Source: Elusimicrobiota bacterium (GTDB lineage Bacteria > Elusimicrobiota > Elusimicrobia > UBA1565 > UBA9628). Taken from it: DNA of 64,000 nt. Location of the stretch: positions 1 through 64,000 of the forward strand of contig JAPLKL010000046.1 in the NCBI GenBank assembly GCA_026388095.1, read 5' to 3'. The first letter of the stretch is position 1; each line of letters begins with the position of its first letter. The translations under genes were made by a program, and so were the position numbers. Below the pieces are notes generated by a model. It saw only the letters and a list, made by a program, of their open reading frames with translations. It was not told where the DNA came from and made no database searches. Positions 1 through 64,000 of this stretch are shown here, in pieces.

Positions 1-221
1 CACCCCGCCGCAACTCGCAGGACCCATCGGGGTTGTCAACGGCCACAGCCGGTATCGCCGGCGCGGGCCAACGCCGGGATGATGTCTCGGGACAGGCTGT
101 AAAACCGCGCAAGCCGATTCAACGAGGCCTGCTGCCGATTTTCCGTCGGACACTCCCGACCGGAGGCTGTTTCATCAGGGCTTATTGCGTCGCGCGACGG
201 ATTTTCCCCGGACAGGAGTGG
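1..221. other. Intergenic, no gene seen
   Basis: I see no credible coding region, RNA gene or promoter here. Short open frames exist on both strands but have no recognisable content and no ribosome binding site. The stretch leads into the interspersed repeat that begins near 222. Confidence 0.5.
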
Positions 222-396
222 TCCGGACACAGTCCTTTCGGTAGCGGGCAACAGTCCGTCCCCGAACTGGCGAGCCGAAGGCGCCATCCTTCGTGCAACC
301 TATCGGATGGGTTCTGCCGCCCCGCTTCGCGGGTCGGTTGCGCCCGGCAGACGGCCGCCGGGCGCTCGCAGAACGGACTTTATCAGCAGCCTGCTA
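222..396 (+). repeat. Interspersed intergenic repeat, copy A
   Basis: About 175 bp that recurs, inverted and with small differences, at 30331-30592. Shared landmarks, in order, are a TCCGGACACAG segment, GTAGCGGGCAACAGTCCGTC, small hairpins of the GCGCCGAAGGCGC type, a GGTTCTGCCGCCCCGCTTCG block, and a tail around GAACGGACTTTATCAGC ending in CTAG. The tail supplies the stop codon of the minus-strand gene that ends at 394. It shows no coding sign. It is best described as a small non-autonomous or REP/BIME-like intergenic element; the family is not one I can name. Confidence 0.75.
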
Positions 397-3300
397 GCCC
401 TTCTTGGCCGCCTTGTGTATGGCTGCGTCCACCTTCAGGCGCGCGGGGTCCGCGCCCTTGACCATGACTGCGACCTCATCGAGCAGCTGATAGGGCTTGG
501 CCTCTTCCCCGCGCAGAGTGATCTCCACCGGCAGCTCCCGGAGCTGGATCACAGTCTCGGCATTGCGCCCCGGCCGCACCATCTTGACATAGCCCGTGAA
601 CTGCCGCCCCTTGTTCTCCGGCTTGGCCAATTCATAGACGGACATGAACTCATCCACCTCGTGGTCCATCTGCCGAGCCGCCTGCTCCCGGCCGTTGAGA
701 TGCTGCAGGTACTCCTCCAGGCTCGCGAAGCCCAGGACCTTCATGTCCGCCAGCATGGCCTCGTAGGCCGCCTTGGGATCCGAGCCTTCCAGGTAGGCCT
801 CGAGCAGAGCCCGGTTGTACATGTCCGAGAACCGCCGGATCGGCGTCGAAGGATGGTCGTAGGCCTTGGCTTCCAGAGCCAGCCCCTCATGGCCCTCGGC
901 GTCGTCGGCCGAGTAGAGGGCCGAGCTGCGGCTGCGCAGGGCCAGGATCTGCGCCGTCTCCTTCACCTCGGCGGAGAGGTCCTGGCGCTGGCGCAGGCCG
1001 GCCAGATACTGCCATAAAGTCTCGTTCTCCGGCCACGGGACCCCGATGGAGGAGAGTTCCTTGCGCAGGCGCTCGTTGACCCGCTCCTCCTGGGCCGGAT
1101 GGATGCGGCTGATGTGCGGCACGCCGGCGTCCTTGGCGATGGCCTCCAGGCGCACGGCGATGGCCCGGTTCCCATAGACCTTGAGCTCTTCGATGAGCCG
1201 GTGCGACTCCTGCGATGAGCCGGTGCGACTCCTGCACCTGCGGATCGTGCTCGACTACGAACGTGCCCCAGCGGCCGTCGGGCCCCTTGCGATGCTCGGT
1301 CTCGGTGAAGCTCAGCTCCAGCTTGCCCCGGGCCTCGTCGGTGCGGTGCAGCTTGGCGGAGAGCTCCCGGGCCAAGGCCACCTGGTCGAAATGGATGATG
1401 CCGTGCCCCGCCTGCCCCTTCCAGAGCGCGCCCACTTGGTCGTAGGTGTAGCGGCCCTGCACGCGCACCAGGCCCAAAAACACTTCGGACTCTCCGAGCA
1501 GGAACTCGCCGGAGGCGCTGAAGCGCATCTTGGACACCATGGCCAAGGAGTCCTTGCCCGCCAGCAGGCTCGACACGGACTTGGACACCACCGGATGGTT
1601 CATGGGGAATTCCGAGACCCCGTCCTTGTCCACCGAGTAGAAGGTGTTGCCGATGCGGGCCGCGGCGCGGAAGGCCGGGGTGCCGGGCTTGACGTACTGG
1701 GCCACGTCGGCCGTGGCCAGATACCAGGTGTAGCTGCCGTCGGCCTCCTTGGTCACGTAGTAGGCGTCGTCGAGGTCGCCCGCGCCGACCGGGTCTATGG
1801 TGATGAAGGGCAGCTTGCGCAGGTCCTCGCTGCGGCCCTTGGCCGCCTGCATGCGCTTGAAATCAGCCTCCGGGTCCTGCTCCCGGCCCACTGCCTCGGC
1901 CTGCCGGATGACCGGCTCCTCGAAGTAGCCCCGCGCGCCGTGGCGCAGGGCGATCTCGCGCGCGGCGATCTCGGGGGTGAGCTGTGAGCCTAGGTCCAGG
2001 AGCGGCACGGCTTCATAGCCCGCGGCAGCGGGCTTCACGAAGACCTGCAGGATGGCGCCTTCTTTGGCGGCGCCCGATATGGGCATGGGAGCGTAGAGGG
2101 ATTTTGCCGAGTCGCCGGAGAAGAGCGGGGCCAGCATCAGGTTCTCACCCACGCGGCTGACCCGGCCGATGATCACGTCGGCCGCGTAGGCCCCGACAGG
2201 CTTGATGCCGCGCACGCCCTTCTCGTCGAAAGCCACGTCCACCACCGTCTCGTTCACCACTCCCTGAGCCAGCCGGTCGGGCACGCGCACCGCCTTCTGC
2301 ACCTCCATGCCTTCCGCGTTCAGGGTTGGGAGCATCACGTAGGCGCGGTCGAAGCGGCGCAGGAGCATGGCGCGGGTCTTTTGGATGTTCGCGTCTTCCG
2401 GCAGCTCGGCCGCCACGCGCTGAGCGCCCGCCTCCTCAAGGCCTGCGGGCAGGGCCTTGGCGCCTTGGGCGTAGAGATAGGCGTCGCCGCGCTCGGCCGG
2501 TTTGGGGCCGTTGGTGGTGAAGCGCTCCAGCATCTCCAAGGTGAGCTTTCCCGGGGCGGAGGGATCCGCCGCGGCCTGGGTCTTCGCGCCCGGATAAGCC
2601 GCGGCGACCACTTCGACGCCGGTGGTCTTCTTGAAGAACTCCAAGGCGGCCTTGGCGAAATCCTCGCGCGACATGCCCCGCAGGGACAAGCCCACCGCAT
2701 AGGCTCCCTTCTCGTCCGGCCGGGCCGAGACCTCGGGCCGGCCCAGGCCGAGCCTGCGCGAGAGCCGTTGGGCCACGCGCGAGACCGCGTCCGCCGCCTG
2801 TGCGCTGTTGCGGGCGCGCAGGTAGAGCCAGGCGTCGACTTGGCGGAGCTGGGGGGACGGCGCGGCCTCGGCGATCTTGAGGGAGGGCTCGGCTCTGAGC
2901 AGCGCTTCGCGCAAGGACTTCTCGGCCGCGGCGGCGTCCGCGCCGGGAGCCAGCTGCAAAGTGACCTGATAGGCGTTGGTCCCTTCCGCGCGCTGCCAGG
3001 AGACCGCGGTCTTGTCCACGCGCAGGCCTTTGGCCGTCAGGCGCTTGACCGCCTCCGCGACCAGGCTGCGGGCCTTCCATTGGCGCAGGGCGGTCGTGAA
3101 GCGCAGGCTGACAGCCGGAGCCGAAGGCGCGTCTATGACGGCCAGGACCGCTTCCTGGGGCTTGGTGAAGACGGGGGCCGCGGGCTTCTCTTTCTTGAGC
3201 GCTTCGAGGGCGATGGGCTTTCCTTCCGCCTTGGCCTCGGTGTAGACCTTGGCCGCGTAAGCCAGGCGGTTCCAGGAGCCCTCGCTCATCAGGTCCAGGA

Positions 3301-4558
3301 AGTTCTTCGGCTCCATGAAAGGGTTGTCCACGGTCCAATGCTGGCGCGCCTTCTTGAGACCGCGGGGCTGGCCGCTGGGCTCAGTGCCGGCATCCAGGAC
3401 GCGGGCCATGAGCTTGTCGAAGCCGCCTGTCTGCATGACCATCTGCTCGACGCCGACTCCGCTGGGGCCGCCCTTCCAGGGCTTGTAAGAGCCGATGGCG
3501 GTGGTGAAGAGCCGCTTGGCCAGGCGGATGTCGCGCAGGACCTGCTCAGCGGCCGCGGGCCCGCCCGAGCGGCGCACCGCGGCGAGCTGGGCGTCGAAAT
3601 AGCCGGGATAGTCGTTGGCGTACTCGGAGCGGCGCGTGAAGCTCACGTCCGCGTCTATGAGCAGGCCCGCGGGGCCGCTGACGTGCACCGGGATCATGTA
3701 AACGCCCTCGGCGTGCTTGCCGTCGGCCGGGTCGTTGAGCGCCACCGGGCCTTCCACCTTCACCGTGGTCTCCACGCCCGGGAACAGGAAAGCGGTCTCG
3801 CGCTTGACGCTCTCGGCCAAGGCGGCCTTGAGGGCGGGCAGGTTCGACTTGACCGCCGCGTCAGCCTGCTCGTCGCTCCAGTCCCGCGGCAGGCGGGCCA
3901 TGAGGTCGTAGTCCGGATTGTCCTCGCTGTGGGTCAGGCGCGCGGAAGAGCCCCGCGAGCGGACATCGATCAGCGCGCCTTTGAAGACCGAGCCCGCGGC
4001 CATGGCCACGGCTTTTTCGAGCGCGGAGCTGGTGGCGCTGACGCGGGCGAGCTCGGCGGGTGTGAAATCGATGCCTGAGACCTGGAGTATGCCTTGGTCC
4101 GAGGTTCCAGCGGCCTTCTCTCCGGTGAGCTGCTGGAACTGCTTCTCGGCGCTGTCGCGGCCGCCGTCAGCTCCGGGCTTGGCCAGGGCCTTGCCGATTT
4201 CGGCGACGTTGTCCGTGAGAGCCTGGACCTTCTGGCTGAAGACCGGCTGTTCCGGAGCGGCCATGGGGATCGGGGCGGCGAGCAGGCTCGGGGGCAATGC
4301 CGCAGGAGCGGCGAGCACTTTTGGGACCAGGGAGAGCTTGGGAGAGGCCTGCAGAGAGGGGGCCCGCAGCGAGAGGGAGGGCAAGGAGAGCGCCTGCGGC
4401 GGGCCGGACTGGACGAGCACCGCGGGTCCGGTCTGGACCGGGGCCGCGACCACGACGGAGCGGGTCTGCGCGGCGAAAGCGGGAGAGAGGGGGCTGGAAG
4501 CGAGCAGGACGGCCAGGAATGTACGCAACGCGCGCATGCGATAGTGTAGATGCCGCAT
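394..4558 (-). pseudogene. Exported nucleotidyltransferase-RNase II/R fusion, frameshifted
   Basis: The gene reads in one frame from 4558 to about 1214 and in another from about 1213 to 394. A perfect 22-bp tandem duplication (1192-1235) lies at the junction; removing one unit gives exactly 1381 codons (1380 aa). Order of parts: signal peptide (about 1-30), Ala/Pro-rich leader (31-105), helical stretch, then a nucleotidyltransferase-like domain with GS at 203-204, D-Y-D at 216-218, a further acidic strand at 302-304, and a helical block at 340-388 (RDIRLAKRLF...GFDKLM) like class I CCA-adding enzymes. A cold-shock-like segment precedes an RNB core from about residue 912 (TIDPVGAGDLDDA); an S1-like tail follows. 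The RNB family degrades RNA 3' to 5', here predicted outside the cytoplasm. A start at 4558 has AAGGA upstream; 4537 gives a tighter signal peptide. It may be a true pseudogene or an assembly error. Confidence 0.72.
1192..1235. repeat. Perfect 22-bp tandem duplication
   Basis: Units 1192-1213 and 1214-1235 are identical (GATGAGCCGGTG... to ...ACTCCTGC). Because 22 is not a multiple of three, the second unit shifts the reading frame of the RNase-like gene inside its catalytic domain. The protein sequence on the two sides (QESHRLI before, VYGNRAIAVRLEA after) joins into a normal RNB-domain stretch once one unit is removed. Confidence 0.93.
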
Positions 4559-4627
4559 ACGTTTCCTTAAAGGGTCATATGGGCCCCTCGGGTTGGGCCT
4601 TTTGGCCGGCCTTCAGCCGGTCAGCCA

Positions 4628-4656
4628 TTGAAAGGCGGGGGGGAAATTGATAAACC
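4628..4656 (+). promoter_or_regulatory. Sigma70-type promoter for the Cys-rich lipoprotein
   Basis: TTGAAA at 4628-4633 and TAAACC at 4651-4656 are separated by 17 bp. The predicted transcript starts near 4663, leaving about 30 nt of leader with GGAG at 4685-4688 before the ATG at 4694. Confidence 0.5.
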
Positions 4657-4693
4657 ATCTATGGGCCGTACCAGATCGGGGAATGGAGACACC

Positions 4694-4921
4694 ATGAAAA
4701 CACTGAATCTTCTGTTGCTGGGCTCGCTCTTGGCGCTGGCGGGCTGCGCGGCTCACAATATCCGGGAAGGCGGCGACTGCAAAGCCGACGGCGACTGCGT
4801 CAAGCCGCTGGCTTGCGCCGGCGGGACCTGCGTGCGCGAGCATTTCTCCGCCGGCCACAAGTGCGAGATCGACGCGGACTGCATGGGCACCAACCGCTGC
4901 ATAGACCGCAAGTGCCAGTAG
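4694..4921 (+). CDS. Small cysteine-rich lipoprotein
   Basis: 75 aa. It starts at 4694, with GGAG at 4685-4688. The N-terminus is a lipoprotein signal (MKTLNLLLLGSLLALAGC) with lipobox LAGC, so Cys18 should be lipidated and the protein anchored in the envelope. The mature part has two similar cysteine clusters, CKADGDCVKPLACAGGTCV and CEIDADCMGTNRCIDRKC, each with a C-x(2)-D-x-D-C pattern and a further cysteine pair. This resembles small disulfide-rich modules seen in dickkopf-like or EGF-like repeats; ligand and function are unknown. It is a single gene, convergent with the MATE gene. Confidence 0.8.
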   Translation: MKTLNLLLLGSLLALAGCAAHNIREGGDCKADGDCVKPLACAGGTCVREHFSAGHKCEIDADCMGTNRCIDRKCQ

Positions 4922-4966
4922 GCTGATCCCCTTCGAAGTCAAAGCCTGACGCCGGCTCTCGGCGGC

Positions 4967-5003
4967 AATGTCCAATGTCAAGACCTGACCCCCGAGGGTC
5001 AGG
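4967..5003 (+). repeat. Solo RAYT-type terminal repeat with hairpin
   Basis: 4967-4993 is identical over 27 bp to the right end (58559-58585) and, inverted, to the left end (57523-57549) of the RAYT element. Here no transposase is attached. Bases 4984-4991 (CCTGACCC) pair perfectly with 4996-5003 (GGGTCAGG) around a 4-nt loop, and the hairpin overlaps the stop codon (4999-5001) of the MATE gene. It may act as a 3'-end stabiliser or bidirectional terminator between the convergent lipoprotein and MATE genes. Confidence 0.85.
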
Positions 5004-6387
5004 CCGCTTCTTCCATCTGCGGCGGGACCGGCAGCGGCTCCTGCAGGGCGGGCGGCAAGGGCACCACGACCTTGGATCTCCAGCGGCCCGTGGCATAATA
5101 CCCGGCGGAGAGGGCCAATCCCACCGCCCAGGCGATGGGCACGCCCCACCAGATCCCATCGGTCCCGATGCGGCCCGCGAGCCAGGTCGAGATCGGGATG
5201 CGGATCAGCCACAAGGACAGGATGGTGATGAACATCGGTATCAGCGTGTCTCCGGCTCCGCGCAGGACTCCCGTGAGCACGAACATGCTCGAGAAGACCA
5301 CGTAGAAGCCGCCCACGATCAAGAGGTAGCGGGCCCCGATGGCCACCACGTTCGGGTCCGCGTTGAAGAGGGCGATCAAGGGCTTGCCGAACAAGATCAC
5401 CAGTACCGTGGTGGCCGCCGAGAACGCCCCCGAGATGAGCAGGGCCGCCCTCAAGCCGTGCTTGACCCGGCCCAGCTTGCCCGCCCCCAGGTTCTGGCCC
5501 GTGAACGTGGACACCGCCGCGGACAGGTTCATGGCCGGCAGCACCGCGAAAGCGTCGAGGCGGCCCGCGGCCGTGTAAGCCGCGATCGCGTCCGTGCCGA
5601 AGGCGTTGACGATGCGCGCCAGCGCCATCATCCCCGTGGCCACCAGGACCTGCTGCACACCCGTGGGCAGGCCGATGGCCAGGCCCTTCTTGAAGATGTC
5701 CCAGTCGAAGGCCAGCCCCTTCCACCTCGGCCTGACCACCGTGTGGGAGCGGTTCAAGTGCGCCACGCCCAGCACGCAGGCCACCGCCTGCGCGAGCACC
5801 GTGGCCCAGGCCGAGCCCGCGACGCCCCAGTGGCAGACCAGGACGAAGAGCATGACCAGGATGATGTTGAGCACCGTGGAGACGATCATGAAATAGAGCG
5901 GGGTCTTGGAGTCGCCCAGGCCGCGCAGGATGCCGCTGATGGTGGCGAAGCCGAAGAGGAAGAGCATGCCCGCGAACAGGATCTGCAGGTACACCGTGGC
6001 CTGATCCAGCAGTTCGACGGGAGTCCTGAGCATCATGAGCGCGGGCCGGGAGAGCCGGATGCCGACGGCCGCTATGACCAGCGAAGCGAAGAACACGAAC
6101 ACCAAGGACGTGTCCACGGCGCGCTGGACCTTCTGCATCTGCTTGGCGCCGTAGTACTGGGAGATGAGGATGGAGAAGCCCATGGTCACCCCGATGCTCA
6201 GAGCGATGAGCAGGAACAGGATGGGGAAGCTCGCGCCCACGGCCGCCAGGGCGGACTTGCCGATGGCCTGGCCCACGATCACGCTGTCGACGACGCTGTA
6301 GGACTGCTGGAACACGTTGCCGATGAGCATGGGCACCGCGAAGTTCAGGATGAGCCTGCCTTCGGGTCCGGTGGTGAGGTCCTTCAT
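4999..6387 (-). CDS. MATE family multidrug/Na+ antiporter
   Basis: 462 aa, the usual MATE length, with about 12 hydrophobic segments arranged as two homologous halves. The N-terminus (LILNFAVPMLIGNVFQQSYS, VDSVIVGQAIG) and QYYGAKQM after the second segment are typical of the DinF/NorM-like branch. Members sit in the inner membrane and export cationic drugs or metabolites in exchange for Na+ or H+. The substrate cannot be told from sequence. The start at 6387 faces the helicase gene on the other strand across 38 bp. Its stop lies inside the hairpin of a solo RAYT repeat. The C-terminus is short and acidic. Confidence 0.92.
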   Translation of the reverse strand: MKDLTTGPEGRLILNFAVPMLIGNVFQQSYSVVDSVIVGQAIGKSALAAVGASFPILFLLIALSIGVTMGFSILISQYYGAKQMQKVQRAVDTSLVFVFFASLVIAAVGIRLSRPALMMLRTPVELLDQATVYLQILFAGMLFLFGFATISGILRGLGDSKTPLYFMIVSTVLNIILVMLFVLVCHWGVAGSAWATVLAQAVACVLGVAHLNRSHTVVRPRWKGLAFDWDIFKKGLAIGLPTGVQQVLVATGMMALARIVNAFGTDAIAAYTAAGRLDAFAVLPAMNLSAAVSTFTGQNLGAGKLGRVKHGLRAALLISGAFSAATTVLVILFGKPLIALFNADPNVVAIGARYLLIVGGFYVVFSSMFVLTGVLRGAGDTLIPMFITILSLWLIRIPISTWLAGRIGTDGIWWGVPIAWAVGLALSAGYYATGRWRSKVVVPLPPALQEPLPVPPQMEEAA

Positions 6388-6413
6388 GGGGAGTCTTACA
6401 GGTTATCAAATTG

Positions 6414-6419
6414 TAGAAT
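6414..6419 (+). promoter_or_regulatory. -10 box (TAGAAT) for the helicase gene
   Basis: TAGAAT at 6414-6419 is followed by exactly 6 nt and then GTG at 6426. This predicts a transcript starting on the start codon (leaderless). No Shine-Dalgarno is present. I see no clear -35 element. Confidence 0.55.
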
Positions 6420-6425
6420 CTCCCC

Positions 6426-9400
6426 GTGCCCACCATGGACCAGGCGGACCGCGACGCCGCGCGCAGCCGCCTCGACTGCAACGTCGTGGTCGTGGCCGGC
6501 GCGGGCACCGGCAAGACCACCTTGCTGACCGACCGGATCCTCTTCAACCTCCTGGGCCGGCAGCTCCCTCTGCCCATCACCGCGCTGGTGGCTCTGACCT
6601 TCACCGAGAAAGCCGCGGGCGAGATCCGGCTGCGTTTGGCCGAGAGGCTCCTTGAGCTGGTGACGCTGCTCGGCCGGGGGTCCCTGGGCGAGCAGGCCCG
6701 CGCCCGCGCCGAGGCCGTCCTCAAGGAACTGCGCTCCCGGTTCGGCAGGAAGGACGAAGAGGTCCTGAAGCGCGCGCGCGCGGCCCTGGAGGACCTCGAC
6801 AAGGCCCAGATCGGGACCATCCACGCCTTCGCCGCGCATCTGCTGCGGCTCTATCCCCTGCAGGCCGGGGTGGACCCCGGCTTCCGGGTCGACGAAGGCC
6901 CGGGCTTCGAGGAGCTCTTCGAGACCCGCTGGTCCCAGTGGCTCGACGCTGAGCTGGGCGAGCAAGCCCGCGGCCCGAGGAAGCAGGAATGGCTCGCGGT
7001 GCTGCGCTGGGCGCCCCTGGAGGACCTCGAGGAGCTCGCGCGCGGGCTGGCCGGCGCGCCCGTGGACCTCGCGCAGATCGGCCGGCCGGACCCCGAGGCG
7101 CCGGCCCGCTTGGCGGAGCTGGAGCGCCTGCTGCGCCAGGCGCCGCAGGGCCAGCCTCCGGCGCGCGGCAAGATCCTGGAGGCGCTCTCCGGCTTGGCCG
7201 AGCACCTCGACGCTCTGGCCGCGGCCGCGTCCAGCGCGGAGCCGCCTTTGGCCCGGCTGCGGGCGGCGAAGCCGCCGCAAGCCAAGTGGCCCGCCGGCTG
7301 GGATGAGGCCTGCGCGCCGGCCTATGAGAGCGCTCAGCGCATCGCGGCCGCGGCCTCGGCGGAGAGCGAGGCCCTGGCGCGCCGCGCCGCCCGTCTGCTC
7401 ATCCCCTTCGCCGATGCCTTCCGCCAAGCCTACGCGCGCGCGGGCCTGGTCTCCTTCGACGGCCTCCTGCTCAAGGCCCGGGACCTGGTCCGCGACGACC
7501 TCGTCGTGCGCGAGGAGCTCAAGGCCAAGTACCAGGCCTTCTTGGTCGACGAGTTCCAGGACACGGACCCTCTGCAGGGAGAACTGCTGCTGTTCTTGGC
7601 GGAGGAGCTCGGCGGCCGGGCCCGACGCTGGGGCCGGGTGCGGCCCGGAGCGGGACGCCTCTTCATCGTCGGAGACCCCAAGCAGTCCATCTACCGCTTC
7701 CGGGGCGCGGACATCGCGGCCTATCAGGGCATCACGGAGCACCTGCTCCAGGGCGGCGGGGCGCTGCTCTGCGAGCTGCGGACCAATTTTCGCAGCACGG
7801 CCGGAGTCCTGGCCCCGGTCAACGCGGTCTTCCCCAAGCTCATGCGGCGCAAGGAAGGCTCCCAGCCCGACTACATCCCCGTGGCGCCCCTGGCCGAGGC
7901 TTCGGATCCTTTGCCTGCTGTCGAGATCGTGGCGGTGGGGCCTGCGGGCGAAGGGGGCGAGGAGCCCGACGCTTTGACCGGGCAGAAGACGCAGGCCGCC
8001 TGGATCGCGGGCTGGATAGCGGCGGAATGCGCCGGCGGCGGGAAGCGCCGGTTCAAGGACGTGGCCGTGCTCATGCGCACCTCGAGCGCCTTGGCCCCGC
8101 TCCTGGAGGCCTTCAAGGCCGCGGACATCCCTTATGTCGTCGAGATGGAGAAGCTCTTCTACAACAGCCAGGAGGTCATCGACCTGTCGAACCTCCTGCG
8201 CGTCCTGGACGACCCCGAGGACCGGCTGGCCTTCGCGGGCCTGCTGCGCTCGCCGCTCATGGGCCTGGCCGATGAGGACCTCCGTCTCTGGGCCGCGGCC
8301 GGCCAGCCGGGCTACCTGGAGAAGCCGCCGGCGTCCTGGCCCGCCTCCGAGAAGCGGCGTCTGGCCGGGCTCTTCGCCATCCTGCGCGGCCTGCGCGGCC
8401 GGGTGGGCCGCGTCCCCCTGGGAGAGTTCGTCTGCGCCGTGCTCGACGAGACGCCCCTGCTCGCGGCCGCGGCCCGGGCCTACCACGGCCAGCAGAGCGT
8501 CTCCAACCTGCTCAAGTTCTCCCGCCTGGCGGCCGCGGCCGCCGACGAGCGGGGCCTGACCCTGAAGGAGTTCATCGCCGTGGTGGCCCGGGCCATGGAC
8601 GAGTCCCGGGCCGAGGGGGAGAGCCCCTTGGCCGACGAGCACCTCGACGCGGTGCGCGTGCTCTCCATCCACAAGGCCAAGGGCCTGGAGTTCCCGGCGG
8701 TGCTGGTCTACAACCTGTCCGGCGGCAGCGCCCGCGGGGGCGGCGGCCAAGCCGTGCTGACCGACTGGAGCACGGGCCGCGCCGGGCTGAGCCTGGCGCG
8801 CTGCGGGGCTGGCGACGCGGTCCGGGCGCTGCTGGAGGACCGGGAGCGCCAGCGCCGGGAAGACGAGACCGTGCGCCTGCTCTACGTGGCGCTCACGCGC
8901 GCCAAGGACAAGCTCATCCTGCTGGGCCACCGGAAAGCGGACCAAGGCACCTTGGCCCGGCTCTTGCGCGATGCCGGGGCTTGGCCGGCATCGGAAGCCG
9001 AGACGGTTTTGTCCCTGCCGGTGCATGTCCTGAGGGCCGGCGCGGGCGCGATGCGTTCCGGCCAGGCGCGCCTCTCGGGGCTGCGCTGCGCGCATCGCCT
9101 GCCCGAGCCCAAGGCCTTGGCGCGGCTGCGGGCCGAGAGGCTGCGGCGGCGCGATGCGGCCGCGGCGCGCGGCTGGACCCGGACTGCGACCGAGTACTTG
9201 AAAGAGGGCGGCCCGGACCTCGGCCGCCAAGCCCGCCCCGCCGGCCCCGGCTTGGGCCCCTTGGTGGGGCAGCTCTGCCACAAGGTCCTGGCCCTCTGGG
9301 ATTTCCGCAGGCCGGCCGACCTCGGAGCGGCCCTGGCCACGGCGTGCCGCGCCCTGGCTGGAGCTCAGCCCGAGGCCGATTGGGCCGCCGCGCGCGGCGA

Positions 9401-9725
9401 GGCCGAGGCGGTCCTGCGGATATTCCTGGGCTCCCGGGCCGCCCGGGAGCTGGCCGAAGCCGAGATCCTGGGGCGGGAACTGCCCTTCGTCTACGGCGAG
9501 GCGGGTGCCGTGGTGCGGGGGACCATCGACCTGGTCTACCGCCAGGGCGGGCGCGTGGTGGTGGCTGATTTCAAGAGCGAGGCGGCGGCCCCGCGGAGCC
9601 TGGGCGCCCTGCGCGAGAGGTACCGGCGCCAGGGCGAGGACTATCGCGCGGCGGTGGAGCGGGCCTGGGGGCTGGCGGACGTCGAGTTCCGCCTCATCTT
9701 CTTGAGGAGCCCGGATCTGGCCTGA
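6426..9725 (+). CDS. UvrD/AddA-type helicase with C-terminal nuclease
   Basis: 1099 aa. Superfamily 1A helicase motifs are in order: Walker A AGAGTGKTT (24-32), motif Ia ALTFTEKAAGE, motif II FLVDEFQDTD, motif III GDPKQSIYRFRGAD, motif IV LRTNFRS, motif V SIHKAKGLEFP, motif VI LLYVALTRAKD. A PDDEXK nuclease follows at the C-terminus (IDLVYRQGGRVVVADFKSE, about 1035-1053). This is the AddA/RecB plan: ATP-driven unwinding plus end resection in double-strand break repair. No AddB-type partner is seen in the window, so it may act alone or with a partner elsewhere. The GTG start at 6426 is preferred because a -10 box lies 6 nt upstream; ATG 6435 is the alternative. Confidence 0.9.
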   Translation: MPTMDQADRDAARSRLDCNVVVVAGAGTGKTTLLTDRILFNLLGRQLPLPITALVALTFTEKAAGEIRLRLAERLLELVTLLGRGSLGEQARARAEAVLKELRSRFGRKDEEVLKRARAALEDLDKAQIGTIHAFAAHLLRLYPLQAGVDPGFRVDEGPGFEELFETRWSQWLDAELGEQARGPRKQEWLAVLRWAPLEDLEELARGLAGAPVDLAQIGRPDPEAPARLAELERLLRQAPQGQPPARGKILEALSGLAEHLDALAAAASSAEPPLARLRAAKPPQAKWPAGWDEACAPAYESAQRIAAAASAESEALARRAARLLIPFADAFRQAYARAGLVSFDGLLLKARDLVRDDLVVREELKAKYQAFLVDEFQDTDPLQGELLLFLAEELGGRARRWGRVRPGAGRLFIVGDPKQSIYRFRGADIAAYQGITEHLLQGGGALLCELRTNFRSTAGVLAPVNAVFPKLMRRKEGSQPDYIPVAPLAEASDPLPAVEIVAVGPAGEGGEEPDALTGQKTQAAWIAGWIAAECAGGGKRRFKDVAVLMRTSSALAPLLEAFKAADIPYVVEMEKLFYNSQEVIDLSNLLRVLDDPEDRLAFAGLLRSPLMGLADEDLRLWAAAGQPGYLEKPPASWPASEKRRLAGLFAILRGLRGRVGRVPLGEFVCAVLDETPLLAAAARAYHGQQSVSNLLKFSRLAAAAADERGLTLKEFIAVVARAMDESRAEGESPLADEHLDAVRVLSIHKAKGLEFPAVLVYNLSGGSARGGGGQAVLTDWSTGRAGLSLARCGAGDAVRALLEDRERQRREDETVRLLYVALTRAKDKLILLGHRKADQGTLARLLRDAGAWPASEAETVLSLPVHVLRAGAGAMRSGQARLSGLRCAHRLPEPKALARLRAERLRRRDAAAARGWTRTATEYLKEGGPDLGRQARPAGPGLGPLVGQLCHKVLALWDFRRPADLGAALATACRALAGAQPEADWAAARGEAEAVLRIFLGSRAARELAEAEILGRELPFVYGEAGAVVRGTIDLVYRQGGRVVVADFKSEAAAPRSLGALRERYRRQGEDYRAAVERAWGLADVEFRLIFLRSPDLA

Positions 9726-9734
9726 AGTCCGTCT

Positions 9735-11756
9735 TCAGCCCTGCTTCGAGAGCCGCCAGCGCAGGTACAGGGCGGCCAGCGCGATGGGGATGAGCGCCAA
9801 CGAGAAGTAGTAGAACGGAGTCAGCCCGAGCGGGAAGGCCTTGAAGAGGTACTTCAGCGCCAGGATGCCCACCGTGGTGACCGCCAGCGAGGCGGAGCCG
9901 AGGAAGCCCATGGCGTCGGCCATGTCCTGCTTGGGCACCCGCGCCTGGAAGTAGCTCTGCAGCTTGAACTGGGCCACGACCTGCGCGATGCCGAACGGGA
10001 TGAGGGCCAGGGCCGGCAAGGTCACGTTCTTGGCCCACATGAGGAACGAGGGCAAAGACACCAGCGAGCCGAGGACCGGCAGGGGCACGGCGAGGCTCGC
10101 GATGAAGGCCAGCGAGCCGGCGGCGATGACGATCCAGCGGAGCATGGACTGGCGCAGGATGACGCGCTCGCCCGCGTCGTCGATCTGGCCGGACTCCTTG
10201 GCTTGGTCGAGCTTGCGGCTCTGCAAGGTCATGATGATGCCGCCCACCAGGCCGCCGGCGCTGTAGAGGCCGGTCAGCCAGCCGCTGATGGCCGGCGCGA
10301 GCTCGGGGGCCGCCGTGCCGATGAGCCGCAGGGCGTAGCCTGGAGCGAGCATCTGGTACAGGAAGGGGTTGAGCATGAGGAACAGCGTGAAGGCGATGAA
10401 GCTGAGCCTCAGGGCCGGGTTGCTCCAGACCACCTTGGCGCCGCGGCCGATCTTCTTGAAGAAATCCTTGAATATCTGGATCACGCCGGCGGGCTTCTGG
10501 GACGGGTCCTGGGCCCTCTTGAGCTCCGCCTCGGCCGGCAGCTTCAGGGTCGTCCAGAGGATGAGCGCCGCGGCCAAGGTCATGACCGGGAAGGCGACCA
10601 AGGCGGGGATGAAGCCGAAGTGGGCGATCACCAGGCCGGTCACGATGGGCCCCAGGACGCCGAAGATCTCGGAGAGGGTGTGCTGGACGCCCCAGAAGCG
10701 GTTGAGCGGCGCGTCCTGCTGTCCGACGAGCAGGGGCGGCACGCTGTTCATGGCCGTGAAGGTCGTGCCCATGATGAAGGCATTGGCCGAATAGAAGAGG
10801 AACATGAGCGGCAAGGTCATGTGCCCGGTGGCCAGCAGGGCCACCAAGGCGGTGATGGAGGCCACGCGGATCATGTAGGAGCCGACGTAGGCCTTCTTCA
10901 GCCCGACCTTCTCGATGATGACCGGGGCGATCTGGCGGCCGATGATGCCGAAGATGGAGGAGACGACCGCGACCTGCGCGTAGATGGTGAAGTCCCCGAA
11001 GGCCTTCTGGATGAGGGCCGGCATGGATGAGCCCAGGGCCTCGACACCCACCTGCTGGGCGAGCAGCGAGCCGATGAACCACCAGGTGGTCCCGTTCATC
11101 CCGAAGCCCCAGCCCTTCTTGGGCTTCTCGGGCTTGGCGGGTTCGTCTACGGCCGGCTTGTCCTTCGCGGCCGTCTCGGCGGAGAGCGCGGGCGAGAGCC
11201 CCTGGGCCGTCTGTCCCGGCGCGCCGAGCACGTCGGCGGGCTGGCGGGGCTCGCCGAAGAGCTTGCGCAGTTGGCGGAAGCGGACGCCGAGCTGGTTGGA
11301 CTGCCCCCGGACGGTCTGCAAGGACTCCGCCTCCGCTGCGGCCGCGACGGCGTCCTTCTGCTCCTGCGGGAGCGCGGCCGGAGCCGCCAGCGTCGGCGCA
11401 ACGACCGCCTCTGACTGTGTGATCGGGACGACGGCAGGGTTGACGGAGAGCACCGTTGCGGTCTGCTGAGCGGAGGCAGGGGCGGCGAAAGCCGGCCCCT
11501 GGATGGGAGGCAGGACGCCCTGGATGCCCGCCAGGGCCGGGGTGAGGCCGAGGGACAGTCCGGGGGTCAGGACTGAGAGGGCGCCTTGGCCGGTGCGGTT
11601 CTGGAGGCCCGCGCCGACCACTCCGGCGTTGGCGCCGCCGACCGGGACCGCGACGCTGACCTGGTTTACGACCGCTGCCGCGGCCTGGAACGCGCCGAGG
11701 CCCGGGGCCGTGACCAGCGTGACGATCGCGATGAAGATGCAGAGCCAGCGCTTCAT
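9735..11756 (-). CDS. MFS transporter with exported Ala/Pro-rich leader
   Basis: 673 aa, much longer than a normal 400-450 aa MFS carrier. Residues 1-22 form a signal peptide or first membrane segment (MKRWLCIFIAIVTLVTAPGL). Residues 23-220 are an Ala/Pro/Val-rich leader ending in a charged helical stretch (RFRQLRKLFGEP). About 12 membrane segments follow from residue 225, with an intracellular loop after TM6 carrying ELKRAQDPSQK. The fold is that of major facilitator secondary transporters; the substrate is unknown. The leader resembles those of the RNase-like protein at 394-4558 and the PLD protein at 35952-39032, so it is probably a shared module and not an annotation error. The ATG at 11756 is preceded by a TATAAT box 6 nt upstream. 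Confidence 0.85.
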   Translation of the reverse strand: MKRWLCIFIAIVTLVTAPGLGAFQAAAAVVNQVSVAVPVGGANAGVVGAGLQNRTGQGALSVLTPGLSLGLTPALAGIQGVLPPIQGPAFAAPASAQQTATVLSVNPAVVPITQSEAVVAPTLAAPAALPQEQKDAVAAAAEAESLQTVRGQSNQLGVRFRQLRKLFGEPRQPADVLGAPGQTAQGLSPALSAETAAKDKPAVDEPAKPEKPKKGWGFGMNGTTWWFIGSLLAQQVGVEALGSSMPALIQKAFGDFTIYAQVAVVSSIFGIIGRQIAPVIIEKVGLKKAYVGSYMIRVASITALVALLATGHMTLPLMFLFYSANAFIMGTTFTAMNSVPPLLVGQQDAPLNRFWGVQHTLSEIFGVLGPIVTGLVIAHFGFIPALVAFPVMTLAAALILWTTLKLPAEAELKRAQDPSQKPAGVIQIFKDFFKKIGRGAKVVWSNPALRLSFIAFTLFLMLNPFLYQMLAPGYALRLIGTAAPELAPAISGWLTGLYSAGGLVGGIIMTLQSRKLDQAKESGQIDDAGERVILRQSMLRWIVIAAGSLAFIASLAVPLPVLGSLVSLPSFLMWAKNVTLPALALIPFGIAQVVAQFKLQSYFQARVPKQDMADAMGFLGSASLAVTTVGILALKYLFKAFPLGLTPFYYFSLALIPIALAALYLRWRLSKQG

Positions 11757-11762
11757 ACCTTG

Positions 11763-11768
11763 ATTATA
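11763..11768 (-). promoter_or_regulatory. -10 box (TATAAT) for the MFS gene
   Basis: On the minus strand TATAAT (11768-11763) is followed by 6 nt and the ATG at 11756, predicting a leaderless transcript. There is no convincing -35 element. Confidence 0.6.
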
Positions 11769-11822
11769 GACGAAGGAGGGGCTCCGCGCGCGGGTCTATG
11801 AGGGAAATCCCGCGCGGCCTTA

Positions 11823-11843
11823 GGGCCTACGCCGGATAGGCCC
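11823..11843 (-). terminator. Hairpin after the prepilin gene
   Basis: GGGCCTA (11823-11829) and TAGGCCC (11837-11843) form a perfect 7-bp stem with a 7-nt loop, one base after the stop codon at 11845-11847. There is no U-tract, so a role as terminator or 3' stabiliser is inferred. Confidence 0.45.
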
Positions 11844-11844
11844 C

Positions 11845-12522
11845 TTAGTCGTAGGGGTTGGAGAACGACTTCTGCATCTGGACCCGAGTGTCGACCTTGC
11901 TGAAGGCCGGGGCCTGCCCGTTGGCGGAGCGGGTCTGCTGGCCGATGGTGAAGAGCAGCTGCACGCCGGCGACGTCGTCGGCCCTCCGGAAATAGAAGTC
12001 CAGGGCGGGGTCGTTAGGATAGATGTCCTGGGCCACGACGTCGTAGCTCCCGGAGCCGCAGGCGGGAGCCGGGTCGATGGGACAGCTCGTCCCCGTGTAG
12101 TGGAGGAGCCAGGGGGTCTTGGTGGGGGTGCTGGCCGCGTCCCAGACGGAGTAGTAGGACGACTTCACGCTCAACGCATTGCCGTCCAGGGGGCCGCCCG
12201 CAGGCCCCAGCCCGGCGCCGGGGTTGGGCGTGTAGTCGCTGCAGCCGCTCAGGACGGTCGAGGTCTTTCCCGGGCAGCCGCGGTGGGAGCCGTCCGTGAA
12301 AGGGCAGTACAGGACGGTGCCGTTGGAAAGCTCCTTCTGCATCGAGTCCAGGCCCATCAGGGCCCAGGCGGAGTTCGTGGCTTTGGCCGAGCTCTCCATG
12401 TGCCCGCGCATCATCTGGGAGACGGCGCCGAAGATGCCCATGATCACGAAGCTGCTCAGGACCAAGGCGATGATCATCTCGAGCAGCGTGAACCCGGCCC
12501 GGCGCCGGGGGGCCGTGGTCAT
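11845..12522 (-). CDS. Type IV prepilin-like protein (PilW/PulG type)
   Basis: 225 aa. It begins MTTAPRRRAGFTLLEMIIAL: a short basic leader, the prepilin peptidase site G|FTLLE with Glu at +5, then a hydrophobic helix of about 20 residues. These are defining features of type IV pilins and type II secretion pseudopilins. The mature domain has six or more cysteines (CPF, RGCPGK, GCSDY, SCPIDPAPACG), suggesting disulfides, and its size fits a minor pilin. Its ATG overlaps the stop codon of the upstream SPFH gene (ATGA), so the two should be co-translated. A PilB-type ATPase lies at 32501-34231; no other pilus gene is near. Confidence 0.85.
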   Translation of the reverse strand: MTTAPRRRAGFTLLEMIIALVLSSFVIMGIFGAVSQMMRGHMESSAKATNSAWALMGLDSMQKELSNGTVLYCPFTDGSHRGCPGKTSTVLSGCSDYTPNPGAGLGPAGGPLDGNALSVKSSYYSVWDAASTPTKTPWLLHYTGTSCPIDPAPACGSGSYDVVAQDIYPNDPALDFYFRRADDVAGVQLLFTIGQQTRSANGQAPAFSKVDTRVQMQKSFSNPYD

Positions 12523-13385
12523 TTGCCTTGGTCCAGGTTGAGGATGAGCCCCTGGCTCTGGGGCACCACCATGACCTTGAAGTCCTTCTTCTCCAGCATC
12601 TCGATGGTGCGCAGCTGCAGGTAGCTCTTGGCCGAGGCCAAAGCGTCGTTCTTGATCTTGATGGCCATGGCTTCCTGCCGGGCCTGCGCGACCTCGAACT
12701 CCTTGCGCTGGATGGCCTGCTGGGCCGCGACCTTCTCCTCGATGGAGTGCTGGTAGGAGGGCGTCAGGTGCACGTCGCGCAGGAAGACCCCGTCGCCGTC
12801 GAGCACGAAGAAGGCGTCGTCGTTGAAGGACTTGGCGATGAGCTCCTTGATCCGGTCCTGCACCTCGGTGCGCTTGGGGCCGTAGAGTTCGGGCGCGGTG
12901 TACTTGGCCACGGTGAGGCGCACGGCGTTGCGGATGATGGGGCGGATGACCTGCTCCTCGCACCAATCCTGGTCGCCGAGCTTGACGTAGACCTTGCCGG
13001 CTAAGTCCAGGGGGATGCGGTACCAGACCGTGATGTCGATGCCCACCATGTTGCCGTCGGCGGTCGGCGACCAGTTGGTGTTGGCTCCCTCCTGGCCGGC
13101 GTCGGCGGAGGTCATGGACATGGTGTAGGCCTTGCGGCGGCAGTCGTAGACGATGACGCTGTTGATGATGGGCACGCGCAGCTGCCAGCCTTGCTTCAGA
13201 GTCGTCGGGTTGATCTTGCCGGTGAGCTTGTTGAAGAGCACGCCTTCGTGCCCGGCCGGGATGAAGACCACGGCGGACCAGAGCAGCAAGAGGCCCGCCG
13301 CCACCACCATGGCGCTGATCACGGTCCGCAAGTGCCGGGCGACCATCTCCTGCGGGTCCACGTCGCCTTCCTGCCAATGAGCCAT
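12519..13385 (-). CDS. SPFH/prohibitin-family membrane protein
   Basis: 288 aa. A membrane segment at about 24-45 (VISAMVVAAGLLLLWSAVVF) is followed by a prohibitin-type SPFH domain (IPAGHEGVLFNKLTGKI...QGWQLRVPII) and a helical C-terminal part rich in Ala, Glu and Lys. SPFH proteins build large membrane-attached rings and often bind proteases such as FtsH or organise membrane domains. The start at 13385 has GGAGG six bases upstream; a longer frame to 13469 is less likely. The gene overlaps the prepilin gene by 4 bp (ATGA). The link to a pilin is unusual and suggests a membrane-quality or assembly role, but this is only context. Confidence 0.88.
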   Translation of the reverse strand: MAHWQEGDVDPQEMVARHLRTVISAMVVAAGLLLLWSAVVFIPAGHEGVLFNKLTGKINPTTLKQGWQLRVPIINSVIVYDCRRKAYTMSMTSADAGQEGANTNWSPTADGNMVGIDITVWYRIPLDLAGKVYVKLGDQDWCEEQVIRPIIRNAVRLTVAKYTAPELYGPKRTEVQDRIKELIAKSFNDDAFFVLDGDGVFLRDVHLTPSYQHSIEEKVAAQQAIQRKEFEVAQARQEAMAIKIKNDALASAKSYLQLRTIEMLEKKDFKVMVVPQSQGLILNLDQGK

Positions 13386-13454
13386 AGCGCCTCCTGGAAA
13401 ATAGTCCTGCTGGCGGTATGGTACCAAAGAGGAGGGGGGGAAGGAAGGGCTCTG

Positions 13455-13518
13455 AATTCGGGGACACAATACTTAATTCCCCGGTCGGCGGCTGAGATAA
13501 GTATTGTGTCCCCGAATT
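13455..13518. repeat. 21-bp perfect inverted repeat (GGGGACACAATACTT type)
   Basis: 13455-13475 (AATTCGGGGACACAATACTTA) and 13498-13518 are exact inverted copies separated by 22 bp. A partial direct copy (CCCCGAATTAGG) follows and contains the stop codon of the coiled-coil gene at 13529-13531. Sequences of this GGGGACACAATACTT kind are, to my knowledge, seen as dispersed repeats near Y1-type transposase genes in many bacteria; here there is no transposase. The pair can fold into a long hairpin between the coiled-coil gene and the SPFH gene. Confidence 0.85.
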
Positions 13519-13528
13519 AGGCCCCGAA

Positions 13529-16500
13529 TTAGGAGGCTGAACCGCCGCCGCCTTTGCGGTAGCGCGCCTCAAGTTCGCGCAGGCGGACCTCGTACTGCTT
13601 CTGCAGGTTGACGCGGTCCTCGGCCAGCTTGCGCAGCTTCTCGTCGTGCGCCGCGGCGTACTCGATCTTGGCCAGGTTGAGCTCGTTGCGCAGCTCGTGC
13701 TCGAGCTTCTGGAAGTGCTTGGCCAGCTCCTCCTCCTTCTCCAGCAGGAGCTCGTTGACGCGGCTCTTGTCGGCTTCGAGCTGCTGGAACTTCTCCCGGA
13801 AGGTCCCGTCGAGCTCCTGGCTGCGCTTGTCGAAGGCGGCGCGCATGCCGTCGCGCTCAGCCGCCGTGGCGGCGTCGAGCGCCGTCTTGCGGCGGTCGAA
13901 GTCCTGCTCCAGTTCGCCCTTGCGCTCGGCCGTGGCGCGCTCCGCCTCCTGGATGCGCAGCTCGAGGGCCGCCTGCTTCTCGGCGAAGTCGGCGCGCAGG
14001 GCCGCCACCTCGCGCTCCACCAGGTCGCGCTTCTGCGCCGCGAAGGCGGTCTCCTTGCCCACGGACTCGGCCGTCATCTTCTTCTCGAACTCCATGTACT
14101 TGAGCTCCAGGGCCTCCTCGCGGGCGCGGTAGGAGGCGTCGAACTCGGTGCGGGCCTTGTAGATCTGGTCGTCGTAGGCGAGGATGAGGTTCTTCTCCTT
14201 CTGCATGAGGAGGTCCTCCATCTCCTTCTGGCGCGCGCGGATGGCCTCCTCGAGCATCTTCTCGCGCTGAGCGACCCCCAGCTCCATCTCGCGGCGGCGT
14301 TGGGCGATCTCGCGGTCGCGGGACTCCTCCCATTCCTTGCGCTCGCGGGCCAGGGCCTCGCGCTGGGCGGCCATCCATAGGTTCTCGCGCTCGCTCAGGG
14401 TCTCCTGCAGCGCCGCCTCGCGCTTGATCCAGGCCTCCTGGAAGCCGCTCTCGCCCGCGGCCAGCTCGGAGAGCCGCTCGTCGATGGTCTTCTTGAGCGC
14501 CGCCTCCTTCTGGCGGAACTTCTCCTGCAGCTCGGCCTCGCGGGTGCGGGACTCGATCATGAGCTGCAGGCGCAGGGCCTCGAGCTCCTCCTGCTGGCGG
14601 TGCCAGGCGTCCTCGACCTCCTTGGCCTTGCGGGCGGAGGCGGCCTCCACCTCCTTGACCCGGGAGGCGTATTTCTCCTCCAGCTCCTGGCGCATGGCCG
14701 TGAAGGCCGCCTCCTTCTGCCGGAAGCTCTGCTCCAGGCGCTCGCGGTCGGCGTTGAGCAGGCTCTCGCGCTGGCCGATCCACTCGCGCTCGCGCAGGTC
14801 CCAGGCGTCCTGCAGGGCCTTCTGCTCCCGGGCGAAGCGGTCGCGCAGCGAGGTCTCCTGGGCGGAGACGCGCTCCTCCAAGGCCGCTTTCTGCGCCGCG
14901 AGCTCGGCCTCATAGGCGGCCCGGTGCTGGCCCTCCTTGGCCGCGCCCTCGATCTTGAGCGCCGTCTCCTTGGCGAAATACTCGTCGCGCAGGGCCTTGG
15001 CCTGCATCGCGGCCGCCGACTCCGCCTCGGCCTTGAGGGCCGCGGACTGCGCCTGCAGAGCGGCACGCTCCTCGTCGAGAGCGGCGCGCTTGGCGGCGAG
15101 CTCGCGCTGCGCCTGCGCCGCCGCCTCCTCGCGCTCGCGGCGGCTCTCCTCCTCCCACTGGACCTGCAGGGCGCGCTGGCGGCCCTCGCAGGATTTCTCC
15201 AGCGCCGCGTACCGCGCCTCGAGCTGCCGGCGCTCCTCGGCCAGGCGCCGGCGCATCGCGTCGTCGAGCTCCTGGAGCCTCAGGTCGTACTGGGCCTGCA
15301 GGGCCGCGGACTCGGTCAGCGATTTCTCGGCCAGCTCCTTGCGCAGGCCGTCGTAGGCGTCGTCGTGGGCCTTGATGGCCTGGGACTGCTCCGAGGAAAG
15401 CGCTTGGCGCAGGGCCGCCTCGCGCGCCGCGGCGGACTGGGCCAGCTCCTTCTGCTCGCGCAGATACAGCTCCTGCAGGCGGCGGCGCTCGGCGTCGATC
15501 TCCGCCGAGAACTCCCCGCGGGCCCGGGCCAGGTCCGCGTGGTGCTCGGCCAGCAGGGCTTTCTCGCGCTCGGACCATTCGCCGCGCAGACGGGCCTCCA
15601 GGCCGGCCTCCCGGGCGGCCAGGGCCTCATCCTTGCGCCGATAGGAGGCTTCCAGGTCCGCCCGCTCGGCCTCGATGGACTTGCGGCTGGCCGCCAGGCT
15701 GTCGGCGAGCCGGCCTTGGTGGGAGGCCCATTGCGCCTTCTCCTTCTCGCTCCAGGCCGTCTGCATGTCCTCGAAGCGCTTGGCCAGCTCCTGCTGCTTG
15801 GCCCGGTAGGCGTCCTGGAGCTCGACCTGCTGGCGGAAGATCTCCTCCTCCTTCTTCTGGCAGGCCGCCTGCTGCGCCTCCAGCTTGGCCAGGAGCGCCG
15901 CCTCGCGCTCGGAGGTGGCGCGCTGGAGACCGTCGCGCTCCAGCTCGAGTTGCGCCCTCCCCTTGGAGAGGACCGACTCCAGCTCCTTCTGGCGCTGCGC
16001 GATGAGCTCCTTCTCCCGGAGCTGCAGGGCCTCCTGCTGGGCCTGGTACTTGGCGGCGAGCTCCTGGGCGCGGCCCTCGTAGTGCCTGAGCACGTCCCGG
16101 TGGCGCTCGGCGGTCTCGGCCTCCAGGCGGGTCTCCTTGACGCGGAAGTTCTCCTCTTGGAAGCGGCGCTCGGCCTCGAGCTTCTCCTGCAGGCGCCCCC
16201 ATTCGGCCTCGTGCTTGCGGCTGTAGGACTGCTCCAGCTCCTCCAGGCGGCGGGAATGCTCGGCCGCGAGCTTGCCCCGCTGCGCCTCGAGCGCGTCCTC
16301 CTGGCTCTTGAGGCGGGCCTCGTGGTCGGCGAGCTTGGCCTGGAGCTTGCCTTCCAGGGCCGCCTCCTCGCGGGCCATGACCTCGCGGTCGTGCTTGAGC
16401 AGGTCCTCCTCGTATTTCTCGTAGCGGCGCCGGAACTCCATCTCCTTGGCCTTGATCTGCTCGTCGAGGAGCCGCTGCTGGCCCTCCAGGTCGCGCTCCC

Positions 16501-17050
16501 GGGAGCGGACGAGGTCGGCCTGGATGTTGAGGCGCTCCAGGAGCGACTGCTTGGTCTCCTCCAGCGCCTTCTCCTGGTGCCGCAGGACGGACTGCATCTC
16601 GCGCTCGCCGTCGGCGCGGGCGGTCTTGACCGCGTCGATGACCTCGCGGCGCAGCGTCCCGAGCTGGGCCTCCTTGTCGGCCAGCTCGCGCTTGAGGGCG
16701 TCGATCTGGAGCTGGAGCTGGTCGCGCTCGTCCTTGACCCGCGCGTCCTCCTCGCGGCGCACCTCCAGGCGCAGCTCCTCGCGCAGCTGGAGCTCCATCT
16801 TGCCGTGGTCCTGGACCGCGGCTTCCCAGACATGGATGGTCTCTTTCCAGCGCTTGACCGCCTCCTCCTTCCGGGAGACCTCCTCGGAGAGCTTCCGGAC
16901 ATCCTGGGCGGCCTGCGCTTTGTCGGCGCGCAGCGTGGAGAGCTCCGCCTCCATCTTGCGGATGCGCTCCAGGGCCCAGCGCAGGGCCAGGCGGGCGGTC
17001 TCCAGGTCGTTGACCGCGGCGGTATCGAAGAATTCCTTGTCCTGGTCCAT
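13529..17050 (-). CDS. Very long coiled-coil protein
   Basis: 1173 aa, nearly all predicted alpha-helical coiled coil from about residue 15 to 1160, rich in Glu, Arg, Ala, Leu and Gln. There is no Walker motif, zinc hook, signal peptide or membrane segment, so it is not an SbcC or SMC ATPase. The start (MDQDKEFFDTAAVNDLETARLALRWALERIRKMEAEL) is a short non-repetitive head, and the end (RYRKGGGGSAS) is a flexible tail. Recurring units such as EREAALxAK and YxxREEAL imply internal repeat expansion. Such rods act as cytoskeletal or scaffold elements (for example crescentin-like or FilP-like proteins). Function here is unassigned. The gene is monocistronic and divergent from the PAS gene. Its stop lies within repeat sequence. 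Confidence 0.85.
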   Translation of the reverse strand: MDQDKEFFDTAAVNDLETARLALRWALERIRKMEAELSTLRADKAQAAQDVRKLSEEVSRKEEAVKRWKETIHVWEAAVQDHGKMELQLREELRLEVRREEDARVKDERDQLQLQIDALKRELADKEAQLGTLRREVIDAVKTARADGEREMQSVLRHQEKALEETKQSLLERLNIQADLVRSRERDLEGQQRLLDEQIKAKEMEFRRRYEKYEEDLLKHDREVMAREEAALEGKLQAKLADHEARLKSQEDALEAQRGKLAAEHSRRLEELEQSYSRKHEAEWGRLQEKLEAERRFQEENFRVKETRLEAETAERHRDVLRHYEGRAQELAAKYQAQQEALQLREKELIAQRQKELESVLSKGRAQLELERDGLQRATSEREAALLAKLEAQQAACQKKEEEIFRQQVELQDAYRAKQQELAKRFEDMQTAWSEKEKAQWASHQGRLADSLAASRKSIEAERADLEASYRRKDEALAAREAGLEARLRGEWSEREKALLAEHHADLARARGEFSAEIDAERRRLQELYLREQKELAQSAAAREAALRQALSSEQSQAIKAHDDAYDGLRKELAEKSLTESAALQAQYDLRLQELDDAMRRRLAEERRQLEARYAALEKSCEGRQRALQVQWEEESRREREEAAAQAQRELAAKRAALDEERAALQAQSAALKAEAESAAAMQAKALRDEYFAKETALKIEGAAKEGQHRAAYEAELAAQKAALEERVSAQETSLRDRFAREQKALQDAWDLREREWIGQRESLLNADRERLEQSFRQKEAAFTAMRQELEEKYASRVKEVEAASARKAKEVEDAWHRQQEELEALRLQLMIESRTREAELQEKFRQKEAALKKTIDERLSELAAGESGFQEAWIKREAALQETLSERENLWMAAQREALARERKEWEESRDREIAQRRREMELGVAQREKMLEEAIRARQKEMEDLLMQKEKNLILAYDDQIYKARTEFDASYRAREEALELKYMEFEKKMTAESVGKETAFAAQKRDLVEREVAALRADFAEKQAALELRIQEAERATAERKGELEQDFDRRKTALDAATAAERDGMRAAFDKRSQELDGTFREKFQQLEADKSRVNELLLEKEEELAKHFQKLEHELRNELNLAKIEYAAAHDEKLRKLAEDRVNLQKQYEVRLRELEARYRKGGGGSAS

Positions 17051-17196
17051 GGCGGCTTCAGGATAATGACAGGAGGATGTTACATTTTCAAGAACGGTGC
17101 GCGGATGCGGTCGGTTGCCTGCTCAGTTCCTTTTATGGAAGAATGTAGTATCACCGTGACGGCATAAGCCTCCAATTCCGGTCTTCGGCCTGCGAC

Positions 17197-20100
17197 ATGG
17201 ACAACGACACCCAGCAGCGCGACGCGGCGGGAGCCGGTCTCCTGGCCAGCGTCGCCTCCGCCGCCCATACCTTGCTCACCTCGGCCAACTTCGACCAGGC
17301 CGTCATGCGCGCGGTCGACTCCGTGGGGCGCGCCCTGGACGTGGACCGCATCTGCGTCTTCGAGATGCATCCGCATCCTCAGACCGAGGAAGCCTTGGTC
17401 AGCCGGAGCCATGAGTGGCGCCGGGACCCGGCCCTGTCCGAGCCCACCCCCATCCAGGATATCTCGCTGCAGGGCAACCTCCCGCGCTGGCACGCGGCCC
17501 TCTCCGCCGGGAACTCCCTCGAGGGCATGGTGCGGGAGATGCCGCCGGCCGAGCGGGCTTTCCTCGAGCCCTTGGGCAGCAAGTCCATCCTGGTCGTGCC
17601 CATCATCATCCAGGAGCGCTGGGCGGGCTTCCTCTGCTTCCACGACTGCCGCCGCGAGCGGGGCTGGAGCGGCGACGAGAAGTCCATCCTGCGCACCATG
17701 GCGGCGTGCGTGGGCGGCACCTTGGCGCGCCGCCAGGCCGACCAGGCCACCCGGGCCTCGGTGCGCAAGTACCGCAGCCTCTTCGAGACCAGCCGCGACG
17801 GCATCGTCATAGCCGACATGGAGGGCCGCATCGAGGACGCCAACCGGGCCTTCCTGGAGATGACGGGCTACGGCTTCGATGAGCTCTCGGGCCGGACCTA
17901 CCAGCAGCTGACCCCGGTGCGCTGGGCCAAGCTCGACGGCGACGTGCTCGGCGAGCAGGTGCTCAAGCGGGGCTACTGCGACGAGTACGAGAAGGAGTAC
18001 ATCCGGCGCGACGGGGCGGTCATCCCGGTCACGGTGCGCATCTGGCTGGTGCGCGACGAGCAGGGCCGGCCCTCGCGCATGTGGCGCATCACGCGCGACA
18101 TCTCCGAGCGCCGCCGGATGGAGGAGTCCCTGCGCGCCAGCGAGCGCCAGCTGCGCACCATGGTCGACAAGCTGCCCGTCGGCGTGTGGCTGACCGACGC
18201 CCAGGGCAAGATCGTCCTGTGCAACCAGGCCGGGGAAGGCATCTGGGGCGGGGTCCGCTTCTCCGGCATCGAGCAGTACGGCCAGTACCCGTCCTGGTGG
18301 CACGGCACCGGGCGGCGCATGCAGCCGCACGAATGGGCGCCGGTGCGGGCCCTCTCGCGCGGCGAGACCTACGTCAACGAGATCATCGACATCGAGACCT
18401 CGGACGGCCGGCGCAAGACCATCTCCCACTCCGCCATCCCGGTGCGCGACGACGCCAACCAGATCACCGGCATCGTGGTCATCAACGAGGACATCACCGA
18501 GCGCAAGCGCGCCGAGTCGCGCCTGCGCGACAGCGAGGAGCGCCACCGCCGCATCACCCAGGCGCTCTCCGACTACGTCTACACCGTCCATGTCGAGGAC
18601 GGCCGGGCCGTGTCCACCGAGCACGGCGCGGCCTGCGAGGCGGTCACCGGCTACACCCGCGACGACTTCGCCTCCAACCCCTACCTCTGGCTGCGCATGG
18701 TGGTGGAGGCGGACAAGGCCGCGGTGCTGGAGCAGGGCCGGCGCCTGCTGGCCGGGGAGAAGCCGGGGCCCTTCGAGCACCGCATCGTGCGCAAGGACGG
18801 CCAGACCCGCTGGGTGCGCAACACCTCGGTGCCCCACTTCGACCCTCAGGGCAAGCTGCTCTACTACGACGGGGTCATCCAGGACATCACGGACCGCAAG
18901 GAGGCCGACGACGCCCTGCGTCTGACCCAGTTCGCCATGGACCACTGCGCCATCCCCGTGTTCTGGATCGGGCCTTCGGGCCGCTTCCTCTACGCCAACG
19001 AGGCCGCGGCGCTGTCCTTGGGCTATCCCCGCGAGCAGCTCCTCTATCTGGGCATGCCGGACATCAACCCCGACTTCCCGCTGGACCGCTGGTCCGCGCA
19101 CTGGGCGGAGCTCAAGCGCGCGAAGGTCCTGCGCTGGGAGGGGCGCGCCTGCAGGCAGGACGGCCGGGTCTTCCCGGTCGAGATCACGGCCAACTACCTG
19201 GAGTTCAACGGGCGCGAGTACGACTTCACCTTCGTGCGCGACATCGGCGAGCAGCGGCAGGCCCAGGACTCGGTGCGGGAATCCCGGGAGATGCTCCGCC
19301 TGGTCCTCGACCACATCCCCCAGCGGGTGTTCTGGAAGGGGCGCGATTTCCGCTATCTCGGCTGCAACCGGCCCTTCCTCCAGGACGCCGGTCTCAAGGA
19401 CGCCGGTGATATCCTGGGCAAGGAGGACACGGAGCTGTCGTGGAAGGAGAAGGCGGCGGCCTACCGCGTCGACGACCAGGCCGTGATGGACCAGGACCGG
19501 CCCAGGCTCGACTGCGAGGAGTCCCAGCCGGCCGCGGGCCGCGAGCCCCGCTGGATCAAGCTCAGCAAGCTGCCTCTGCACGACAAGGACGGCAAGGTCA
19601 TCGCCGTGCTGGGCACCTATGAGGACGTGACCGAGCGCCGGCGGGCCGAGGGCGCCCTGCGGGAGTCGGAGACCAAGTACCGCATCGTGGCGGACAACAC
19701 CCGCGATTGGGAGTTCTGGTTCGCGCCCTCGGGGGAGTTCCTCTACGTCTCGCCTTCCTGTCAGCAAGTCACCGGCCGCGCGCCGCAGGAGTTCCTGTCG
19801 GACCCCGGCCTGCTGCTCAGCATCATCCACCCCGAGGATCGGCCGGGGTTCCAGAGCCACCGCAATGAGGCGGTGGAGCACCGGACACCGGGCGAGCTCG
19901 AGTTCCGCATCGTCCTGCCCGACGGCACCCAGCGCTGGATCGGCCATGTCTGCCAGCCCGTGTTCGACGCGGAGGGTCGTTTCCTAGGCACGCGCGGCAG
20001 CAACCGCGACATCACCGAGCGCAAGACGGACGAGGAATCGCTGCGCTTCAGCCAGTTCGCGGTGGACAACTGCTCCATCCCGGCCCATTGGGTGGATCCC

Positions 20101-20409
20101 CAGGGGCGCTTCCAGTACGTCAACGACGCGGCCTGCCGGGCCTTGGGCTACACCCGCGCGGAGCTCCTGGCTTTGTCGGTCTGGGACGTGGACGCGGGCA
20201 TGAAGGCCGAGGCCTGGGACGGTTTCTGGAAGAAGCTGCGCGAGCAGCGCAGCCTGATGCTGGAGACGCGCGAACGCGCCAAGGACGGCCGCGTCTACCC
20301 GGTGGAGGTCGCCTGCAGCTATCTGGAGCATGGCGGTCGGGAGCGCTGCTTCGCCTTCGTGCAGGATATCACCGAGCGCAAGCGCTCGGAAGAGAGCCAG
20401 GGCAGCTAG
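17197..20409 (+). CDS. GAF plus seven-PAS sensor protein without output domain
   Basis: 1070 aa, soluble. A GAF domain (about 1-180) is followed by seven PAS/PAC units starting near residues 188, 313, 450, 565, 690, 815 and 940. Examples are SLFETSRDGIVIADMEGRIE, MVDKLPVGVWLTDAQGKI and FAVDNCSIPAHWVDPQGRF; each ends with a PAC signature such as DITERKRAE. The protein stops right after the last PAC (ITERKRSEESQGS). No HisKA, HATPase, GGDEF or other output domain is present. The reading frame is intact up to a convergent receiver gene whose stop overlaps by 4 bp, so it is not simply cut by a frameshift nearby. It may dock a separate kinase or pass signals to the lone receiver next door; that is inference. 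Confidence 0.88.
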   Translation: MDNDTQQRDAAGAGLLASVASAAHTLLTSANFDQAVMRAVDSVGRALDVDRICVFEMHPHPQTEEALVSRSHEWRRDPALSEPTPIQDISLQGNLPRWHAALSAGNSLEGMVREMPPAERAFLEPLGSKSILVVPIIIQERWAGFLCFHDCRRERGWSGDEKSILRTMAACVGGTLARRQADQATRASVRKYRSLFETSRDGIVIADMEGRIEDANRAFLEMTGYGFDELSGRTYQQLTPVRWAKLDGDVLGEQVLKRGYCDEYEKEYIRRDGAVIPVTVRIWLVRDEQGRPSRMWRITRDISERRRMEESLRASERQLRTMVDKLPVGVWLTDAQGKIVLCNQAGEGIWGGVRFSGIEQYGQYPSWWHGTGRRMQPHEWAPVRALSRGETYVNEIIDIETSDGRRKTISHSAIPVRDDANQITGIVVINEDITERKRAESRLRDSEERHRRITQALSDYVYTVHVEDGRAVSTEHGAACEAVTGYTRDDFASNPYLWLRMVVEADKAAVLEQGRRLLAGEKPGPFEHRIVRKDGQTRWVRNTSVPHFDPQGKLLYYDGVIQDITDRKEADDALRLTQFAMDHCAIPVFWIGPSGRFLYANEAAALSLGYPREQLLYLGMPDINPDFPLDRWSAHWAELKRAKVLRWEGRACRQDGRVFPVEITANYLEFNGREYDFTFVRDIGEQRQAQDSVRESREMLRLVLDHIPQRVFWKGRDFRYLGCNRPFLQDAGLKDAGDILGKEDTELSWKEKAAAYRVDDQAVMDQDRPRLDCEESQPAAGREPRWIKLSKLPLHDKDGKVIAVLGTYEDVTERRRAEGALRESETKYRIVADNTRDWEFWFAPSGEFLYVSPSCQQVTGRAPQEFLSDPGLLLSIIHPEDRPGFQSHRNEAVEHRTPGELEFRIVLPDGTQRWIGHVCQPVFDAEGRFLGTRGSNRDITERKTDEESLRFSQFAVDNCSIPAHWVDPQGRFQYVNDAACRALGYTRAELLALSVWDVDAGMKAEAWDGFWKKLREQRSLMLETRERAKDGRVYPVEVACSYLEHGGRERCFAFVQDITERKRSEESQGS

Positions 20410-20807
20410 GTCCCGGGGGGGGCCTTCGCGGCCGTGACCCGGAGGACGGCTTCCCGGAGCTGCCTCGGGTCGAAAGGCTTCTCGAAGAAGCCCGCCACCG
20501 AAGGCACGGACTCGAACGGCAGGCGCATGTCGTCCTTGGCCGTGACCACGAGGATGGGCAAGGACGCCGTGCGCGGGCAGTTCTTGATGGCGATGGCCGC
20601 GGTGTAGCCGTCCATGATGGGCATCATCACATCCAGGATCACGACGTCGGGCAGGGCCGCGGCCTCGTCAACGGGGTCCACGCCCAGTGCGCGCAGGGCT
20701 TCCTGGCCGTTCTTGGCCGCGGAGACCGCATGCCCGGATTTCTCCAGGATGAACGTCAGCAGGGCCACGATGGGGTCTTCGTCGTCGACGACGAGTATCT
20801 TGGCCAC
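20406..20807 (-). CDS. Single-domain response regulator
   Basis: 133 aa, only a CheY-like receiver. The acidic pair is in VVDDEDP (8-13), the phosphoacceptor Asp in VVILDVMMP, the conserved Thr in ILVVTAKDD and the Lys in FFEKPFD. All key residues are present, so it should be phosphorylated. With no effector domain it must act by protein contact. It begins with GTG at 20807 and ends convergently against the PAS gene, sharing 4 bp. Its kinase is not obvious in the window: the multi-PAS protein has none, and the kinase at 41501-43744 is far away. Confidence 0.9.
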   Translation of the reverse strand: MAKILVVDDEDPIVALLTFILEKSGHAVSAAKNGQEALRALGVDPVDEAAALPDVVILDVMMPIMDGYTAAIAIKNCPRTASLPILVVTAKDDMRLPFESVPSVAGFFEKPFDPRQLREAVLRVTAAKAPPGT

Positions 20808-20840
20808 GGCGCATAATTTATATCATATTCGCCGGAGCCT

Positions 20841-21311
20841 ATGGACACCAACGCGGCGACAGGCCTAGTGCGGGAGGTGCGCGGCTTCCTGGCCGGTCTG
20901 CGCCTGGAACTGCCTGAAGTGTTCCGGAAGCCTCCTGCGGCCCCGGTCCCTCCCCAGGTCCGGCAGCGCCTTGCCGGGCCGGCGGATCCGGTGCGCGAGC
21001 TTTTTGAGTCGCGGGTGAGGCACTGGAGCGCGGCGATGTCGGTCGCGCCCAAGCGCGTCTTCCTCAAGAACCAGAGGACGCTCTGGGGCAGTTGCTCCAC
21101 GCGCGGCAACCTCAACTTCAATCGGGTGCTGGCGCACGCCCCGGCCGAGATCGTGGACTACGTGGTCATCCACGAGCTGGCGCACCTCAAGGAGATGAAC
21201 CACTCCCGCCGCTTCTGGGCCGTGGTCGAAGCGTGGTGCCCGGAGCAGAAGCAGCGCCGCCGCTGGCTGCGCCGGAACGTCTCATTGCTGAAGCGCCCGG
21301 CGTTCCGCTGA
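20841..21311 (+). CDS. YgjP/DUF45-type zinc metallohydrolase
   Basis: 156 aa. The C-terminal two thirds match the YgjP-like (DUF45) domain: LWGSCSTRGNLNFN, then the metal site HELAHLKEMNHS (HExxH with a downstream His) and FWAVVEAWCPE. The family is related to SprT/WLM peptidases; the cellular substrate is unknown, and some members act with restriction systems, which I do not see here. The N-terminal 60 residues are Pro-rich and family-atypical. The start at 20841 has GGAG at 20834-20837 and a TATCAT box at 20821-20826. The gene is divergent from the receiver gene across 33 bp. Confidence 0.85.
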   Translation: MDTNAATGLVREVRGFLAGLRLELPEVFRKPPAAPVPPQVRQRLAGPADPVRELFESRVRHWSAAMSVAPKRVFLKNQRTLWGSCSTRGNLNFNRVLAHAPAEIVDYVVIHELAHLKEMNHSRRFWAVVEAWCPEQKQRRRWLRRNVSLLKRPAFR

Positions 21312-21406
21312 GACCCGCAGCGGCGCGCCCTCTCCGCGGGCGGGCCTTGACAGCCAGACAGTCCGAAGTTAACATTTGGGAAGTCCACATTTGTTGATCA
21401 CTCGCC

Positions 21407-22093
21407 ATGCGCTATGCCCGACTGTTGAGCGCGCTGGACAGGGCAGGCCTCTCCCCGGAGAGAGCCGCGCGAGAGCTCGGGGTGTCAGGCATGACGCTGC
21501 GGCGGTGGCGCGACAAGCCTAGAAACGAGCAGCTCCCTGAGATATACCGTTTGGCGATCGCGCCGCTCTTGCGCCGGCTCGTCGGCGAAGGCATCCTGCA
21601 TCCCGAAGACCCCGATGTGGTCGCGGCTTTTGTCTCCGCGGAAGACCCTTTCCAGAAAACCCTCCGGGATTTCGGGATCACGAACGAGGCCCTGCGGTCC
21701 CCCGGCGAGAGCCGGGACGTCGTCGCCAAGGGCTTGGCACGGATCGGCGAGAACGAACACCGTCAGGACCAAGTCCGGAACTCCGGCCGGATGCTCGCGC
21801 ATTTCAAGGCCATGGGAGAGGAATGGCGCGGCCGCATCGACGATCTCATGCTGGCCCTACGTTCTCACGAAATCGCTATCCTTGATAAGTTCGTCGCTTT
21901 CGGCGCCCTATTCTACCTCATCACTCCCTTCGACCAGATCCCGGACTACATCCCCGTCATCGGCCTCAGCGACGATTTCATTGTGCTGGGCATCGCCGTC
22001 CTTTATTACCATCGGCGTTTTCCGCATCTTTTTCGTGGTCGAGCGCGGAAACAAGACAAAGGCGATGGCCTAAGCCAATCAAAAAGGATTTGA
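21407..22093 (+). CDS. HTH plus YkvA-like (DUF1232) membrane protein
   Basis: 228 aa. Residues 1-45 look like a helix-turn-helix (LSPERAARELGVSGMTLRRWRDKP). The C-terminal part carries the DUF1232/YkvA signature: VAFGALFYLITPFDQIPDYIPVIGLSDDFIVLGIAVLYYH, with the conserved P-x-D-x-I-P-D core and two membrane helices. DUF1232 function is unknown. A helix-turn-helix joined to it is unusual and may indicate a membrane-tethered regulator or just a helical adaptor. The stop codon overlaps the TTG start of the next gene, so they form an operon. Confidence 0.78.
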   Translation: MRYARLLSALDRAGLSPERAARELGVSGMTLRRWRDKPRNEQLPEIYRLAIAPLLRRLVGEGILHPEDPDVVAAFVSAEDPFQKTLRDFGITNEALRSPGESRDVVAKGLARIGENEHRQDQVRNSGRMLAHFKAMGEEWRGRIDDLMLALRSHEIAILDKFVAFGALFYLITPFDQIPDYIPVIGLSDDFIVLGIAVLYYHRRFPHLFRGRARKQDKGDGLSQSKRI

Positions 22094-23367
22094 AGCTTCT
22101 ATTCCTTCTGTCCATGCTGGCCGCGCCGCCCGCCAGGGCATCCACACCTCCCATCGCTCCCCAGCCGGAGCGGTCTACCCAGGCGGACGAGTTGCCCGCT
22201 ATGGTCAAATTGGTCATGCGGCCGACCAAGGGCGGCATGTTCCTCTATTTGCCTTCAATAGACACCGATCCCAACAGCGGCGTGACGGCCGGCATCATGC
22301 CGGTCTGGGTGGTGATGGCCGCATCGGATACGGTGCGGCGCATCTATGTGACCAATCTGACCTACAATCCTCACTTCGGCGTCACCGCAGGCTGCGAGGT
22401 GTTCTCTTTCCTCTCGTCGCGGAGCAATCTCCATACCGACTTATCGTTTTCGCAGTACTGGAACCGCGAAGTGAGCGCCGCTTACAGCACGGTGATCCCC
22501 TTCAAAAGGGAGGTGGACTTCCACGGACACGTCGAGTACTCGCGGGACGGGTCCAAGCGCTTCTTCGGATTCGGCCCCAACAGCGCCAAAAGCGGGGAAT
22601 CCAACTATACTCTCGACACGATCAATTACCGCGTGTCGGGGTCGGTCCCCTTGAGGGAAGGATCCCCGTTCAACGCCGGAGTCATGCATGCATTCATGGC
22701 GAACAAGGTGGGCGGGTCGTTCCCGGGAATCCCGGACACCATAGCGCTCTATCCCACGGTGGTTCAGGATGTCGCCCAGCGCCACCACAACGTCTCTTTC
22801 CGCGGTTTTCTCAACTATGATACGCGCGACAGCCCCGTCACGACCTCCCGCGGCACCTATGCCGAGACCTTCATCGGCATGGGCGACAAGAGCCTTTTCA
22901 GCCAGTACGATTACTATCGCTACGGCATGGAGCTCAAGCACTTCCGGCCCACGATCGGCGAGGACGAGCGGGAGCCCAGATTCATATCGGCCAGCCGCGT
23001 CCGTTTCGAGAACTTGGTGGGCACGGTGCCTTTCTGGCTGATGCCGAATCTGGGCGGGAAATACAGCCATCGCGGCTATGGCGAGGGCCGGTATATCGAC
23101 CAAGGGATGTTCATGATCGAAGGCGAACAGCGCTGCCGGCTCCATGCCATGAGGATATCCGGGGTCATGACCTCCTTCTGGCTGGACCCTTTCTTGGGCG
23201 TCGGCACGGTGTTCCCGGAACTCGACCTCATGCAGGCCAAGTACTTCCATCCGGTCGTGGGCGCGGCCCTGCGGGTCGTGGGCCGCCCGCAGATCGTCGG
23301 CTCGGCTGATTTCGGCTACGGGCAGGAAGGGCTCAAGGTGTTCTTGGACATTGATTACTCCTTCTAG
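22090..23367 (+). CDS. Omp85/BamA-like outer-membrane barrel protein
   Basis: 425 aa. It has a signal peptide (MKLLFLLSMLAAPPARA) and a body of amphipathic beta strands ending in Phe (VFLDIDYSF), as expected for an outer-membrane barrel. NYDTRDSPVTTSRGTYAE and YYRYGMELKHFRP resemble the surface antigen D15/BamA barrel domain. There are no POTRA repeats, so it is not a complete BamA; barrel-only relatives often occur as accessory outer-membrane proteins. The start is TTG at 22090, overlapping the upstream stop by 4 bp with AAGGA just before; no later start keeps a complete signal peptide. Confidence 0.75.
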   Translation: MKLLFLLSMLAAPPARASTPPIAPQPERSTQADELPAMVKLVMRPTKGGMFLYLPSIDTDPNSGVTAGIMPVWVVMAASDTVRRIYVTNLTYNPHFGVTAGCEVFSFLSSRSNLHTDLSFSQYWNREVSAAYSTVIPFKREVDFHGHVEYSRDGSKRFFGFGPNSAKSGESNYTLDTINYRVSGSVPLREGSPFNAGVMHAFMANKVGGSFPGIPDTIALYPTVVQDVAQRHHNVSFRGFLNYDTRDSPVTTSRGTYAETFIGMGDKSLFSQYDYYRYGMELKHFRPTIGEDEREPRFISASRVRFENLVGTVPFWLMPNLGGKYSHRGYGEGRYIDQGMFMIEGEQRCRLHAMRISGVMTSFWLDPFLGVGTVFPELDLMQAKYFHPVVGAALRVVGRPQIVGSADFGYGQEGLKVFLDIDYSF

Positions 23368-23408
23368 CTCTCGCGGCCTTCAATTGACAGACAGAAAGGA
23401 GGAAAACG

Positions 23409-23903
23409 ATGGGTGACCAGCTTCAAGAGCAAAGGGGTATCAGCGATAAGCACCACGAAAAGGTCGAGGCCGCCAAAGCCTCTCCCCACGTGCACGTCCC
23501 GCGGCTGATCACCAGCCAACATGGCCATGCGCACGTGCACGGCACGGGAACCGTCGGGCGATTCAACAACAGGCTCGCCGTGCTGATCACGCAGAGCGTG
23601 GGCACCATGTGGGCAGCGTACCTCTTTTTCCTCATCGCTTTGGTGTCGATGCCGCAGGCGTGGGCCGCCTTCATCAAGGGCGACACGGTCACCGGCGTGT
23701 CGTGGCTGAGCCAGTCCTTCCTCCAGTTGGTGCTTCTGCCCATCATCATCGTCGGACAGAACGTCATCTCGGCCAGCCAGGACGCCCGCGCGGAGGCCGA
23801 TCACCTGACCCTGACCGCGCTGCATGCGATCAATATCCGCCAGCTGGCGATTCTGGAGCAGCAGCAGAAGATCCTGGACTTGCTGCACCAAAAGAAGGCC
23901 TAG
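23409..23903 (+). CDS. DUF1003-like inner-membrane protein
   Basis: 164 aa. A His-rich soluble N-terminus (HHEKVEAAKASPHVHVP, HGHAHVHGTG) precedes two membrane helices (MWAAYLFFLIALVSM and FLQLVLLPIIIVGQN). The segment LLPIIIVGQNVISASQDARAEAD followed by a helical tail resembles the DUF1003 family, whose function is unknown. The histidine cluster could bind metal. A strong AGGAGG lies 6 nt before the ATG at 23409. The gene follows the outer-membrane barrel gene and precedes the porin gene in the same orientation. Confidence 0.65.
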   Translation: MGDQLQEQRGISDKHHEKVEAAKASPHVHVPRLITSQHGHAHVHGTGTVGRFNNRLAVLITQSVGTMWAAYLFFLIALVSMPQAWAAFIKGDTVTGVSWLSQSFLQLVLLPIIIVGQNVISASQDARAEADHLTLTALHAINIRQLAILEQQQKILDLLHQKKA

Positions 23904-23947
23904 GGAGGATACCGGCGATTGAGCCGCTTTTGATATCATCAGCGGGC

Positions 23948-25333
23948 ATGGGTGAGACGGAGAATGGATATCGCCGGATAGGCCGCCTCGTGGTCCGCAT
24001 CATCTTGGCGGCCGGCTTCCTCCTTCCCGGCCGGGCCTTCGGGCAGATGATCGCGAAAGCGGCGCCGGTCCCGGAAGCGCCGACCGCTGTCCTGCCTGAG
24101 ACGGCCTCGCGCTACAGCATCCATTTCCAGACCACGCTCATCGACCAGGGCCACGCCCGTTTCACGGCTCCCTACACCGGCAAGAATAGCCTCCGGCCCG
24201 AACCGGAGAGCGCCAACTCGGTCACCGCCACGCTGTTCCTGGGCCTGCGCCTGCTGCCGGGCACGGAACTCTACCTCGATCCGGAGATGTCGGGCGGCCG
24301 CGGCATGAGCGGGGCGCGCGGCGTGGCCGGCTCCGGCAACGGGGAGACCTACCGCATCGGCGACGCCCAGCCGGTCATCTCCACCGCCCGCCTCTACCTG
24401 CGCCAGACCTTCGGTTTCGGGGCCGAGACCGAGACGCTCGCAGACGGCCCGAACCAGGTCGCGGGACCGGCCGCCGCCCACCGCCTGATGCTGCAGGCGG
24501 GCAAGTTCAGCGTGGCCGACAACTTCGACTGCAACGCCTACGCGACCGACCCGCGCACGCAGTTCATGAACTGGTCGCTGATGAGCTCCGGGGCCTGGGA
24601 CTTCCCGGCCGACACCCGCGGCTACACCTGGGGGCTGCTGGCCGAATACCACGCCCCGGATTGGGCCTTGCGCGGCGCGGCCGTGGCGGAGCCCAAGGAG
24701 GCCAACATGCTGGACATGGACCGGCGCATCGGCCGCGCGCACGGTCTGGCCATCGAGGGCCAGCATGCCCTCCGCTTCGGGGAGCGCAAGGGCACGGCGC
24801 GCCTGCTCGCCTTCTACAACCAGGCGCATATGGGCAACTACGACGAGTCGCTGGCTCAAGCCGGCACTCCCGACGTGACCCTGACGCGCGCCTACGGCCG
24901 CAGCAAGTGGGGGCTGGCCTCCAGCGACGACCTGGAGTTGACCGGCCATCTGGGCGCTTTCATGCGCCTGAGCTGGAACGACGGCCGCAACGAGACCTGG
25001 GCCTTCACGGAGATCGACGCCTCTCAGGCGCTCGGCATCGAATTCAAGCCCGCGGATTGGGGACGGCCGCGCGATCGCTGGGGCCTGGGAGCGGTGGTCA
25101 ACGAGCTTTCGGGACCGCACCGGCGCTACCTGGCCGCGGGCGGCTTGGGCGCCATCATCGGTGATGGGGGGCTTCACTACGGCCCGGAGATGATCCTGGA
25201 GACTTATTACAGCTGGCAGGTCCTCAAGGCCCTGGCGGTGAGCCCGGACGCCCAGTTCATGGTCAACCCCGGCTACAACCGCTCCCGCGGCCCGGTGCCG
25301 GTCTGGGGATTGCGCGTCCACGCCGAGTTCTAG
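23948..25333 (+). CDS. OprB-family carbohydrate-selective porin
   Basis: 461 aa. An N-terminal export signal (RIILAAGFLLPGRAFG) precedes an all-beta body typical of OprB porins: LMLQAGKFSVADNFDCNAYA, DPRTQFMNWSLMSSGAWDFP and YTWGLLAEYHAPDWALRGAA, with a C-terminal aromatic (GLRVHAEF). These trimeric barrels allow sugar uptake through the outer membrane. The start at 23948 is chosen because it gives a sensible signal sequence; the open frame extends upstream to 23609 but that part overlaps the DUF1003-like gene. No strong ribosome binding site is visible. Confidence 0.82.
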   Translation: MGETENGYRRIGRLVVRIILAAGFLLPGRAFGQMIAKAAPVPEAPTAVLPETASRYSIHFQTTLIDQGHARFTAPYTGKNSLRPEPESANSVTATLFLGLRLLPGTELYLDPEMSGGRGMSGARGVAGSGNGETYRIGDAQPVISTARLYLRQTFGFGAETETLADGPNQVAGPAAAHRLMLQAGKFSVADNFDCNAYATDPRTQFMNWSLMSSGAWDFPADTRGYTWGLLAEYHAPDWALRGAAVAEPKEANMLDMDRRIGRAHGLAIEGQHALRFGERKGTARLLAFYNQAHMGNYDESLAQAGTPDVTLTRAYGRSKWGLASSDDLELTGHLGAFMRLSWNDGRNETWAFTEIDASQALGIEFKPADWGRPRDRWGLGAVVNELSGPHRRYLAAGGLGAIIGDGGLHYGPEMILETYYSWQVLKALAVSPDAQFMVNPGYNRSRGPVPVWGLRVHAEF

Positions 25334-25390
25334 AAGGGGGCCGGCCGGGAAAATCCGCAGGGCTTCATAATTTTGTAGAACAGTTGGGCC

Positions 25391-26686
25391 ATGTCGGGCT
25401 ACCCCAGCAACTTCACCTACCTCTCCTACATCATCGGCATCCCGGTGATCGACGCCGCCAGCGGCCGCCAGGTGGGGCGCGTGGTCGACATGGCCGCGGG
25501 CCTGCGCGAGATGTTCCCCCGCATCTCCGGCGCCATGATCTCGCGGGGGGGCTGGAACGGAGCGCGGGCCTACCTGCCCTGGAAGAACGTCAAGTCCTTG
25601 GAGCTGCGCAAGGCCTTGGTCGCCGAGGGCGCGGCCGAGGCCTTCGCCCAGGAGCCCAAGCTGGGCGAAAACGAGATCCTCATCAAGGAGACCTTCTGGG
25701 ACAAGCAGATCGTGGACATCCACGGCTGCAAGGTCGTGCGGGTCAACGACCTGCATCTGCTGCGCGAGGACCAGAACCTCTGGGTCGTGCACATGGACGT
25801 GGGCATCCCGGGGCTGCTGCGCCGGCTGGGCTGCTTCGGGCCGTGCGACTGGCTCTTCAAGCTGGTCTTCTCGGTCCCGATGCGGGAGAAGTTCATCTCC
25901 TGGAAGTTCGTCCAGCCCATCACTTCCACCATCGGCAGCGACGCGTTGGCCCTGAAGGTCCACCACTCCAAGCTCTCCGAGCTGCATCCCGCGGACCTGG
26001 CCGAGATCTTCATCGACCTGGGCACCGACGAGCGCCTGCTCATCCTGCAGTCTCTCGACGACGCCACGGCCGCGCAGGCCTTCCAGGAGATGCCGCTGTC
26101 GGCGCGCGTGCAGATGGCCGAGACCATCCCGGAGGGGCGCCTGGCCGGACTGGTCGACGGCATGGCCATGGACGAGGTCGTGGACCTCGTGGCCCAACTG
26201 CCCAAGAAGAAGAAGGACGCCCTGCTGCGCCGCTTGCCCGCGGAGAAGGTCGCGCAGGTGAAGGGCCTCTTGGAGGTGTCCCGCCGCGTGGCCGGCAGCA
26301 TCATGAACACCGCATTCCTCTCCGTTCGGCGCGACGCCACCGCGGCCCAGGTCCTGGAGCAGGTCAAGGCTGAGGCCAAGCGCGTGGAGTCGATCTACCA
26401 CACCTACGTGCTCGACGAGAACGACGAGCTGGTGGGCGTGGTCACCTTGCGCCAGCTCCTGACCGCGCCTGCCGACGCGCCGGTGGCCGGGTTCATGCGC
26501 AAGCGCGTGGTGCGGGTCGCGCTGGACACCAACATCAAGGACGTGGCCGACATCTTCCTAAAGTACGACTTCACCGTGCTGCCCGTCGTGGACCGCCGCG
26601 GCCGGGTCCAGGGCACCATCACCATGAAGGACTCCGTGGAAGCCGTCTTCCAGCAGGTGCGCAGCGAGGCCGAGGTGGTGAAATGA
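25391..26686 (+). CDS. PRC-barrel/MgtE_N/CBS regulatory protein
   Basis: 431 aa, no membrane segment. Residues 1-150 hold two PRC-barrel-like beta regions (IGIPVIDAASGRQVGRVVDM). Residues about 195-300 match the MgtE N-terminal domain (LHPADLAEIFIDLG, LVAQLPKKKKDALLRRL). Two CBS motifs follow (YVLDENDELVGVVTLRQL and FTVLPVVDRRGRVQGTITM). In MgtE channels these two domains sense cytoplasmic Mg2+ and gate the pore; here the pore domain is absent and the next gene, overlapping by 4 bp, is an NRAMP-family carrier. The pair is best read as a regulatory subunit and its transporter. Confidence 0.86.
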   Translation: MSGYPSNFTYLSYIIGIPVIDAASGRQVGRVVDMAAGLREMFPRISGAMISRGGWNGARAYLPWKNVKSLELRKALVAEGAAEAFAQEPKLGENEILIKETFWDKQIVDIHGCKVVRVNDLHLLREDQNLWVVHMDVGIPGLLRRLGCFGPCDWLFKLVFSVPMREKFISWKFVQPITSTIGSDALALKVHHSKLSELHPADLAEIFIDLGTDERLLILQSLDDATAAQAFQEMPLSARVQMAETIPEGRLAGLVDGMAMDEVVDLVAQLPKKKKDALLRRLPAEKVAQVKGLLEVSRRVAGSIMNTAFLSVRRDATAAQVLEQVKAEAKRVESIYHTYVLDENDELVGVVTLRQLLTAPADAPVAGFMRKRVVRVALDTNIKDVADIFLKYDFTVLPVVDRRGRVQGTITMKDSVEAVFQQVRSEAEVVK

Positions 26687-27987
26687 GCGAGGCCGCGGCG
26701 CCCGGCCTGGCCAAGGGCTTCTTCGAGCGGCTCAAGGAGCGGCCGGCCCTGCGCAACCTGTTCATCTTCCTGAGCATACTCGGCCCCGGCATCATCACGG
26801 GCAGCGTGGACAACGACGCGGGCGGCATCACCACCTATTCCGTGGCCGGAGCCCTGTACGGCTACAACCTCATCTGGACCCTCATCCCTTCCTTCGTGGC
26901 CCTGTTCGTGGTTCAGGAGATGAACGCGCGCATGGGCATCGTGACGGGCAAGGGCCTGGCCGACCTCATCCGCGAGAACTTCGGCGTCAAGATCACCTTC
27001 TTCATCTTCATCGGCCTGCTGATCGCGGACATCGGCAACACCGCCACCGAGTTCGCGGGCGTGGCCGGCAGCATGTCCATCTTCGGCATCAGCAAGTACC
27101 TCTCCGTGCCCTTGGCCGCGGCGGGGGTCTGGATCATGGTGGTCAAGGGGGATTATAAGGTCGCGGAGCGCATCTTCCTGGTCTTCAGCGTGTGCCTCTT
27201 CTCCTACATCGTCTCCGCGGTCCTGGCCAAGCCGGACTGGCACGCGGTGGCGAGGAGTTCCCTCCACCCGCAGATGCATCTCGACAGCGACTACCTGAGC
27301 ATGACCTTGGGCATCATCGGAACCACCATCGCGCCCTGGATGCAGTTCTACATGCAGTCCTCGGTCATCGAGAAACGGCTCAAGATCGAGGAATACCGCT
27401 ACGTGATCTGGGACGTCCTGCTGGGCTGCGTGGCCACCGTGGTGGTGGCCTTCTTCATCATCGTGGCCTGCGCGGCCACTTTGCACGTCAACGGGGTCAA
27501 GATCAACGAGGCGGCGGACGCGGCCATGTCGCTCAAGCCTTTCGCCGGGCCTTTCGCCTCTGAACTCTTCGCCTTCGGCCTTTTCGTGGCATCGGTCTTC
27601 TCCGCCACCATCCTGCCTCTGGCCACGGCCTTCTATGTCTGCGAGGCCTTCGGCTTCGAGGCCGGCATCAACAAGAAGATCCACGAGGCTCCGCAGTTCT
27701 ACGCCCTGTTCACCTTCATCATGGCCGTGGCCGTGGGCATCATCCTGCTGCCCCACGCGCCCTTGATCGCAATCACCATCTGGACCCAGGTCCTCAACGC
27801 CATGCTCCTGCCTGTGGTGCTCATCTCCATGATCCTCATGGTCAACAGCCCGAAGATCATGGGCGAGCATGTGAACAACCGCTTCCAGAACTGGGTGGGC
27901 TGGATCACCACCGTGATCCTCCTCGGGTTGACCGTCATGCTGCTCATCCAGCCGGCTCTGCCCATCCTCAAGAAGCTTTTCGGATAA
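26683..27987 (+). CDS. Divergent NRAMP-family divalent metal transporter
   Basis: 434 aa with about 11 membrane helices. Helix 1 reads GPGIITGSVDNDAGGITTYS, where classical NRAMPs have DPGN; the Asp remains but the Asn is Gly. Helix 6 reads TIAPWMQFYMQSS in place of the MPH motif, so the metal-binding Met is replaced by Ala. In the NRAMP-related Mg2+ transporters (NRMT) loss of that soft ligand goes with Mg2+ transport, so Mg2+ (or Mn2+) import is plausible; this is inference. The protein sits in the inner membrane. The ATG overlaps the stop of the MgtE_N/CBS gene (ATGA). Confidence 0.85.
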   Translation: MSEAAAPGLAKGFFERLKERPALRNLFIFLSILGPGIITGSVDNDAGGITTYSVAGALYGYNLIWTLIPSFVALFVVQEMNARMGIVTGKGLADLIRENFGVKITFFIFIGLLIADIGNTATEFAGVAGSMSIFGISKYLSVPLAAAGVWIMVVKGDYKVAERIFLVFSVCLFSYIVSAVLAKPDWHAVARSSLHPQMHLDSDYLSMTLGIIGTTIAPWMQFYMQSSVIEKRLKIEEYRYVIWDVLLGCVATVVVAFFIIVACAATLHVNGVKINEAADAAMSLKPFAGPFASELFAFGLFVASVFSATILPLATAFYVCEAFGFEAGINKKIHEAPQFYALFTFIMAVAVGIILLPHAPLIAITIWTQVLNAMLLPVVLISMILMVNSPKIMGEHVNNRFQNWVGWITTVILLGLTVMLLIQPALPILKKLFG

Positions 27988-28004
27988 CGTCCGAGGGCTC
28001 CGGC

Positions 28005-28598
28005 ATGATCTTCAAGCTCATACCTCTGCTGTTCGGGGCCTACTTCACCTACGCGGGCCTGGGCTCCTTGGCTTTGGCCGCGTTCGGCGCGCGCGCAGAC
28101 GCCCTGGTCGACGAGACCGTGATCAAGACCGTAAAGGAAGTCCCGGCCGCGGACGGCACGGCCCCGACCTATGTGATGCGGACCAAGGTCTCCTACCACT
28201 TCGAAGTCTGCCCGAAGCATCCTCAGGCACCCGAAGGCCTCTGCGCCACGGCCGAGGGCTCGGACACCTGGATCCTGCGCACCCCTTACTCGGTCCTGGC
28301 GCACGACAAGGGCTACGCCGTGCCCGTGGTCTTCCTGAGCTTCGCTCCGGGGCTCAACGCGGTGCGCCAGCCCAAGCATCTCGTCGTCTACGGCCTGCTG
28401 GAGCTCCTGCTGGGCCTGGCCATCGTGGTCTTCGAGGTCCAGGTCCTGCGGCGGGAGCGGCGTGAACGGCTGGCCGGCGCCGGCGACGCGCCCCTCCCGT
28501 CGGCCGAGCCCCAGGACTCGTGGCGCGAGCTGGAGAAGCCCATCGTCTCGGGCGGATCAAGACCGCCGGGGCCGGACGAGGACATCCGGCCGTCTTAG
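28005..28598 (+). CDS. Two-helix membrane protein, DUF3592-like
   Basis: 197 aa. It has an N-terminal membrane helix (FKLIPLLFGAYFTYAGLGSLALAAF), an extracytoplasmic beta-rich domain of about 90 residues with two cysteines (HFEVCPKH, EGLCATAEG), and a second helix (VVYGLLELLLGLAIVVFEVQVL) with a polar tail. This layout resembles DUF3592 proteins, whose function is unknown; the match is weak. It starts 17 bp after the NRAMP stop with GAGGG upstream and is probably in the same operon. Confidence 0.7.
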   Translation: MIFKLIPLLFGAYFTYAGLGSLALAAFGARADALVDETVIKTVKEVPAADGTAPTYVMRTKVSYHFEVCPKHPQAPEGLCATAEGSDTWILRTPYSVLAHDKGYAVPVVFLSFAPGLNAVRQPKHLVVYGLLELLLGLAIVVFEVQVLRRERRERLAGAGDAPLPSAEPQDSWRELEKPIVSGGSRPPGPDEDIRPS

Positions 28599-28608
28599 GC
28601 TCGGCGGG

Positions 28609-30228
28609 TCAGTGCGGCGGCGGGTAGGGCCGCGGGACCGTGGGCACGGTCTGCCACTGGGAACGGTCCAGCGGCGCGCGGTGGAAGTAGTCCACGACCC
28701 CGCCGGCCGCGTCGCGGCCGAACGCGCGGCTCGACGGGATCTGCGGCAGGCGCACCCAGACCACCGCCAGCAGGTCCTCGGCCAGAGACTTCTCGAAGGG
28801 GGAAAGCTGCCGGCCGAGAAGCTCCGCGTCATAGGCGCCGGCCAGGCTCAGCACGTCGCCGCCCAGGCTGTCGAAAGCCGCGCGGGGAAAGAGGTGCGTC
28901 GGCTCTTGGCGCAGGGACTCGTAGATGGCCTTGCCCGCCTCCTTGTCCTGGAGCCCAACCACCCCGGAGAGCAGCTTCGCCACGAGCACCGGCGTCTTGC
29001 CCTGCTCGGGGAAGTTCCAGCCCGCCTGGCGCAGGGGGTCCACGATCATGGCCGTGCAGGGGTTGGTGGTGCGGTCGTACTTGATCTCGTGGGAGTAGTA
29101 CTTGGCGTAGAGGCCCTTGAAGCCCTCCTGCAGCTGCAGGGGCAGGCGCTGGTCCTTCATGACCAGCACCAGCATATCGGTCGGCCGGTACCAGCTCTGG
29201 CCGCTGTTGAGGTCGGTCATGTACTTGTCCATCGGGACCATGCTCGCGATGATGCCCTTCTCGCTGACCGAATCCATGCTGTAGAAATTGTCGAACATCC
29301 AATCGGCCATGCTCCCGCCGGCGGGGAAGCGGCCCGTGAACATGCTGAAGTGGCCGGCCAGAGACTCGTCGTCGTCGCCCTGGCCGCCGTTGAGCATGAA
29401 GCCCATCACCGGCTGGCCTTCCCAGCCGCGGCCCGCCCCCGGCTTCTCCCAGAGCAGCTTGGTCTGGAACGGCTTGCGCGCGCCGCCATCGTCCGCGCCC
29501 ACCAAAGCGTCGATGTCGGCCTTGTTCCTGGCGTCGGCCGAGGGCAGTCTCGCGGGGTCGATGCGGAAATCCTCGGGCCAGATGGTGCGCGCGACCAAGG
29601 AGCGCACCCCGCCGCGCTCCACGTACTCGCCGCGGATGCGTACGGTGCGCCCCTGGTAGAAAGCCAGGCTGGAGGCGTCGAAGTAGGAGCGGTTGGAGCC
29701 GATCTGGGCCGTGAGGTCGAACGGCAGCACGCTGCCGTCCTTGAGGCGCACGGTGCGGCCGTCCGCGGAGATGGCCGCGCCCTCCACCATCTCATGCGAG
29801 CCGATCCAGACCATGGCGGGCGGGCCGGCCTTGGGCGTGGCGATGACGTCGTCCAATAGATACCATTTGCCCTCGACCGGGCCGCGGCAGGTCTCGCAGC
29901 GGCCGGTGCCCAGCACGAAATCATCCTCAGGATAGAGCCCCACGTACCCGGAGCTGATGCCTCGGGCTGATTCCGGCAGCGTCGCAGCCGGGGCGGCGGA
30001 GGCCTGAGGCTGCTTTTTTGGCGCAGCCGGAGCGAGGACGGCGGCTGGACGCGCTCGATAAGGAGGAACGACCACGGCCTGAGCGGCGAAAGGAGCGAAG
30101 CGCGAGCCGTCGAAGACCGCGGCGGCCGCGGCCCTCGCGTCGAGGAGGTTGCCGAGCGCCTGTTCGAGCGCCGCGGCGGGCAGAGCCGAGCTGACGCAGA
30201 GCCAGCCGAAGAGGAGGAGTCTTTTCAC
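28609..30228 (-). CDS. Exported protein of unknown function
   Basis: 539 aa. A signal peptide (KRLLLFGWLCVSSALPAAA) is followed by an Ala/Pro-rich linker (about 55-85) and a soluble domain. Residues about 90-190 contain a CxxC (CETCRGP) and beta-rich segments; the rest is mixed. I do not recognise the family. It starts with GTG at 30228; on the minus strand TATAAT (30243-30238) lies 9 nt upstream, so the mRNA leader would be about 2 nt and the GGAGGG in between is too close to serve as a normal binding site. It is convergent with the gene at 28005 across 10 bp. Confidence 0.75.
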   Translation of the reverse strand: MKRLLLFGWLCVSSALPAAALEQALGNLLDARAAAAAVFDGSRFAPFAAQAVVVPPYRARPAAVLAPAAPKKQPQASAAPAATLPESARGISSGYVGLYPEDDFVLGTGRCETCRGPVEGKWYLLDDVIATPKAGPPAMVWIGSHEMVEGAAISADGRTVRLKDGSVLPFDLTAQIGSNRSYFDASSLAFYQGRTVRIRGEYVERGGVRSLVARTIWPEDFRIDPARLPSADARNKADIDALVGADDGGARKPFQTKLLWEKPGAGRGWEGQPVMGFMLNGGQGDDDESLAGHFSMFTGRFPAGGSMADWMFDNFYSMDSVSEKGIIASMVPMDKYMTDLNSGQSWYRPTDMLVLVMKDQRLPLQLQEGFKGLYAKYYSHEIKYDRTTNPCTAMIVDPLRQAGWNFPEQGKTPVLVAKLLSGVVGLQDKEAGKAIYESLRQEPTHLFPRAAFDSLGGDVLSLAGAYDAELLGRQLSPFEKSLAEDLLAVVWVRLPQIPSSRAFGRDAAGGVVDYFHRAPLDRSQWQTVPTVPRPYPPPH

Positions 30229-30237
30229 GACCCTCCG

Positions 30238-30243
30238 ATTATA
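30238..30243 (-). promoter_or_regulatory. -10 box (TATAAT), near-leaderless
   Basis: Minus-strand TATAAT at 30243-30238, 9 nt before the GTG at 30228. No clear -35 element. The leader would be at most a few bases. Confidence 0.5.
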
Positions 30244-30330
30244 TCAGTCATTCTCGCAAGAGGCCTGGGCCCGGGTGCCCAGGGCGGGGCGGGACTTTAG
30301 GCCCGTCCGGCGGCTTTCGGTTGCGGACGA

Positions 30331-30592
30331 GCTGGCAGGCCGCTGATAAAGTCCGTTCTGCGAGCGCCCGGCGGCCGACTGCCGGGCGCAACCGACCCGC
30401 GAAGCGGGGCGGCAGAACCCAGCCGATAGGTTGCACGAAGGATGGCGCCTTCGGCGCGACTGGCGAGCCTTCGGCTCCCAGCCGATAGGTTGCACGAAGG
30501 ATGGCGCCTTCGGCGCGACTGGCGAGCCTTCGGCTCGCCAGTTCGGGGACGGACTGTTGCCCGCTACCGAAAGCACTGTGTCCGGACACAGT
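30331..30592 (-). repeat. Interspersed intergenic repeat, copy B
   Basis: The inverse complement of copy A (222-396), longer because its central part is duplicated in tandem. Units 30421-30479 and 30480-30538 are 59 bp each and nearly identical; each holds two small palindromes of the GCGCCGAAGGCGC type. The right end contains a perfect 26-bp palindrome at 30571-30596. No coding content is credible. The whole 438-bp gap between 30229 and 30666 consists of this repeat and partial copies, apart from about 100 bp next to 30229 that hold a promoter. Confidence 0.85.
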
Positions 30593-30596
30593 GCTT
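30571..30596. repeat. 26-bp perfect palindrome
   Basis: AAGCACTGTGTCC followed directly by its inverse complement GGACACAGTGCTT. It can form a 13-bp hairpin with no loop or a cruciform, or serve as a dimer binding site. Copy A keeps only a decayed version (TCCGGACACAG near 222). Confidence 0.85.
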
Positions 30597-30604
30597 CCCG
30601 CTGG

Positions 30605-30669
30605 AGGGTTTATCAGCACCCTGCTAGCGCTGGTCCGCTCGCGGAACGGACTCCATCAGCGCCCGGCTA
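30605..30669 (-). repeat. Partial repeat tails carrying a stop codon
   Basis: Two partial copies of the repeat tail. TTTATCAGC-n-CCTGCTAG ends at about 30625, and GAACGGACTCCATCAGC...GGCTAG ends at 30669. The last CTA (30667-30669) is the stop codon of the DMT transporter gene, just as copy A supplies the stop at 394. Confidence 0.7.
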
Positions 30670-31608
30670 GTCCTTCCCGGCGGCGGCAGCCGCGGGCCCT
30701 TCGGGTATGAGAGAAGGGCTGTCCTTCAGGGACCGGAGACCCTTGCCCGCGGCCGCGGTGATGCGCGAGAGCCAAAAGGCCCCGGCCAAGGTCACGGCCA
30801 GGCCCGCCACCTGAGTCGGATGGACCTGCTCGCGGCCCAGAGCCCATGAGAACAGCATGGTCAAGGCCGGGTAGGAGAGCAGGAACGCCGTGGCCTTGGC
30901 CAAGTCCATCCTCAGGATGGTCACGTACCAGAGCAGCAGGGCCAGGGCGTTCATGAGCAGGCCTTGCGCGGCCAGGACGCCCAAGGCGTCCGGAGACCAG
31001 CTCCAGCGCCCGCCGTGCAGCAGGGCCCAGGCGGAGAACGGAGCCAGGATGAACAAGCCGAAGAAGTTCCGGGTCCCGGAGATGAGCACGGCATCGAGGT
31101 CCTTGGGCAGGCGCTTGGCGATCACGTGGGAGACCTGGTACATCCACGGGGTGAGCAGGATCATCAGGTCGCCCTTCCAGCGCAAAGAGCCCAGGTCGTG
31201 CGCCAGGATCAGGCCGGTGCCGGCCACGACCAGCAGGCTGGCCGCGATCTGGGCTGGGCCGATGGCCTCGCGCAGGAGCCAGGCCGACAACAGGGCGGAA
31301 TAGAGCACCTCGACCTGCGCCATGACGGCCGCGTTGGCCGGCGTCGTGTAGCGCAAGGCCTGCAGATAGATGAGCGAGGCCGAGCAGCTCAGCGCCCCCA
31401 TGGCCAGCAGCGGCAGGCCGACGTCTGCCGAGAGGGCCCGGCGCCAGCGGCCGCCGGCCAGGAGCCAAGGGAGCATGGCCGCCAGGCCCAGGAGCATGCC
31501 GGCGTGGAAGAAGAGCGGAGTGCTGTAGCGGCTCAGGCCGCTCTGCCCGATGATGGGCCAGAAGGCGTTGAGCAGCCAGCAGCCGACCAGCGCGGCGAAG
31601 GGGGGCAC
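30667..31608 (-). CDS. EamA/DMT-family transporter
   Basis: 313 aa with about ten hydrophobic segments in two EamA halves of five helices. Motifs include YLQALRYTTPANAAVMAQVEVLYSALLSAWLLRE in the first half and ALLLWYVTILRMDLAKATAFLLSYPALTMLFSW in the second. These carriers move amino acids, nucleotides or other metabolites across the inner membrane; the substrate is unknown. The GTG start at 31608 has TATAAT exactly 6 nt upstream and no Shine-Dalgarno. The stop codon lies in a repeat tail. Confidence 0.87.
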   Translation of the reverse strand: MPPFAALVGCWLLNAFWPIIGQSGLSRYSTPLFFHAGMLLGLAAMLPWLLAGGRWRRALSADVGLPLLAMGALSCSASLIYLQALRYTTPANAAVMAQVEVLYSALLSAWLLREAIGPAQIAASLLVVAGTGLILAHDLGSLRWKGDLMILLTPWMYQVSHVIAKRLPKDLDAVLISGTRNFFGLFILAPFSAWALLHGGRWSWSPDALGVLAAQGLLMNALALLLWYVTILRMDLAKATAFLLSYPALTMLFSWALGREQVHPTQVAGLAVTLAGAFWLSRITAAAGKGLRSLKDSPSLIPEGPAAAAAGKD

Positions 31609-31614
31609 GACGGG

Positions 31615-31620
31615 ATTATA
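31615..31620 (-). promoter_or_regulatory. -10 box (TATAAT) for the DMT gene
   Basis: Minus-strand TATAAT (31620-31615) followed by 6 nt and GTG 31608, predicting a leaderless transcript. Confidence 0.6.
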
Positions 31621-31636
31621 GCAACTCGGGCCGTCG

Positions 31637-32473
31637 CTAAAGCTTGACGGGGAGCAGGACCAGGTCGTATTGGGCTTCGTCCTGGTCCTCGGGAGGCAGG
31701 AGCGGGACGTGCAGGACCTCCGTCTGCAGGAGCAGAGCGGCGGCCTCCTGGCGCCGTTGCCGGCTCATCTCCCGGTAGGGTCTGGCGTCCTCTTCCAGGT
31801 AGTCGCTGCGATAATCCCTATGGCGGACCGCTACGTCGAAGCCGCTGCCGTCCTCGCGCGGGACGCGCAGCGAATAGCGGCCGGCGGAATCGGTCTGCGC
31901 GCGCAGGCTCTGTCCGGAGGAGCGGGAGGTGAAGGTCACTTGCGCGCCTGCGACCGGCTTGAGGCTGAAGAGGTCGTAGACCAGGCCGTGCACCTTCCAG
32001 TGCTCAGACCGGGCCGGCTTGCCCGCGGCGACAGGGACGCCGGCGCTGACGGCGGGGCCGGCCGGAGCCCGAGCCGCGGTCTTGACGGCTGCCAGCGGGA
32101 CGACGGCGCTTTCGACGGGGGCGGCAGGGGCGGGCGGCGCGGCCGGCGCGGGGGCGCTGCTGGGCTTCTTGCTGTCCGCCGGGTCCGGGATCTCGTGATC
32201 CTCCGACATCCAGCGGGCGGCGGCCGTCACCGGGCCTGCGTACTTCGCCAGGGTCTTGGGGTTCTGGTAGGCCCAGTACCCGGCACTGAGGACTGCGGCC
32301 ACCAGCAGGATTCGCAGCAGGAGCTTCAGCCGCGATCGGGTGGGCGTTTCCCGGACCAGTATGATGTCGTGCATGATCTCGGAGCGCGAACGGGGCCTCA
32401 TGCACACCGGGCAGGCGCTTTCCGTGGCCGCGATCTCGGAATTGCAGCCCAAGCACTTGACGCGATTCTGCAT
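31637..32473 (-). CDS. Zinc-ribbon, membrane-anchored protein with CarboxypepD_reg-like domain
   Basis: 278 aa from the ATG at 32473. The N-terminal zinc ribbon (CLGCNSEIAATESACPVC) precedes a membrane helix (LLLRILLVAAVLSAGYWAY), a Pro/Ala linker, and a C-terminal beta-sandwich (HGLVYDLFSLKPVAGAQVTF, TDSAGRYSLRVPRE) like carboxypeptidase regulatory domains. The zinc ribbon should be cytoplasmic and the sandwich periplasmic, so it may link cytoplasmic and envelope events. An in-frame ATG at 32485 overlaps a TATAAT box and is rejected as start. The gene follows pilB by about 30 bp on the same strand, but has its own -10 box. Confidence 0.78.
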   Translation of the reverse strand: MQNRVKCLGCNSEIAATESACPVCMRPRSRSEIMHDIILVRETPTRSRLKLLLRILLVAAVLSAGYWAYQNPKTLAKYAGPVTAAARWMSEDHEIPDPADSKKPSSAPAPAAPPAPAAPVESAVVPLAAVKTAARAPAGPAVSAGVPVAAGKPARSEHWKVHGLVYDLFSLKPVAGAQVTFTSRSSGQSLRAQTDSAGRYSLRVPREDGSGFDVAVRHRDYRSDYLEEDARPYREMSRQRRQEAAALLLQTEVLHVPLLPPEDQDEAQYDLVLLPVKL

Positions 32474-32483
32474 TGGCGCTGAC

Positions 32484-32489
32484 ATTATA
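32484..32489 (-). promoter_or_regulatory. -10 box (TATAAT) upstream of 32473
   Basis: Minus-strand TATAAT (32489-32484) lies 10 nt before ATG 32473. It overlaps the stop region of pilB, so the downstream gene could be transcribed on its own. Confidence 0.45.
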
Positions 32490-32500
32490 CCAGAGCGGCG

Positions 32501-34231
32501 CTAGGTGTTCGTCAGGACTTCATCGACCGTCGTGATCCCGCGCAGGACTTTGAGCCAGCCGCTGGTGCGCAGATTCCACATCCCCTTCCGCAACGCGACT
32601 TCCTGGAGCTTCAGCACATCCGCCTTCCCTTGCGCGATGATCTCCTTCATCTCGGGCACGAGGCGATACACCTCATAGATCCCGATGCGCCCCTGGAAGC
32701 CCGTATTGCAGCAACGGTCGCAGCCTTTCGCCTTATAGAACGTCAAGCCGCTGGGCAGGTCCGAGGCGGGGATCCGGGACTCCTTGAGCACCTGGCCCAT
32801 GAGCGCCTCGTCCGGGACGTAAGGCTCGCGGCAGGACCGGCAAAGGACCCGGATCAGGCGCTGCGCGGCGACCAGCTCCAGGCAGCTGGAAAGGAGGAAG
32901 GGCTCCACGCCCAGGTCGAGGAGGCGCGGCGTGCAGGCGAGGGCATCGTTGGTGTGCAGCGTCGAGAGGACGAGATGTCCCGTCAACGAGGCGCGGACGC
33001 AGATCTCGGCGGTCTCTTCGTCCCGGACTTCGCCGACCAGGAGGATGTCCGGGTCCTGGCGCAAGAACGAGCGCAGCGCCGACGCGAAGGTCAGGCCTAT
33101 GCTGGGTTTGACTTCGACCTGGGTCAGACCCTTCATCTTGATCTCCACGGGATCTTCGATGGTGAGGAAGTTCAGGCTCGGGGTCTTGATGGTATTGAGC
33201 AGGGCGTAGAGCGTGGAGGTCTTCCCCGAACCGGTGGGGCCGGTGAGGAAGATCATCCCATGGGGGAGGCTGGCCGCCTCCAGGAAATCCTTTTTCTGCC
33301 TGGCCTCGAGCCCGATCTTGTCCAGATCGAACTCGACGGCCTGCTTGTCGAGCAGGCGCAGCACGACTTTCTCGCCGAAGGCCGCCGGGCATGTGGACAT
33401 CCGGATGTCGATGGGGCGGTCCTGGAGCTTGATGGAGAAGGCGCCGTCCTGAGGCAGGCGGCGCTCCGCGATATCGAGACGCGCCACGATCTTGAGACGG
33501 GACACCAAGGCCAGGAAGAGGTCCCGCGGCGGGGGGGTGCGCTCATAGAGCATGCCGTCGATGCGGAACCGCAATATGGGCTGGTCGTCGAATATCTCCA
33601 GATGGATGTCGGAAGCGCGTTCAGCGGCGGCCTGCTTGAGGATGGCGTTGACCAGTTGGATGGCCATGGGCGCGGCGGAATCGGAGGTCCCCTGGTCCAG
33701 GTTGAGCGCGCCGACCCCCAGGTCCACCGCCGCCCCCGGCTTGTCGGATGGCCTGGGGGCGTCCAGCGTCTGATTGATGAAGCCGCCCCGCGAGCCGTAG
33801 AGCGTGTCGATCTCGCGCAGGATCTGCGAGCGCGGCGCGATGAAGGGCTCGATCTGGAGCTTGGTCATCATCTGCAGGACTTCGACGACTCCGGAGTTCT
33901 CCGGGTCGGCGAACGCGATGGCGAGGATCTTCCCCTCGCGGAACAGCGGCACGGTCAGATTCTGGCGGGCGAAGTCCTCCGGCACGAGCTTGTCGAGGTT
34001 CTGGTCGGTTTCGACGCGCAGGAGCTTGTTCGATTGAGAGGCGAAGGGTATGGCGAACTGCTCGGCGACCGCGGCCGCGATGACTTCTTCGCTGGCCAAG
34101 CCCTCCTTGATCAGGGCTTCCGCGAAGGTCCACTTGTTGCGGTGCGCAGCCTGGTCGATCCTGACCCTCTGGGTGTCGGTGATGACGCCTTGCTGGATGA
34201 GGATGTCGGGGAGCTCGCGATTCTTGGCCAT
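32501..34231 (-). CDS. pilB: Type IV pilus/type II secretion assembly ATPase
   Basis: 576 aa, the normal PilB/GspE length. A T2SSE N-terminal domain (1-150) precedes the ATPase: Walker A LTGPTGSGKTSTLYALL, Asp box SLNFLTIEDPVE, Walker B DPDILLVGEVRDEET and His box GHLVLSTLHTNDAL. A four-cysteine zinc site typical of this family follows (CRSC...CDRCCNTGFQGRIGIYEV). The hexameric ATPase powers pilus extension or pseudopilus assembly at the inner membrane. PilB and GspE are hard to separate by sequence; the prepilin at 11845-12522 fits either. There is no pilC, pilT or pilM nearby. The start at 34231 has an AT-rich TATATAT segment just upstream. Confidence 0.92.
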   Translation of the reverse strand: MAKNRELPDILIQQGVITDTQRVRIDQAAHRNKWTFAEALIKEGLASEEVIAAAVAEQFAIPFASQSNKLLRVETDQNLDKLVPEDFARQNLTVPLFREGKILAIAFADPENSGVVEVLQMMTKLQIEPFIAPRSQILREIDTLYGSRGGFINQTLDAPRPSDKPGAAVDLGVGALNLDQGTSDSAAPMAIQLVNAILKQAAAERASDIHLEIFDDQPILRFRIDGMLYERTPPPRDLFLALVSRLKIVARLDIAERRLPQDGAFSIKLQDRPIDIRMSTCPAAFGEKVVLRLLDKQAVEFDLDKIGLEARQKKDFLEAASLPHGMIFLTGPTGSGKTSTLYALLNTIKTPSLNFLTIEDPVEIKMKGLTQVEVKPSIGLTFASALRSFLRQDPDILLVGEVRDEETAEICVRASLTGHLVLSTLHTNDALACTPRLLDLGVEPFLLSSCLELVAAQRLIRVLCRSCREPYVPDEALMGQVLKESRIPASDLPSGLTFYKAKGCDRCCNTGFQGRIGIYEVYRLVPEMKEIIAQGKADVLKLQEVALRKGMWNLRTSGWLKVLRGITTVDEVLTNT

Positions 34232-34300
34232 GGGCTACATATATAGCATATCGTGGCGGCCCTGCCAGGGCCAAGCCGCCGGACGCCTTGGGACGCCGTA

Positions 34301-34329
34301 TTGACGGGCCGTCGGGCCGCCGCTATACT
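34301..34329 (+). promoter_or_regulatory. Sigma70 promoter, leaderless cyclase transcript
   Basis: TTGACG (34301-34306), a 17-bp spacer and TATACT (34324-34329), then 6 nt and the GTG at 34336. Spacing to the start codon predicts transcription from the first base of that codon. Confidence 0.75.
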
Positions 34330-34335
34330 CTCTTT

Positions 34336-35937
34336 GTGCTGGAACTCGTAGCGAGCGGCTCGTGCTCCTTCGTCAGCCAGGGAGAGCGCTGGCGGCTCAA
34401 GGCCGGCGACCAGGGCCAGCGGAGCCTGCCGCTGCGCAAAGCCCCGTTCGCGGTGGGCCGCGCCCCGGACTGTCAGCTCGTCTTGCCCGACTCGGAGGCC
34501 CTCTGCCGCACCACCAGCCGCTGGCACTGCCACTTCCTCCAAAGCGAAGGCGGCTGGGTCGTGGCCGACGGCAGCCTCAAGCCCCTGCCCGGGACCGGCC
34601 AGCCCAGACCCAGCGTCTCCGGGACCTTCCTCAACGGCAGCCGGCTCTGGCGGCCCGCTCCCCTCAAGCCCGGAGATGTCCTTGCCGTGGGCCCCTGGGA
34701 ACTGCGCGTCATCGACTCCCAGAGCCGGGGCGTGGACATCGACCGCGTCCTGCAGCGCATCGGCGAGGCGCCCGCCTTGGCGCTCGACGCCGCGGACGGC
34801 TCCAGCCGACTCGGCTTCAGCGGCCTCCAGGAGCTCTTCACCAAGCTCTATCGCATCCAGGACAGCGAGGAGAGCCTCTCCACCGTCCTCCAGTTCTCCC
34901 TGGATAAGATCCCCGCGGCCCAGGTCGCGGCCATCCTCACCTTCGCCCCGGACGGGACTCCCTCCGCCCGCGTCGCCTTGCAGAGAGCCGTGGGCCGCCT
35001 CTGCGACTTCCGCTTCAGCTCCGGGCTGCTCCAGTCCCTGCCCGCCGACCGAGCCTTCCTCCTCAAGTCCCGCATCCAGGACGCGACCCGCAGCCAGATG
35101 GAGGAGAACATCAGCTCCGGCCTGCTGGCGCCACTGCGCGGCCGCGACGAGCGCCTGGGCGTGCTCTACATGGACAACCGCAACTATGGCGGCTCCTTCC
35201 AGGAGGCGGACCTCCACTTGGCCAACGCCCTGGCCAGCGTCGCGGCCCTGCAGCTGGCCCTGGAGCGCCAGTCCTACCTGCTGCGCGTGGAGCAGAACAT
35301 GAGCCAGTACTTCGGACCGGACCTGGTGCGCATGATCGTGGACTCCTCCCGGCAAGGCAAGCCGGTCAGCCTGGGCGTCAAGGAATGCGAGGCCACGGTC
35401 TTCTTCGTGGACATCAAGAGTTTCAGCGCCTTCTGCCGGGGCCGCAGCCCGCTGGAGGTCAGCGAGCTCCTCAATCCCTATTTCGAGATGGCGGCGCAGG
35501 CCATCCAGGGCCATGGGGGCCACGTCGACAAGTTCCTCGGCGACGGCGTGATGGGGGTCTTCGGCGGCGCGCCGATCGACGACCCGCGCCTGACCCGGGT
35601 CAACCACGCCGCCGCGGCGGTGGCGGCGGGACGTCAGATGATCGAACGCTGGCGGAACTGGAGCGCCTTGCGCTGGGGCGCGGCCATCCCGCTGCGCATC
35701 GGCATCAACACGGGCCGGCTGGTCCTGGGCAACATCGGCTTCCCGGGCCGCATGGAATACAGCGCCCTGGGCGACACGGTGAACCTCGCCTCCCGGCTGG
35801 AAGCCCTGGCCCGCCCGGACAGCATCATGGTCTCCGAGAGCACCTACCGCATGTTGGGCGGGGAGTGTCCCTGCGTCTCGGAGGGCGAGGCGGACGTGAA
35901 GGGCTTCGGCCTGGTCCCGGTCTGGCGCGTGGCCTAG
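34336..35937 (+). CDS. FHA-GAF-class III adenylate cyclase
   Basis: 533 aa from GTG 34336. An FHA domain (about 1-130: FAVGRAPDCQLVLPD, SVSGTFLNGSRLW) binds phosphothreonine. A GAF domain (about 160-330) follows, then a class III cyclase domain (about 345-533): metal site VFFVDIKSFSAFC, KFLGDGVMGVFGG with the second Asp, and EYSALGDTVNLASRLEAL. Substrate Lys and Asp positions fit ATP rather than GTP, so cAMP is the likely product. The FHA domain suggests control by a Ser/Thr kinase, and one is encoded at 54936-57518. A start at 34288 would run through the promoter and is rejected. Confidence 0.88.
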   Translation: MLELVASGSCSFVSQGERWRLKAGDQGQRSLPLRKAPFAVGRAPDCQLVLPDSEALCRTTSRWHCHFLQSEGGWVVADGSLKPLPGTGQPRPSVSGTFLNGSRLWRPAPLKPGDVLAVGPWELRVIDSQSRGVDIDRVLQRIGEAPALALDAADGSSRLGFSGLQELFTKLYRIQDSEESLSTVLQFSLDKIPAAQVAAILTFAPDGTPSARVALQRAVGRLCDFRFSSGLLQSLPADRAFLLKSRIQDATRSQMEENISSGLLAPLRGRDERLGVLYMDNRNYGGSFQEADLHLANALASVAALQLALERQSYLLRVEQNMSQYFGPDLVRMIVDSSRQGKPVSLGVKECEATVFFVDIKSFSAFCRGRSPLEVSELLNPYFEMAAQAIQGHGGHVDKFLGDGVMGVFGGAPIDDPRLTRVNHAAAAVAAGRQMIERWRNWSALRWGAAIPLRIGINTGRLVLGNIGFPGRMEYSALGDTVNLASRLEALARPDSIMVSESTYRMLGGECPCVSEGEADVKGFGLVPVWRVA

Positions 35938-35951
35938 CGCCGGGCTCCGCG

Positions 35952-38900
35952 CTAGTCCGTCTCGGCGGCTCCGGCCAGGGCCGGGGCGGTCTGCGAGTCG
36001 GACCACAGAGGCTCGGACTCCGAGCCGTGGCTCCGCTGGGCGGACGCCACCGCCGGCTTGGCGGCCGCCTTCCTCTTCGGCGGGGAGGCCTTCCAGCCTT
36101 GCAGCCAGAGGCGCTCGTAGTAGGCCACGTAGCCGGCCAGGTCGGTCGGGTCGTCGGTGAAATTGGCGTTCTCGAAGCTGTTGTTCTCGGCGTTGGGCGA
36201 GTAGTTGAAGGAGCCCGTTTCCAGGAGCTTGTGGTCCACGATGATGAGCTTGTTGTGCATCTTCTGGAACATGGGGTCGCCTTCGTCGCCGGCCGGGCCG
36301 GAGAGCAGGCGCACCTCGAAGCCGTGGCTCACGAACCAGTCGTCGAGCTCGGCGAGCTTGGACTGGCTGTAGTCCAGGATGATGCGGATCTTGAGCTCCG
36401 GGTGGGCCTTCTTCATCTCCAGCAGGGCGTCGGCGATGGCCTGCGAATAGAAGCTGAACATCGCGATATCGATGGAGACCTTGGCCGCCTTGACCGCCTG
36501 GACCAAAGCCGCCTCGATGTGGCCCTGGGGGGAGAAGAGCTGGCGGGGGAAGTCCACGCCGTTGAACTTGATGGGCTTCTCGGGGTCCTCGGGCGGGGGC
36601 GGAATCTGGTGTCCGCGCCCCGTGGTCTCGGCCGCCGCCTCGGGAGCGGGCTCCTCGGAGTCGTCGGAGCCCGCCTTGGCGGCCTCGGACATGTTCTCGA
36701 TGGTGCGGTTGAGGATCTCGTCGAGCTTGTCCTGGTCGACTTCCTGGGCCAGGCCCTGCATGTAGTCGAAATAGCGGCCGTAGTTGGCCACGCGCTTGGC
36801 GTCGTCGGAGAACATGAGGTTCTCGAAGTGGTGCTTCTCCGCCACGTCGGTGAGGTTGTAGGAGCCGAAGGAGACCAGGGCGTCGTCCATGACCAGGAAC
36901 TTGTTGTGCATCACGCCGCTGCTCTTGCCCTTGAGGGTCTTGAGGTGGAACTCCTTGGCCAGGGCCACGACCTCGGGCTTGGGCTTGCGGGGCTCGCCGG
37001 TATGCCCGATCCCGGTGGTGTAGAGGTGGTTGCGGTCGAGGATTATGTCGATCTTGACGCCCCGGGCCTTGGCCCGGCGCAGGGCCTCGAGGATGGGCTG
37101 CGAGGTGAACTCGTAGATGGCGATCTGGAGGGACTTCTTGGCCGCGTCGATGGCCTTGACGTAGAGCGGCTCGATGGGCTGGTAGGGCAGCAGGGCGAAG
37201 GAGGGCAAAGTCGTCCCGTTGAAGGGGATGGCGCGCGCGGCCGGCAGCGGGGGCAACTCGGGGGCCGGGGGCGCGTCCGGTCGTGCGGGCGGGTTCTCGA
37301 TGTCCTTGACCAGGTCCGCGTCCGTGGGCAGAGCCGGCACCTGGCCGGGCTTGGGGTAGGGCCGGGCCACGGAGAACATGTGCCCGAAGGCGAAGGCGAA
37401 GGCGGCGGCGTCGGTCGGGTCGGCCAGGAAATGGGCGTTCTCGTAGTTGTCCATGGAGGCGCGCTTGGTCCAGTTGGCCGAGCCGGTCTCCACGAACTTG
37501 CCGTCGAGGACCATGAACTTGTTGTGCATCTTCTCGGCCATGGGGTAGGCGCTGTCCGGGTCGGGGCCGGACAAGGTGCGCACCTCCACGCCCTGGCTGG
37601 CCAGCCAGGCGGCGTAGGGGCCGAAGTACTCGGATTCAGACTGGCTCTCGTCGAAGATGACGCGCACGTTCAAGCCCCGCGCGCGGGCCCGGGCCAGGGC
37701 CTCGGCGATGCGGGTGGAGCGGATGGCGAACTGGGCCACGTCCACGGAGTCCTTGGCCGCGCCGATGGCCTTGACCACCGCGTCTTCGAAGGCCGAGCCG
37801 TTGGGCATGAATATAAAGGAGGGGAGCTTGACCCCGTTGAAGCTCACGCCGGGGCCGCTGTCGAGCGGCGGCGCGGGCACGGTCTTGGGCCAATCGTGGT
37901 TCCTGGCCTGGGCGAAGGGCACGCTGATGGACTTGAGGTAGTCGTAATAGGTGGAGAAGGCCTGGATGCGGTCCGGCTCCACGCTGAAATCGGCGTTCTC
38001 GTAATGGGCGTGCTCGGCGGTGAACGACCAGTTGAAGGAGCCGAACTCGAGCATCTTCCCGTCGAAGACCGCGAACTTGTTGTGGTTGATTCCGTATTGG
38101 GTCACGCCGCGCAGGACGTTGACCTCGAAGCCCTCGCGCAGCAGCCCCCAGATCTCGGGGGAGCGCCGGGGATGGTAGTCGGAGTCCGGCTCGCTGGTGG
38201 GGAAGACGTTGGAGTAGTCCAGGATGATCTCGATCTTGACGCCGCGCTTCTTGGCGTCCTGCAGGGCCGCGAGGACCCCGCGCAGCTTGAATTCGTAGAG
38301 GGCCAGCTTGATGGAGGTCTTGGAGGCGTTGATGGCCTCCACGATCTTCTCCTCGACCGGGACGTTGGGCCGGAAGGCGGGTGTGGCGAAGCTGTGGCCG
38401 TTGAACTTCACCTCCCGGGTGGGGTACTTGGCGCCCCCTCCGTCGTCCACGTTCGGGTTGGGCTCTTCCTTGCCCTTGCGCTTGCGGTGCCCGATGCTGC
38501 CCGAGCCGGCCTGCTCGACTTCCGCCTCGCCGGCGGCCTCGGCGGAGACCTCGGCGGCGGCCTCGACGCTCGGCCCGCCGAGCTTGTACTCGAAGCTGCG
38601 GTCCGCGAAGGACTTGGCGCCCTGGACGTCGCCGGCGGCGGGCTGCTGCTCGTGCAGGTCTTGGCCCAGGCGCTCCAGAGCGGTGCGGCCCGGGTTCTCG
38701 GCGGGAGAGTCCGGAGCGGCAGCCTGGGGCGCGGCGGCTTGGGGGGCGACGCTGAGCGACGGGACCGCGGGCGCGGGCAGGATGGGGAGAGCGGGAAGGA
38801 CGGAGGGCGCGAGCTGGGCGCGGACCACGGGGGCGGCCCCCGGATCATGCAGGGTCCCGGTCAAGCCGGCCTGCGGGGTCAGGGCGTTGAGCTGGAGGTT

Positions 38901-39032
38901 CGCGGCGGGGGCGGCGAGGGTCGGGATGACCGCGTTGATCCCGGTCGGGGCCCCGACTTGGACGGTCTGGACGTTGGCAGCCCAGCCCGTATTAAGGAGG
39001 GTCATGCACAGGGCCATCAGGCCTGTCGTCAT
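35952..39032 (-). CDS. Exported protein with four phospholipase D-like domains
   Basis: 1026 aa. A signal peptide (about 1-20), an Ala/Pro-rich leader (20-115) and a charged linker (115-205) precede four PLD repeats starting near 208, 396, 602 and 820. Each opens with a FNG motif and FxP, has an AIxxAKxSIxIAxYxF strand, ILDxS, and an HKD site: HNKFAVFDGK, HNKFMVLDGK, HNKFLVMDDA and HNKLIIVDHK, with His near 317, 503, 709 and 926. Since PLD enzymes pair two HKD motifs per active site, two sites are possible. Family members cut phospholipids or nucleic acids; the ILDYS-type repeats are closest to Nuc/Zuc-like nucleases. ATG 39032 lies 6 nt after a TATGCT box; ATG 39038 overlaps that spacer. Convergent with the cyclase gene across 14 bp. 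Confidence 0.88.
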   Translation of the reverse strand: MTTGLMALCMTLLNTGWAANVQTVQVGAPTGINAVIPTLAAPAANLQLNALTPQAGLTGTLHDPGAAPVVRAQLAPSVLPALPILPAPAVPSLSVAPQAAAPQAAAPDSPAENPGRTALERLGQDLHEQQPAAGDVQGAKSFADRSFEYKLGGPSVEAAAEVSAEAAGEAEVEQAGSGSIGHRKRKGKEEPNPNVDDGGGAKYPTREVKFNGHSFATPAFRPNVPVEEKIVEAINASKTSIKLALYEFKLRGVLAALQDAKKRGVKIEIILDYSNVFPTSEPDSDYHPRRSPEIWGLLREGFEVNVLRGVTQYGINHNKFAVFDGKMLEFGSFNWSFTAEHAHYENADFSVEPDRIQAFSTYYDYLKSISVPFAQARNHDWPKTVPAPPLDSGPGVSFNGVKLPSFIFMPNGSAFEDAVVKAIGAAKDSVDVAQFAIRSTRIAEALARARARGLNVRVIFDESQSESEYFGPYAAWLASQGVEVRTLSGPDPDSAYPMAEKMHNKFMVLDGKFVETGSANWTKRASMDNYENAHFLADPTDAAAFAFAFGHMFSVARPYPKPGQVPALPTDADLVKDIENPPARPDAPPAPELPPLPAARAIPFNGTTLPSFALLPYQPIEPLYVKAIDAAKKSLQIAIYEFTSQPILEALRRAKARGVKIDIILDRNHLYTTGIGHTGEPRKPKPEVVALAKEFHLKTLKGKSSGVMHNKFLVMDDALVSFGSYNLTDVAEKHHFENLMFSDDAKRVANYGRYFDYMQGLAQEVDQDKLDEILNRTIENMSEAAKAGSDDSEEPAPEAAAETTGRGHQIPPPPEDPEKPIKFNGVDFPRQLFSPQGHIEAALVQAVKAAKVSIDIAMFSFYSQAIADALLEMKKAHPELKIRIILDYSQSKLAELDDWFVSHGFEVRLLSGPAGDEGDPMFQKMHNKLIIVDHKLLETGSFNYSPNAENNSFENANFTDDPTDLAGYVAYYERLWLQGWKASPPKRKAAAKPAVASAQRSHGSESEPLWSDSQTAPALAGAAETD

Positions 39033-39038
39033 GCCCAT

Positions 39039-39044
39039 AGCATA
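39039..39044 (-). promoter_or_regulatory. -10 box (TATGCT) for the PLD gene
   Basis: Minus-strand TATGCT (39044-39039), 6 nt before ATG 39032. There is no visible Shine-Dalgarno for either candidate start. Confidence 0.5.
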
Positions 39045-39143
39045 CTACCACCCCTGCCGGGTGGTCAGCGGCAGAAGGCCCAGGACCCCGCTGTCAGTCG
39101 GCCTAGGGTTTTTTGGGCTCTAGGACCTATAGGTTCCGGGAGC

Positions 39144-39166
39144 TCCTGTATTCCGATGATACAGGA
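39144..39166 (-). terminator. Hairpin downstream of the PpiC-type gene
   Basis: TCCTGTAT (39144-39151) and ATACAGGA (39159-39166) form a perfect 8-bp stem with a 7-nt loop, 13 bp beyond the stop codon at 39179. No clear U-tract follows on the minus strand. Confidence 0.45.
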
Positions 39167-39178
39167 TGATAAAAGGCG

Positions 39179-40042
39179 CTACTCAGCGGTCCCTATCGGC
39201 TTTATCTCCGCCTTGCGGCGCAGGTCGTCGATGTAGCCGGGCAGGAGGGACTTGATCTTGCTCTCTAGGAGCAGGTCGCGCAGGTCCTCCTTGACCGCGT
39301 CGAACTTCGCGGGCTGGGCGGGCCGCTTCTCCAGGACCTGGATGATGTTGAAGCTGTTGGGCATCGGGATCATCTGCAGCTCCCCCGCCTTCATGGCGAA
39401 GGCGACCTTCTCGGTGGTCTCCGGCAGCATCCCCTTGGTCACGAACCCGTAGTCGCCGCCCGTCAGCTTGCCGGTGGAGGCCATGGAGCGGGCCCGGGCC
39501 AGGGCCGCGAAGTCGGCCCCGTCCTTGAGCTTGGCCAGGACCTCGTCAGCCTCGGCCTTGGTCTTGACCGCGATGAGGCGCAGATGCACGGAGGGAGGGG
39601 TGGCCAGCTTCTCGCGCCGCTCCTGGAAGACCTTCTGGAGCTCGGCGTCCTTGACGGAGACCTTGAGGGCGCTCATCAGGAGCTTGCGGATGAGGAGCTG
39701 GTCGAGGAGCTGGGCCTTCAGCTTCTCCAGGGAGCTGCCGGACTTCTGCAGCTGCTCCTCGATCATCGCCGGGTCGCTGAACTGCTTCTTGAAGCGGTCG
39801 ACCTGCTTGTCCACCTCCGGGGCCTCGACCTTCAGGCCCTGCGCCTGGGCCGCTTGGCGCAGCAGCACCTCGTTGACCATCTCCTCGAGGGTCTCCGGGC
39901 CGTAGCGCTTCCAGAGCCGCTCCATGACCTCGGACTGCCGGATCACCGTCCCGTTGACGGAGACGATGTCCCGGTCGGCGGCCGCCCGGGCCGGGGCGGC
40001 CAGCAGGCCGGCCGCGACGCAGAGCAAAGAGAAGATGTTCAT
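39179..40042 (-). CDS. PpiC/SurA-like periplasmic peptidyl-prolyl isomerase
   Basis: 287 aa from ATG 40042, which has AGGAGG upstream. It has a signal peptide (MNIFSLLCVAAGLLAAPARAA), an N-terminal SurA-like helical part (VSVNGTVIRQSEVMERLW, EEMVNEVLLRQAAQAQG), and a parvulin domain (about 155-250: PPSVHLRLIAVKTKAEADEVLAKLKDGADF, ALARARSM, GDYGFVTKGMLPE). Such proteins help fold outer-membrane proteins in the periplasm, which fits the barrel proteins in the window. The upstream reading frame to 40183 has no start signal. The gene is divergent from tnaA. Confidence 0.9.
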   Translation of the reverse strand: MNIFSLLCVAAGLLAAPARAAADRDIVSVNGTVIRQSEVMERLWKRYGPETLEEMVNEVLLRQAAQAQGLKVEAPEVDKQVDRFKKQFSDPAMIEEQLQKSGSSLEKLKAQLLDQLLIRKLLMSALKVSVKDAELQKVFQERREKLATPPSVHLRLIAVKTKAEADEVLAKLKDGADFAALARARSMASTGKLTGGDYGFVTKGMLPETTEKVAFAMKAGELQMIPMPNSFNIIQVLEKRPAQPAKFDAVKEDLRDLLLESKIKSLLPGYIDDLRRKAEIKPIGTAE

Positions 40043-40069
40043 GAGACCTCCTAATCTGAGAGCAAATGA

Positions 40070-40075
40070 TATAAT
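40070..40075 (+). promoter_or_regulatory. -10 box (TATAAT) upstream of tnaA
   Basis: TATAAT at 40070-40075 gives a leader of about 34 nt before ATG 40116. The leader has no room for a tnaC-like regulatory peptide of the E. coli type. The same AT-rich stretch may serve the divergent PpiC-type gene. Confidence 0.45.
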
Positions 40076-40115
40076 AAGCCGGACTTCGGAAGGAAGCCCG
40101 ACCGCGGTCCTATCT

Positions 40116-41501
40116 ATGGAAGGACGCTGGAAGACGATCATCGAGCCGTTCCGCATCAAGACCGTGGAGCCGCTGGGCTTCACGACCGAGGCCGAGCGGG
40201 AGGCCGTCCTGCGCGACGCCTCCTACAACGTCTTTGCCATCCCGGCCGACAAGGTGCTCATCGATTTCCTGACGGACTCGGGGACGGGGGCCATGTCCGC
40301 GGAGCAGTGGGGGGCGATCATGCGCGGCGACGAGTCCTACGCCGGGGCCCGCAGCTTCTTCGTCTTCGAGAAGGCCGTGCGCGACCTGACCGGCTACCGC
40401 TACGTCCTGCCCGTGCACCAGGGCCGCGCCGCGGAACGCATCCTGATGGGCGTGACCTGCGGGCCGGGCAAGACCGTCCTATCCAACTCCCATTTCGACA
40501 CCACCCGGGCCAACGTCGAGGCGTCCGGCGCCGTGGCCTTGGACCTGCCCGCCCCCGGAGCCCTGGATTTCGACGTCCCCGGCCCCTTCAAGGGCGACAT
40601 GGACGTGCGCGCCCTGGAGGCCAAGGTCCGCGAGCTCGGCGCCGAGCGCATCCCCATGGTCATCATGACCTTGACCAACAACTCTTTAGGGGGCCAGCCG
40701 GCGTCCATGCGCAATCTGCGCGAGGTCTCCGAGGTCTGCCGGCATTACCGCATCCCGCTCATCTTGGACGTGGCGCGCTTCGCGGAGAACGCCTTCTTCA
40801 TCAAACTGCGCGAGCCCGGCTACGCGAGCCGCCCGGTCGCCGAGATCGCCCGGGAGATCTTCTCTCACGCCCAGGGCTGCATGATGAGCGCCAAGAAGGA
40901 CGCCCTGGTCAATATCGGGGGCTTCCTGGCCTTGAACGACTCCGAGTGGGTGGCCCGCTGCCGCGAGGCCCTCATCCTCACCGAGGGCTTCCCGACCTAC
41001 GGCGGCCTGGCGGGGCGGGACCTTGAGGCTATGGCCCAGGGCCTGACCGAGGTCCTCGACGAGCAGTATCTCACCTATCGCATCCGCTCCGTGGAATACC
41101 TGGGCAACGGCCTGCGCCGCGTGGGGGTGCCCATCGTGGAGCCTCCCGGCGGGCACGCGGTCTACGTCAACGCCAAGAAGTTCCTGCCGCACATCCCCGC
41201 CGACCGGTATCCCGGGCAGGCCCTGGTCTGCGAGCTCTACCGGACCGCCGGCATCCGGTCCGTGGAGATCGGTTCGCTCATGTTCGGCCGCAACGAAGGC
41301 GGAGCCTTCGTCGCGGCGCCGATGGAGCTGGTCCGTCTGGCCATCCCCCGCCGGGTCTACACCCAGAGCCACATCGATTTCGTCATCGAAGTGTTCTCCG
41401 ACATCGCCCGGCACGCCGCTTCCCTGCGCGGCCTGCGCCTGGTCTCCAGCCCTCCGCGCCTGGCCCACTTCACGGCGAAGCTCGCCCCGGAGCCCGCCTG
41501 A
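40116..41501 (+). CDS. tnaA: Tryptophanase (tryptophan indole-lyase)
   Basis: 461 aa, the usual length for this PLP-dependent beta-eliminating lyase family. The PLP-binding Lys is in MSAKKDALVNIGG. Two sites that separate tryptophanase from tyrosine phenol-lyase favour tryptophanase: RSVEIGSLMFG (TnaA has VEIG; TPL has MERG) and the His in LAHFTAKL near the end (TnaA His463; TPL has Phe). Some neighbouring text (LVNIGGFL, GLAGRDLEAMA, GVPIVEP) is closer to TPL, so the enzyme sits between the two groups. Product would be indole, pyruvate and ammonia. Its TGA overlaps the ATG of a histidine kinase gene by one base. Confidence 0.85.
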   Translation: MEGRWKTIIEPFRIKTVEPLGFTTEAEREAVLRDASYNVFAIPADKVLIDFLTDSGTGAMSAEQWGAIMRGDESYAGARSFFVFEKAVRDLTGYRYVLPVHQGRAAERILMGVTCGPGKTVLSNSHFDTTRANVEASGAVALDLPAPGALDFDVPGPFKGDMDVRALEAKVRELGAERIPMVIMTLTNNSLGGQPASMRNLREVSEVCRHYRIPLILDVARFAENAFFIKLREPGYASRPVAEIAREIFSHAQGCMMSAKKDALVNIGGFLALNDSEWVARCREALILTEGFPTYGGLAGRDLEAMAQGLTEVLDEQYLTYRIRSVEYLGNGLRRVGVPIVEPPGGHAVYVNAKKFLPHIPADRYPGQALVCELYRTAGIRSVEIGSLMFGRNEGGAFVAAPMELVRLAIPRRVYTQSHIDFVIEVFSDIARHAASLRGLRLVSSPPRLAHFTAKLAPEPA

Positions 41502-43744
41502 TGCCCGAGAGCCAGGGACTCATCCTGCTGGTCACCACGGACGAGGCTCTCTACCAGGACCTGGCGCCCGCGGCCGCGAGCAAGGGGCTCAAGCTCGCGG
41601 CGGTGGCCGCTCCGGCCGAGGCCGCGGCGCAGCTGACTGCCGCCGCCGGGGCCGCCGCGACTTTGGTCGTGGACTTCGGCCGGGTGCCGGTCTCCGCGCG
41701 CGAGGGCCTGCTGGCCTTGCGCGCCCAGGCTCCCCAGGTCCTGTTCGTCTTCCTGGAGACCAACGCCAGCATCTCTCCGGACACGCCGGCCCCGCTGAGG
41801 CGGCTGCCCTGGCCCCTGCCCGTGGGCTTCGCAGACCAGGTCCGGGCCACGGACCGGCCCGTGGTCATGCTCGCCGACAAGACCCTCTTCTCCACCGCCG
41901 CCTTGACCTTGGCCCTGCAGCAGGCCGGGGTCCAGCTCGTGTCTTTGGAATCGACCACGGGCCTCGTGGAGTTCCTCCACGAGCAGCAGCAGGCGCGCAC
42001 GCCCAAGCCCAAGCCGAGCGGCATCAAGAGCTTCTGGGGGCGCCTGAGCGGCGAGGAATCGGACGTCAAGGAGATGCCGGTGCTGGGGCGCGTCGTGGTG
42101 GCGATGTTCTCAGGCTCCGTGGCGGACGCCGAAGGGCTGGACCGGCGCATCCGCGAGGTGGTCCCGGAGGCGGTCTGCTACCATATCTCCAGCTTGGATG
42201 CGGGACGCGCCGCCGTCGCCGCCATCAAGGACAAGCAGATCGTCTCGCTGTCGCGCGACCTGGCGGGGCGCCTTCCGGAATTGCTGGCCGCCAGCGGCGA
42301 GAGCGAGCAGGCCCCGTCCAAGGAGGGCGGGCGCATCCTGCTGGTGGACAACAACAAGCCTTACGTCATGGCCATGGGCCAGGCGCTCATAGGCGCGGGC
42401 TACGAGGTCGTCACCGCCACCGACAGCGAGGAATCCCTGCAGCTGTTCCGGACGCAGGAGAAAGGATATTTCCACGTCGCCATCATCGGCACGGCCATCG
42501 CCTACGGGCAGCATTCCGGCGCGGAGTTCGTGCAGCAGCTGCGCGAACTCGACAAGCGGGAGGGCGCCGAGGACCAATCGCACCTGCGCATCATCTTCAT
42601 GGTGGACCAGTTCCCGGCCGAGACCGTGACCAGGAGACTGGGCGAGGTCGTCAAGCTCGGATTGGACGACGCTCTCGTCAAGCCCGTCGAGCCCGTGCAG
42701 CTCCTGGCCTCCGTGCAGCGGGCGCTGGACCGGCGCTACCTGCTTCTGGAGAACGCGCGGCAGAAGAAGGAGATCGAGGAGAACAACCGCCAGTTGGCCC
42801 AGCTCAACGATTTCCAGAAGAAGTTCTTCGCCATGGTGGCTCACGACGTCAAGAACCCCCTGACCGCCATCATGGGCTACTCCGAGGTGCTGGGCATGCG
42901 CCTGAAGTCCAACCCCGGCGAGCTCAAATACGCCTCTCATATCCATTCCGCGGCCAAGACCCTCAACACCTTGATCTCCGACCTCGTGGACCTGGCCGCC
43001 ATCGAGTCCGGCAAGCTGCGCGTGGAGATCGGGGCCCTCGACCTGCTGGGCGTCCTCGGCGAGGTCCGCTCGCGCATCGAGATCGTGGCCGGGCAGCGCA
43101 AGATCGAGTTCGGGGTGGAGGCGCCGGCCGCCCTGCCGCTCCTGGCCGGGGACCCGGCCCGGCTGGGGCAGGTCATCCAGAACCTCTGCACCAACGCCAT
43201 CCAGTACACCAAGGAAGGCGGCAAAGTCACCGTGCGCGTCGAGGCCCAGCCCGAGAAGGTCGTGGTCAGCGTCATCGATACCGGCATCGGCATCGCGGCG
43301 GAGGACCTGCCGCGCATCTGGGAGCGCTTCTTCCAGACCGAGGAAGCCAAGAAGATGCGCAAGGCCGGCTTCGGCCTGGGACTCAAGATCGCGCGCGAGG
43401 TCGTGCAGATGCACGGCGGCGAGATGGGCATCGAGTCCCAGTTGGGCGTCGGCTCTCGGTTCTTCTTCTTCCTGCCGGTGCGGACGGCGCCCGCGGCCGC
43501 GGCCCCCGCGGCCAGGCCCGATCCGTTGCCGTCGCTGACGAACCCGCCCGGCTCCATGCCCGCGCCGGCGCAGCCGCCCGAGACGCCCGCGCCGGCGCCG
43601 CGGCCCGCGCAGCCCACGCCGCCGCCGACGCCCGCGCCGCGGTCCGAGCCGCCGCCTAAGACGGACCCGCCGCGCTCCGCCCCGCCGTCCGGAGGCACGG
43701 GCGTGCTCCCGCCGCTGACGGACCCCCCGAAAAGGGAGATGTAG
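41501..43744 (+). CDS. Histidine kinase with two degenerate receiver-like domains and Pro-rich tail
   Basis: 747 aa, soluble. Residues 1-115 form a receiver-like fold without acidic residues; about 115-260 is an Ala/Lys-rich part; about 280-415 is a second receiver (GRILLVDNNKPYVMAMGQAL) in which the phosphoacceptor Asp is missing (IIGTAIAYGQHSG) although the KP motif remains. HisKA follows (FFAMVAHDVKNPLTAIMGYSEV, His near 449), then HATPase with N box NLCTNAIQYTKEGG, G1 DTGIGIAAEDL and G2 GFGLGLKIA. The last 80 residues are Pro/Ala-rich, with two related motifs LPSLTNPPG and LPPLTDPPK. It should autophosphorylate, but its receivers cannot accept phosphate. Translation is coupled to tnaA (TGATG). 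Confidence 0.87.
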   Translation: MPESQGLILLVTTDEALYQDLAPAAASKGLKLAAVAAPAEAAAQLTAAAGAAATLVVDFGRVPVSAREGLLALRAQAPQVLFVFLETNASISPDTPAPLRRLPWPLPVGFADQVRATDRPVVMLADKTLFSTAALTLALQQAGVQLVSLESTTGLVEFLHEQQQARTPKPKPSGIKSFWGRLSGEESDVKEMPVLGRVVVAMFSGSVADAEGLDRRIREVVPEAVCYHISSLDAGRAAVAAIKDKQIVSLSRDLAGRLPELLAASGESEQAPSKEGGRILLVDNNKPYVMAMGQALIGAGYEVVTATDSEESLQLFRTQEKGYFHVAIIGTAIAYGQHSGAEFVQQLRELDKREGAEDQSHLRIIFMVDQFPAETVTRRLGEVVKLGLDDALVKPVEPVQLLASVQRALDRRYLLLENARQKKEIEENNRQLAQLNDFQKKFFAMVAHDVKNPLTAIMGYSEVLGMRLKSNPGELKYASHIHSAAKTLNTLISDLVDLAAIESGKLRVEIGALDLLGVLGEVRSRIEIVAGQRKIEFGVEAPAALPLLAGDPARLGQVIQNLCTNAIQYTKEGGKVTVRVEAQPEKVVVSVIDTGIGIAAEDLPRIWERFFQTEEAKKMRKAGFGLGLKIAREVVQMHGGEMGIESQLGVGSRFFFFLPVRTAPAAAAPAARPDPLPSLTNPPGSMPAPAQPPETPAPAPRPAQPTPPPTPAPRSEPPPKTDPPRSAPPSGGTGVLPPLTDPPKREM

Positions 43745-43786
43745 GCCTCTCGGCCGCCGGGCCCCTGCGGCGGCGCCCTCCGCGAC

Positions 43787-45781
43787 ATGACGAAGCAAGA
43801 CATCGCAGCTTTAAGAGACGCTCTGCCGCCCGGGGCGCTGCTGACCGGAGAGGCCCAGCTCGCCGCCTACTCCTACGACGGGGCGTCCGCGCGCGGCCGG
43901 CCCGAGGCCGTGGCCCTGCCGCGCAGCGCCGAGGACGCGCGCCGGACCGTGGCGCTCTGCTGCTCCAGGCGCATCCCCTACGTCGCGCGGGGGGCGGGGA
44001 CCAACCTCTCGGGCGGCAGCGTGGCTCTGCGCGGGGGCGTGGTCCTCTCCTTGGCGCGCCTCGACCGCATCCTGGAGGTCGACACCGCCGCGCTCTGCGC
44101 GGTCGTCGAGCCGGGGGTGGTCAACCTCAAGCTCCAGGATGAGCTGGAGCGCACCGGCCATTACTACGCCCCGGACCCGTCGAGCTTCCGGGTCTCCACG
44201 CTCGGAGGCAACATCGCGGAGAACGCGGGCGGGCCGCGCTGCCTCAAGTACGGCGTCACCACCGACCACGTGCTGGCCCTGGAGGCGGTGATGCCGGACG
44301 GGACGCTGGCTCGATTCTCCGCCTCGGACGCGGGCCCGGGGGTGCTGAGCCTGCTGGTGGGCTCCGAGGGCACGCTGGGCGTGGTCACCAAGGCCTGGCT
44401 GCGCATCCTGCCGCAGCCCGCGGCCGTGCGCACGGTCTTGGCGGGTTTCCCCTCGGTGGAGGCCGCGGTGCGCTGCGTCTCGGCCATCATCGCGGCCGGG
44501 GTGGTGCCCCGCGCCCTGGAGGCCCTGGACCGGGCCACGGTGGAGACGGTGGAGGCCTACCGGAAGGCGGGCTATCCGGCCACCGAGGCGGTCCTCCTCA
44601 TCGAGATGGACGGCACGCCCGGATCGGCGGCCCGCGAGGCGGCGGAGGTGGAGCGCCTGCTGCGGGAGCACGGAGCTTCGGAGGTGCGCTCGGCGGAGCA
44701 GGCCGTGGACCGCGAGCGGCTCTGGGAGGGCCGCCGCGGCGCCTACGCGGCCTGCGCGCGCCTGGCGCCCAACGTGCTGGTCGAAGACGGCGTGGTGCCG
44801 CGCGACCGCCTGCCCGAGGCGGTGCGCCGCATCCGGGAGATCTCGGCGCGCCGCGGCATCAAGCCCGCCCTGCTCTTCCACGCGGGCGACGGCAACATCC
44901 ATCCCAACATCTCCTACGATGAGCGCGACGTCGAGCAGACCGCGCGGGTCAAGGCCGCCGGCCAGGAGATGCTGCGCGCCTGCGTGGAGCTGGGCGGGTC
45001 GCTCTCCGGCGAGCACGGCATCGGCACCGAGAAGCGCGAGGCCATGCGCTGGCTGCACTCGCCTCGGGTCCTGCGGCTCTTCCGGGACCTCAAGAACGCT
45101 TTCGACCCGGCCGGCCTGGCCAACCCGGACAAGATGTTCCCGGAGGAGACCGGGGGGACGGGGGACGGTCCCGTGCGCCTCGAGCGGCCTTTGAGCGCGC
45201 AGGCCCGGCTCCTGGCCGATAAGGTCAAGGCCTGCGCCGGCCAGGGCCGGCCCATGGCGGTGCGGGGCAGCGGCTCCCGCTGGAAGGGGGTGCCGCCGGA
45301 CTGCGCGGAGCTGCCGACCGCGGGCCTGGGCGCCGTCCTGGACTGGGATCGCGGCAACTACACCATCACGGTCGAGTCCGGGGTCCGCGCGGAGTCCTTG
45401 CGCGCCGAACTGGCCGCCGCGGGCTTCCATCTGCGCTGGCCTGACCTAAGTGGGACCTTGGGCGGGATTTTGGCGAGCCGGGCCTGGCCGGGCCTGCGCC
45501 ATGATGTCCTGGGCCTGAGGCTCATCCTGCCCGACGGAGAGGTCGCCGACCTCGGCGGCAAGGTGGTCAAGAACGTGGCGGGCTACGATGTGCCGCGCTT
45601 GGTGCTGGGCTCCTGGGGCACTTTGGGCGTCATCGTGGACGTGACCCTCAGGCTCCATTCCTCGGCCCAGGCCATCCCTGGGCCGGGCGAGCCGAAGCCT
45701 TTCGCGGCCGGCCCCTGGCAGAGACGGGTCAAAGCGGCTTTCGACCCCAAGAATCTCCTCAATCCCTGGTTCCATCAATGA
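43787..45781 (+). CDS. glcD: Fused glycolate oxidase subunits GlcD-GlcE
   Basis: 664 aa. Residues 1-455 are a complete GlcD-like FAD-linked oxidase: FAD-binding VARGAGTNLSGGS and STLGGNIAENAGGPRC, and C-terminal HAGDGNIHPN and GEHGIGTEKR. Residues about 465-664 resemble GlcE, a second, shortened FAD-binding unit (VRGSGSRWKG, TLGGILASR, KVVKNVAGYDVPRLVLGS WGTLG). The iron-sulfur partner GlcF is at 46557-47852. The complex oxidises glycolate (or lactate-like 2-hydroxy acids) to glyoxylate and passes electrons to the membrane pool. The fusion of D and E is uncommon but in frame and complete. D-lactate dehydrogenase activity is an alternative. Confidence 0.85.
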   Translation: MTKQDIAALRDALPPGALLTGEAQLAAYSYDGASARGRPEAVALPRSAEDARRTVALCCSRRIPYVARGAGTNLSGGSVALRGGVVLSLARLDRILEVDTAALCAVVEPGVVNLKLQDELERTGHYYAPDPSSFRVSTLGGNIAENAGGPRCLKYGVTTDHVLALEAVMPDGTLARFSASDAGPGVLSLLVGSEGTLGVVTKAWLRILPQPAAVRTVLAGFPSVEAAVRCVSAIIAAGVVPRALEALDRATVETVEAYRKAGYPATEAVLLIEMDGTPGSAAREAAEVERLLREHGASEVRSAEQAVDRERLWEGRRGAYAACARLAPNVLVEDGVVPRDRLPEAVRRIREISARRGIKPALLFHAGDGNIHPNISYDERDVEQTARVKAAGQEMLRACVELGGSLSGEHGIGTEKREAMRWLHSPRVLRLFRDLKNAFDPAGLANPDKMFPEETGGTGDGPVRLERPLSAQARLLADKVKACAGQGRPMAVRGSGSRWKGVPPDCAELPTAGLGAVLDWDRGNYTITVESGVRAESLRAELAAAGFHLRWPDLSGTLGGILASRAWPGLRHDVLGLRLILPDGEVADLGGKVVKNVAGYDVPRLVLGSWGTLGVIVDVTLRLHSSAQAIPGPGEPKPFAAGPWQRRVKAAFDPKNLLNPWFHQ

Positions 45782-45785
45782 ACCA

Positions 45786-45820
45786 TTGACAACCTTAGTT
45801 AACCCTGGTAAACTATAGTT
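45786..45820 (+). promoter_or_regulatory. Promoter and palindromic operator of the toxin-antitoxin operon
   Basis: TTGACA (45786-45791), a 17-bp spacer and TAAACT (45809-45814), then 6 nt and ATG 45821. A perfect 10-bp palindrome, AACTATAGTT (45811-45820), covers the end of the -10 box and the start point. It is a likely operator for the ribbon-helix-helix antitoxin, giving autorepression. Confidence 0.75.
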
Positions 45821-46039
45821 ATGAATAGAACAGAAGTGTTCGCCACCAAGCTGCCCAAGGGCCTCAAAGAGCAGATCGACCAGGTCTGCGGGCTTTTGGG
45901 CATGCGCAAGAATTTCTTGGTCGAGGAGGCCATCCGGGAGAAGCTCGAGGACCTCCTGGACGCCTACGACCTCCGGCAGGCCATGAAAGAGGCGACGGGG
46001 TTCCATTCCTGGGAGTCCGTAAAGAAAGAGCTGAAATAG
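45821..46039 (+). CDS. Ribbon-helix-helix antitoxin
   Basis: 72 aa. The N-terminal strand and two helices (TEVFATKLPKGLKEQIDQVC, KNFLVEEAIREKLEDLL) fit the RHH fold of CopG/ParD/RelB-type antitoxins, which bind DNA as dimers. The C-terminal part (MKEATGFHSWESVKKELK) should wrap the toxin. One base separates its stop codon from the toxin start. The -10 box 6 nt before the ATG predicts a leaderless mRNA. Autorepression through the palindrome at 45811-45820 is expected. Confidence 0.85.
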   Translation: MNRTEVFATKLPKGLKEQIDQVCGLLGMRKNFLVEEAIREKLEDLLDAYDLRQAMKEATGFHSWESVKKELK

Positions 46040-46040
46040 C

Positions 46041-46298
46041 GTGTCCTATCAGATCGAATTCGAGACCAGGGCGCGCAAGGAACTGCTGGACCTTCCGAAG
46101 GATGTCGCCCGCCGGTTCATCCCGGTTTTCGACGATCTGGCGCGCCAGCCTCGGCCTCCCGGCGCGAAGAAGCTCTTCGGCGTGAACGGCTACCGCGTCC
46201 GCAAGGGTGACTACCGGATCCTTTACACGGTGGACGACCATAAGCGCGTGGTCCGCGTCTACCGGATCGGCCATAGGCGAGATGTGTATCGGCGATGA
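46041..46298 (+). CDS. RelE/ParE-family toxin
   Basis: 85 aa, GTG start. The sequence follows the RelE plan: YQIEFETRARKELLDLPKDV, GAKKLFGVNGYRVRKGDYRILYTV and VVRVYRIGHRRDVYRR. The Arg-rich C-terminus (GHRRDVYRR) matches ribosome-dependent mRNA-cleaving RelE members better than gyrase-targeting ParE. It is directly downstream of its antitoxin. Confidence 0.88.
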   Translation: MSYQIEFETRARKELLDLPKDVARRFIPVFDDLARQPRPPGAKKLFGVNGYRVRKGDYRILYTVDDHKRVVRVYRIGHRRDVYRR

Positions 46299-46310
46299 GG
46301 GAGGCATGTC

Positions 46311-46544
46311 ATGGTCAGGAAGACGGTCTATCTTGACGATGGGATGGACATTGGCATCAAGCGCATCGCGCGGTGCGAGAATAGGAGTGTTTCGGAGGTG
46401 ATTCGCGAGGCGATCAAGAGGTTCCTACGCGGGAAAGAGCATCGCTGTTTCTTGCGCTATGACAAGCGCGTGGCCAGGTACCTGCGCAATCCGTCCACGG
46501 CCGTTCCCTTCCGGGACGGTAACGGTCGACCTGGGGCTGCCTAA
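46311..46544 (+). CDS. Second ribbon-helix-helix protein, orphan
   Basis: 77 aa. The start MVRKTVYLDDGMDIGIKRIA and NRSVSEVIREAIKRFL fit an RHH DNA-binding fold. The tail is Arg-rich with no sign of a toxin partner downstream; glcF follows 12 bp later. GGGAGG precedes the ATG. It could be a remnant of another toxin-antitoxin pair or an extra regulator of the operon. Confidence 0.75.
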   Translation: MVRKTVYLDDGMDIGIKRIARCENRSVSEVIREAIKRFLRGKEHRCFLRYDKRVARYLRNPSTAVPFRDGNGRPGAA

Positions 46545-46556
46545 AGGGATGTATCA

Positions 46557-47852
46557 ATGAGTTCGCAACTGGCACGGTTGCTCACCGACCTGGGCGAGAG
46601 GTCGAGCTATGACGCGGCCAGCCAGTGCTGCCGCTGCGGCTATTGCGAGCAGGCCTGCCCCACCTACGTGGTGACGGGCGACGAGACCCGCTCCGCGCGC
46701 GGCCGCAACCAACTGGTGCGGCTGCTCATAGAAAAGAAGCTTTCGGACCCGGCCAGCGCGCAGGACGGCCTCGACACCTGCCTGCTCTGCGGGGCCTGCA
46801 CCGCGGCCTGCTACGCGCGGGTGGCCACCGCCGACATCGTCTTGGAGGGGCGGCGGATGCTCAGCGCCAAGCCTCACTGGCTGACCCGGCTTCTAAGCCG
46901 GCTCATGGCCGAGCATCGCGGCCTCCTCGCTCTCATGCTCAAGGCCGCGAACCTGGCCAAGCGCCTGGGCCTTACCGCTTTGGGCCGGCCTCTGCTGCGT
47001 CTTGTCGGGCTGCCGGGCTTGGCCTTGGCCGAGGAGCACGTGCAAGAGGCTCCCTTGACCTTCCTTTACGAGATCCTGCGCCAGCGGCCCGCGGCCATCG
47101 ACCCGCAGTGGCTCTACTTCGCTCCCTGCGGCCCGAATTACCTGTATCCGCGCGTGGGCTTGGCCACGGTGGCCGTGCTCGAGTCTCTCCACGGCGAAGG
47201 GAACTTCATCGACAACGACTGCTGCGGCCTGCTGGCCTACAACTACGGCGACGTGGATGATGCGCGGGCCTTGGCGCGGCGCAACATCGCGCGTTTCGAG
47301 GCCGCGGGGGGGAAGGGCCCGGTGGTGGGGGACTGCTCCTCCTGCGTGGCCTTCCTCAAGTCCTACCCCCAGCTCTTCCTCTCCGATCCGGACTGGAAGG
47401 AGCGCGCGGAGCGCTTCGCCGCGGCGGTGCGGGACATGCCCGAGGTCCTGGCCGACGCGGCCTTGCCGGAGGCTCGCCTGCCGGCCGTCACCTATCACGA
47501 CTCCTGCCGGGCCTGCCACGGCCAGGGCCTCAAGGACGGCGCCCACGCGGCCATCAGGCGCCTGGCCGGCGCCTCCTACCGGGAATTGCCCGAGTCGGAC
47601 ATGTGCTGCGGCGGGGCCGGGGCCTACGCCTTCCGCAATCCGGGGCTCTCGGACGACCTCATCAGGCGCAAGGTCGGGCGCATCGCCGCCACCGGGGCCC
47701 GGCTGGTGGCGACCAGCGGGACCTCGTGCCTCATCCAGCTTGCCCAGGGCCTGAAGAAATACTATCCTGAATGCGAAGTCCTTCACCTCTCCGAATTAGC
47801 CGCCCGGGCCGTCGCACAAGGAGCCACTGATGGGACGCAGGCAGGAGCTTGA
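46557..47852 (+). CDS. glcF: Glycolate oxidase iron-sulfur subunit GlcF
   Basis: 431 aa, the usual length. Two 4Fe-4S ferredoxin-type motifs lie in the first 90 residues (CCRCGYCEQACP and CLLCGACTAAC; the second ends in C-Y where CP is common). Two CCG domains follow (DNDCCGLLAYN and DMCCGGAGAYAF). The protein passes electrons from the GlcDE flavoprotein to the quinone pool at the inner membrane. It lies 776 bp after glcDE, separated by the toxin-antitoxin block, and overlaps the HD-GYP gene by 23 bp. AAGGGA lies upstream of ATG 46557. Confidence 0.9.
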   Translation: MSSQLARLLTDLGERSSYDAASQCCRCGYCEQACPTYVVTGDETRSARGRNQLVRLLIEKKLSDPASAQDGLDTCLLCGACTAACYARVATADIVLEGRRMLSAKPHWLTRLLSRLMAEHRGLLALMLKAANLAKRLGLTALGRPLLRLVGLPGLALAEEHVQEAPLTFLYEILRQRPAAIDPQWLYFAPCGPNYLYPRVGLATVAVLESLHGEGNFIDNDCCGLLAYNYGDVDDARALARRNIARFEAAGGKGPVVGDCSSCVAFLKSYPQLFLSDPDWKERAERFAAAVRDMPEVLADAALPEARLPAVTYHDSCRACHGQGLKDGAHAAIRRLAGASYRELPESDMCCGGAGAYAFRNPGLSDDLIRRKVGRIAATGARLVATSGTSCLIQLAQGLKKYYPECEVLHLSELAARAVAQGATDGTQAGA

Positions 47853-49011
47853 GAAGCGGCAGACCCTGCTCTCCCGTTTCGGCCGCCTCATCGCCACCGA
47901 GAGCCGGCTCGACTCGCTGCTGACCATCATCGCGGAGGAGGTCCGCAACATCCTCGACGCGGACCGCTGCTCGGTCTTCCTGGTGGACGCCTACAAGGGC
48001 GAGCTGTGGACCAAGATCGCGCTGGGCATGGAGGAGAAGATCCTGCGCATGCCCCTGGGCCAGGGCATCGCGGGCTTCGTGGCCAGGACCGGCAGCGCCG
48101 TCAACATCCGCGACGCCTACCGCGACACGCGCTTTACGCAGGACCTCGACCGCATCACCGGCTACCAGACCCGCACGGTGCTGGCCGTGCCGCTCAAGGG
48201 CCGCGACGGGCAGGTCCTGGGCGTCTTCGAGGTCCTCAACAAGAGCAAGGGCGCCTTCACGGAAGAAGACGAGGGACTGCTGCGCATATTGGCCACCATG
48301 GCCGCCTCGTTCCTCGAGAACGCCAGCCTCTACGACGACCTGCGCCGCTCTCACCTGGAGACCATCTACCGCATGGCCTTGGTCGCCGAGTTCCGCGACC
48401 AGAAGGACACCGGCAAGCATCTGCGCCGCATGAGCCGCTTCTCCGGGATCCTGGCCTCCGCCATGGGCATGAGCTACCAGGAATCCGAGGACATCCGCTA
48501 TGCCAGCCCCCTGCACGACATCGGCAAGGTGGCCATCCCGGACATCATCCTGCGCAAGCCGGACAAGCTCAGCGCCGTGGAATACGAGGAGATGAAGCGG
48601 CACACCATCTACGGCAGCCAGATGCTCATCAACGCGGAGAGCCGCCTCCTGCGCCTGGCCGCGCTCATCGCCATCGCCCATCACGAGAGCTACGACGGCA
48701 CGGGCTATCCCTACGGGCTCAAGGGCGAGGCCATCCCCATCGAGGCGCGCATCGTCTCGGTGGCCGACGTCTTCGACGCCCTGATCTCCAAGCGGGTCTA
48801 CAAGGGGGCCTGGACCGTCGACGACGCCCTGGCCCACATCAAGGCCTTGAGCGGCAAGCAGTTCGACGGGGCCGTGGTGGAGCGGCTGGAGCGGTGCTTC
48901 GACGACGTGGTCGCGGCCATGGAGGAGGAGGACCGCCGCTCCGCCGCCGAGGAGGCCGTCCTGCCTTCCCAGCCGACCGGGCAGGCCGTGGACCGGCCCG
49001 CGCAGGCCTGA
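47830..49011 (+). CDS. GAF-HD-GYP cyclic-di-GMP phosphodiesterase
   Basis: 393 aa. A GAF domain (about 10-175: LDADRCSVFLVDAYKGELW, PLGQGIAGFVARTG) is followed by an HD-GYP domain (about 185-360) with intact motifs: HDIGKVAIPD, HTIYG, AHHESYDGTGYPYGLKGEAIP and SVADVFDAL. The HD and GYP elements are complete, so it should hydrolyse c-di-GMP. The last 25 residues are Glu/Ala-rich. ATG 47830 is preceded by AAGGAG within the glcF gene and overlaps it by 23 bp. Control of pili by c-di-GMP is plausible given pilB, but inferred. Confidence 0.9.
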   Translation: MGRRQELEKRQTLLSRFGRLIATESRLDSLLTIIAEEVRNILDADRCSVFLVDAYKGELWTKIALGMEEKILRMPLGQGIAGFVARTGSAVNIRDAYRDTRFTQDLDRITGYQTRTVLAVPLKGRDGQVLGVFEVLNKSKGAFTEEDEGLLRILATMAASFLENASLYDDLRRSHLETIYRMALVAEFRDQKDTGKHLRRMSRFSGILASAMGMSYQESEDIRYASPLHDIGKVAIPDIILRKPDKLSAVEYEEMKRHTIYGSQMLINAESRLLRLAALIAIAHHESYDGTGYPYGLKGEAIPIEARIVSVADVFDALISKRVYKGAWTVDDALAHIKALSGKQFDGAVVERLERCFDDVVAAMEEEDRRSAAEEAVLPSQPTGQAVDRPAQA

Positions 49012-49120
49012 TCGGCGTCCTCCGGATTCCGGCCAAAATGGGCGCCCAAGGGTAAATTTCCGGCTAAATTCAGCCCTCCCCATTGACCGGCGGGCGCAAG
49101 GCGGCTAACGTAGAAGGGCC

Positions 49121-49402
49121 ATGGCTGATGAAGTGGCGCAGGAACGGGTCATTGTCTTCGAAGCGACCAACGATACCCTCAGGGAATACTATGTGTGCGT
49201 TTCCACCTTGCCCCTGACCGCCGATGAGATCGCCGACCATCACAAAGAGAAGCCGCCCGCGGCCATCGTCCATTGGCGGAAAGACCATAAGATCTGGTAC
49301 CGCTGCCTGGAAGCCGGCCTCACGGCCGCGGATAGCCATGCCTTTGTGCTCACCTATGTCGAGAAATTGGCCCAGCCAGGCTGGAAGGTGCTCGTGGATT
49401 GA
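49121..49402 (+). CDS. Small soluble protein, unknown
   Basis: 93 aa. Mixed alpha/beta, no signal peptide or membrane segment. A W-rich middle (PPAAIVHWRKDHKIWYRCLEAG) separates a beta-rich N-terminus (RVIVFEATNDTLREYYVCVS) from a helical end. I do not recognise the family. It lies alone between the HD-GYP gene and tRNA-Gly. Confidence 0.6.
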   Translation: MADEVAQERVIVFEATNDTLREYYVCVSTLPLTADEIADHHKEKPPAAIVHWRKDHKIWYRCLEAGLTAADSHAFVLTYVEKLAQPGWKVLVD

Positions 49403-49472
49403 GAGGGGGCTCCTCCGCTCGGATTCCGCAGAGCCGCCAGCCACACAGATCGCAAGACAGCGATTCTCGCCC

Positions 49473-49502
49473 TTGCATGCGGGGAATGACGAAAAGTATA
49501 AT
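49473..49502 (+). promoter_or_regulatory. tRNA-Gly promoter
   Basis: TTGCAT (49473-49478), an 18-bp spacer and TATAAT (49497-49502), 15 nt before the tRNA 5' end. Confidence 0.6.
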
Positions 49503-49517
49503 AGGTGCCTGATTTTC

Positions 49518-49591
49518 GCGGGCGTGGTTCAGTGGTAGAACGCTACCTTGCCAAGGTAGAGATGTGGGTTCGATTCCCATCGCCCGCTCCA
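49518..49591 (+). tRNA. tRNA-Gly (GCC)
   Basis: 74 nt with encoded CCA. The acceptor stem pairs GCGGGCG (49518-49524) with CGCCCGC (49581-49587), followed by discriminator T and CCA. The anticodon stem and loop (CTACC-TTGCCAA-GGTAG) put anticodon GCC at 49550-49552. GGTTCGATTCC forms the T arm. Confidence 0.97.
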
Positions 49592-49602
49592 CTTTCCCCG
49601 AC

Positions 49603-50067
49603 ATGCTGCATATCTCCAAACGCATCCTGATCAGCGCGCCCAGAGAATTGGTGCGCCGCTACCTGCAGGACCTGGAGAATATCCCGCGCTACGAGAGCAA
49701 GGCGCGGCTCCTCACCGTCACGGAGACCGATCAGGCCGGCGCCCGCCTGGCGGCCTCGGGCCGGTTCCTGGGCCTGCCCTGGCGCGGGGAGTTCCAAGTG
49801 GAGTTCACGCCGGACGGGGGCTACCGGGCGAGCATGACCGTCGGGCCGCTCAAGTCCATGACCTCGTCGTTCAACCTGCGGGCGGTGTCCGGCGGGACCG
49901 TGCTGACCCACGAGGAGCACTACGGCTTCCGGCTTCCGCTGCGGCCGCTGATGCGGCTGTTCCGGCCCACCTTGGGCCACGTCATGGACCGGGAGCTCCG
50001 CGTCATCAAGGAAGGGGCGGAGCTGGTCCACCGGCGCTGCCAGCTCGACGCGGTCCGCTCCCTCTAG
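49603..50067 (+). CDS. SRPBCC (START-like) family protein
   Basis: 154 aa from ATG 49603. It opens ISKRILISAPRELVRRYLQDLENIPRYESK, then has alternating strands (GEFQVEFTPDGGYRASMTVG, GGTVLTHEEHYGF) and a long C-terminal helix (FRPTLGHVMDRELRVIKEGAELV). This is the polyketide cyclase/CoxG-like SRPBCC ligand-binding fold; the ligand is unknown. It begins 12 bp after the tRNA and may share its transcript. A longer frame would run into the tRNA and is rejected. Confidence 0.8.
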   Translation: MLHISKRILISAPRELVRRYLQDLENIPRYESKARLLTVTETDQAGARLAASGRFLGLPWRGEFQVEFTPDGGYRASMTVGPLKSMTSSFNLRAVSGGTVLTHEEHYGFRLPLRPLMRLFRPTLGHVMDRELRVIKEGAELVHRRCQLDAVRSL

Positions 50068-50075
50068 CAGCCGCG

Positions 50076-50543
50076 CTACGCCTTAGCCGCGCAGCACTTC
50101 TTGTACTTCTTCCCCGAGCCGCAGGGGCAGGGGTCGTTGCGGCCGACGTCGGGGCCGGTCTTCACGAAGGTCTGAGGCTTGGGGCCGTCCTGGGGAAGCT
50201 CGTTGAACTTGCCGGCCTCGATGCCGTCCTTGTTCTTCTCCAGCCAGGCCTTGACCGCCGACGCGTCCTTGATGTCCACGCCCTCCTTGGCCATATAGGC
50301 GCTCAAGGTGCGCAACTGCTTGAGGAAGGCGGGGTTCTTCCACATGCGGTAGAACTTCCCCATCATCCCCTTGGCCAAAGGCGAGTCGGCGATCTCCTTG
50401 GGCAGAGCGGGCTCGGCGGGCTGCTCCTCCTTCTGGGGCGGCGCAGGCGCAGCGATGGTCTTCGTCGCCCCGGCCGACTTGTGGTCGGGGGCTTCGGGCT
50501 GAGGCAGGTGCTCTGTCTTCTTGAACGGGTTCCACCAGGCCAT
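50076..50543 (-). CDS. SEC-C zinc-motif protein
   Basis: 155 aa. The C-terminus is a SEC-C motif ([18 protein letters not shown]), the zinc-binding tail found in SecA and in many small proteins. The rest is a Pro/Ala/Lys-rich N-terminus ([13 protein letters not shown]) and a helical middle ([22 protein letters not shown]). There are no SecA helicase motifs. Standalone SEC-C proteins may bind ribosomes or SecB-like partners; function here is unknown. GGAG lies 7 nt before ATG 50543. It ends convergently against the SRPBCC gene. Confidence 0.87.
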
Positions 50544-50561
50544 AGGATGTCTCCAAAGCTA

Positions 50562-50648
50562 CGGAAGGGGGGGGATTCGAACCCCCGAGGGGCTTGCGCC
50601 CCTGGCAGTTTTCGAGACTGCTCGTTTCAACCGCTCACGCACCCTTCC
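50562..50648 (-). tRNA. tRNA-Ser (CGA)
   Basis: 87 nt with a long variable arm (GGGGCGCAAGCCCC), as in serine tRNAs. The acceptor pairs GGAAGGG with CCCTTCC; the discriminator is G; CCA is not encoded. The anticodon loop CTCGAAA gives anticodon CGA, reading UCG. GGTTCGAATCC forms the T arm. Confidence 0.95.
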
Positions 50649-50664
50649 AAGGGGTTGATGAATG

Positions 50665-50670
50665 ATTATA
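50665..50670 (-). promoter_or_regulatory. -10 box (TATAAT) for tRNA-Ser
   Basis: Minus-strand TATAAT (50670-50665), 16 nt before the tRNA 5' end, the same spacing as for tRNA-Gly. Confidence 0.6.
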
Positions 50671-50729
50671 GCAGAAGCGGGGCCGCCATCCAGGCCAGGC
50701 GGCCCCGCGAGCGGCCGTCGGGCTCAAAG

Positions 50730-51254
50730 CTATAGCTCTTGTCCGCCCGTCTCTGCTTTGGGCTCCGCCTTCCCGGGCTTGCTCGCTCCCTTGGCCCTCT
50801 GGGGCAAGGCGGCCTTGCAGGCCTCGGACAGCTCGGCTTTGTGCTCCTTGAGGCACTTGATCTTGCCGCCCTTGCCGGCCTCCACGTCCTTGCAGAGCTT
50901 CTCGGAGTCGTCCTTGCAGGCCTCGATCATGTCCTTCATGATCTTGCGCTTTTGGACCTGGATGTCGATCCGGTCGTAGGCGATCTTGCAGCGAGGAGCC
51001 AGATCGTCCACGCGGCCTTTAAGGCAGGCGGCGATGCGTCCCTCGCCTTCCTTGACGTCCTTGCAGTACTTGTCGATGTCGCTCTGGCAGGCTTCCTTGG
51101 CTCTGTTGAGCATCTTGTGCGCACGTTGCTTCATCTTTTGCCCGGCGGGCGCCGTTGGGGCCTTGGGCCCCGGCTGCGCCGAGGCGGGCGAGACGAACAG
51201 CCAGGCGGCGGCCAAGGCCGCGAGCCCGAAGAGGATGCGTTTGCCATTCTTCAT
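50730..51254 (-). CDS. Exported Cys-rich repeat protein (GLG1/FGFR-type repeats)
   Basis: 174 aa. Signal peptide (LFGLAALAAAWLFVSPASA). The mature part has two similar repeats with C-x(3)-D-x(3)-YC/LC spacing: EACQSDIDKYCKDVKEGEGR then IAACLKG, and EACKDDSEKLCKDVEAGKGG then IKCLKEH. These match the cysteine-rich repeat known from the Golgi protein GLG1 and found in many bacterial exported proteins of unknown function. AAGGAGG precedes ATG 51254. The Lys/Pro-rich tail is low complexity. Confidence 0.85.
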   Translation of the reverse strand: MKNGKRILFGLAALAAAWLFVSPASAQPGPKAPTAPAGQKMKQRAHKMLNRAKEACQSDIDKYCKDVKEGEGRIAACLKGRVDDLAPRCKIAYDRIDIQVQKRKIMKDMIEACKDDSEKLCKDVEAGKGGKIKCLKEHKAELSEACKAALPQRAKGASKPGKAEPKAETGGQEL

Positions 51255-51312
51255 CTGGAAAGACCTCCTTGCGAGACTATGAAACGGAGGATAACAAGTC
51301 CATCCCGGGGTG

Positions 51313-52089
51313 TCAATCTTTGAATAGGCCTGCGAGGAAGGACCGCATCTCGTCCCAGGATCGGGCGTCGGCCTTGGCGTCGTAAAGGGCCCCGGCGACC
51401 TTCCCGTCGGAGGCGGGATTGGTGAAGCTGTGCCGGGCGCCGCCGTAGACCACGACCTGGTAGTCCGCCTGGGCGGCCTCCATCTCGGCTTTGAAAGCTT
51501 CCACCTGGGCGAAGGGCACGAACGGGTCCGCCCCGCCGTGCAGGACCAGGACCCGGCCCTTGATGTTGGCCGCGTCCTTCGCGTCCGGGGTGTCCAGGTT
51601 GCCGTGGAAGCTCACCACGCCCTTGAGGCCCGCTCCGCTGCGGGCCAGTTCCAGGACCGCGCCGCCGCCGAAGCAGTAGCCGATGGCCGCGGTCTTGGCC
51701 GGGTCCACCCCCGGAGACCGCTTGAGCTCATCGAGGCCGGCCCGGGCCCGGGCCCGCATGAGCTTGCGGTCGGCCCGGTACTTGCCCGCTTCGGCCGAGG
51801 CCTCGGCGACCGACCGGGGCCGCACCCCCTTGCCGTAGATGTCCGCGGCCAAGGCCACGTAGCCGAGCCCGGCCAGCTGCTCGGTCCGGCGCTTGACGTA
51901 GTCTCCCACGCCCGTCCACTCATGGACCACGAGCACGCCGGGGCGCGGGCCTTTGAAGGAATCGTCCCAGGCCCGGTAGCCCTCGAGCGTCGTCTCGCCC
52001 TGCTGGTACTCCACGGTCTCGGTCTTCAAAGCGGCTTGGGCCGGGGCCAGTCCCAGGATGACGAGCAGCGAAGGGAGCAGAGCCCTCAT
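51313..52089 (-). CDS. Exported dienelactone hydrolase-family enzyme
   Basis: 258 aa. Signal peptide (RALLPSLLVILGLAPAQA), then an alpha/beta hydrolase of the dienelactone hydrolase family. The nucleophile Cys is in GYCFGGGAV, the Asp in HGGADPFVP and the His in GARHSF, giving the Cys-Asp-His triad. VLVVHEWTGVGDYV and ALAADIYGKG are typical of the family. It hydrolyses lactone or ester substrates in the periplasm; the real substrate is unknown. ATG 52089 is chosen because it starts the signal peptide; 52116 is an upstream alternative. Confidence 0.88.
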   Translation of the reverse strand: MRALLPSLLVILGLAPAQAALKTETVEYQQGETTLEGYRAWDDSFKGPRPGVLVVHEWTGVGDYVKRRTEQLAGLGYVALAADIYGKGVRPRSVAEASAEAGKYRADRKLMRARARAGLDELKRSPGVDPAKTAAIGYCFGGGAVLELARSGAGLKGVVSFHGNLDTPDAKDAANIKGRVLVLHGGADPFVPFAQVEAFKAEMEAAQADYQVVVYGGARHSFTNPASDGKVAGALYDAKADARSWDEMRSFLAGLFKD

Positions 52090-52134
52090 GAGGATAGCAT
52101 GCGCCGCTGGAGTCAAGACAACGTCAAGCCGGGC

Positions 52135-52467
52135 TCAGATACCGATGCGGGCCAGCATGGTGCAGATCTCGTTGACGATGTCGACCAGCTTGGGATGCGA
52201 GGCCTCGAAGCCCTCGGAGGACAAGGCCAGGCCTTCGACCGAGTGCTTCATCAAGGCCGGGGATTTGTCCTGGCGCGTGGCCTCGTGGGCCGCCATTTCG
52301 GCCAAGCTGGCGATGCTGTGGGCGTGCTCCTCATGGGTCTCGGACAGGCGCCCGACTTCGGCTTTCAGGGCGGAAAGCAAGGACAGGAGCTCGGTCTTGT
52401 CCTGGCCCTTCAGGGAATCGATCTTGCGGATGGCGTCTTCCATCTTCGTGACCGTGTCTTTCAGCAT
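52135..52467 (-). CDS. DUF4404-like helical protein
   Basis: 110 aa from ATG 52467. All helical, with heptads (MEDAIRKIDSLKGQDKTELLSLLSALKAEV) and a C-terminal HPKLVDIVNEICTMLARIGI that resembles the DUF4404 family ending. Function is unknown. AGGAG lies 6 nt before ATG 52467 but touches the in-frame ATG at 52473, which decides the start. It is the last gene of the minus-strand run from 54824. Confidence 0.65.
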   Translation of the reverse strand: MLKDTVTKMEDAIRKIDSLKGQDKTELLSLLSALKAEVGRLSETHEEHAHSIASLAEMAAHEATRQDKSPALMKHSVEGLALSSEGFEASHPKLVDIVNEICTMLARIGI

Positions 52468-52480
52468 GGGCATCTCCTGT

Positions 52481-53098
52481 TCATATCCGCTTGGCGTAGA
52501 GTCCGGCCTCGCCCAAGACCGGGGCGAAGCCTAGTTTCTTGACGTAAGACTCGAACTGGGGGGAACCGGCCGTGACCCGGAACTCCTTGAAGCCCTGCTC
52601 CTTGAAGAGCCCGGCCTGTGTGGAATAGAGGTACCGGGCGTTGCGCAGGTCGCGGTACTCCGGGATCACGTAGTCGAGGTGTATGCGCAGGGTCTCGGCG
52701 CCCTGGCCCTCGCAGACGAAGAGCCCGACCGGCATGAGGTTGCGCAAAGTGAAGACGCAGCGCGGCTCCGGGATGCCGCGCAAAGAGAAGCCCGGGAAGA
52801 AGCGCAGGATGTCCTCGGCGTAGTAGTCGACGAAGCTCTTGAGCAGGCTCTCATCAGCATGGGCCGCCGGCATGAGGCTGAAGTAGTCCTTCTTGCCGGC
52901 CAGCAGGCCCAGGTAGTAGGCGTCCACGGCCACGATGAGGGCGTTGACCAGAGCCACGGGATAGGCGCGCACGGCCACGCCGTAGAGCACGAAGAAGACG
53001 GCGCCGACGAGGTTGATCCAGCGCAGGCGCCAGATGTTGCTCATCATCAAGGAGAGGGCGACCAGGACGGAGCCGGCGTAGCCGACGAACTCGATCAT
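52481..53098 (-). CDS. YgjV-like membrane protein with GNAT-like domain
   Basis: 205 aa. The first 85 residues hold three membrane helices of the YgjV type (VGYAGSVLVALSLMMSNIWRLRW, LVGAVFFVLYGV, ALVNALIVAVDAYYLGLL). The remainder (RNLMPVGLFVCEGQG, LRIHLDYVIPEYRDLRN, FKEFRVTAGSPQFESYVKKLGF) looks like an acetyltransferase-type (GNAT) fold. The combination occurs in some bacteria; function unknown. It follows the 75-aa gene by 9 bp. Confidence 0.75.
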   Translation of the reverse strand: MIEFVGYAGSVLVALSLMMSNIWRLRWINLVGAVFFVLYGVAVRAYPVALVNALIVAVDAYYLGLLAGKKDYFSLMPAAHADESLLKSFVDYYAEDILRFFPGFSLRGIPEPRCVFTLRNLMPVGLFVCEGQGAETLRIHLDYVIPEYRDLRNARYLYSTQAGLFKEQGFKEFRVTAGSPQFESYVKKLGFAPVLGEAGLYAKRI

Positions 53099-53107
53099 GG
53101 GCGGTCG

Positions 53108-53335
53108 CTATTGCTCCGGGGTCTCCGCCGGCTGGGCGCTCTGCGCTTCCCGCTGGACGGCCGCATTGGCCTTGTCCCGGGCCGACTCCGCCTTCTTGAC
53201 GTCGTTCTGCAGGGTGGCCGTGTAGTGGACCAGGGGGTCCTGCTGGATCTTCTCCGGCGTGGACTGCTTCTTGAGCCAGCCCCAGAGGAGCCAGCACCCC
53301 CCGGCCAGTATCAAGAAGAAGATGATGGCCTTCAT
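53108..53335 (-). CDS. Small single-span membrane protein
   Basis: 75 aa. One membrane helix (IIFFLILAGGCWLLWGWL), then a charged helical tail rich in Lys, Gln and Ala. No known family. Its ATG overlaps the stop of the phytochelatin synthase-like gene by 4 bp (ATGA), so it belongs to that operon. Confidence 0.75.
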   Translation of the reverse strand: MKAIIFFLILAGGCWLLWGWLKKQSTPEKIQQDPLVHYTATLQNDVKKAESARDKANAAVQREAQSAQPAETPEQ

Positions 53336-54099
53336 GGCTTGTCCAATATACCAAGTTTGCCGATTCGGATATAGCCGCCATGGCCGAAGGCCGCGGTCTC
53401 GTGCGACAGCGCCTTGAGCAGCGCCTCATCCGGGACCCAGTAGGGCTCGTACCAATGCCGGTCCACGTCGAAGACTAGGACCCTCTTGCGGGCCGCGTCG
53501 TAGGCGCCGATGGGCGAGATGTGCGGATAGGGCCCTCCCTTGGCCAAAGTCAGGTCGTCCTGCACGAAGTGGACTATGATCAGATCCTCCGGGTTCTTCT
53601 CATTCTCAGCCAAAGCCCGGCGGAAATCCTTGAGCTCCCGGTCCCCGCGCGCCGCCGCCTCATGCCTTTCCACCAGGAACTCGGCCTTGCTGTAGGCCGC
53701 CAAGCCAGCCTTCAGGAAGGCCTCGAGCTGGGCCAAGCTCAGGCCATGCCTGCCGCCGAGCCCCGGCTCAGAGAGCAAGGCCTGCCAGTCTCCCTTGACC
53801 TGGTCCAGCAGTTCCTCTTGCGTGATGTTCTGGTCCTGGTCGCCTCGCGGCCGCCCGGCATTGAGCAGCGCGTTGAGCGCCATGGATGCCGCGGCCGCGC
53901 CGCAGGAGTAGCCGTTGATCTGGGGCACGTAGAAAGAGTTCAAGCGCCAGAAGTCGGGCGCTGGGTGGCCCGGGGCGCGGAAGTAGGCGTGGTCCTGGGA
54001 CAGAGGCACGGCGAGAGGGCTCTCCGGCGGCCCGTACTTGGGGTCGGCGGCCCAGGCCGGAGCCCGGCACAAGAGAGCCAGGATGAGCCAAGCTCTCAC
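53332..54099 (-). CDS. Phytochelatin synthase-like protein
   Basis: 255 aa, GTG start at 54099 overlapping the stop of the channel gene (GTGA). Signal peptide (AWLILALLCRAPAWA). The mature enzyme resembles the catalytic core of phytochelatin synthase (peptidase C83): Cys in GYSCGAAAASMALNALLN, His in PHISPIGAYDAA and Asp in VLVFDVDRHWYEPYWV form the triad. Bacterial relatives lack the C-terminal metal-sensing domain and mostly hydrolyse glutathione to gamma-Glu-Cys. Export to the periplasm is predicted. Association with a channel and a small membrane protein is unusual. Confidence 0.85.
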   Translation of the reverse strand: MRAWLILALLCRAPAWAADPKYGPPESPLAVPLSQDHAYFRAPGHPAPDFWRLNSFYVPQINGYSCGAAAASMALNALLNAGRPRGDQDQNITQEELLDQVKGDWQALLSEPGLGGRHGLSLAQLEAFLKAGLAAYSKAEFLVERHEAAARGDRELKDFRRALAENEKNPEDLIIVHFVQDDLTLAKGGPYPHISPIGAYDAARKRVLVFDVDRHWYEPYWVPDEALLKALSHETAAFGHGGYIRIGKLGILDKP

Positions 54100-54824
54100 A
54101 GCGGAGGCTTCTCCTGGCCGAGCCGCTGGCTCAGCCGTTCGACTTCCTGGCGCAGGCCGTGGATCTCCTCGGTCTCCTCCTTTTCTTCCGGCTCGATGAA
54201 GAGGCTGGCGGCATAGCCCGTGAAGACCGCGAAGAGCACCATGCCCGAGACCACGAGCAAAAACCGGATGAGCTTGCCCTCGAAGCTCACCGGGTAATGC
54301 CCCTGGTAGTCGATGTTGGCCAAGGTGTAGAGGGACCACCACAACCCGTCGCCGGCGGTCTGGATGTTCGCGTCCGCCCGGTTCTCGAAGGTCATGACGG
54401 CCAGCGAGGAGAACAGCGCGACCAGGACCGAGGCGCAGGCCGCCGTGGCGCAAACCGCCCGGCCCCGGCTGCGGTAGAGGTGCACCAGCAGGAGCTTGAC
54501 CGACCGGAAAGCCCGCAGCACCCTCAGCAGGCGGTAGATCCGCAGGACGCGGCCCCAGCGCAGAGCCGGCAGGGCCGGTATGCTGGAGACCAGGTCGATG
54601 AGCCCCCAGGGCAGCAAGAATCGCGTCTTGTCGCCGGCCTTGCGGAAGCGGTACAGGACATCGACGAGGAAGACCAGGCAGATCCCCGTGTCGAGCTTGA
54701 GCAGGAGCTCCGTCACCTCGGGCCGCAGCGTGAGGAACGTCTCCGCCGCCATCGCGCCGAGGATGAAGACGGACAAGACCAGGACCAGCAACTGAAAAAG
54801 AGAGGGGCTTTCGCCGTGTTCCAT
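54096..54824 (-). CDS. Voltage-sensor-type ion channel with atypical selectivity filter
   Basis: 242 aa. Six membrane segments in the Kv/NaChBac plan. S4 is ideal: RWGRVLRIYRLLRVLRAFR, with Arg at every third position. The pore loop, however, reads WWSLYTLANIDYQGHYP, where K+ channels have TTVGYGDxxP; the GYG is absent. The last helix (FLLVVSGMVLFAVFTGYAASLF) and a Glu-rich coiled-coil tail (EIHGLRQEVERLSQRLG) are normal. So it should sense voltage, but ion choice is unclear. GGAGG precedes the ATG; a TATCAT box at 54853-54848 gives a leader of about 20 nt. It heads the operon with the phytochelatin synthase-like gene. Confidence 0.85.
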   Translation of the reverse strand: MEHGESPSLFQLLVLVLSVFILGAMAAETFLTLRPEVTELLLKLDTGICLVFLVDVLYRFRKAGDKTRFLLPWGLIDLVSSIPALPALRWGRVLRIYRLLRVLRAFRSVKLLLVHLYRSRGRAVCATAACASVLVALFSSLAVMTFENRADANIQTAGDGLWWSLYTLANIDYQGHYPVSFEGKLIRFLLVVSGMVLFAVFTGYAASLFIEPEEKEETEEIHGLRQEVERLSQRLGQEKPPL

Positions 54825-54922
54825 GCCGTGCCTCCAGGCCTAGCCTGATGATACCAGTTTCGAGATGATTCCTAAAAACTTCCGGGAACCTCCGGCGGAC
54901 GAAAGGTGTCGGATTTTTGTGT

Positions 54923-54928
54923 TATGAT
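54923..54928 (+). promoter_or_regulatory. Extended -10 box for the Ser/Thr kinase
   Basis: TG-n-TATGAT (TATGAT at 54923-54928) is 7 nt before ATG 54936, predicting a leaderless transcript. No -35 is seen, which fits an extended -10 promoter. Confidence 0.6.
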
Positions 54929-54935
54929 ATTAGCG

Positions 54936-57518
54936 ATGTCCGGGCGCAGACGACTGCCGGCGGCGCTGCTCCTCGCGGGGTTCCTGCTCGCGCAGGGCAG
55001 CGCGTCTTGGGCGCAGAAGGTCACGCTCGCGCAATTGCGCCAACGGGCCGACCAGAACGACAGCGAGGCCCAATACTGGCTCTGCTATCGCTACTGGAAG
55101 GGGGGCGACGGCGCGGAGCCAGACTACAAGGCCGCGCTCGGCTACTGCCAGAAGTCCAGCCAAGCCGGCCATCCCAAGGCCACGACGGTCCTCGGCTGCA
55201 TGTACCGCCGCGGCCAGGGCGTCGCCAAGGACTACCGGCAGGCCCTGCGGCTGCTGAGCTCGGGGGCCAACGCCGGCATGGCCCGGGCCGACTACGAGTT
55301 GGGCCTGATGTACAAGAAGGGCGAGGCGGTGCTGCCCGACGCCGCGCAGGCCGACATGCACTTCTGCCACGCCGTCAGGCTCGGCGAGTGCCTGGCGCGG
55401 CAGGAATGCTCCGAGACCCGGTCCAAGATGGGCGGGTTCCAGATGGGCGGGTTCACTCAAGGGCTCTCCTCCTCGGGAGGCTTCGCCGGGCTCAAGAACC
55501 GCAACATGCAGGGCGGCGACTCCTGCGCGGAAGACATGCTCAGGCCGGAGCTGGGCGGGGTGGTCATGCCGCCCGGCGGGATCGGCGCGGACCAGGCACC
55601 CCCCGGGCTGCCGCCCATAAACCAGGACCAGGTGCGCCAGACCGTCCAGAACTTCGTCCTGCAGATGACCCCCGTGCCGGGGGATCCCAAGGCCGCAGCG
55701 GCCCGTCCCCCGCCGGCCGCCAACGAGCCGGATGTCAGCCTCAACAAGGCCGTCAGCCTGCAGGGCAATCCGCCGCCGCAGAGCCCCGGCCCCGCCGCGA
55801 AGGCGCCGGAGCCTTCGGCCGTGCCGATCCCCGTCGCCGCGCCCGCCGCGCCGAACGCCGAGCCGCGGCCGCCGCAGAAGCCGTCGCAGCTGCCGGTCAT
55901 CGTCCTCATCGCCGCCGGCTTGGTCTTCTCCCTGGTGGGGATCATCGCCTACTTCGCCTACAAGGCCTCTCTTTTGTCCTCGCGCCAGCGCGCCCCGGTG
56001 CGGATCCGCGAGCTGCTGGGCGCCGAGGCGCCGCCGCAGCAGGAGATCGCGGACCTCTACCATACCTACTGCAAGCAGGGCGGCCAAGCGGAGGCCTTCA
56101 CCAGCGGCGAGCTGCAGGCCATCGTGGCCTGCCTCGACTCGGTGGGGCGGGATTTCCCGACGCCGGGCCTCAGCTGCGCCAAGGCCCTGGAGTTGGCGGG
56201 CAAGCTCGCCGCCGCGGGCAAGACGGCCCGGATGCAGGACGTCCTCTCCGAGCCGATGCTCGTGCAGGCGGCGACCGCCGGCCGGGCTGACGAGGTCCTG
56301 GTCCTGCTGGCCAAGTCCAAGAGCGTCGACGACTTCGCCAACCACTTCAGCGCGCCCGGCCGGCCCTCCGATTTCTACGGCGCCTATGCCTCAGGCCTGG
56401 CGCGCCTGGGCCGCACCGAGCAGGCCCTCAAGATGCTCACGGTCAAGCCCATGGAGCGGTTCAGCCCGGAGGACCAGACGCTCCTGCTGGAGCTGCACGT
56501 CAAGCTTGGCCACTTCGACCAGGCCGGGCTCCTGCTCGACCAGGTCACCCAGCACAAGCCTCCGGCGGAGGCCAAGGACTACTACGAGGAGCTGGCCAAG
56601 CAGGCCACCATGCACGGCGGAGAACGGCTGGCCGACGACTTGCGCACCATCGCCGCCGGCAAGCCCCTCCAGGGCGCTCCGGCCCGGCCGCCGGCCACGG
56701 CGGGGAAGGTCCTGGCCGGCAAATACGAGCTGCGCTCGCTCATCAGCTCCGGCGGCATGGGCGAGGTCTATGACGGCTACGACCGCAGCCTGGACCGGCA
56801 CGTCGCGATCAAGCGGCTCCTGCCCGGGCTCTTGGTGGACCCTTTGATGCGGGAGCAGTTCCTGAGGGAGGCCAAGACCGCGGCGCACTTGACCCATCCC
56901 TACATCGTGCCCATCTACGAGAGCTTGGTCAGCGGCGACGACCTCTATCTGGTCTTCGAGTTCGTAAAGGGCGAGACCCTGCACAGCGTCTTGTCCCGCC
57001 GCTCGCGCCTGTCCCTCAAGGAGTGCCAAGGCCTCTTCCATTACGTCTGCCACGCCCTGGACTACGCGCACCGCAAGCATGTCCTGCACCGGGACCTCAA
57101 GCCGGCCAACATCATGCTCGATGAGAACGGCATCGCCCGGGTCATGGACTTCGGAATCGCCGTGGAGGCGACCGGGACCTTGTCGGCCACTTTCGTCGAC
57201 AAAGGGGGCGTGACCGGGACCCTGCGCTACATGCCGCCGGAGCAGCATTACGGCAAGGCCACGCGGGCGTCGGACATCTACGCCCTGGGAATCTGCCTTT
57301 ACGAGATGGCCACCGGCTACCTGCCTTTCAACGCTCCCAGCGTGCAGGAGTTGGTGGAGCAGAAGCACAAGGGCGAGTTCCACCCGCCGAGCTTCCACGT
57401 CCACGAACTGCCCAAGGAATTCGACGCCCTCATCCGCCAGGCCCTGGCTCCGGACCCCAAGTCCCGGATGCAGAACGTCCTCGAGCTCTACGAACAGCTG
57501 GCCAAGATTCCGACCTGA
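54936..57518 (+). CDS. Receptor-type Ser/Thr protein kinase with Sel1 ectodomain
   Basis: 860 aa from ATG 54936. A signal peptide (LPAALLLAGFLLAQGSASWA) is followed by Sel1-like repeats (about 45-160: AALGYCQKSSQAGHPKATTV, LGCMYRRGQGVAKDYRQAL), a Gly/Pro-rich linker, and one membrane helix (320-342). The cytoplasmic part has a TPR-like helical region (about 370-585) and a Pkn-type kinase (595-855): SSGGMGEVYDGYD, VAIKRLL, HRDLKPANIMLD, MDFGIA, GTLRYMPPEQ. All catalytic residues are present. The order, sensor outside and kinase at the C-terminus, is the reverse of PknB. The FHA domain of the cyclase at 34336-35937 is a candidate reader of its phosphosites. Its stop codon is 5 bp from a RAYT element. 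Confidence 0.9.
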   Translation: MSGRRRLPAALLLAGFLLAQGSASWAQKVTLAQLRQRADQNDSEAQYWLCYRYWKGGDGAEPDYKAALGYCQKSSQAGHPKATTVLGCMYRRGQGVAKDYRQALRLLSSGANAGMARADYELGLMYKKGEAVLPDAAQADMHFCHAVRLGECLARQECSETRSKMGGFQMGGFTQGLSSSGGFAGLKNRNMQGGDSCAEDMLRPELGGVVMPPGGIGADQAPPGLPPINQDQVRQTVQNFVLQMTPVPGDPKAAAARPPPAANEPDVSLNKAVSLQGNPPPQSPGPAAKAPEPSAVPIPVAAPAAPNAEPRPPQKPSQLPVIVLIAAGLVFSLVGIIAYFAYKASLLSSRQRAPVRIRELLGAEAPPQQEIADLYHTYCKQGGQAEAFTSGELQAIVACLDSVGRDFPTPGLSCAKALELAGKLAAAGKTARMQDVLSEPMLVQAATAGRADEVLVLLAKSKSVDDFANHFSAPGRPSDFYGAYASGLARLGRTEQALKMLTVKPMERFSPEDQTLLLELHVKLGHFDQAGLLLDQVTQHKPPAEAKDYYEELAKQATMHGGERLADDLRTIAAGKPLQGAPARPPATAGKVLAGKYELRSLISSGGMGEVYDGYDRSLDRHVAIKRLLPGLLVDPLMREQFLREAKTAAHLTHPYIVPIYESLVSGDDLYLVFEFVKGETLHSVLSRRSRLSLKECQGLFHYVCHALDYAHRKHVLHRDLKPANIMLDENGIARVMDFGIAVEATGTLSATFVDKGGVTGTLRYMPPEQHYGKATRASDIYALGICLYEMATGYLPFNAPSVQELVEQKHKGEFHPPSFHVHELPKEFDALIRQALAPDPKSRMQNVLELYEQLAKIPT

Positions 57519-58506
57519 CGGCGGGGGTCAGGTCTTGACATTGGACATTCTCCACGACGACGCCTAGGTCGCTTTCTATGGCGGCAATCAGGAGTGCAAG
57601 GCGCTGATCCCGGAGCATCCGGGACTTGAACCTGGCGACCTGCTTGTTGACACCGGACAAGCTCAGTTCGAACTGCGCCGCCAGGTCGTTGAGTGAGAGG
57701 AGCGCTCGTTCCCGAAGCAGATAGAGCGCTAAGGTCTTGGTCGGGGACCGCAGGCCGCTGATCCGTCCGTTCGGTCCACTCAAATGTCGTTCGATCGCGG
57801 TGCGTATGAGTCGCGGGTCCGCTCTATCCATGAAGTCCTTGCGCGCGGGGTGTTCAGGGGTCGCGAGGACGAGGGGTTTGGCGCGTGCGCGCATCGTCTC
57901 GATGAATTCGGGACTGCCCAAGAACGCCTGCCCGTAGGCATTGGCAAAGAGATCATCCTCCCTCTTGTTTTCGAGGAACGCGGCGTATGCTGCCTGTCTT
58001 TCAGCGCAGTCTCCAGGAAAGAGCTCCAGGGTCCTTTGAGTCTCAAGCCATGAGGGAGGTTCTCTCAATCCGAGGAAGTCGCGGCAGCTGCTCCATTCGT
58101 AATCGGAGGCCTCCTGCGACAGGCCCGAGCGGACAGGATTCTGGTGGATGTAGCGATGGACAGCCAAGAAGTAGCTGTCATGGTCAATCAGGAGGGATTT
58201 GAACCGTCCTTGAAACAGATGCCCTACGCGGTCATGGCGTCGATTGAATCCCTGACTATAGAGTCCGTTGAGCCGCCGAATCCCAGCGGATAGCTCTGGC
58301 CTGAGCGTTTCGACCAACACATGGTAGTGGTTCGGCATGAGACAATAGGCGTGGATGAGCAATCCATGGCGTTGAGCACTTTCGCCGAGGATGGCGAAGA
58401 ATCGTCGCCGGTCTTGATCGTCTAGGAAGATGTCCTGGCGGGCGTTGCCTCTTGCCAGGACATGGTAGTACGCGCCGGACAATTGAAGGCGGAGGGGGCG
58501 GGCCAC
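57430..58506 (-). CDS. RAYT (REP-associated tyrosine transposase, Y1 family)
   Basis: 358 aa, GTG start at 58506. The Y1 transposase core is clear: YYHVLARGNARQDIF, the metal site PNHYHVLVE (H-x-H), GHLFQGRFKS and RYIHQNPVRSGL. A C-terminal helix-turn-helix (LNDLAAQFELSLSGVNKQVARF) follows, as in RAYTs. The open frame runs through the left terminal repeat (VQCQDLTP) and 30 further codons into flanking DNA, antisense to the kinase gene, ending at 57430. The natural C-terminus is therefore uncertain. RAYTs cut and rejoin single-stranded REP-type repeats. Confidence 0.88.
   Translation of the reverse strand: MARPLRLQLSGAYYHVLARGNARQDIFLDDQDRRRFFAILGESAQRHGLLIHAYCLMPNHYHVLVETLRPELSAGIRRLNGLYSQGFNRRHDRVGHLFQGRFKSLLIDHDSYFLAVHRYIHQNPVRSGLSQEASDYEWSSCRDFLGLREPPSWLETQRTLELFPGDCAERQAAYAAFLENKREDDLFANAYGQAFLGSPEFIETMRARAKPLVLATPEHPARKDFMDRADPRLIRTAIERHLSGPNGRISGLRSPTKTLALYLLRERALLSLNDLAAQFELSLSGVNKQVARFKSRMLRDQRLALLIAAIESDLGVVVENVQCQDLTPAVRSESWPAVRRARGRSASGTWGPEPGPGG
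57512..57534. repeat. Hairpin at the left end of the RAYT element
   Basis: GACCTGA (57512-57518) pairs with TCAGGTC (57528-57534) around a 9-nt loop. The first arm contains the kinase stop codon (57516-57518), and the second arm is in the terminal repeat. Confidence 0.6.
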
Positions 58507-58585
58507 ACTATATATACGAATGAACCGCGGATTTGTTCCATCACCGGGCGCCCGTCCCAATGTCCAATGTCAAGACCTGACCCCC
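57523..58585 (-). mobile_element. RAYT element bounded by 27-bp inverted repeats
   Basis: A 1063-bp unit containing one RAYT gene. Ends 57523-57549 and 58559-58585 are perfect 27-bp inverted repeats (AATGTCCAATGTCAAGACCT... inward to outward). There is no target-site duplication, as expected for Y1 (HUH) enzymes. The left end is 5 bp from the kinase stop codon, and the right end runs into the methyltransferase stop codon. Another solo copy of the repeat is at 4967-4993. It looks like a recent single unit. Confidence 0.9.
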
Positions 58586-59775
58586 TAAAGGACCCGGCAC
58601 CAGAGGGCTTTGAGGTATTCGCCTTCCGGGTGGTCCGCGGCCACGGGATGGTCCGGTCCGGCGCCGGTCTTGCGGAAGACCTCGACGCGCTTGCGCGCCG
58701 AGCCGGCGGCGGTGCGCAGGCAGGCCTGGAACTCGTCCCAGGAGAGCATCCCGCTGCAGGAGCAGGTCACCAGGATGCCTCCCTCGGACATCACGGAGAG
58801 CGCCAAGCGGTTGAGATCGACGTATTTCTGCCGGCCCAGCTTGTAGCCTTCCCGCGAGGCGATCATCTTGTAAGGGTCGAGGATGACCAGGTCGTAGGTC
58901 TGGGCGTTGGCGCTCATCTGGCGCAGGTAGGGGAAGGCGTCCACGCAGACCGTCTCCAGCTCGACGCCGTTGATGCGGGCGTTCTTGTCGATCAGCCGGC
59001 AGGACTCGGGGTCGAGCTCGACGCAGGTGACGGCCTGGGCGCCGCCCAGCTTGGCCGCGTAGAGCCCGAAGCCGCCCGTGTAGGAGCAGACGTCGAGGAC
59101 CTTGCGGCCCCCGGCCAGCTGGGAGACGGCCAGGCGGTTGTCGCGCTGATCGCAGAAAAAGCCCGTCTTGTGCCCGCCGGAGAGGTCGACCTCGAAGATG
59201 ACCCCGTGCTCCTTGACGCGGGTCACGGTGCGGCCTTGGGGGGGGAGCTGGAACCCTTCCATGCTCTGGGTATGGTCGCTGGCCCGGCGGACGAACTTCG
59301 CGCCGGGATAGTGCTCGGCCAGCAGGCGCTCCAGGCGCTCGGCCTGCCGGAACATGGCCAAGGAGTAGAGCTCCAGCACGATGTAGTCCCCGTAGCGGTC
59401 CACCACCAGGCCGGGCAGACCGTCGCCCAGGTCGTAGACGACCCGGTAGGCGTCGGTCGCCGCGTCGAGCCTGAGCAGCGCGCGGCGCAGCTCCACGGCC
59501 CGGGCCAGGCGTTTGGCGAAGAAGACCTCAGGGTCGAAGCCGGAGAGCTCCCGGGTCAGCAGGCGCAAGGTGATGAGGCTCTTGGGGTTGTAGAGGGCGA
59601 CCCCGTAGGGGGCGCCGGCCTTGTCGTAGACCGCGACGAGGTCTCCGGGCCGGGCCTTGGGGTCGGCCTCCCCGATCATGCGCTTGAAGAGGTTGGCGGT
59701 GGCCGAGGCGGCGCGCAGCTTCACCCACGGCAAGGGTCCCGAGTGGGCGGCCGGAGGCTGCGCGGGCGAGTCCAT
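58585..59775 (-). CDS. RlmI-like rRNA cytosine C5 methyltransferase
   Basis: 396 aa, the exact size of E. coli RlmI. A PUA-like N-terminus (about 15-85: PWVKLRAASATANLF, PGDLVAVYDKAG) precedes a Rossmann methyltransferase: GHKTGFFCDQRDNRLAV, KVLDVCSYTGGFGLYAAKLG, TCVELDPES. The Cys in VTCSCSGML fits the second family cysteine motif. The motif IV stretch is LVILDPYKM where RlmI has DPPxF, so the usual second Pro is Tyr. The protein likely methylates 23S rRNA. ATG 59775 has TAGAAT exactly 6 nt upstream and no Shine-Dalgarno. Its stop touches the RAYT end. Confidence 0.85.
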   Translation of the reverse strand: MDSPAQPPAAHSGPLPWVKLRAASATANLFKRMIGEADPKARPGDLVAVYDKAGAPYGVALYNPKSLITLRLLTRELSGFDPEVFFAKRLARAVELRRALLRLDAATDAYRVVYDLGDGLPGLVVDRYGDYIVLELYSLAMFRQAERLERLLAEHYPGAKFVRRASDHTQSMEGFQLPPQGRTVTRVKEHGVIFEVDLSGGHKTGFFCDQRDNRLAVSQLAGGRKVLDVCSYTGGFGLYAAKLGGAQAVTCVELDPESCRLIDKNARINGVELETVCVDAFPYLRQMSANAQTYDLVILDPYKMIASREGYKLGRQKYVDLNRLALSVMSEGGILVTCSCSGMLSWDEFQACLRTAAGSARKRVEVFRKTGAGPDHPVAADHPEGEYLKALWCRVL

Positions 59776-59781
59776 GCAGGG

Positions 59782-59787
59782 ATTCTA
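59782..59787 (-). promoter_or_regulatory. -10 box (TAGAAT) for the RlmI-like gene
   Basis: Minus-strand TAGAAT (59787-59782), 6 nt before ATG 59775; predicted leaderless. A weak TTACGG lies at 17-bp spacing (59810-59805). Confidence 0.55.
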
Positions 59788-59796
59788 GCTAATCAG

Positions 59797-59832
59797 GGGG
59801 CCGGCCGTAAGGAAATCCGTCCGGCCGGCCCC
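59797..59832 (-). terminator. GC-rich hairpin after the 968-aa gene
   Basis: GGGGCCGGCC (59797-59806) and GGCCGGCCCC (59823-59832) form a perfect 10-bp stem with a 16-nt loop, 14 bp beyond the stop at 59847. No U-tract is present, so it is either a terminator or a boundary with the RlmI-like promoter. Confidence 0.5.
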
Positions 59833-59846
59833 TGCGCGGGAGTGGC

Positions 59847-62753
59847 CTAATCCTTATCCTTCTTCTTGGGGTGCGTCAGCGCGTAGCCGAGGAACCCGCA
59901 GAGCCCTCCCAGCACAGCCATCGCGAAGATCCCGGCCGGGCCGGCCGCGGCGCCCATGGCCAGCAGGCCGAAGATCCCGCCGGTCATGATTCCGAAGGCC
60001 GCCGAGTCACGCTTGCCCTGGTCGTCTAGGTCGATCAGCTTGAACTTCGCCTTCTTGTCCTTGTCGGCTTCCCCGCCGGTGACCAGGCTGGGCACGTTGC
60101 CGGTGTTGTCGACGCCCGCGCCCTTCTGGGGATTCCCGCCGGTCCCGAGCTGCTCCCTAGCCGCCGCCGGGGCGTTGTCCAGGTTGGGCAGGTTCGTGCA
60201 GATGTTCTTGACCTCGTCCGTGGGCGTGAAGTCCAGGCTCGATTTGGCCTGCTCGATCGGGGCGGCGCCCTCCGCCGCGTCGCCCTGCCCCGCCAGCTTC
60301 TTGGCTTGATCCATCGCCTTGGTGGAATTGAGCCACAGCTTGACGCTGGGGTTGTTGCAGAAGTACTTCGCCAACTCGGGGTCTTTGAGCCCGGTCTTCT
60401 GCAGGAACGCGGCGTGGTCCTTGGCGCCGAGCTGGGTGCCGACCTCCTTGATGACCTTCTTCTGCCAGTCCTGGAAGAAGGCCTGCCGCTCCGGGTCGGT
60501 CTCGGGCTTCTTGAGGGCCGCCTGCAGGGCCTCATCCATGGACTTCCTCTTGGCCTCGTCTTTCTCCGAGTCGATGAGGAATCGGATCACCTTGTATTCG
60601 ACCGGATCCAGGCCAGCCGGGGTCGGCGTCTCCTCTGCCTTCTGGTCCTCGCCGGGCTCGCCGGGCTTCTTGGTCGGGTTCGGGTTGGGGAACAGCTCCG
60701 CGAACTTGGTCTCCGGCTTGAACGACTTCTGCGCCCAGGGCGGCAAGGTCTCATTGACCTTGGTCTTGTCCTTGGCCGCGATGTAGGCCTTCAGGTCGGC
60801 GTGCACGAGCGCGCGCAGCTTCTTGACCAGCCGATTCGGGGCGCCTTTGTCGTCCGCCTTGGCTGCGGCGTCGGCTTCCGCGGCGAGGCGCTCAAACTGC
60901 TCCCAAAGGGCGGGGTCCACGCGCTTGAGGCGCCATTGGATGTAGGTGGCCTCGAAGGGAGTGAGCCGCTCCATGGTCGCGCCCTTGGCGGCCGGCGGCG
61001 TGGTCTTGAGGTACCGCTCCATCTCCGCCTGGGCCGTCTTGCGCCATTTGGCGACGAGTTCCGGCGCCTTGGCCGCGTCTTGGTCCGCGGCCGCCCCGTC
61101 CTTCTTGAACTCGGCCAGGGGCTGCGCCGAGGTGATGACGTAGGTGAGGACCGCGTGTTCTTGGTCCGTGAACCGCTTCACGAAGGACTCGGGAGTGCTG
61201 CCATCCGCGCCCGCCTTGGGGCCGGGCTTCTCCGGCATCTTCATGCCGGCTTTGTCGTAGATGGGCTTGAGCTTGGCGGCGTCGGCGCTCAGAAGGGTCT
61301 TGAGCAGCTCGGCCACGTAGGAGAACTGCGCGCCGGGGTCGACCGCGCCGTGGGGCGGAGATGAGACGTAGCGCTGCATCTCGGAGCGCAGGACCGCGCG
61401 GGAGTCGCTGATGCGCTGCTTGAGCAGGAAGTGCTCCTCCGGGCTGCGCGGCACGGTCACCTCGATCCACTCGCGCCGGAACTGGTTGTAGTCGGCGTCC
61501 GAGGTCCACTTGAAGTAGCTGACCAGGAGGTCTGCCTCGAAGTCGCTGAGCTTCTCCGGCTCGCCCTTGCCGCCCGCGGTCGCAGACAGGTAGGAGGAGG
61601 CGATGTCCTTGAAGGCGCCCTTGCGCTGCCGGGAGGCGAAGCCTTCGGGGAGCCTGGCGTTGCCGGGCGCTTTCCGGAACTCGGCCATCGTGGCCTGGTA
61701 GTCCTTGAAGGTCGCGTCGGCTTTCTGGCGGCGGTCCGGGAAATAGCCGGTTTTGGCCTTGGCGGGGAGGCTCTTCTGGCGCATGAACTCGTCCCCGACC
61801 TCGTCGTTGTAGATGCGCATGAGCATGTCGAACATCCCGGTCTCCAGCAAAGTCATGTGGCGGTTGAAGGCCTGGGCCGGGTTGGGCTTGTCCGTCCCGT
61901 AGAGGAAGCTGTTGTCGCGCGGGCCCGACGGGGTGATCGGGGCGCCGGGCTTTTTGGACTCATCCACCATTTGCATCGCCGAGACGATGACGTCCAGGTT
62001 GCTCGGCGGCTGGCCGCCCGCGAGGTAGCCGTAGAGGTTGCTGTCGCTGTCCTCGGGAGTCCCGTCGTAGCGGGGCTTCTCCGTGCTCAGCTCCTTGAGC
62101 CGGCCCGCGATGCGCTGGATGGCCGGCGCGCCTTTCGATGTGAGGTAGCTGAAGTTCTCCTTCTGGGCCGAGTCGTCCTTCATGCGCTGCAGGACCCGGG
62201 CGCTGCGCCAGACGGACTCGTCGCCGGGCGGGAGCTTGGCCGCGACGACCAGCTTCATGACCTCGTCGGAGACTCCCGCGGGCCGGACCTGGGCCGGGAC
62301 CTGCTTGCCGCCGCCGGGCGCGGACGCGTTCGGGACGAACACGTAGTATTTCCAGTCCTTCTTCAGGAGCTTGTAGCCGGCCAGCGGCTTGACGCCTTTG
62401 GCGTCCAGCAAGGTCTTGGCGCCTGCTCCATCGAGAGCGAAGAGCTCGCAATAGTCCCTTTCCACGCTCTTGGAGTCCCGGCTGGGAGCCCAGGTGGCGA
62501 CGTCAGTGAAGATCCGGGAATACTTCGGGTCGCGCTGGCGCAGGAAATTCAGGAAGTACTCGGGGACGTAGTACTGCTTGCCGTCGGCCGTGACCTGCAG
62601 GTAGATGGACTGGCTGCCCTGGTCGAGCGGGGCTTTCGGCGCGGGGTAACGCGCTCCGGTCGCCCCTCCCCCTGCGGACAAGCCGGCGGGAACCGCGGAC
62701 GATAATATTAGGAATGTGGCGGTGACAAACGCCATTCGGGATTTAGGGGTCAT
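59847..62753 (-). CDS. Large exported protein of unknown function
   Basis: 968 aa from ATG 62753, which has GGAG upstream. A signal peptide (about 1-29: FVTATFLILSSAVPAGLSA) is followed by a mostly helical, Lys/Ala/Pro/Glu-rich body. The C-terminus has a Gly/Ala-rich hydrophobic hairpin (IMTGGIFGLLAMGAAAGPAG and IFAMAVLGGLCGFLGYALTH) and a Lys/Asp tail (PKKKDKD). It is therefore anchored at its C-terminal end, with the body outside. Aromatic and Trp positions recur (FLNFLRQRDPKYSRIF, VSYFKWTSDADYNQFRREW), suggesting helical repeats. I do not recognise the family. The upstream frame to 62837 has no start signal. Confidence 0.75.
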   Translation of the reverse strand: MTPKSRMAFVTATFLILSSAVPAGLSAGGGATGARYPAPKAPLDQGSQSIYLQVTADGKQYYVPEYFLNFLRQRDPKYSRIFTDVATWAPSRDSKSVERDYCELFALDGAGAKTLLDAKGVKPLAGYKLLKKDWKYYVFVPNASAPGGGKQVPAQVRPAGVSDEVMKLVVAAKLPPGDESVWRSARVLQRMKDDSAQKENFSYLTSKGAPAIQRIAGRLKELSTEKPRYDGTPEDSDSNLYGYLAGGQPPSNLDVIVSAMQMVDESKKPGAPITPSGPRDNSFLYGTDKPNPAQAFNRHMTLLETGMFDMLMRIYNDEVGDEFMRQKSLPAKAKTGYFPDRRQKADATFKDYQATMAEFRKAPGNARLPEGFASRQRKGAFKDIASSYLSATAGGKGEPEKLSDFEADLLVSYFKWTSDADYNQFRREWIEVTVPRSPEEHFLLKQRISDSRAVLRSEMQRYVSSPPHGAVDPGAQFSYVAELLKTLLSADAAKLKPIYDKAGMKMPEKPGPKAGADGSTPESFVKRFTDQEHAVLTYVITSAQPLAEFKKDGAAADQDAAKAPELVAKWRKTAQAEMERYLKTTPPAAKGATMERLTPFEATYIQWRLKRVDPALWEQFERLAAEADAAAKADDKGAPNRLVKKLRALVHADLKAYIAAKDKTKVNETLPPWAQKSFKPETKFAELFPNPNPTKKPGEPGEDQKAEETPTPAGLDPVEYKVIRFLIDSEKDEAKRKSMDEALQAALKKPETDPERQAFFQDWQKKVIKEVGTQLGAKDHAAFLQKTGLKDPELAKYFCNNPSVKLWLNSTKAMDQAKKLAGQGDAAEGAAPIEQAKSSLDFTPTDEVKNICTNLPNLDNAPAAAREQLGTGGNPQKGAGVDNTGNVPSLVTGGEADKDKKAKFKLIDLDDQGKRDSAAFGIMTGGIFGLLAMGAAAGPAGIFAMAVLGGLCGFLGYALTHPKKKDKD

Positions 62754-62858
62754 GGCATTCTCCGTACGGTCGCGGGATAGGCGACACGTCGTCAAAAATA
62801 GCAACTTAAGGATACCCCCAATACCGGTTTGCGTCAAGGGGTCTATGGGCCTAAGGGC

Positions 62859-63407
62859 CTAGAACTTGTTGAAGGCGGACATCTGCGCCAGGCTGCGCCG
62901 CGGCCGGGGCCCGGGAGCCTCGGCGGGGTAGCCCACGCTCAGGAGCATCTCCACCCGGTGGCCGCGCGGGACTCCCAAGAGGCGAGCCGCGGCCTTGGCG
63001 TCGAACCAGCCCAGCCAGCAGGTGCCCAGGCCCAGCTCTTCCGCCTGCAGGACGAAATGCTCGCAGGCGATGCCGATGTCTACCAGGCGGAAGACCGTGC
63101 CCTGGACCTGGTTGCCGACCCAGGCCAAGGCGCTGCCGCGCTGGGAGACCACGGCCGCCAGCACCGGGGCGGTCTCGGCGTGCTTGTTCATGGAGTAGGC
63201 GCCGGAGAACACCGCGGCGGAGAGGCGTTTCTTGAGGGCCGGGTCGTCGACGACCACGAACTTCCAGGGCTGGGCGTTGCAGGCCGAGGGCGCCAGGCGG
63301 GCGGCTTCCAGGCAGCAGTCGAGCTTCTCGCGCTCCACGGGGCGGTCCTGGAAGGCGCGGATGCTGCGCCGCGCCGAGGCGAGCTTTAGGAAGGGGGTTT
63401 CACGCAT
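62859..63407 (-). CDS. Nitroreductase-family protein
   Basis: 182 aa from ATG 63407. Motifs of the FMN-dependent nitroreductase fold: SARRSIRAFQDRPVE, LAPSACNAQPWKFVVVDD, FVLQAEELGLGTCWLGWF and LLSVGYPAE. These enzymes reduce nitro or flavin-type substrates with NAD(P)H; the substrate is unknown. TATCAT (63420-63415) lies 7 nt before ATG 63407 and overlaps the in-frame ATG at 63416, so the shorter form is preferred. There is no Shine-Dalgarno. Confidence 0.88.
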   Translation of the reverse strand: MRETPFLKLASARRSIRAFQDRPVEREKLDCCLEAARLAPSACNAQPWKFVVVDDPALKKRLSAAVFSGAYSMNKHAETAPVLAAVVSQRGSALAWVGNQVQGTVFRLVDIGIACEHFVLQAEELGLGTCWLGWFDAKAAARLLGVPRGHRVEMLLSVGYPAEAPGPRPRRSLAQMSAFNKF

Positions 63408-63414
63408 CGCAGGC

Positions 63415-63420
63415 ATGATA
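63415..63420 (-). promoter_or_regulatory. -10 box (TATCAT) for the nitroreductase gene
   Basis: Minus-strand TATCAT (63420-63415), 7 nt before ATG 63407; predicted leaderless. Confidence 0.5.
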
Positions 63421-63506
63421 CATAAATCCGAAAGGCCGAAGGGCATCTGTTGGGGGCCTCGACCGACTGAGGGAAGATGAAGTGACCGCCTCCCTGGTCG
63501 CCGGCC

Positions 63507-63866
63507 TTACGGCTGGGTCGTTGGGGCCGTGGGCTTGGGGAGGGCAGGCGGCTCCGACTTGGCAAACAGATGGCCGAGGGCATGAAAGGGCATCGTTATT
63601 GCATCTACTATAAATGCAAAGGGCATTAAAAGTTCCGCCTCCATCGCCGAAAACTGCTGCTGGCCAGATTTGCACTGAGGAATCCCCGGATGCATCTCGC
63701 AATTATTACTGCAGCAGTCGTGCCCGTCATAAACATGATGTGTCAGAGGAAGCCAGGTATGCTTAGGATTATCCATATGGACCGTGGAGCATCCATTGCT
63801 GAGGAGTAACCAACTCAGCACGACGAGCCAATGCCTGCCGTGCGACTTCCAGACTGGACTCGGCAT
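63507..63866 (-). CDS. YceK/YidQ-like lipoprotein
   Basis: 119 aa from ATG 63866 (a TTG lies 3 bp upstream). A hydrophobic signal (WLVVLSWLLLSNGCSTVHM) has a weak lipobox (SNGC). The mature part carries HDCCSNNCEMHPG and the segment MPFAFIVDAITMPFHALGHLF, which resembles the DxPfxxxxDTxxxP core of YceK/YidQ lipoproteins of unknown function. The Pro/Ala/Thr-rich end is low complexity. This stretch looks richer in A and T than its surroundings, which may mean recent acquisition. Confidence 0.55.
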   Translation of the reverse strand: MPSPVWKSHGRHWLVVLSWLLLSNGCSTVHMDNPKHTWLPLTHHVYDGHDCCSNNCEMHPGIPQCKSGQQQFSAMEAELLMPFAFIVDAITMPFHALGHLFAKSEPPALPKPTAPTTQP

Positions 63867-63889
63867 CAATTCGCTCGGCTATCGGTAGG

Positions 63890-64000
63890 CTACGGCGCGT
63901 TCTTGGCCGGGGGCATCGTCGCCGCGAGGCGCCTATGCTGCATCCGCCCCAACCCCCACCTCGGCCAATCCTCCCGGCCACGATGAGCCGGCGTAGGGCG
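63890..64000 (-). CDS. Possible 3' end of a gene continuing past the window
   Basis: On the minus strand one frame is open from the window edge to a TAG at 63892-63890, with a sensible ending (EDWPRWGLGRMQHRRL...PPAKNAP). It is too short to identify and may be chance. Confidence 0.2.
   Translation of the reverse strand, partial: RPTPAHRGREDWPRWGLGRMQHRRLAATMPPAKNAP

Follow-up and report, generated by a model that had tools for sequence, protein, structure and literature searches.

Organization and reading frame of the fusion gene

The window, by which we mean the whole 64,000-nucleotide stretch of Elusimicrobiota DNA that was analysed, carries a minus-strand gene that spans about positions 4558 to 394 and joins a nucleotidyltransferase (NTase) module to an RNB exoribonuclease; all features described below lie on this strand. 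A sequence-only reading of the locus had proposed one polypeptide over this span. In the assembly as given, the gene is divided between a long open reading frame (ORF) of 1,223 aa (887-4558) and a second ORF of 253 aa in another frame (394-1155). The two ORFs meet inside the RNB domain, where 22 bp are duplicated exactly in tandem (1191-1235; TRF, 2.0 copies at 100% identity). This duplication shifts the frame, so the single polypeptide is absent from the window itself, and the long ORF ends with ~108 residues that are read out of frame. The proposed single chain does exist in most relatives, where both halves of the gene lie in one continuous frame. The duplicated 22-mer is present twice in the window and not at all in the loci fetched from other genomes, and its duplication may reflect either faulty assembly or a genuine mutation. 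Programmed frameshifting at 1191-1235 was considered and rejected, because relatives are in frame and the exact duplication accounts for the break.

Lesions were also seen in two other copies: the nearest relative (G001) has one in-frame TAA in the leader, and the fusion gene of G046 has a frameshift. The window and G001 copies are 81% identical over the long ORF, and between them dN/dS was 0.25 in the leader, 0.25 in the NTase, 0.38 in the middle region, 0.13 in the first part of the RNB domain, and 0.20 in the tail. Selection on the gene has thus been purifying. The duplication in the window and the stop codon in G001 could together mark the window copy as a decaying pseudogene whose function is past in this genus, a reading that would concern this copy and not the family. 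We consider it unlikely, given the low dN/dS, the open frames in most other genomes, and a coverage of only 2.57 stated in the title of the G001 contig (cov_2.57).

The RNB exonuclease and accessory domains

The RNB domain begins at residue 911, essentially where it had been placed from the sequence alone. Its first part (1289-1828) was recognized by PF00773, above the cut-off, and by conservation of the catalytic aspartates D922, D928, D930, and D931, whose spacing we take to be that of the RNase II active-site aspartates. The second part (787-1218; PF00773, E 1.3e-15) lies in the other frame and carries the PIRRF motif. The S1-like C-terminal domain noticed earlier was found as well, at 421-600, as a weak match (PF18614, E 6.5e-4, below the curated cut-off). 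With Pfam, the long ORF matched RNB only, and the tail ORF matched RNB and the weak S1. Upstream of the RNB domain, as in RNase R and RNase II, are two cold-shock-like beta barrels (1994-2383), which were delineated from segments predicted to be beta-only and from a weak Foldseek match to a cold-shock-domain structure, and which are placed as in TIGR02063.

The fusion thus shares with RNase R and RNase II the order CSD-CSD-RNB-S1, the aspartate cluster, and the PIRRF motif. It differs from them in its N-terminal NTase, its signal peptide, its near lack of cysteine, and its position in a separate long-branch clade. The NCBIfam match to RNase R (E 1.6e-31) is far under the cut-off of that family: the equivalog TIGR02063 requires 598 bits, and the long ORF and the tail scored 109 and 51 bits, respectively.

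Between the NTase and the cold-shock-like barrels are two further elements. One is a strongly conserved linker (2456-2554) with the consensus LTLEMLxRFTxxGPxPxERGDAYLYAQGAKALP, defined by invariant columns in alignment A3. The other is a variable pair of ferredoxin-like (ACT/RRM-type) repeats (2597-3121), found with an AlphaFold2 model and Foldseek; ACT-type proteins were the best matches and an RRM pair was matched as well. These repeats are absent in the homologue L038 of genome G005.

A polymerase-beta nucleotidyltransferase module

The region at 3122-4090 encodes a polymerase-beta NTase consisting of a palm and a helical neck, as judged by alignment, AlphaFold2, Foldseek, and the cca_archaeal profile. 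The landmarks that had been pointed out from the sequence were all found by alignment and in the model: GS at residues 203-204, D216 and D218, the third acid D304, and a helical block. The neck also carries R345, K348, and Y358. In an alignment of 15 homologues over residues 150-486, GS, D216, and D218 are invariant, as is the neck motif R-x-A-K-x-x-F (345-351), and D304 is kept in 14 of the 15 members, with Q in its place in L038. The AlphaFold2 model built from this alignment had a pLDDT of 88.8 and a pTM of 0.84.

Because a search of PDB sequences with profile A1 gave no matches, we turned to fold comparison. Foldseek found 48 PDB matches at E <= 0.001. The top match was the archaeal class I CCA-adding enzyme 1r89 (E 1.1e-5, TM about 0.48), and NF90-NF45, OAS1, cGAS, TUTases, CutA, and CD-NTases were also matched. 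Among NCBIfam models, TIGR03671 (cca_archaeal) matched nine of the 15 members (best E 1.4e-6; 0.005 for the window member) and was the only family matched by more than one of them. Pfam searches with single NTases gave matches at chance level only (e.g., PF09249, E 0.067). The palm fold, GS, DxD, and third acid together place the module in the polymerase-beta NTase superfamily, and a chance motif was rejected as an explanation. A structure prediction lacking this fold would have counted against the sequence-only reading by its own terms, and the prediction shows the fold.

The earlier description of the module as class I CCA-like therefore holds as a statement of resemblance. The module shares with the archaeal class I enzyme the GS/DxD palm, the third acid, and a helical neck with R-L-x-K; unlike that enzyme, it is fused to an RNB domain, is predicted to be exported, and matches the profile over the palm only (positions ~2-85 of 410, among the matches listed). 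The best members reached about 22 bits against a curated cut-off of 281 bits. In the region after the neck, we found no CCA-enzyme body or tail domains and no CCA-adding enzyme among the top matches. Since the rest of the enzyme was not found and the scores are far below the cut-off, the NTase is not a CCA-adding enzyme by family membership. Addition of CCA to tRNA is also unlikely to be its role because two class II PolyA_pol-type NTases are encoded in the genome. The locus thus adds an archaeal-type NTase to a bacterium already equipped with the bacterial class II enzymes.

Features associated with export

The long ORF starts with a predicted signal peptide (residues 1-29, 4472-4558), MRALRTFLAVLLASSPLSPAFA followed by AQ, with the predicted cut after AFA; a second possible start codon is Met8 at 4537. 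The signal peptide was called from a heuristic score and from comparison of homologues: those with the N-terminus present open with basic residues, continue with a hydrophobic core, and in most cases have A-x-A, with L039 and L043 being borderline. It is followed by an Ala/Pro-rich low-complexity leader (4253-4471), so that both N-terminal elements of the earlier description are present in the sequence, and then by a leader motif (4109-4252), F..KVQ.L...V.E.GK....ADGGR..A..QF..LTGE (alignment A2, E 1.7e-22). Three more proteins of this genome carry the motif clearly. A fourth, weak carrier combines membrane helices with a P-loop kinase-like domain. The motif recurs in unrelated proteins that are exported or membrane-bound; across the order, the carriers include many MFS-type transporters, Endonuclease I, and a conserved unknown family. 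In G005, an Endonuclease I of the secreted type with the same motif is the divergent neighbour of the fusion. The presence of the motif in transporters and in a secreted-type nuclease favours real export.

Cysteine content points in the same direction. None of the 1,361 residues of the window protein is a cysteine, and 13 rows of the family together have five in about 15,700. This count leaves out nine cysteines of L034, a stop-to-stop reading in which they are mostly upstream of the real start or in the signal peptide. By comparison, 15 non-fused RNB proteins of the same genomes have 61 cysteines in 9,294 residues (0.66%), a set that comes to 9,940 residues if a cysteine-free fragment of the fusion type (L113) is included. 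The difference between the fusion family and the canonical RNB proteins gave a Fisher p of about 6e-20, which is only indicative because the rows are related. Predicted exported proteins in these genomes are generally only mildly depleted in cysteine (0.80% vs. 1.05%), so the depletion supports export rather than proving it. Taken as a whole, the signal peptides, the cysteine depletion, and the common leader strongly suggest that the fusion protein is exported from the cytoplasm, as had been proposed, although this support is indirect.

Distribution and age of the fusion

We surveyed three overlapping sets: 97 relatives, 295 genomes of the phylum, and 235 of the class. The NTase and RNB domains occurred together in 15 of the 235 class genomes, and all carriers belong to one class. 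The same domain order was seen in 14 genomes besides that of the window, and this recurrence together with the low dN/dS makes the fusion more than a chance event. In each carrier, the NTase either shares its frame with the RNB domain or lies in a disrupted gene or contig, as in G046, G048, and the window. No surveyed genome had the NTase module without an RNB domain. The sequence-only reading had named homologues in which the two parts are always separate genes as evidence against itself, and this pattern did not turn up: relatives have both parts in one protein, on fragmentary contigs, or in a frame-broken gene. We also rejected the ideas that the fusion is unique to the window or was made by joining two genes. 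Two weak matches to profile A1 (G047:C5 and G044:C107) were rejected as NTase-only homologues; judged by eye, each is a short NTase of the MNT type preceded by a winged-helix-like stretch. An RNB-only match in G053 was likewise set aside as a fragment on a 3.7-kb contig, with its frame open at the contig end and its sequence in the fused-RNB clade.

The fused RNB domains form a single clade (100/100 support) on a long branch, separate from both the canonical RNase R of these genomes and their 494-aa RNB proteins. This position indicates that the fusion is old and was not derived from the resident RNase R, and a recent copy of that gene was rejected as its source. In several fusion genomes (e.g., G005, G007, G076) no other RNB gene was detected. 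The gene neighbourhood of the fusion differs between genomes, and a conserved operon context was rejected. Relatives of the fusion were not found on viral contigs, and a scan of genome contigs returned only the nearest relative, G001.

Proposed function and alternatives

Known enzyme families are brought together here in an apparently undescribed, conserved, and predicted-exported combination; a literature search for an NTase-RNB fusion, with most subscription journals outside its scope, returned nothing relevant. The sequence-only reading had stressed that 3'-end addition and 3'-end removal are opposite reactions. This overstates the oddity because NTase tailing and RNB degradation are partners in eukaryotes, and the two reactions do not conflict. 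In mammals, DIS3L2 degrades structured RNA after TUT tailing (PMC5069555), and the TUTase RET1 and the exonuclease DSS1 of trypanosome mitochondria are in one complex (PMC6329795). The TUT4/7-DIS3L2 surveillance pathway is similar in that an NTase tails structured RNA and an RNB-family enzyme then degrades it 3'-5' (PMC5069555), except that those are separate cytoplasmic proteins, whereas we find one predicted-exported bacterial chain in which tailing is presumed. RET1-DSS1 resembles the fusion in that an NTase and a 3'-5' exonuclease are physically held together (PMC6329795), although as subunits of a mitochondrial complex and not as one chain. The fusion would then be a single-chain bacterial version of a tail-then-degrade partnership known from separate eukaryotic proteins.

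Starting from the computed domain anatomy, the polymerase-beta fold, the catalytic residues of both enzymes, and the conservation of the fusion, we prefer to read the protein as an exported enzyme, specific to this lineage, that degrades RNA by tail-and-trim; we hold this reading tentatively, at a little under an even chance. The signal peptide would take the chain across the inner membrane, where the NTase would extend structured or fragmentary RNA by adding nucleotides at its 3' end. The added tail would serve as a single-stranded loading end for the RNB exonuclease in the same chain, while the cold-shock-like and S1-like domains, and perhaps the ferredoxin-like ones, would hold the RNA. Digestion by the RNB domain would then run from 3' to 5' and would either free nucleotides for scavenging or remove foreign RNA. 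We infer the action on RNA 3' ends, the feeding of the exonuclease by tailing, the purpose, and the origin of the NTPs. This reading is backed by the conserved NTase residues (GS, DxD, third acid, and neck R/K/Y) and RNB aspartates; by the conservation of the fusion in 15 genomes, its old RNB clade, and purifying selection; and by the signal peptides, near-zero cysteine, and a leader common to Endonuclease I and MFS-type transporters. It is weakened by the loss of the third acid in L038 and by the lesions in the window and G001 copies.

The main difficulty for tail-and-trim is that we know of no NTP supply outside the cytoplasm. The NTPs could come from lysed neighbours or the protein could act inside another cell, or the NTase could now only bind. 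The last option describes an exported scavenging RNase whose NTase merely binds RNA or nucleotides while the exonuclease alone acts. The lack of NTPs, the Endonuclease I neighbour in G005, and the third acid lost in L038 would fit it, and so would NF90-NF45 among the best fold matches, since the NTase-like domains of those proteins are non-catalytic. Mere binding would not need metal-binding acids, yet GS, D216, and D218 are invariant, D304 survives in 14 of the 15 members, the neck R/K/Y residues are conserved as well, and the NTase has evolved at a dN/dS of 0.25; we regard this reading as rather unlikely. The requirement for NTPs could also be satisfied if the protein were not exported, or acted inside another cell after secretion, so that RNA is tailed and degraded in an NTP-containing cytoplasm, whether its own or that of a neighbour. 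The predatory or host-associated life proposed for giant-protein lineages (PMC12057145, PMC11573180) would suit such action. The signal peptides and cysteine depletion speak against the cell's own cytoplasm, we identified no delivery system or receptor-binding part, and the gene neighbourhood is not conserved; we find this reading distinctly improbable. The fold matches to OAS, cGAS, and CD-NTase structures, along with one member's weak match to CBASS_cyclase_b (E 0.072), raise the thought that the NTase makes an OAS/CD-NTase-like signal or modifies a non-RNA target, with the RNB domain as a defence or signalling partner. Sequence models favour cca_archaeal instead, the hallmarks of CD-NTase/CBASS systems are lacking (PADLOC defence models gave zero matches and neighbours are not conserved), and signalling fits poorly with export, so we give this reading very little weight.

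If the tail-and-trim enzyme is exported and active, it raises the prospect of NTP-dependent RNA chemistry outside the cytoplasm of uncultured Elusimicrobia, and with it the question of a nucleotide source. A bolder form of the proposal is template-independent RNA tailing outside the cytoplasm, joined in cis to an RNB exonuclease and fed by external or delivered NTPs. It would imply an RNA metabolism of the envelope and a class of exported, sometimes giant, proteins bearing normally cytoplasmic enzymes; this we put forward as a speculation with perhaps one chance in several of being right.

The module in giant open frames

In two class relatives, the NTase-RNB module is found in the middle of a much larger frame, which measures 5,865 aa in G070 and no fewer than 7,856 aa in G076. 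The G070 frame starts with a signal-peptide-like stretch, and the start of the G076 frame is off its contig. Both frames also match adenosine deaminase, phosphoglycerate mutase, and, weakly, a HAD hydrolase, and the G076 frame adds a glucosamine-6-phosphate isomerase/6-phosphogluconolactonase domain and a second NTase. Elusimicrobiota are described as rich in huge proteins (PMC11573180), and the giants of Elusimicrobiota and Omnitrophota as uncharacterised or linked to recognition and to carbohydrate or cell-wall degradation (PMC12057145, PMC11573180). The frames of G070 and G076 resemble these proteins in size but differ from them in content, as the consulted passages of those reports do not mention an RNA-enzyme module (PMC12057145, PMC11573180). 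The NTase-RNB module thereby gives recognisable enzymatic content to two poorly understood giants of the Elusimicrobiota.

A leader module common to unrelated proteins

The N-terminal module of the fusion protein, composed of a signal peptide, an Ala/Pro spacer and an LTGE-type motif (window 4109-4252, minus strand), is common to unrelated proteins of the order. It was also found at loci L027, L029, L030, L068, L069 and L019-L022, among others, and its carriers include MFS-type transporters, an Endonuclease I and a conserved unknown family, with a membrane protein containing a P-loop kinase-like domain as a weak case. In genome G005, an Endonuclease I gene adjoins the fusion gene divergently (L038, 7197-9182, minus strand, and 9244-12627, plus strand), both with the same leader. 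The module may serve in protein sorting or maturation and be specific to this lineage.

Giant open frames

The NTase-RNB module also occurs in giant open frames of 5,865 aa (L041/L042, G070:C1) and at least 7,856 aa (L044/L045, G076:C90), alongside adenosine deaminase and phosphoglycerate mutase domains, a weakly matching HAD domain and further enzyme domains. These are putative multi-enzyme proteins, exported or at the surface, and each contains only 8 cysteines.

Genomic surroundings

Judged by eye, the genes at 4999-6387 (minus strand) and 6426-9725 (plus strand) of the window resemble those for a MATE-type transporter and for a UvrD/RecB-type helicase-nuclease; no such neighbors were noticed around the fusion homologues. 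The window's genome also encodes two class II PolyA_pol-type NTase genes (G000:C41:85034-85417 and G000:C7:37383-37745), one of them within an 820-aa frame. The dispersed repeat CCGATAGGTTGCACGAAGGATGGCGCC has 23 copies in this genome, one of which lies directly downstream of the fusion gene, close to the contig end (280-306), and two others form a tandem pair at 30.4 kb (30423-30449 and 30482-30508).
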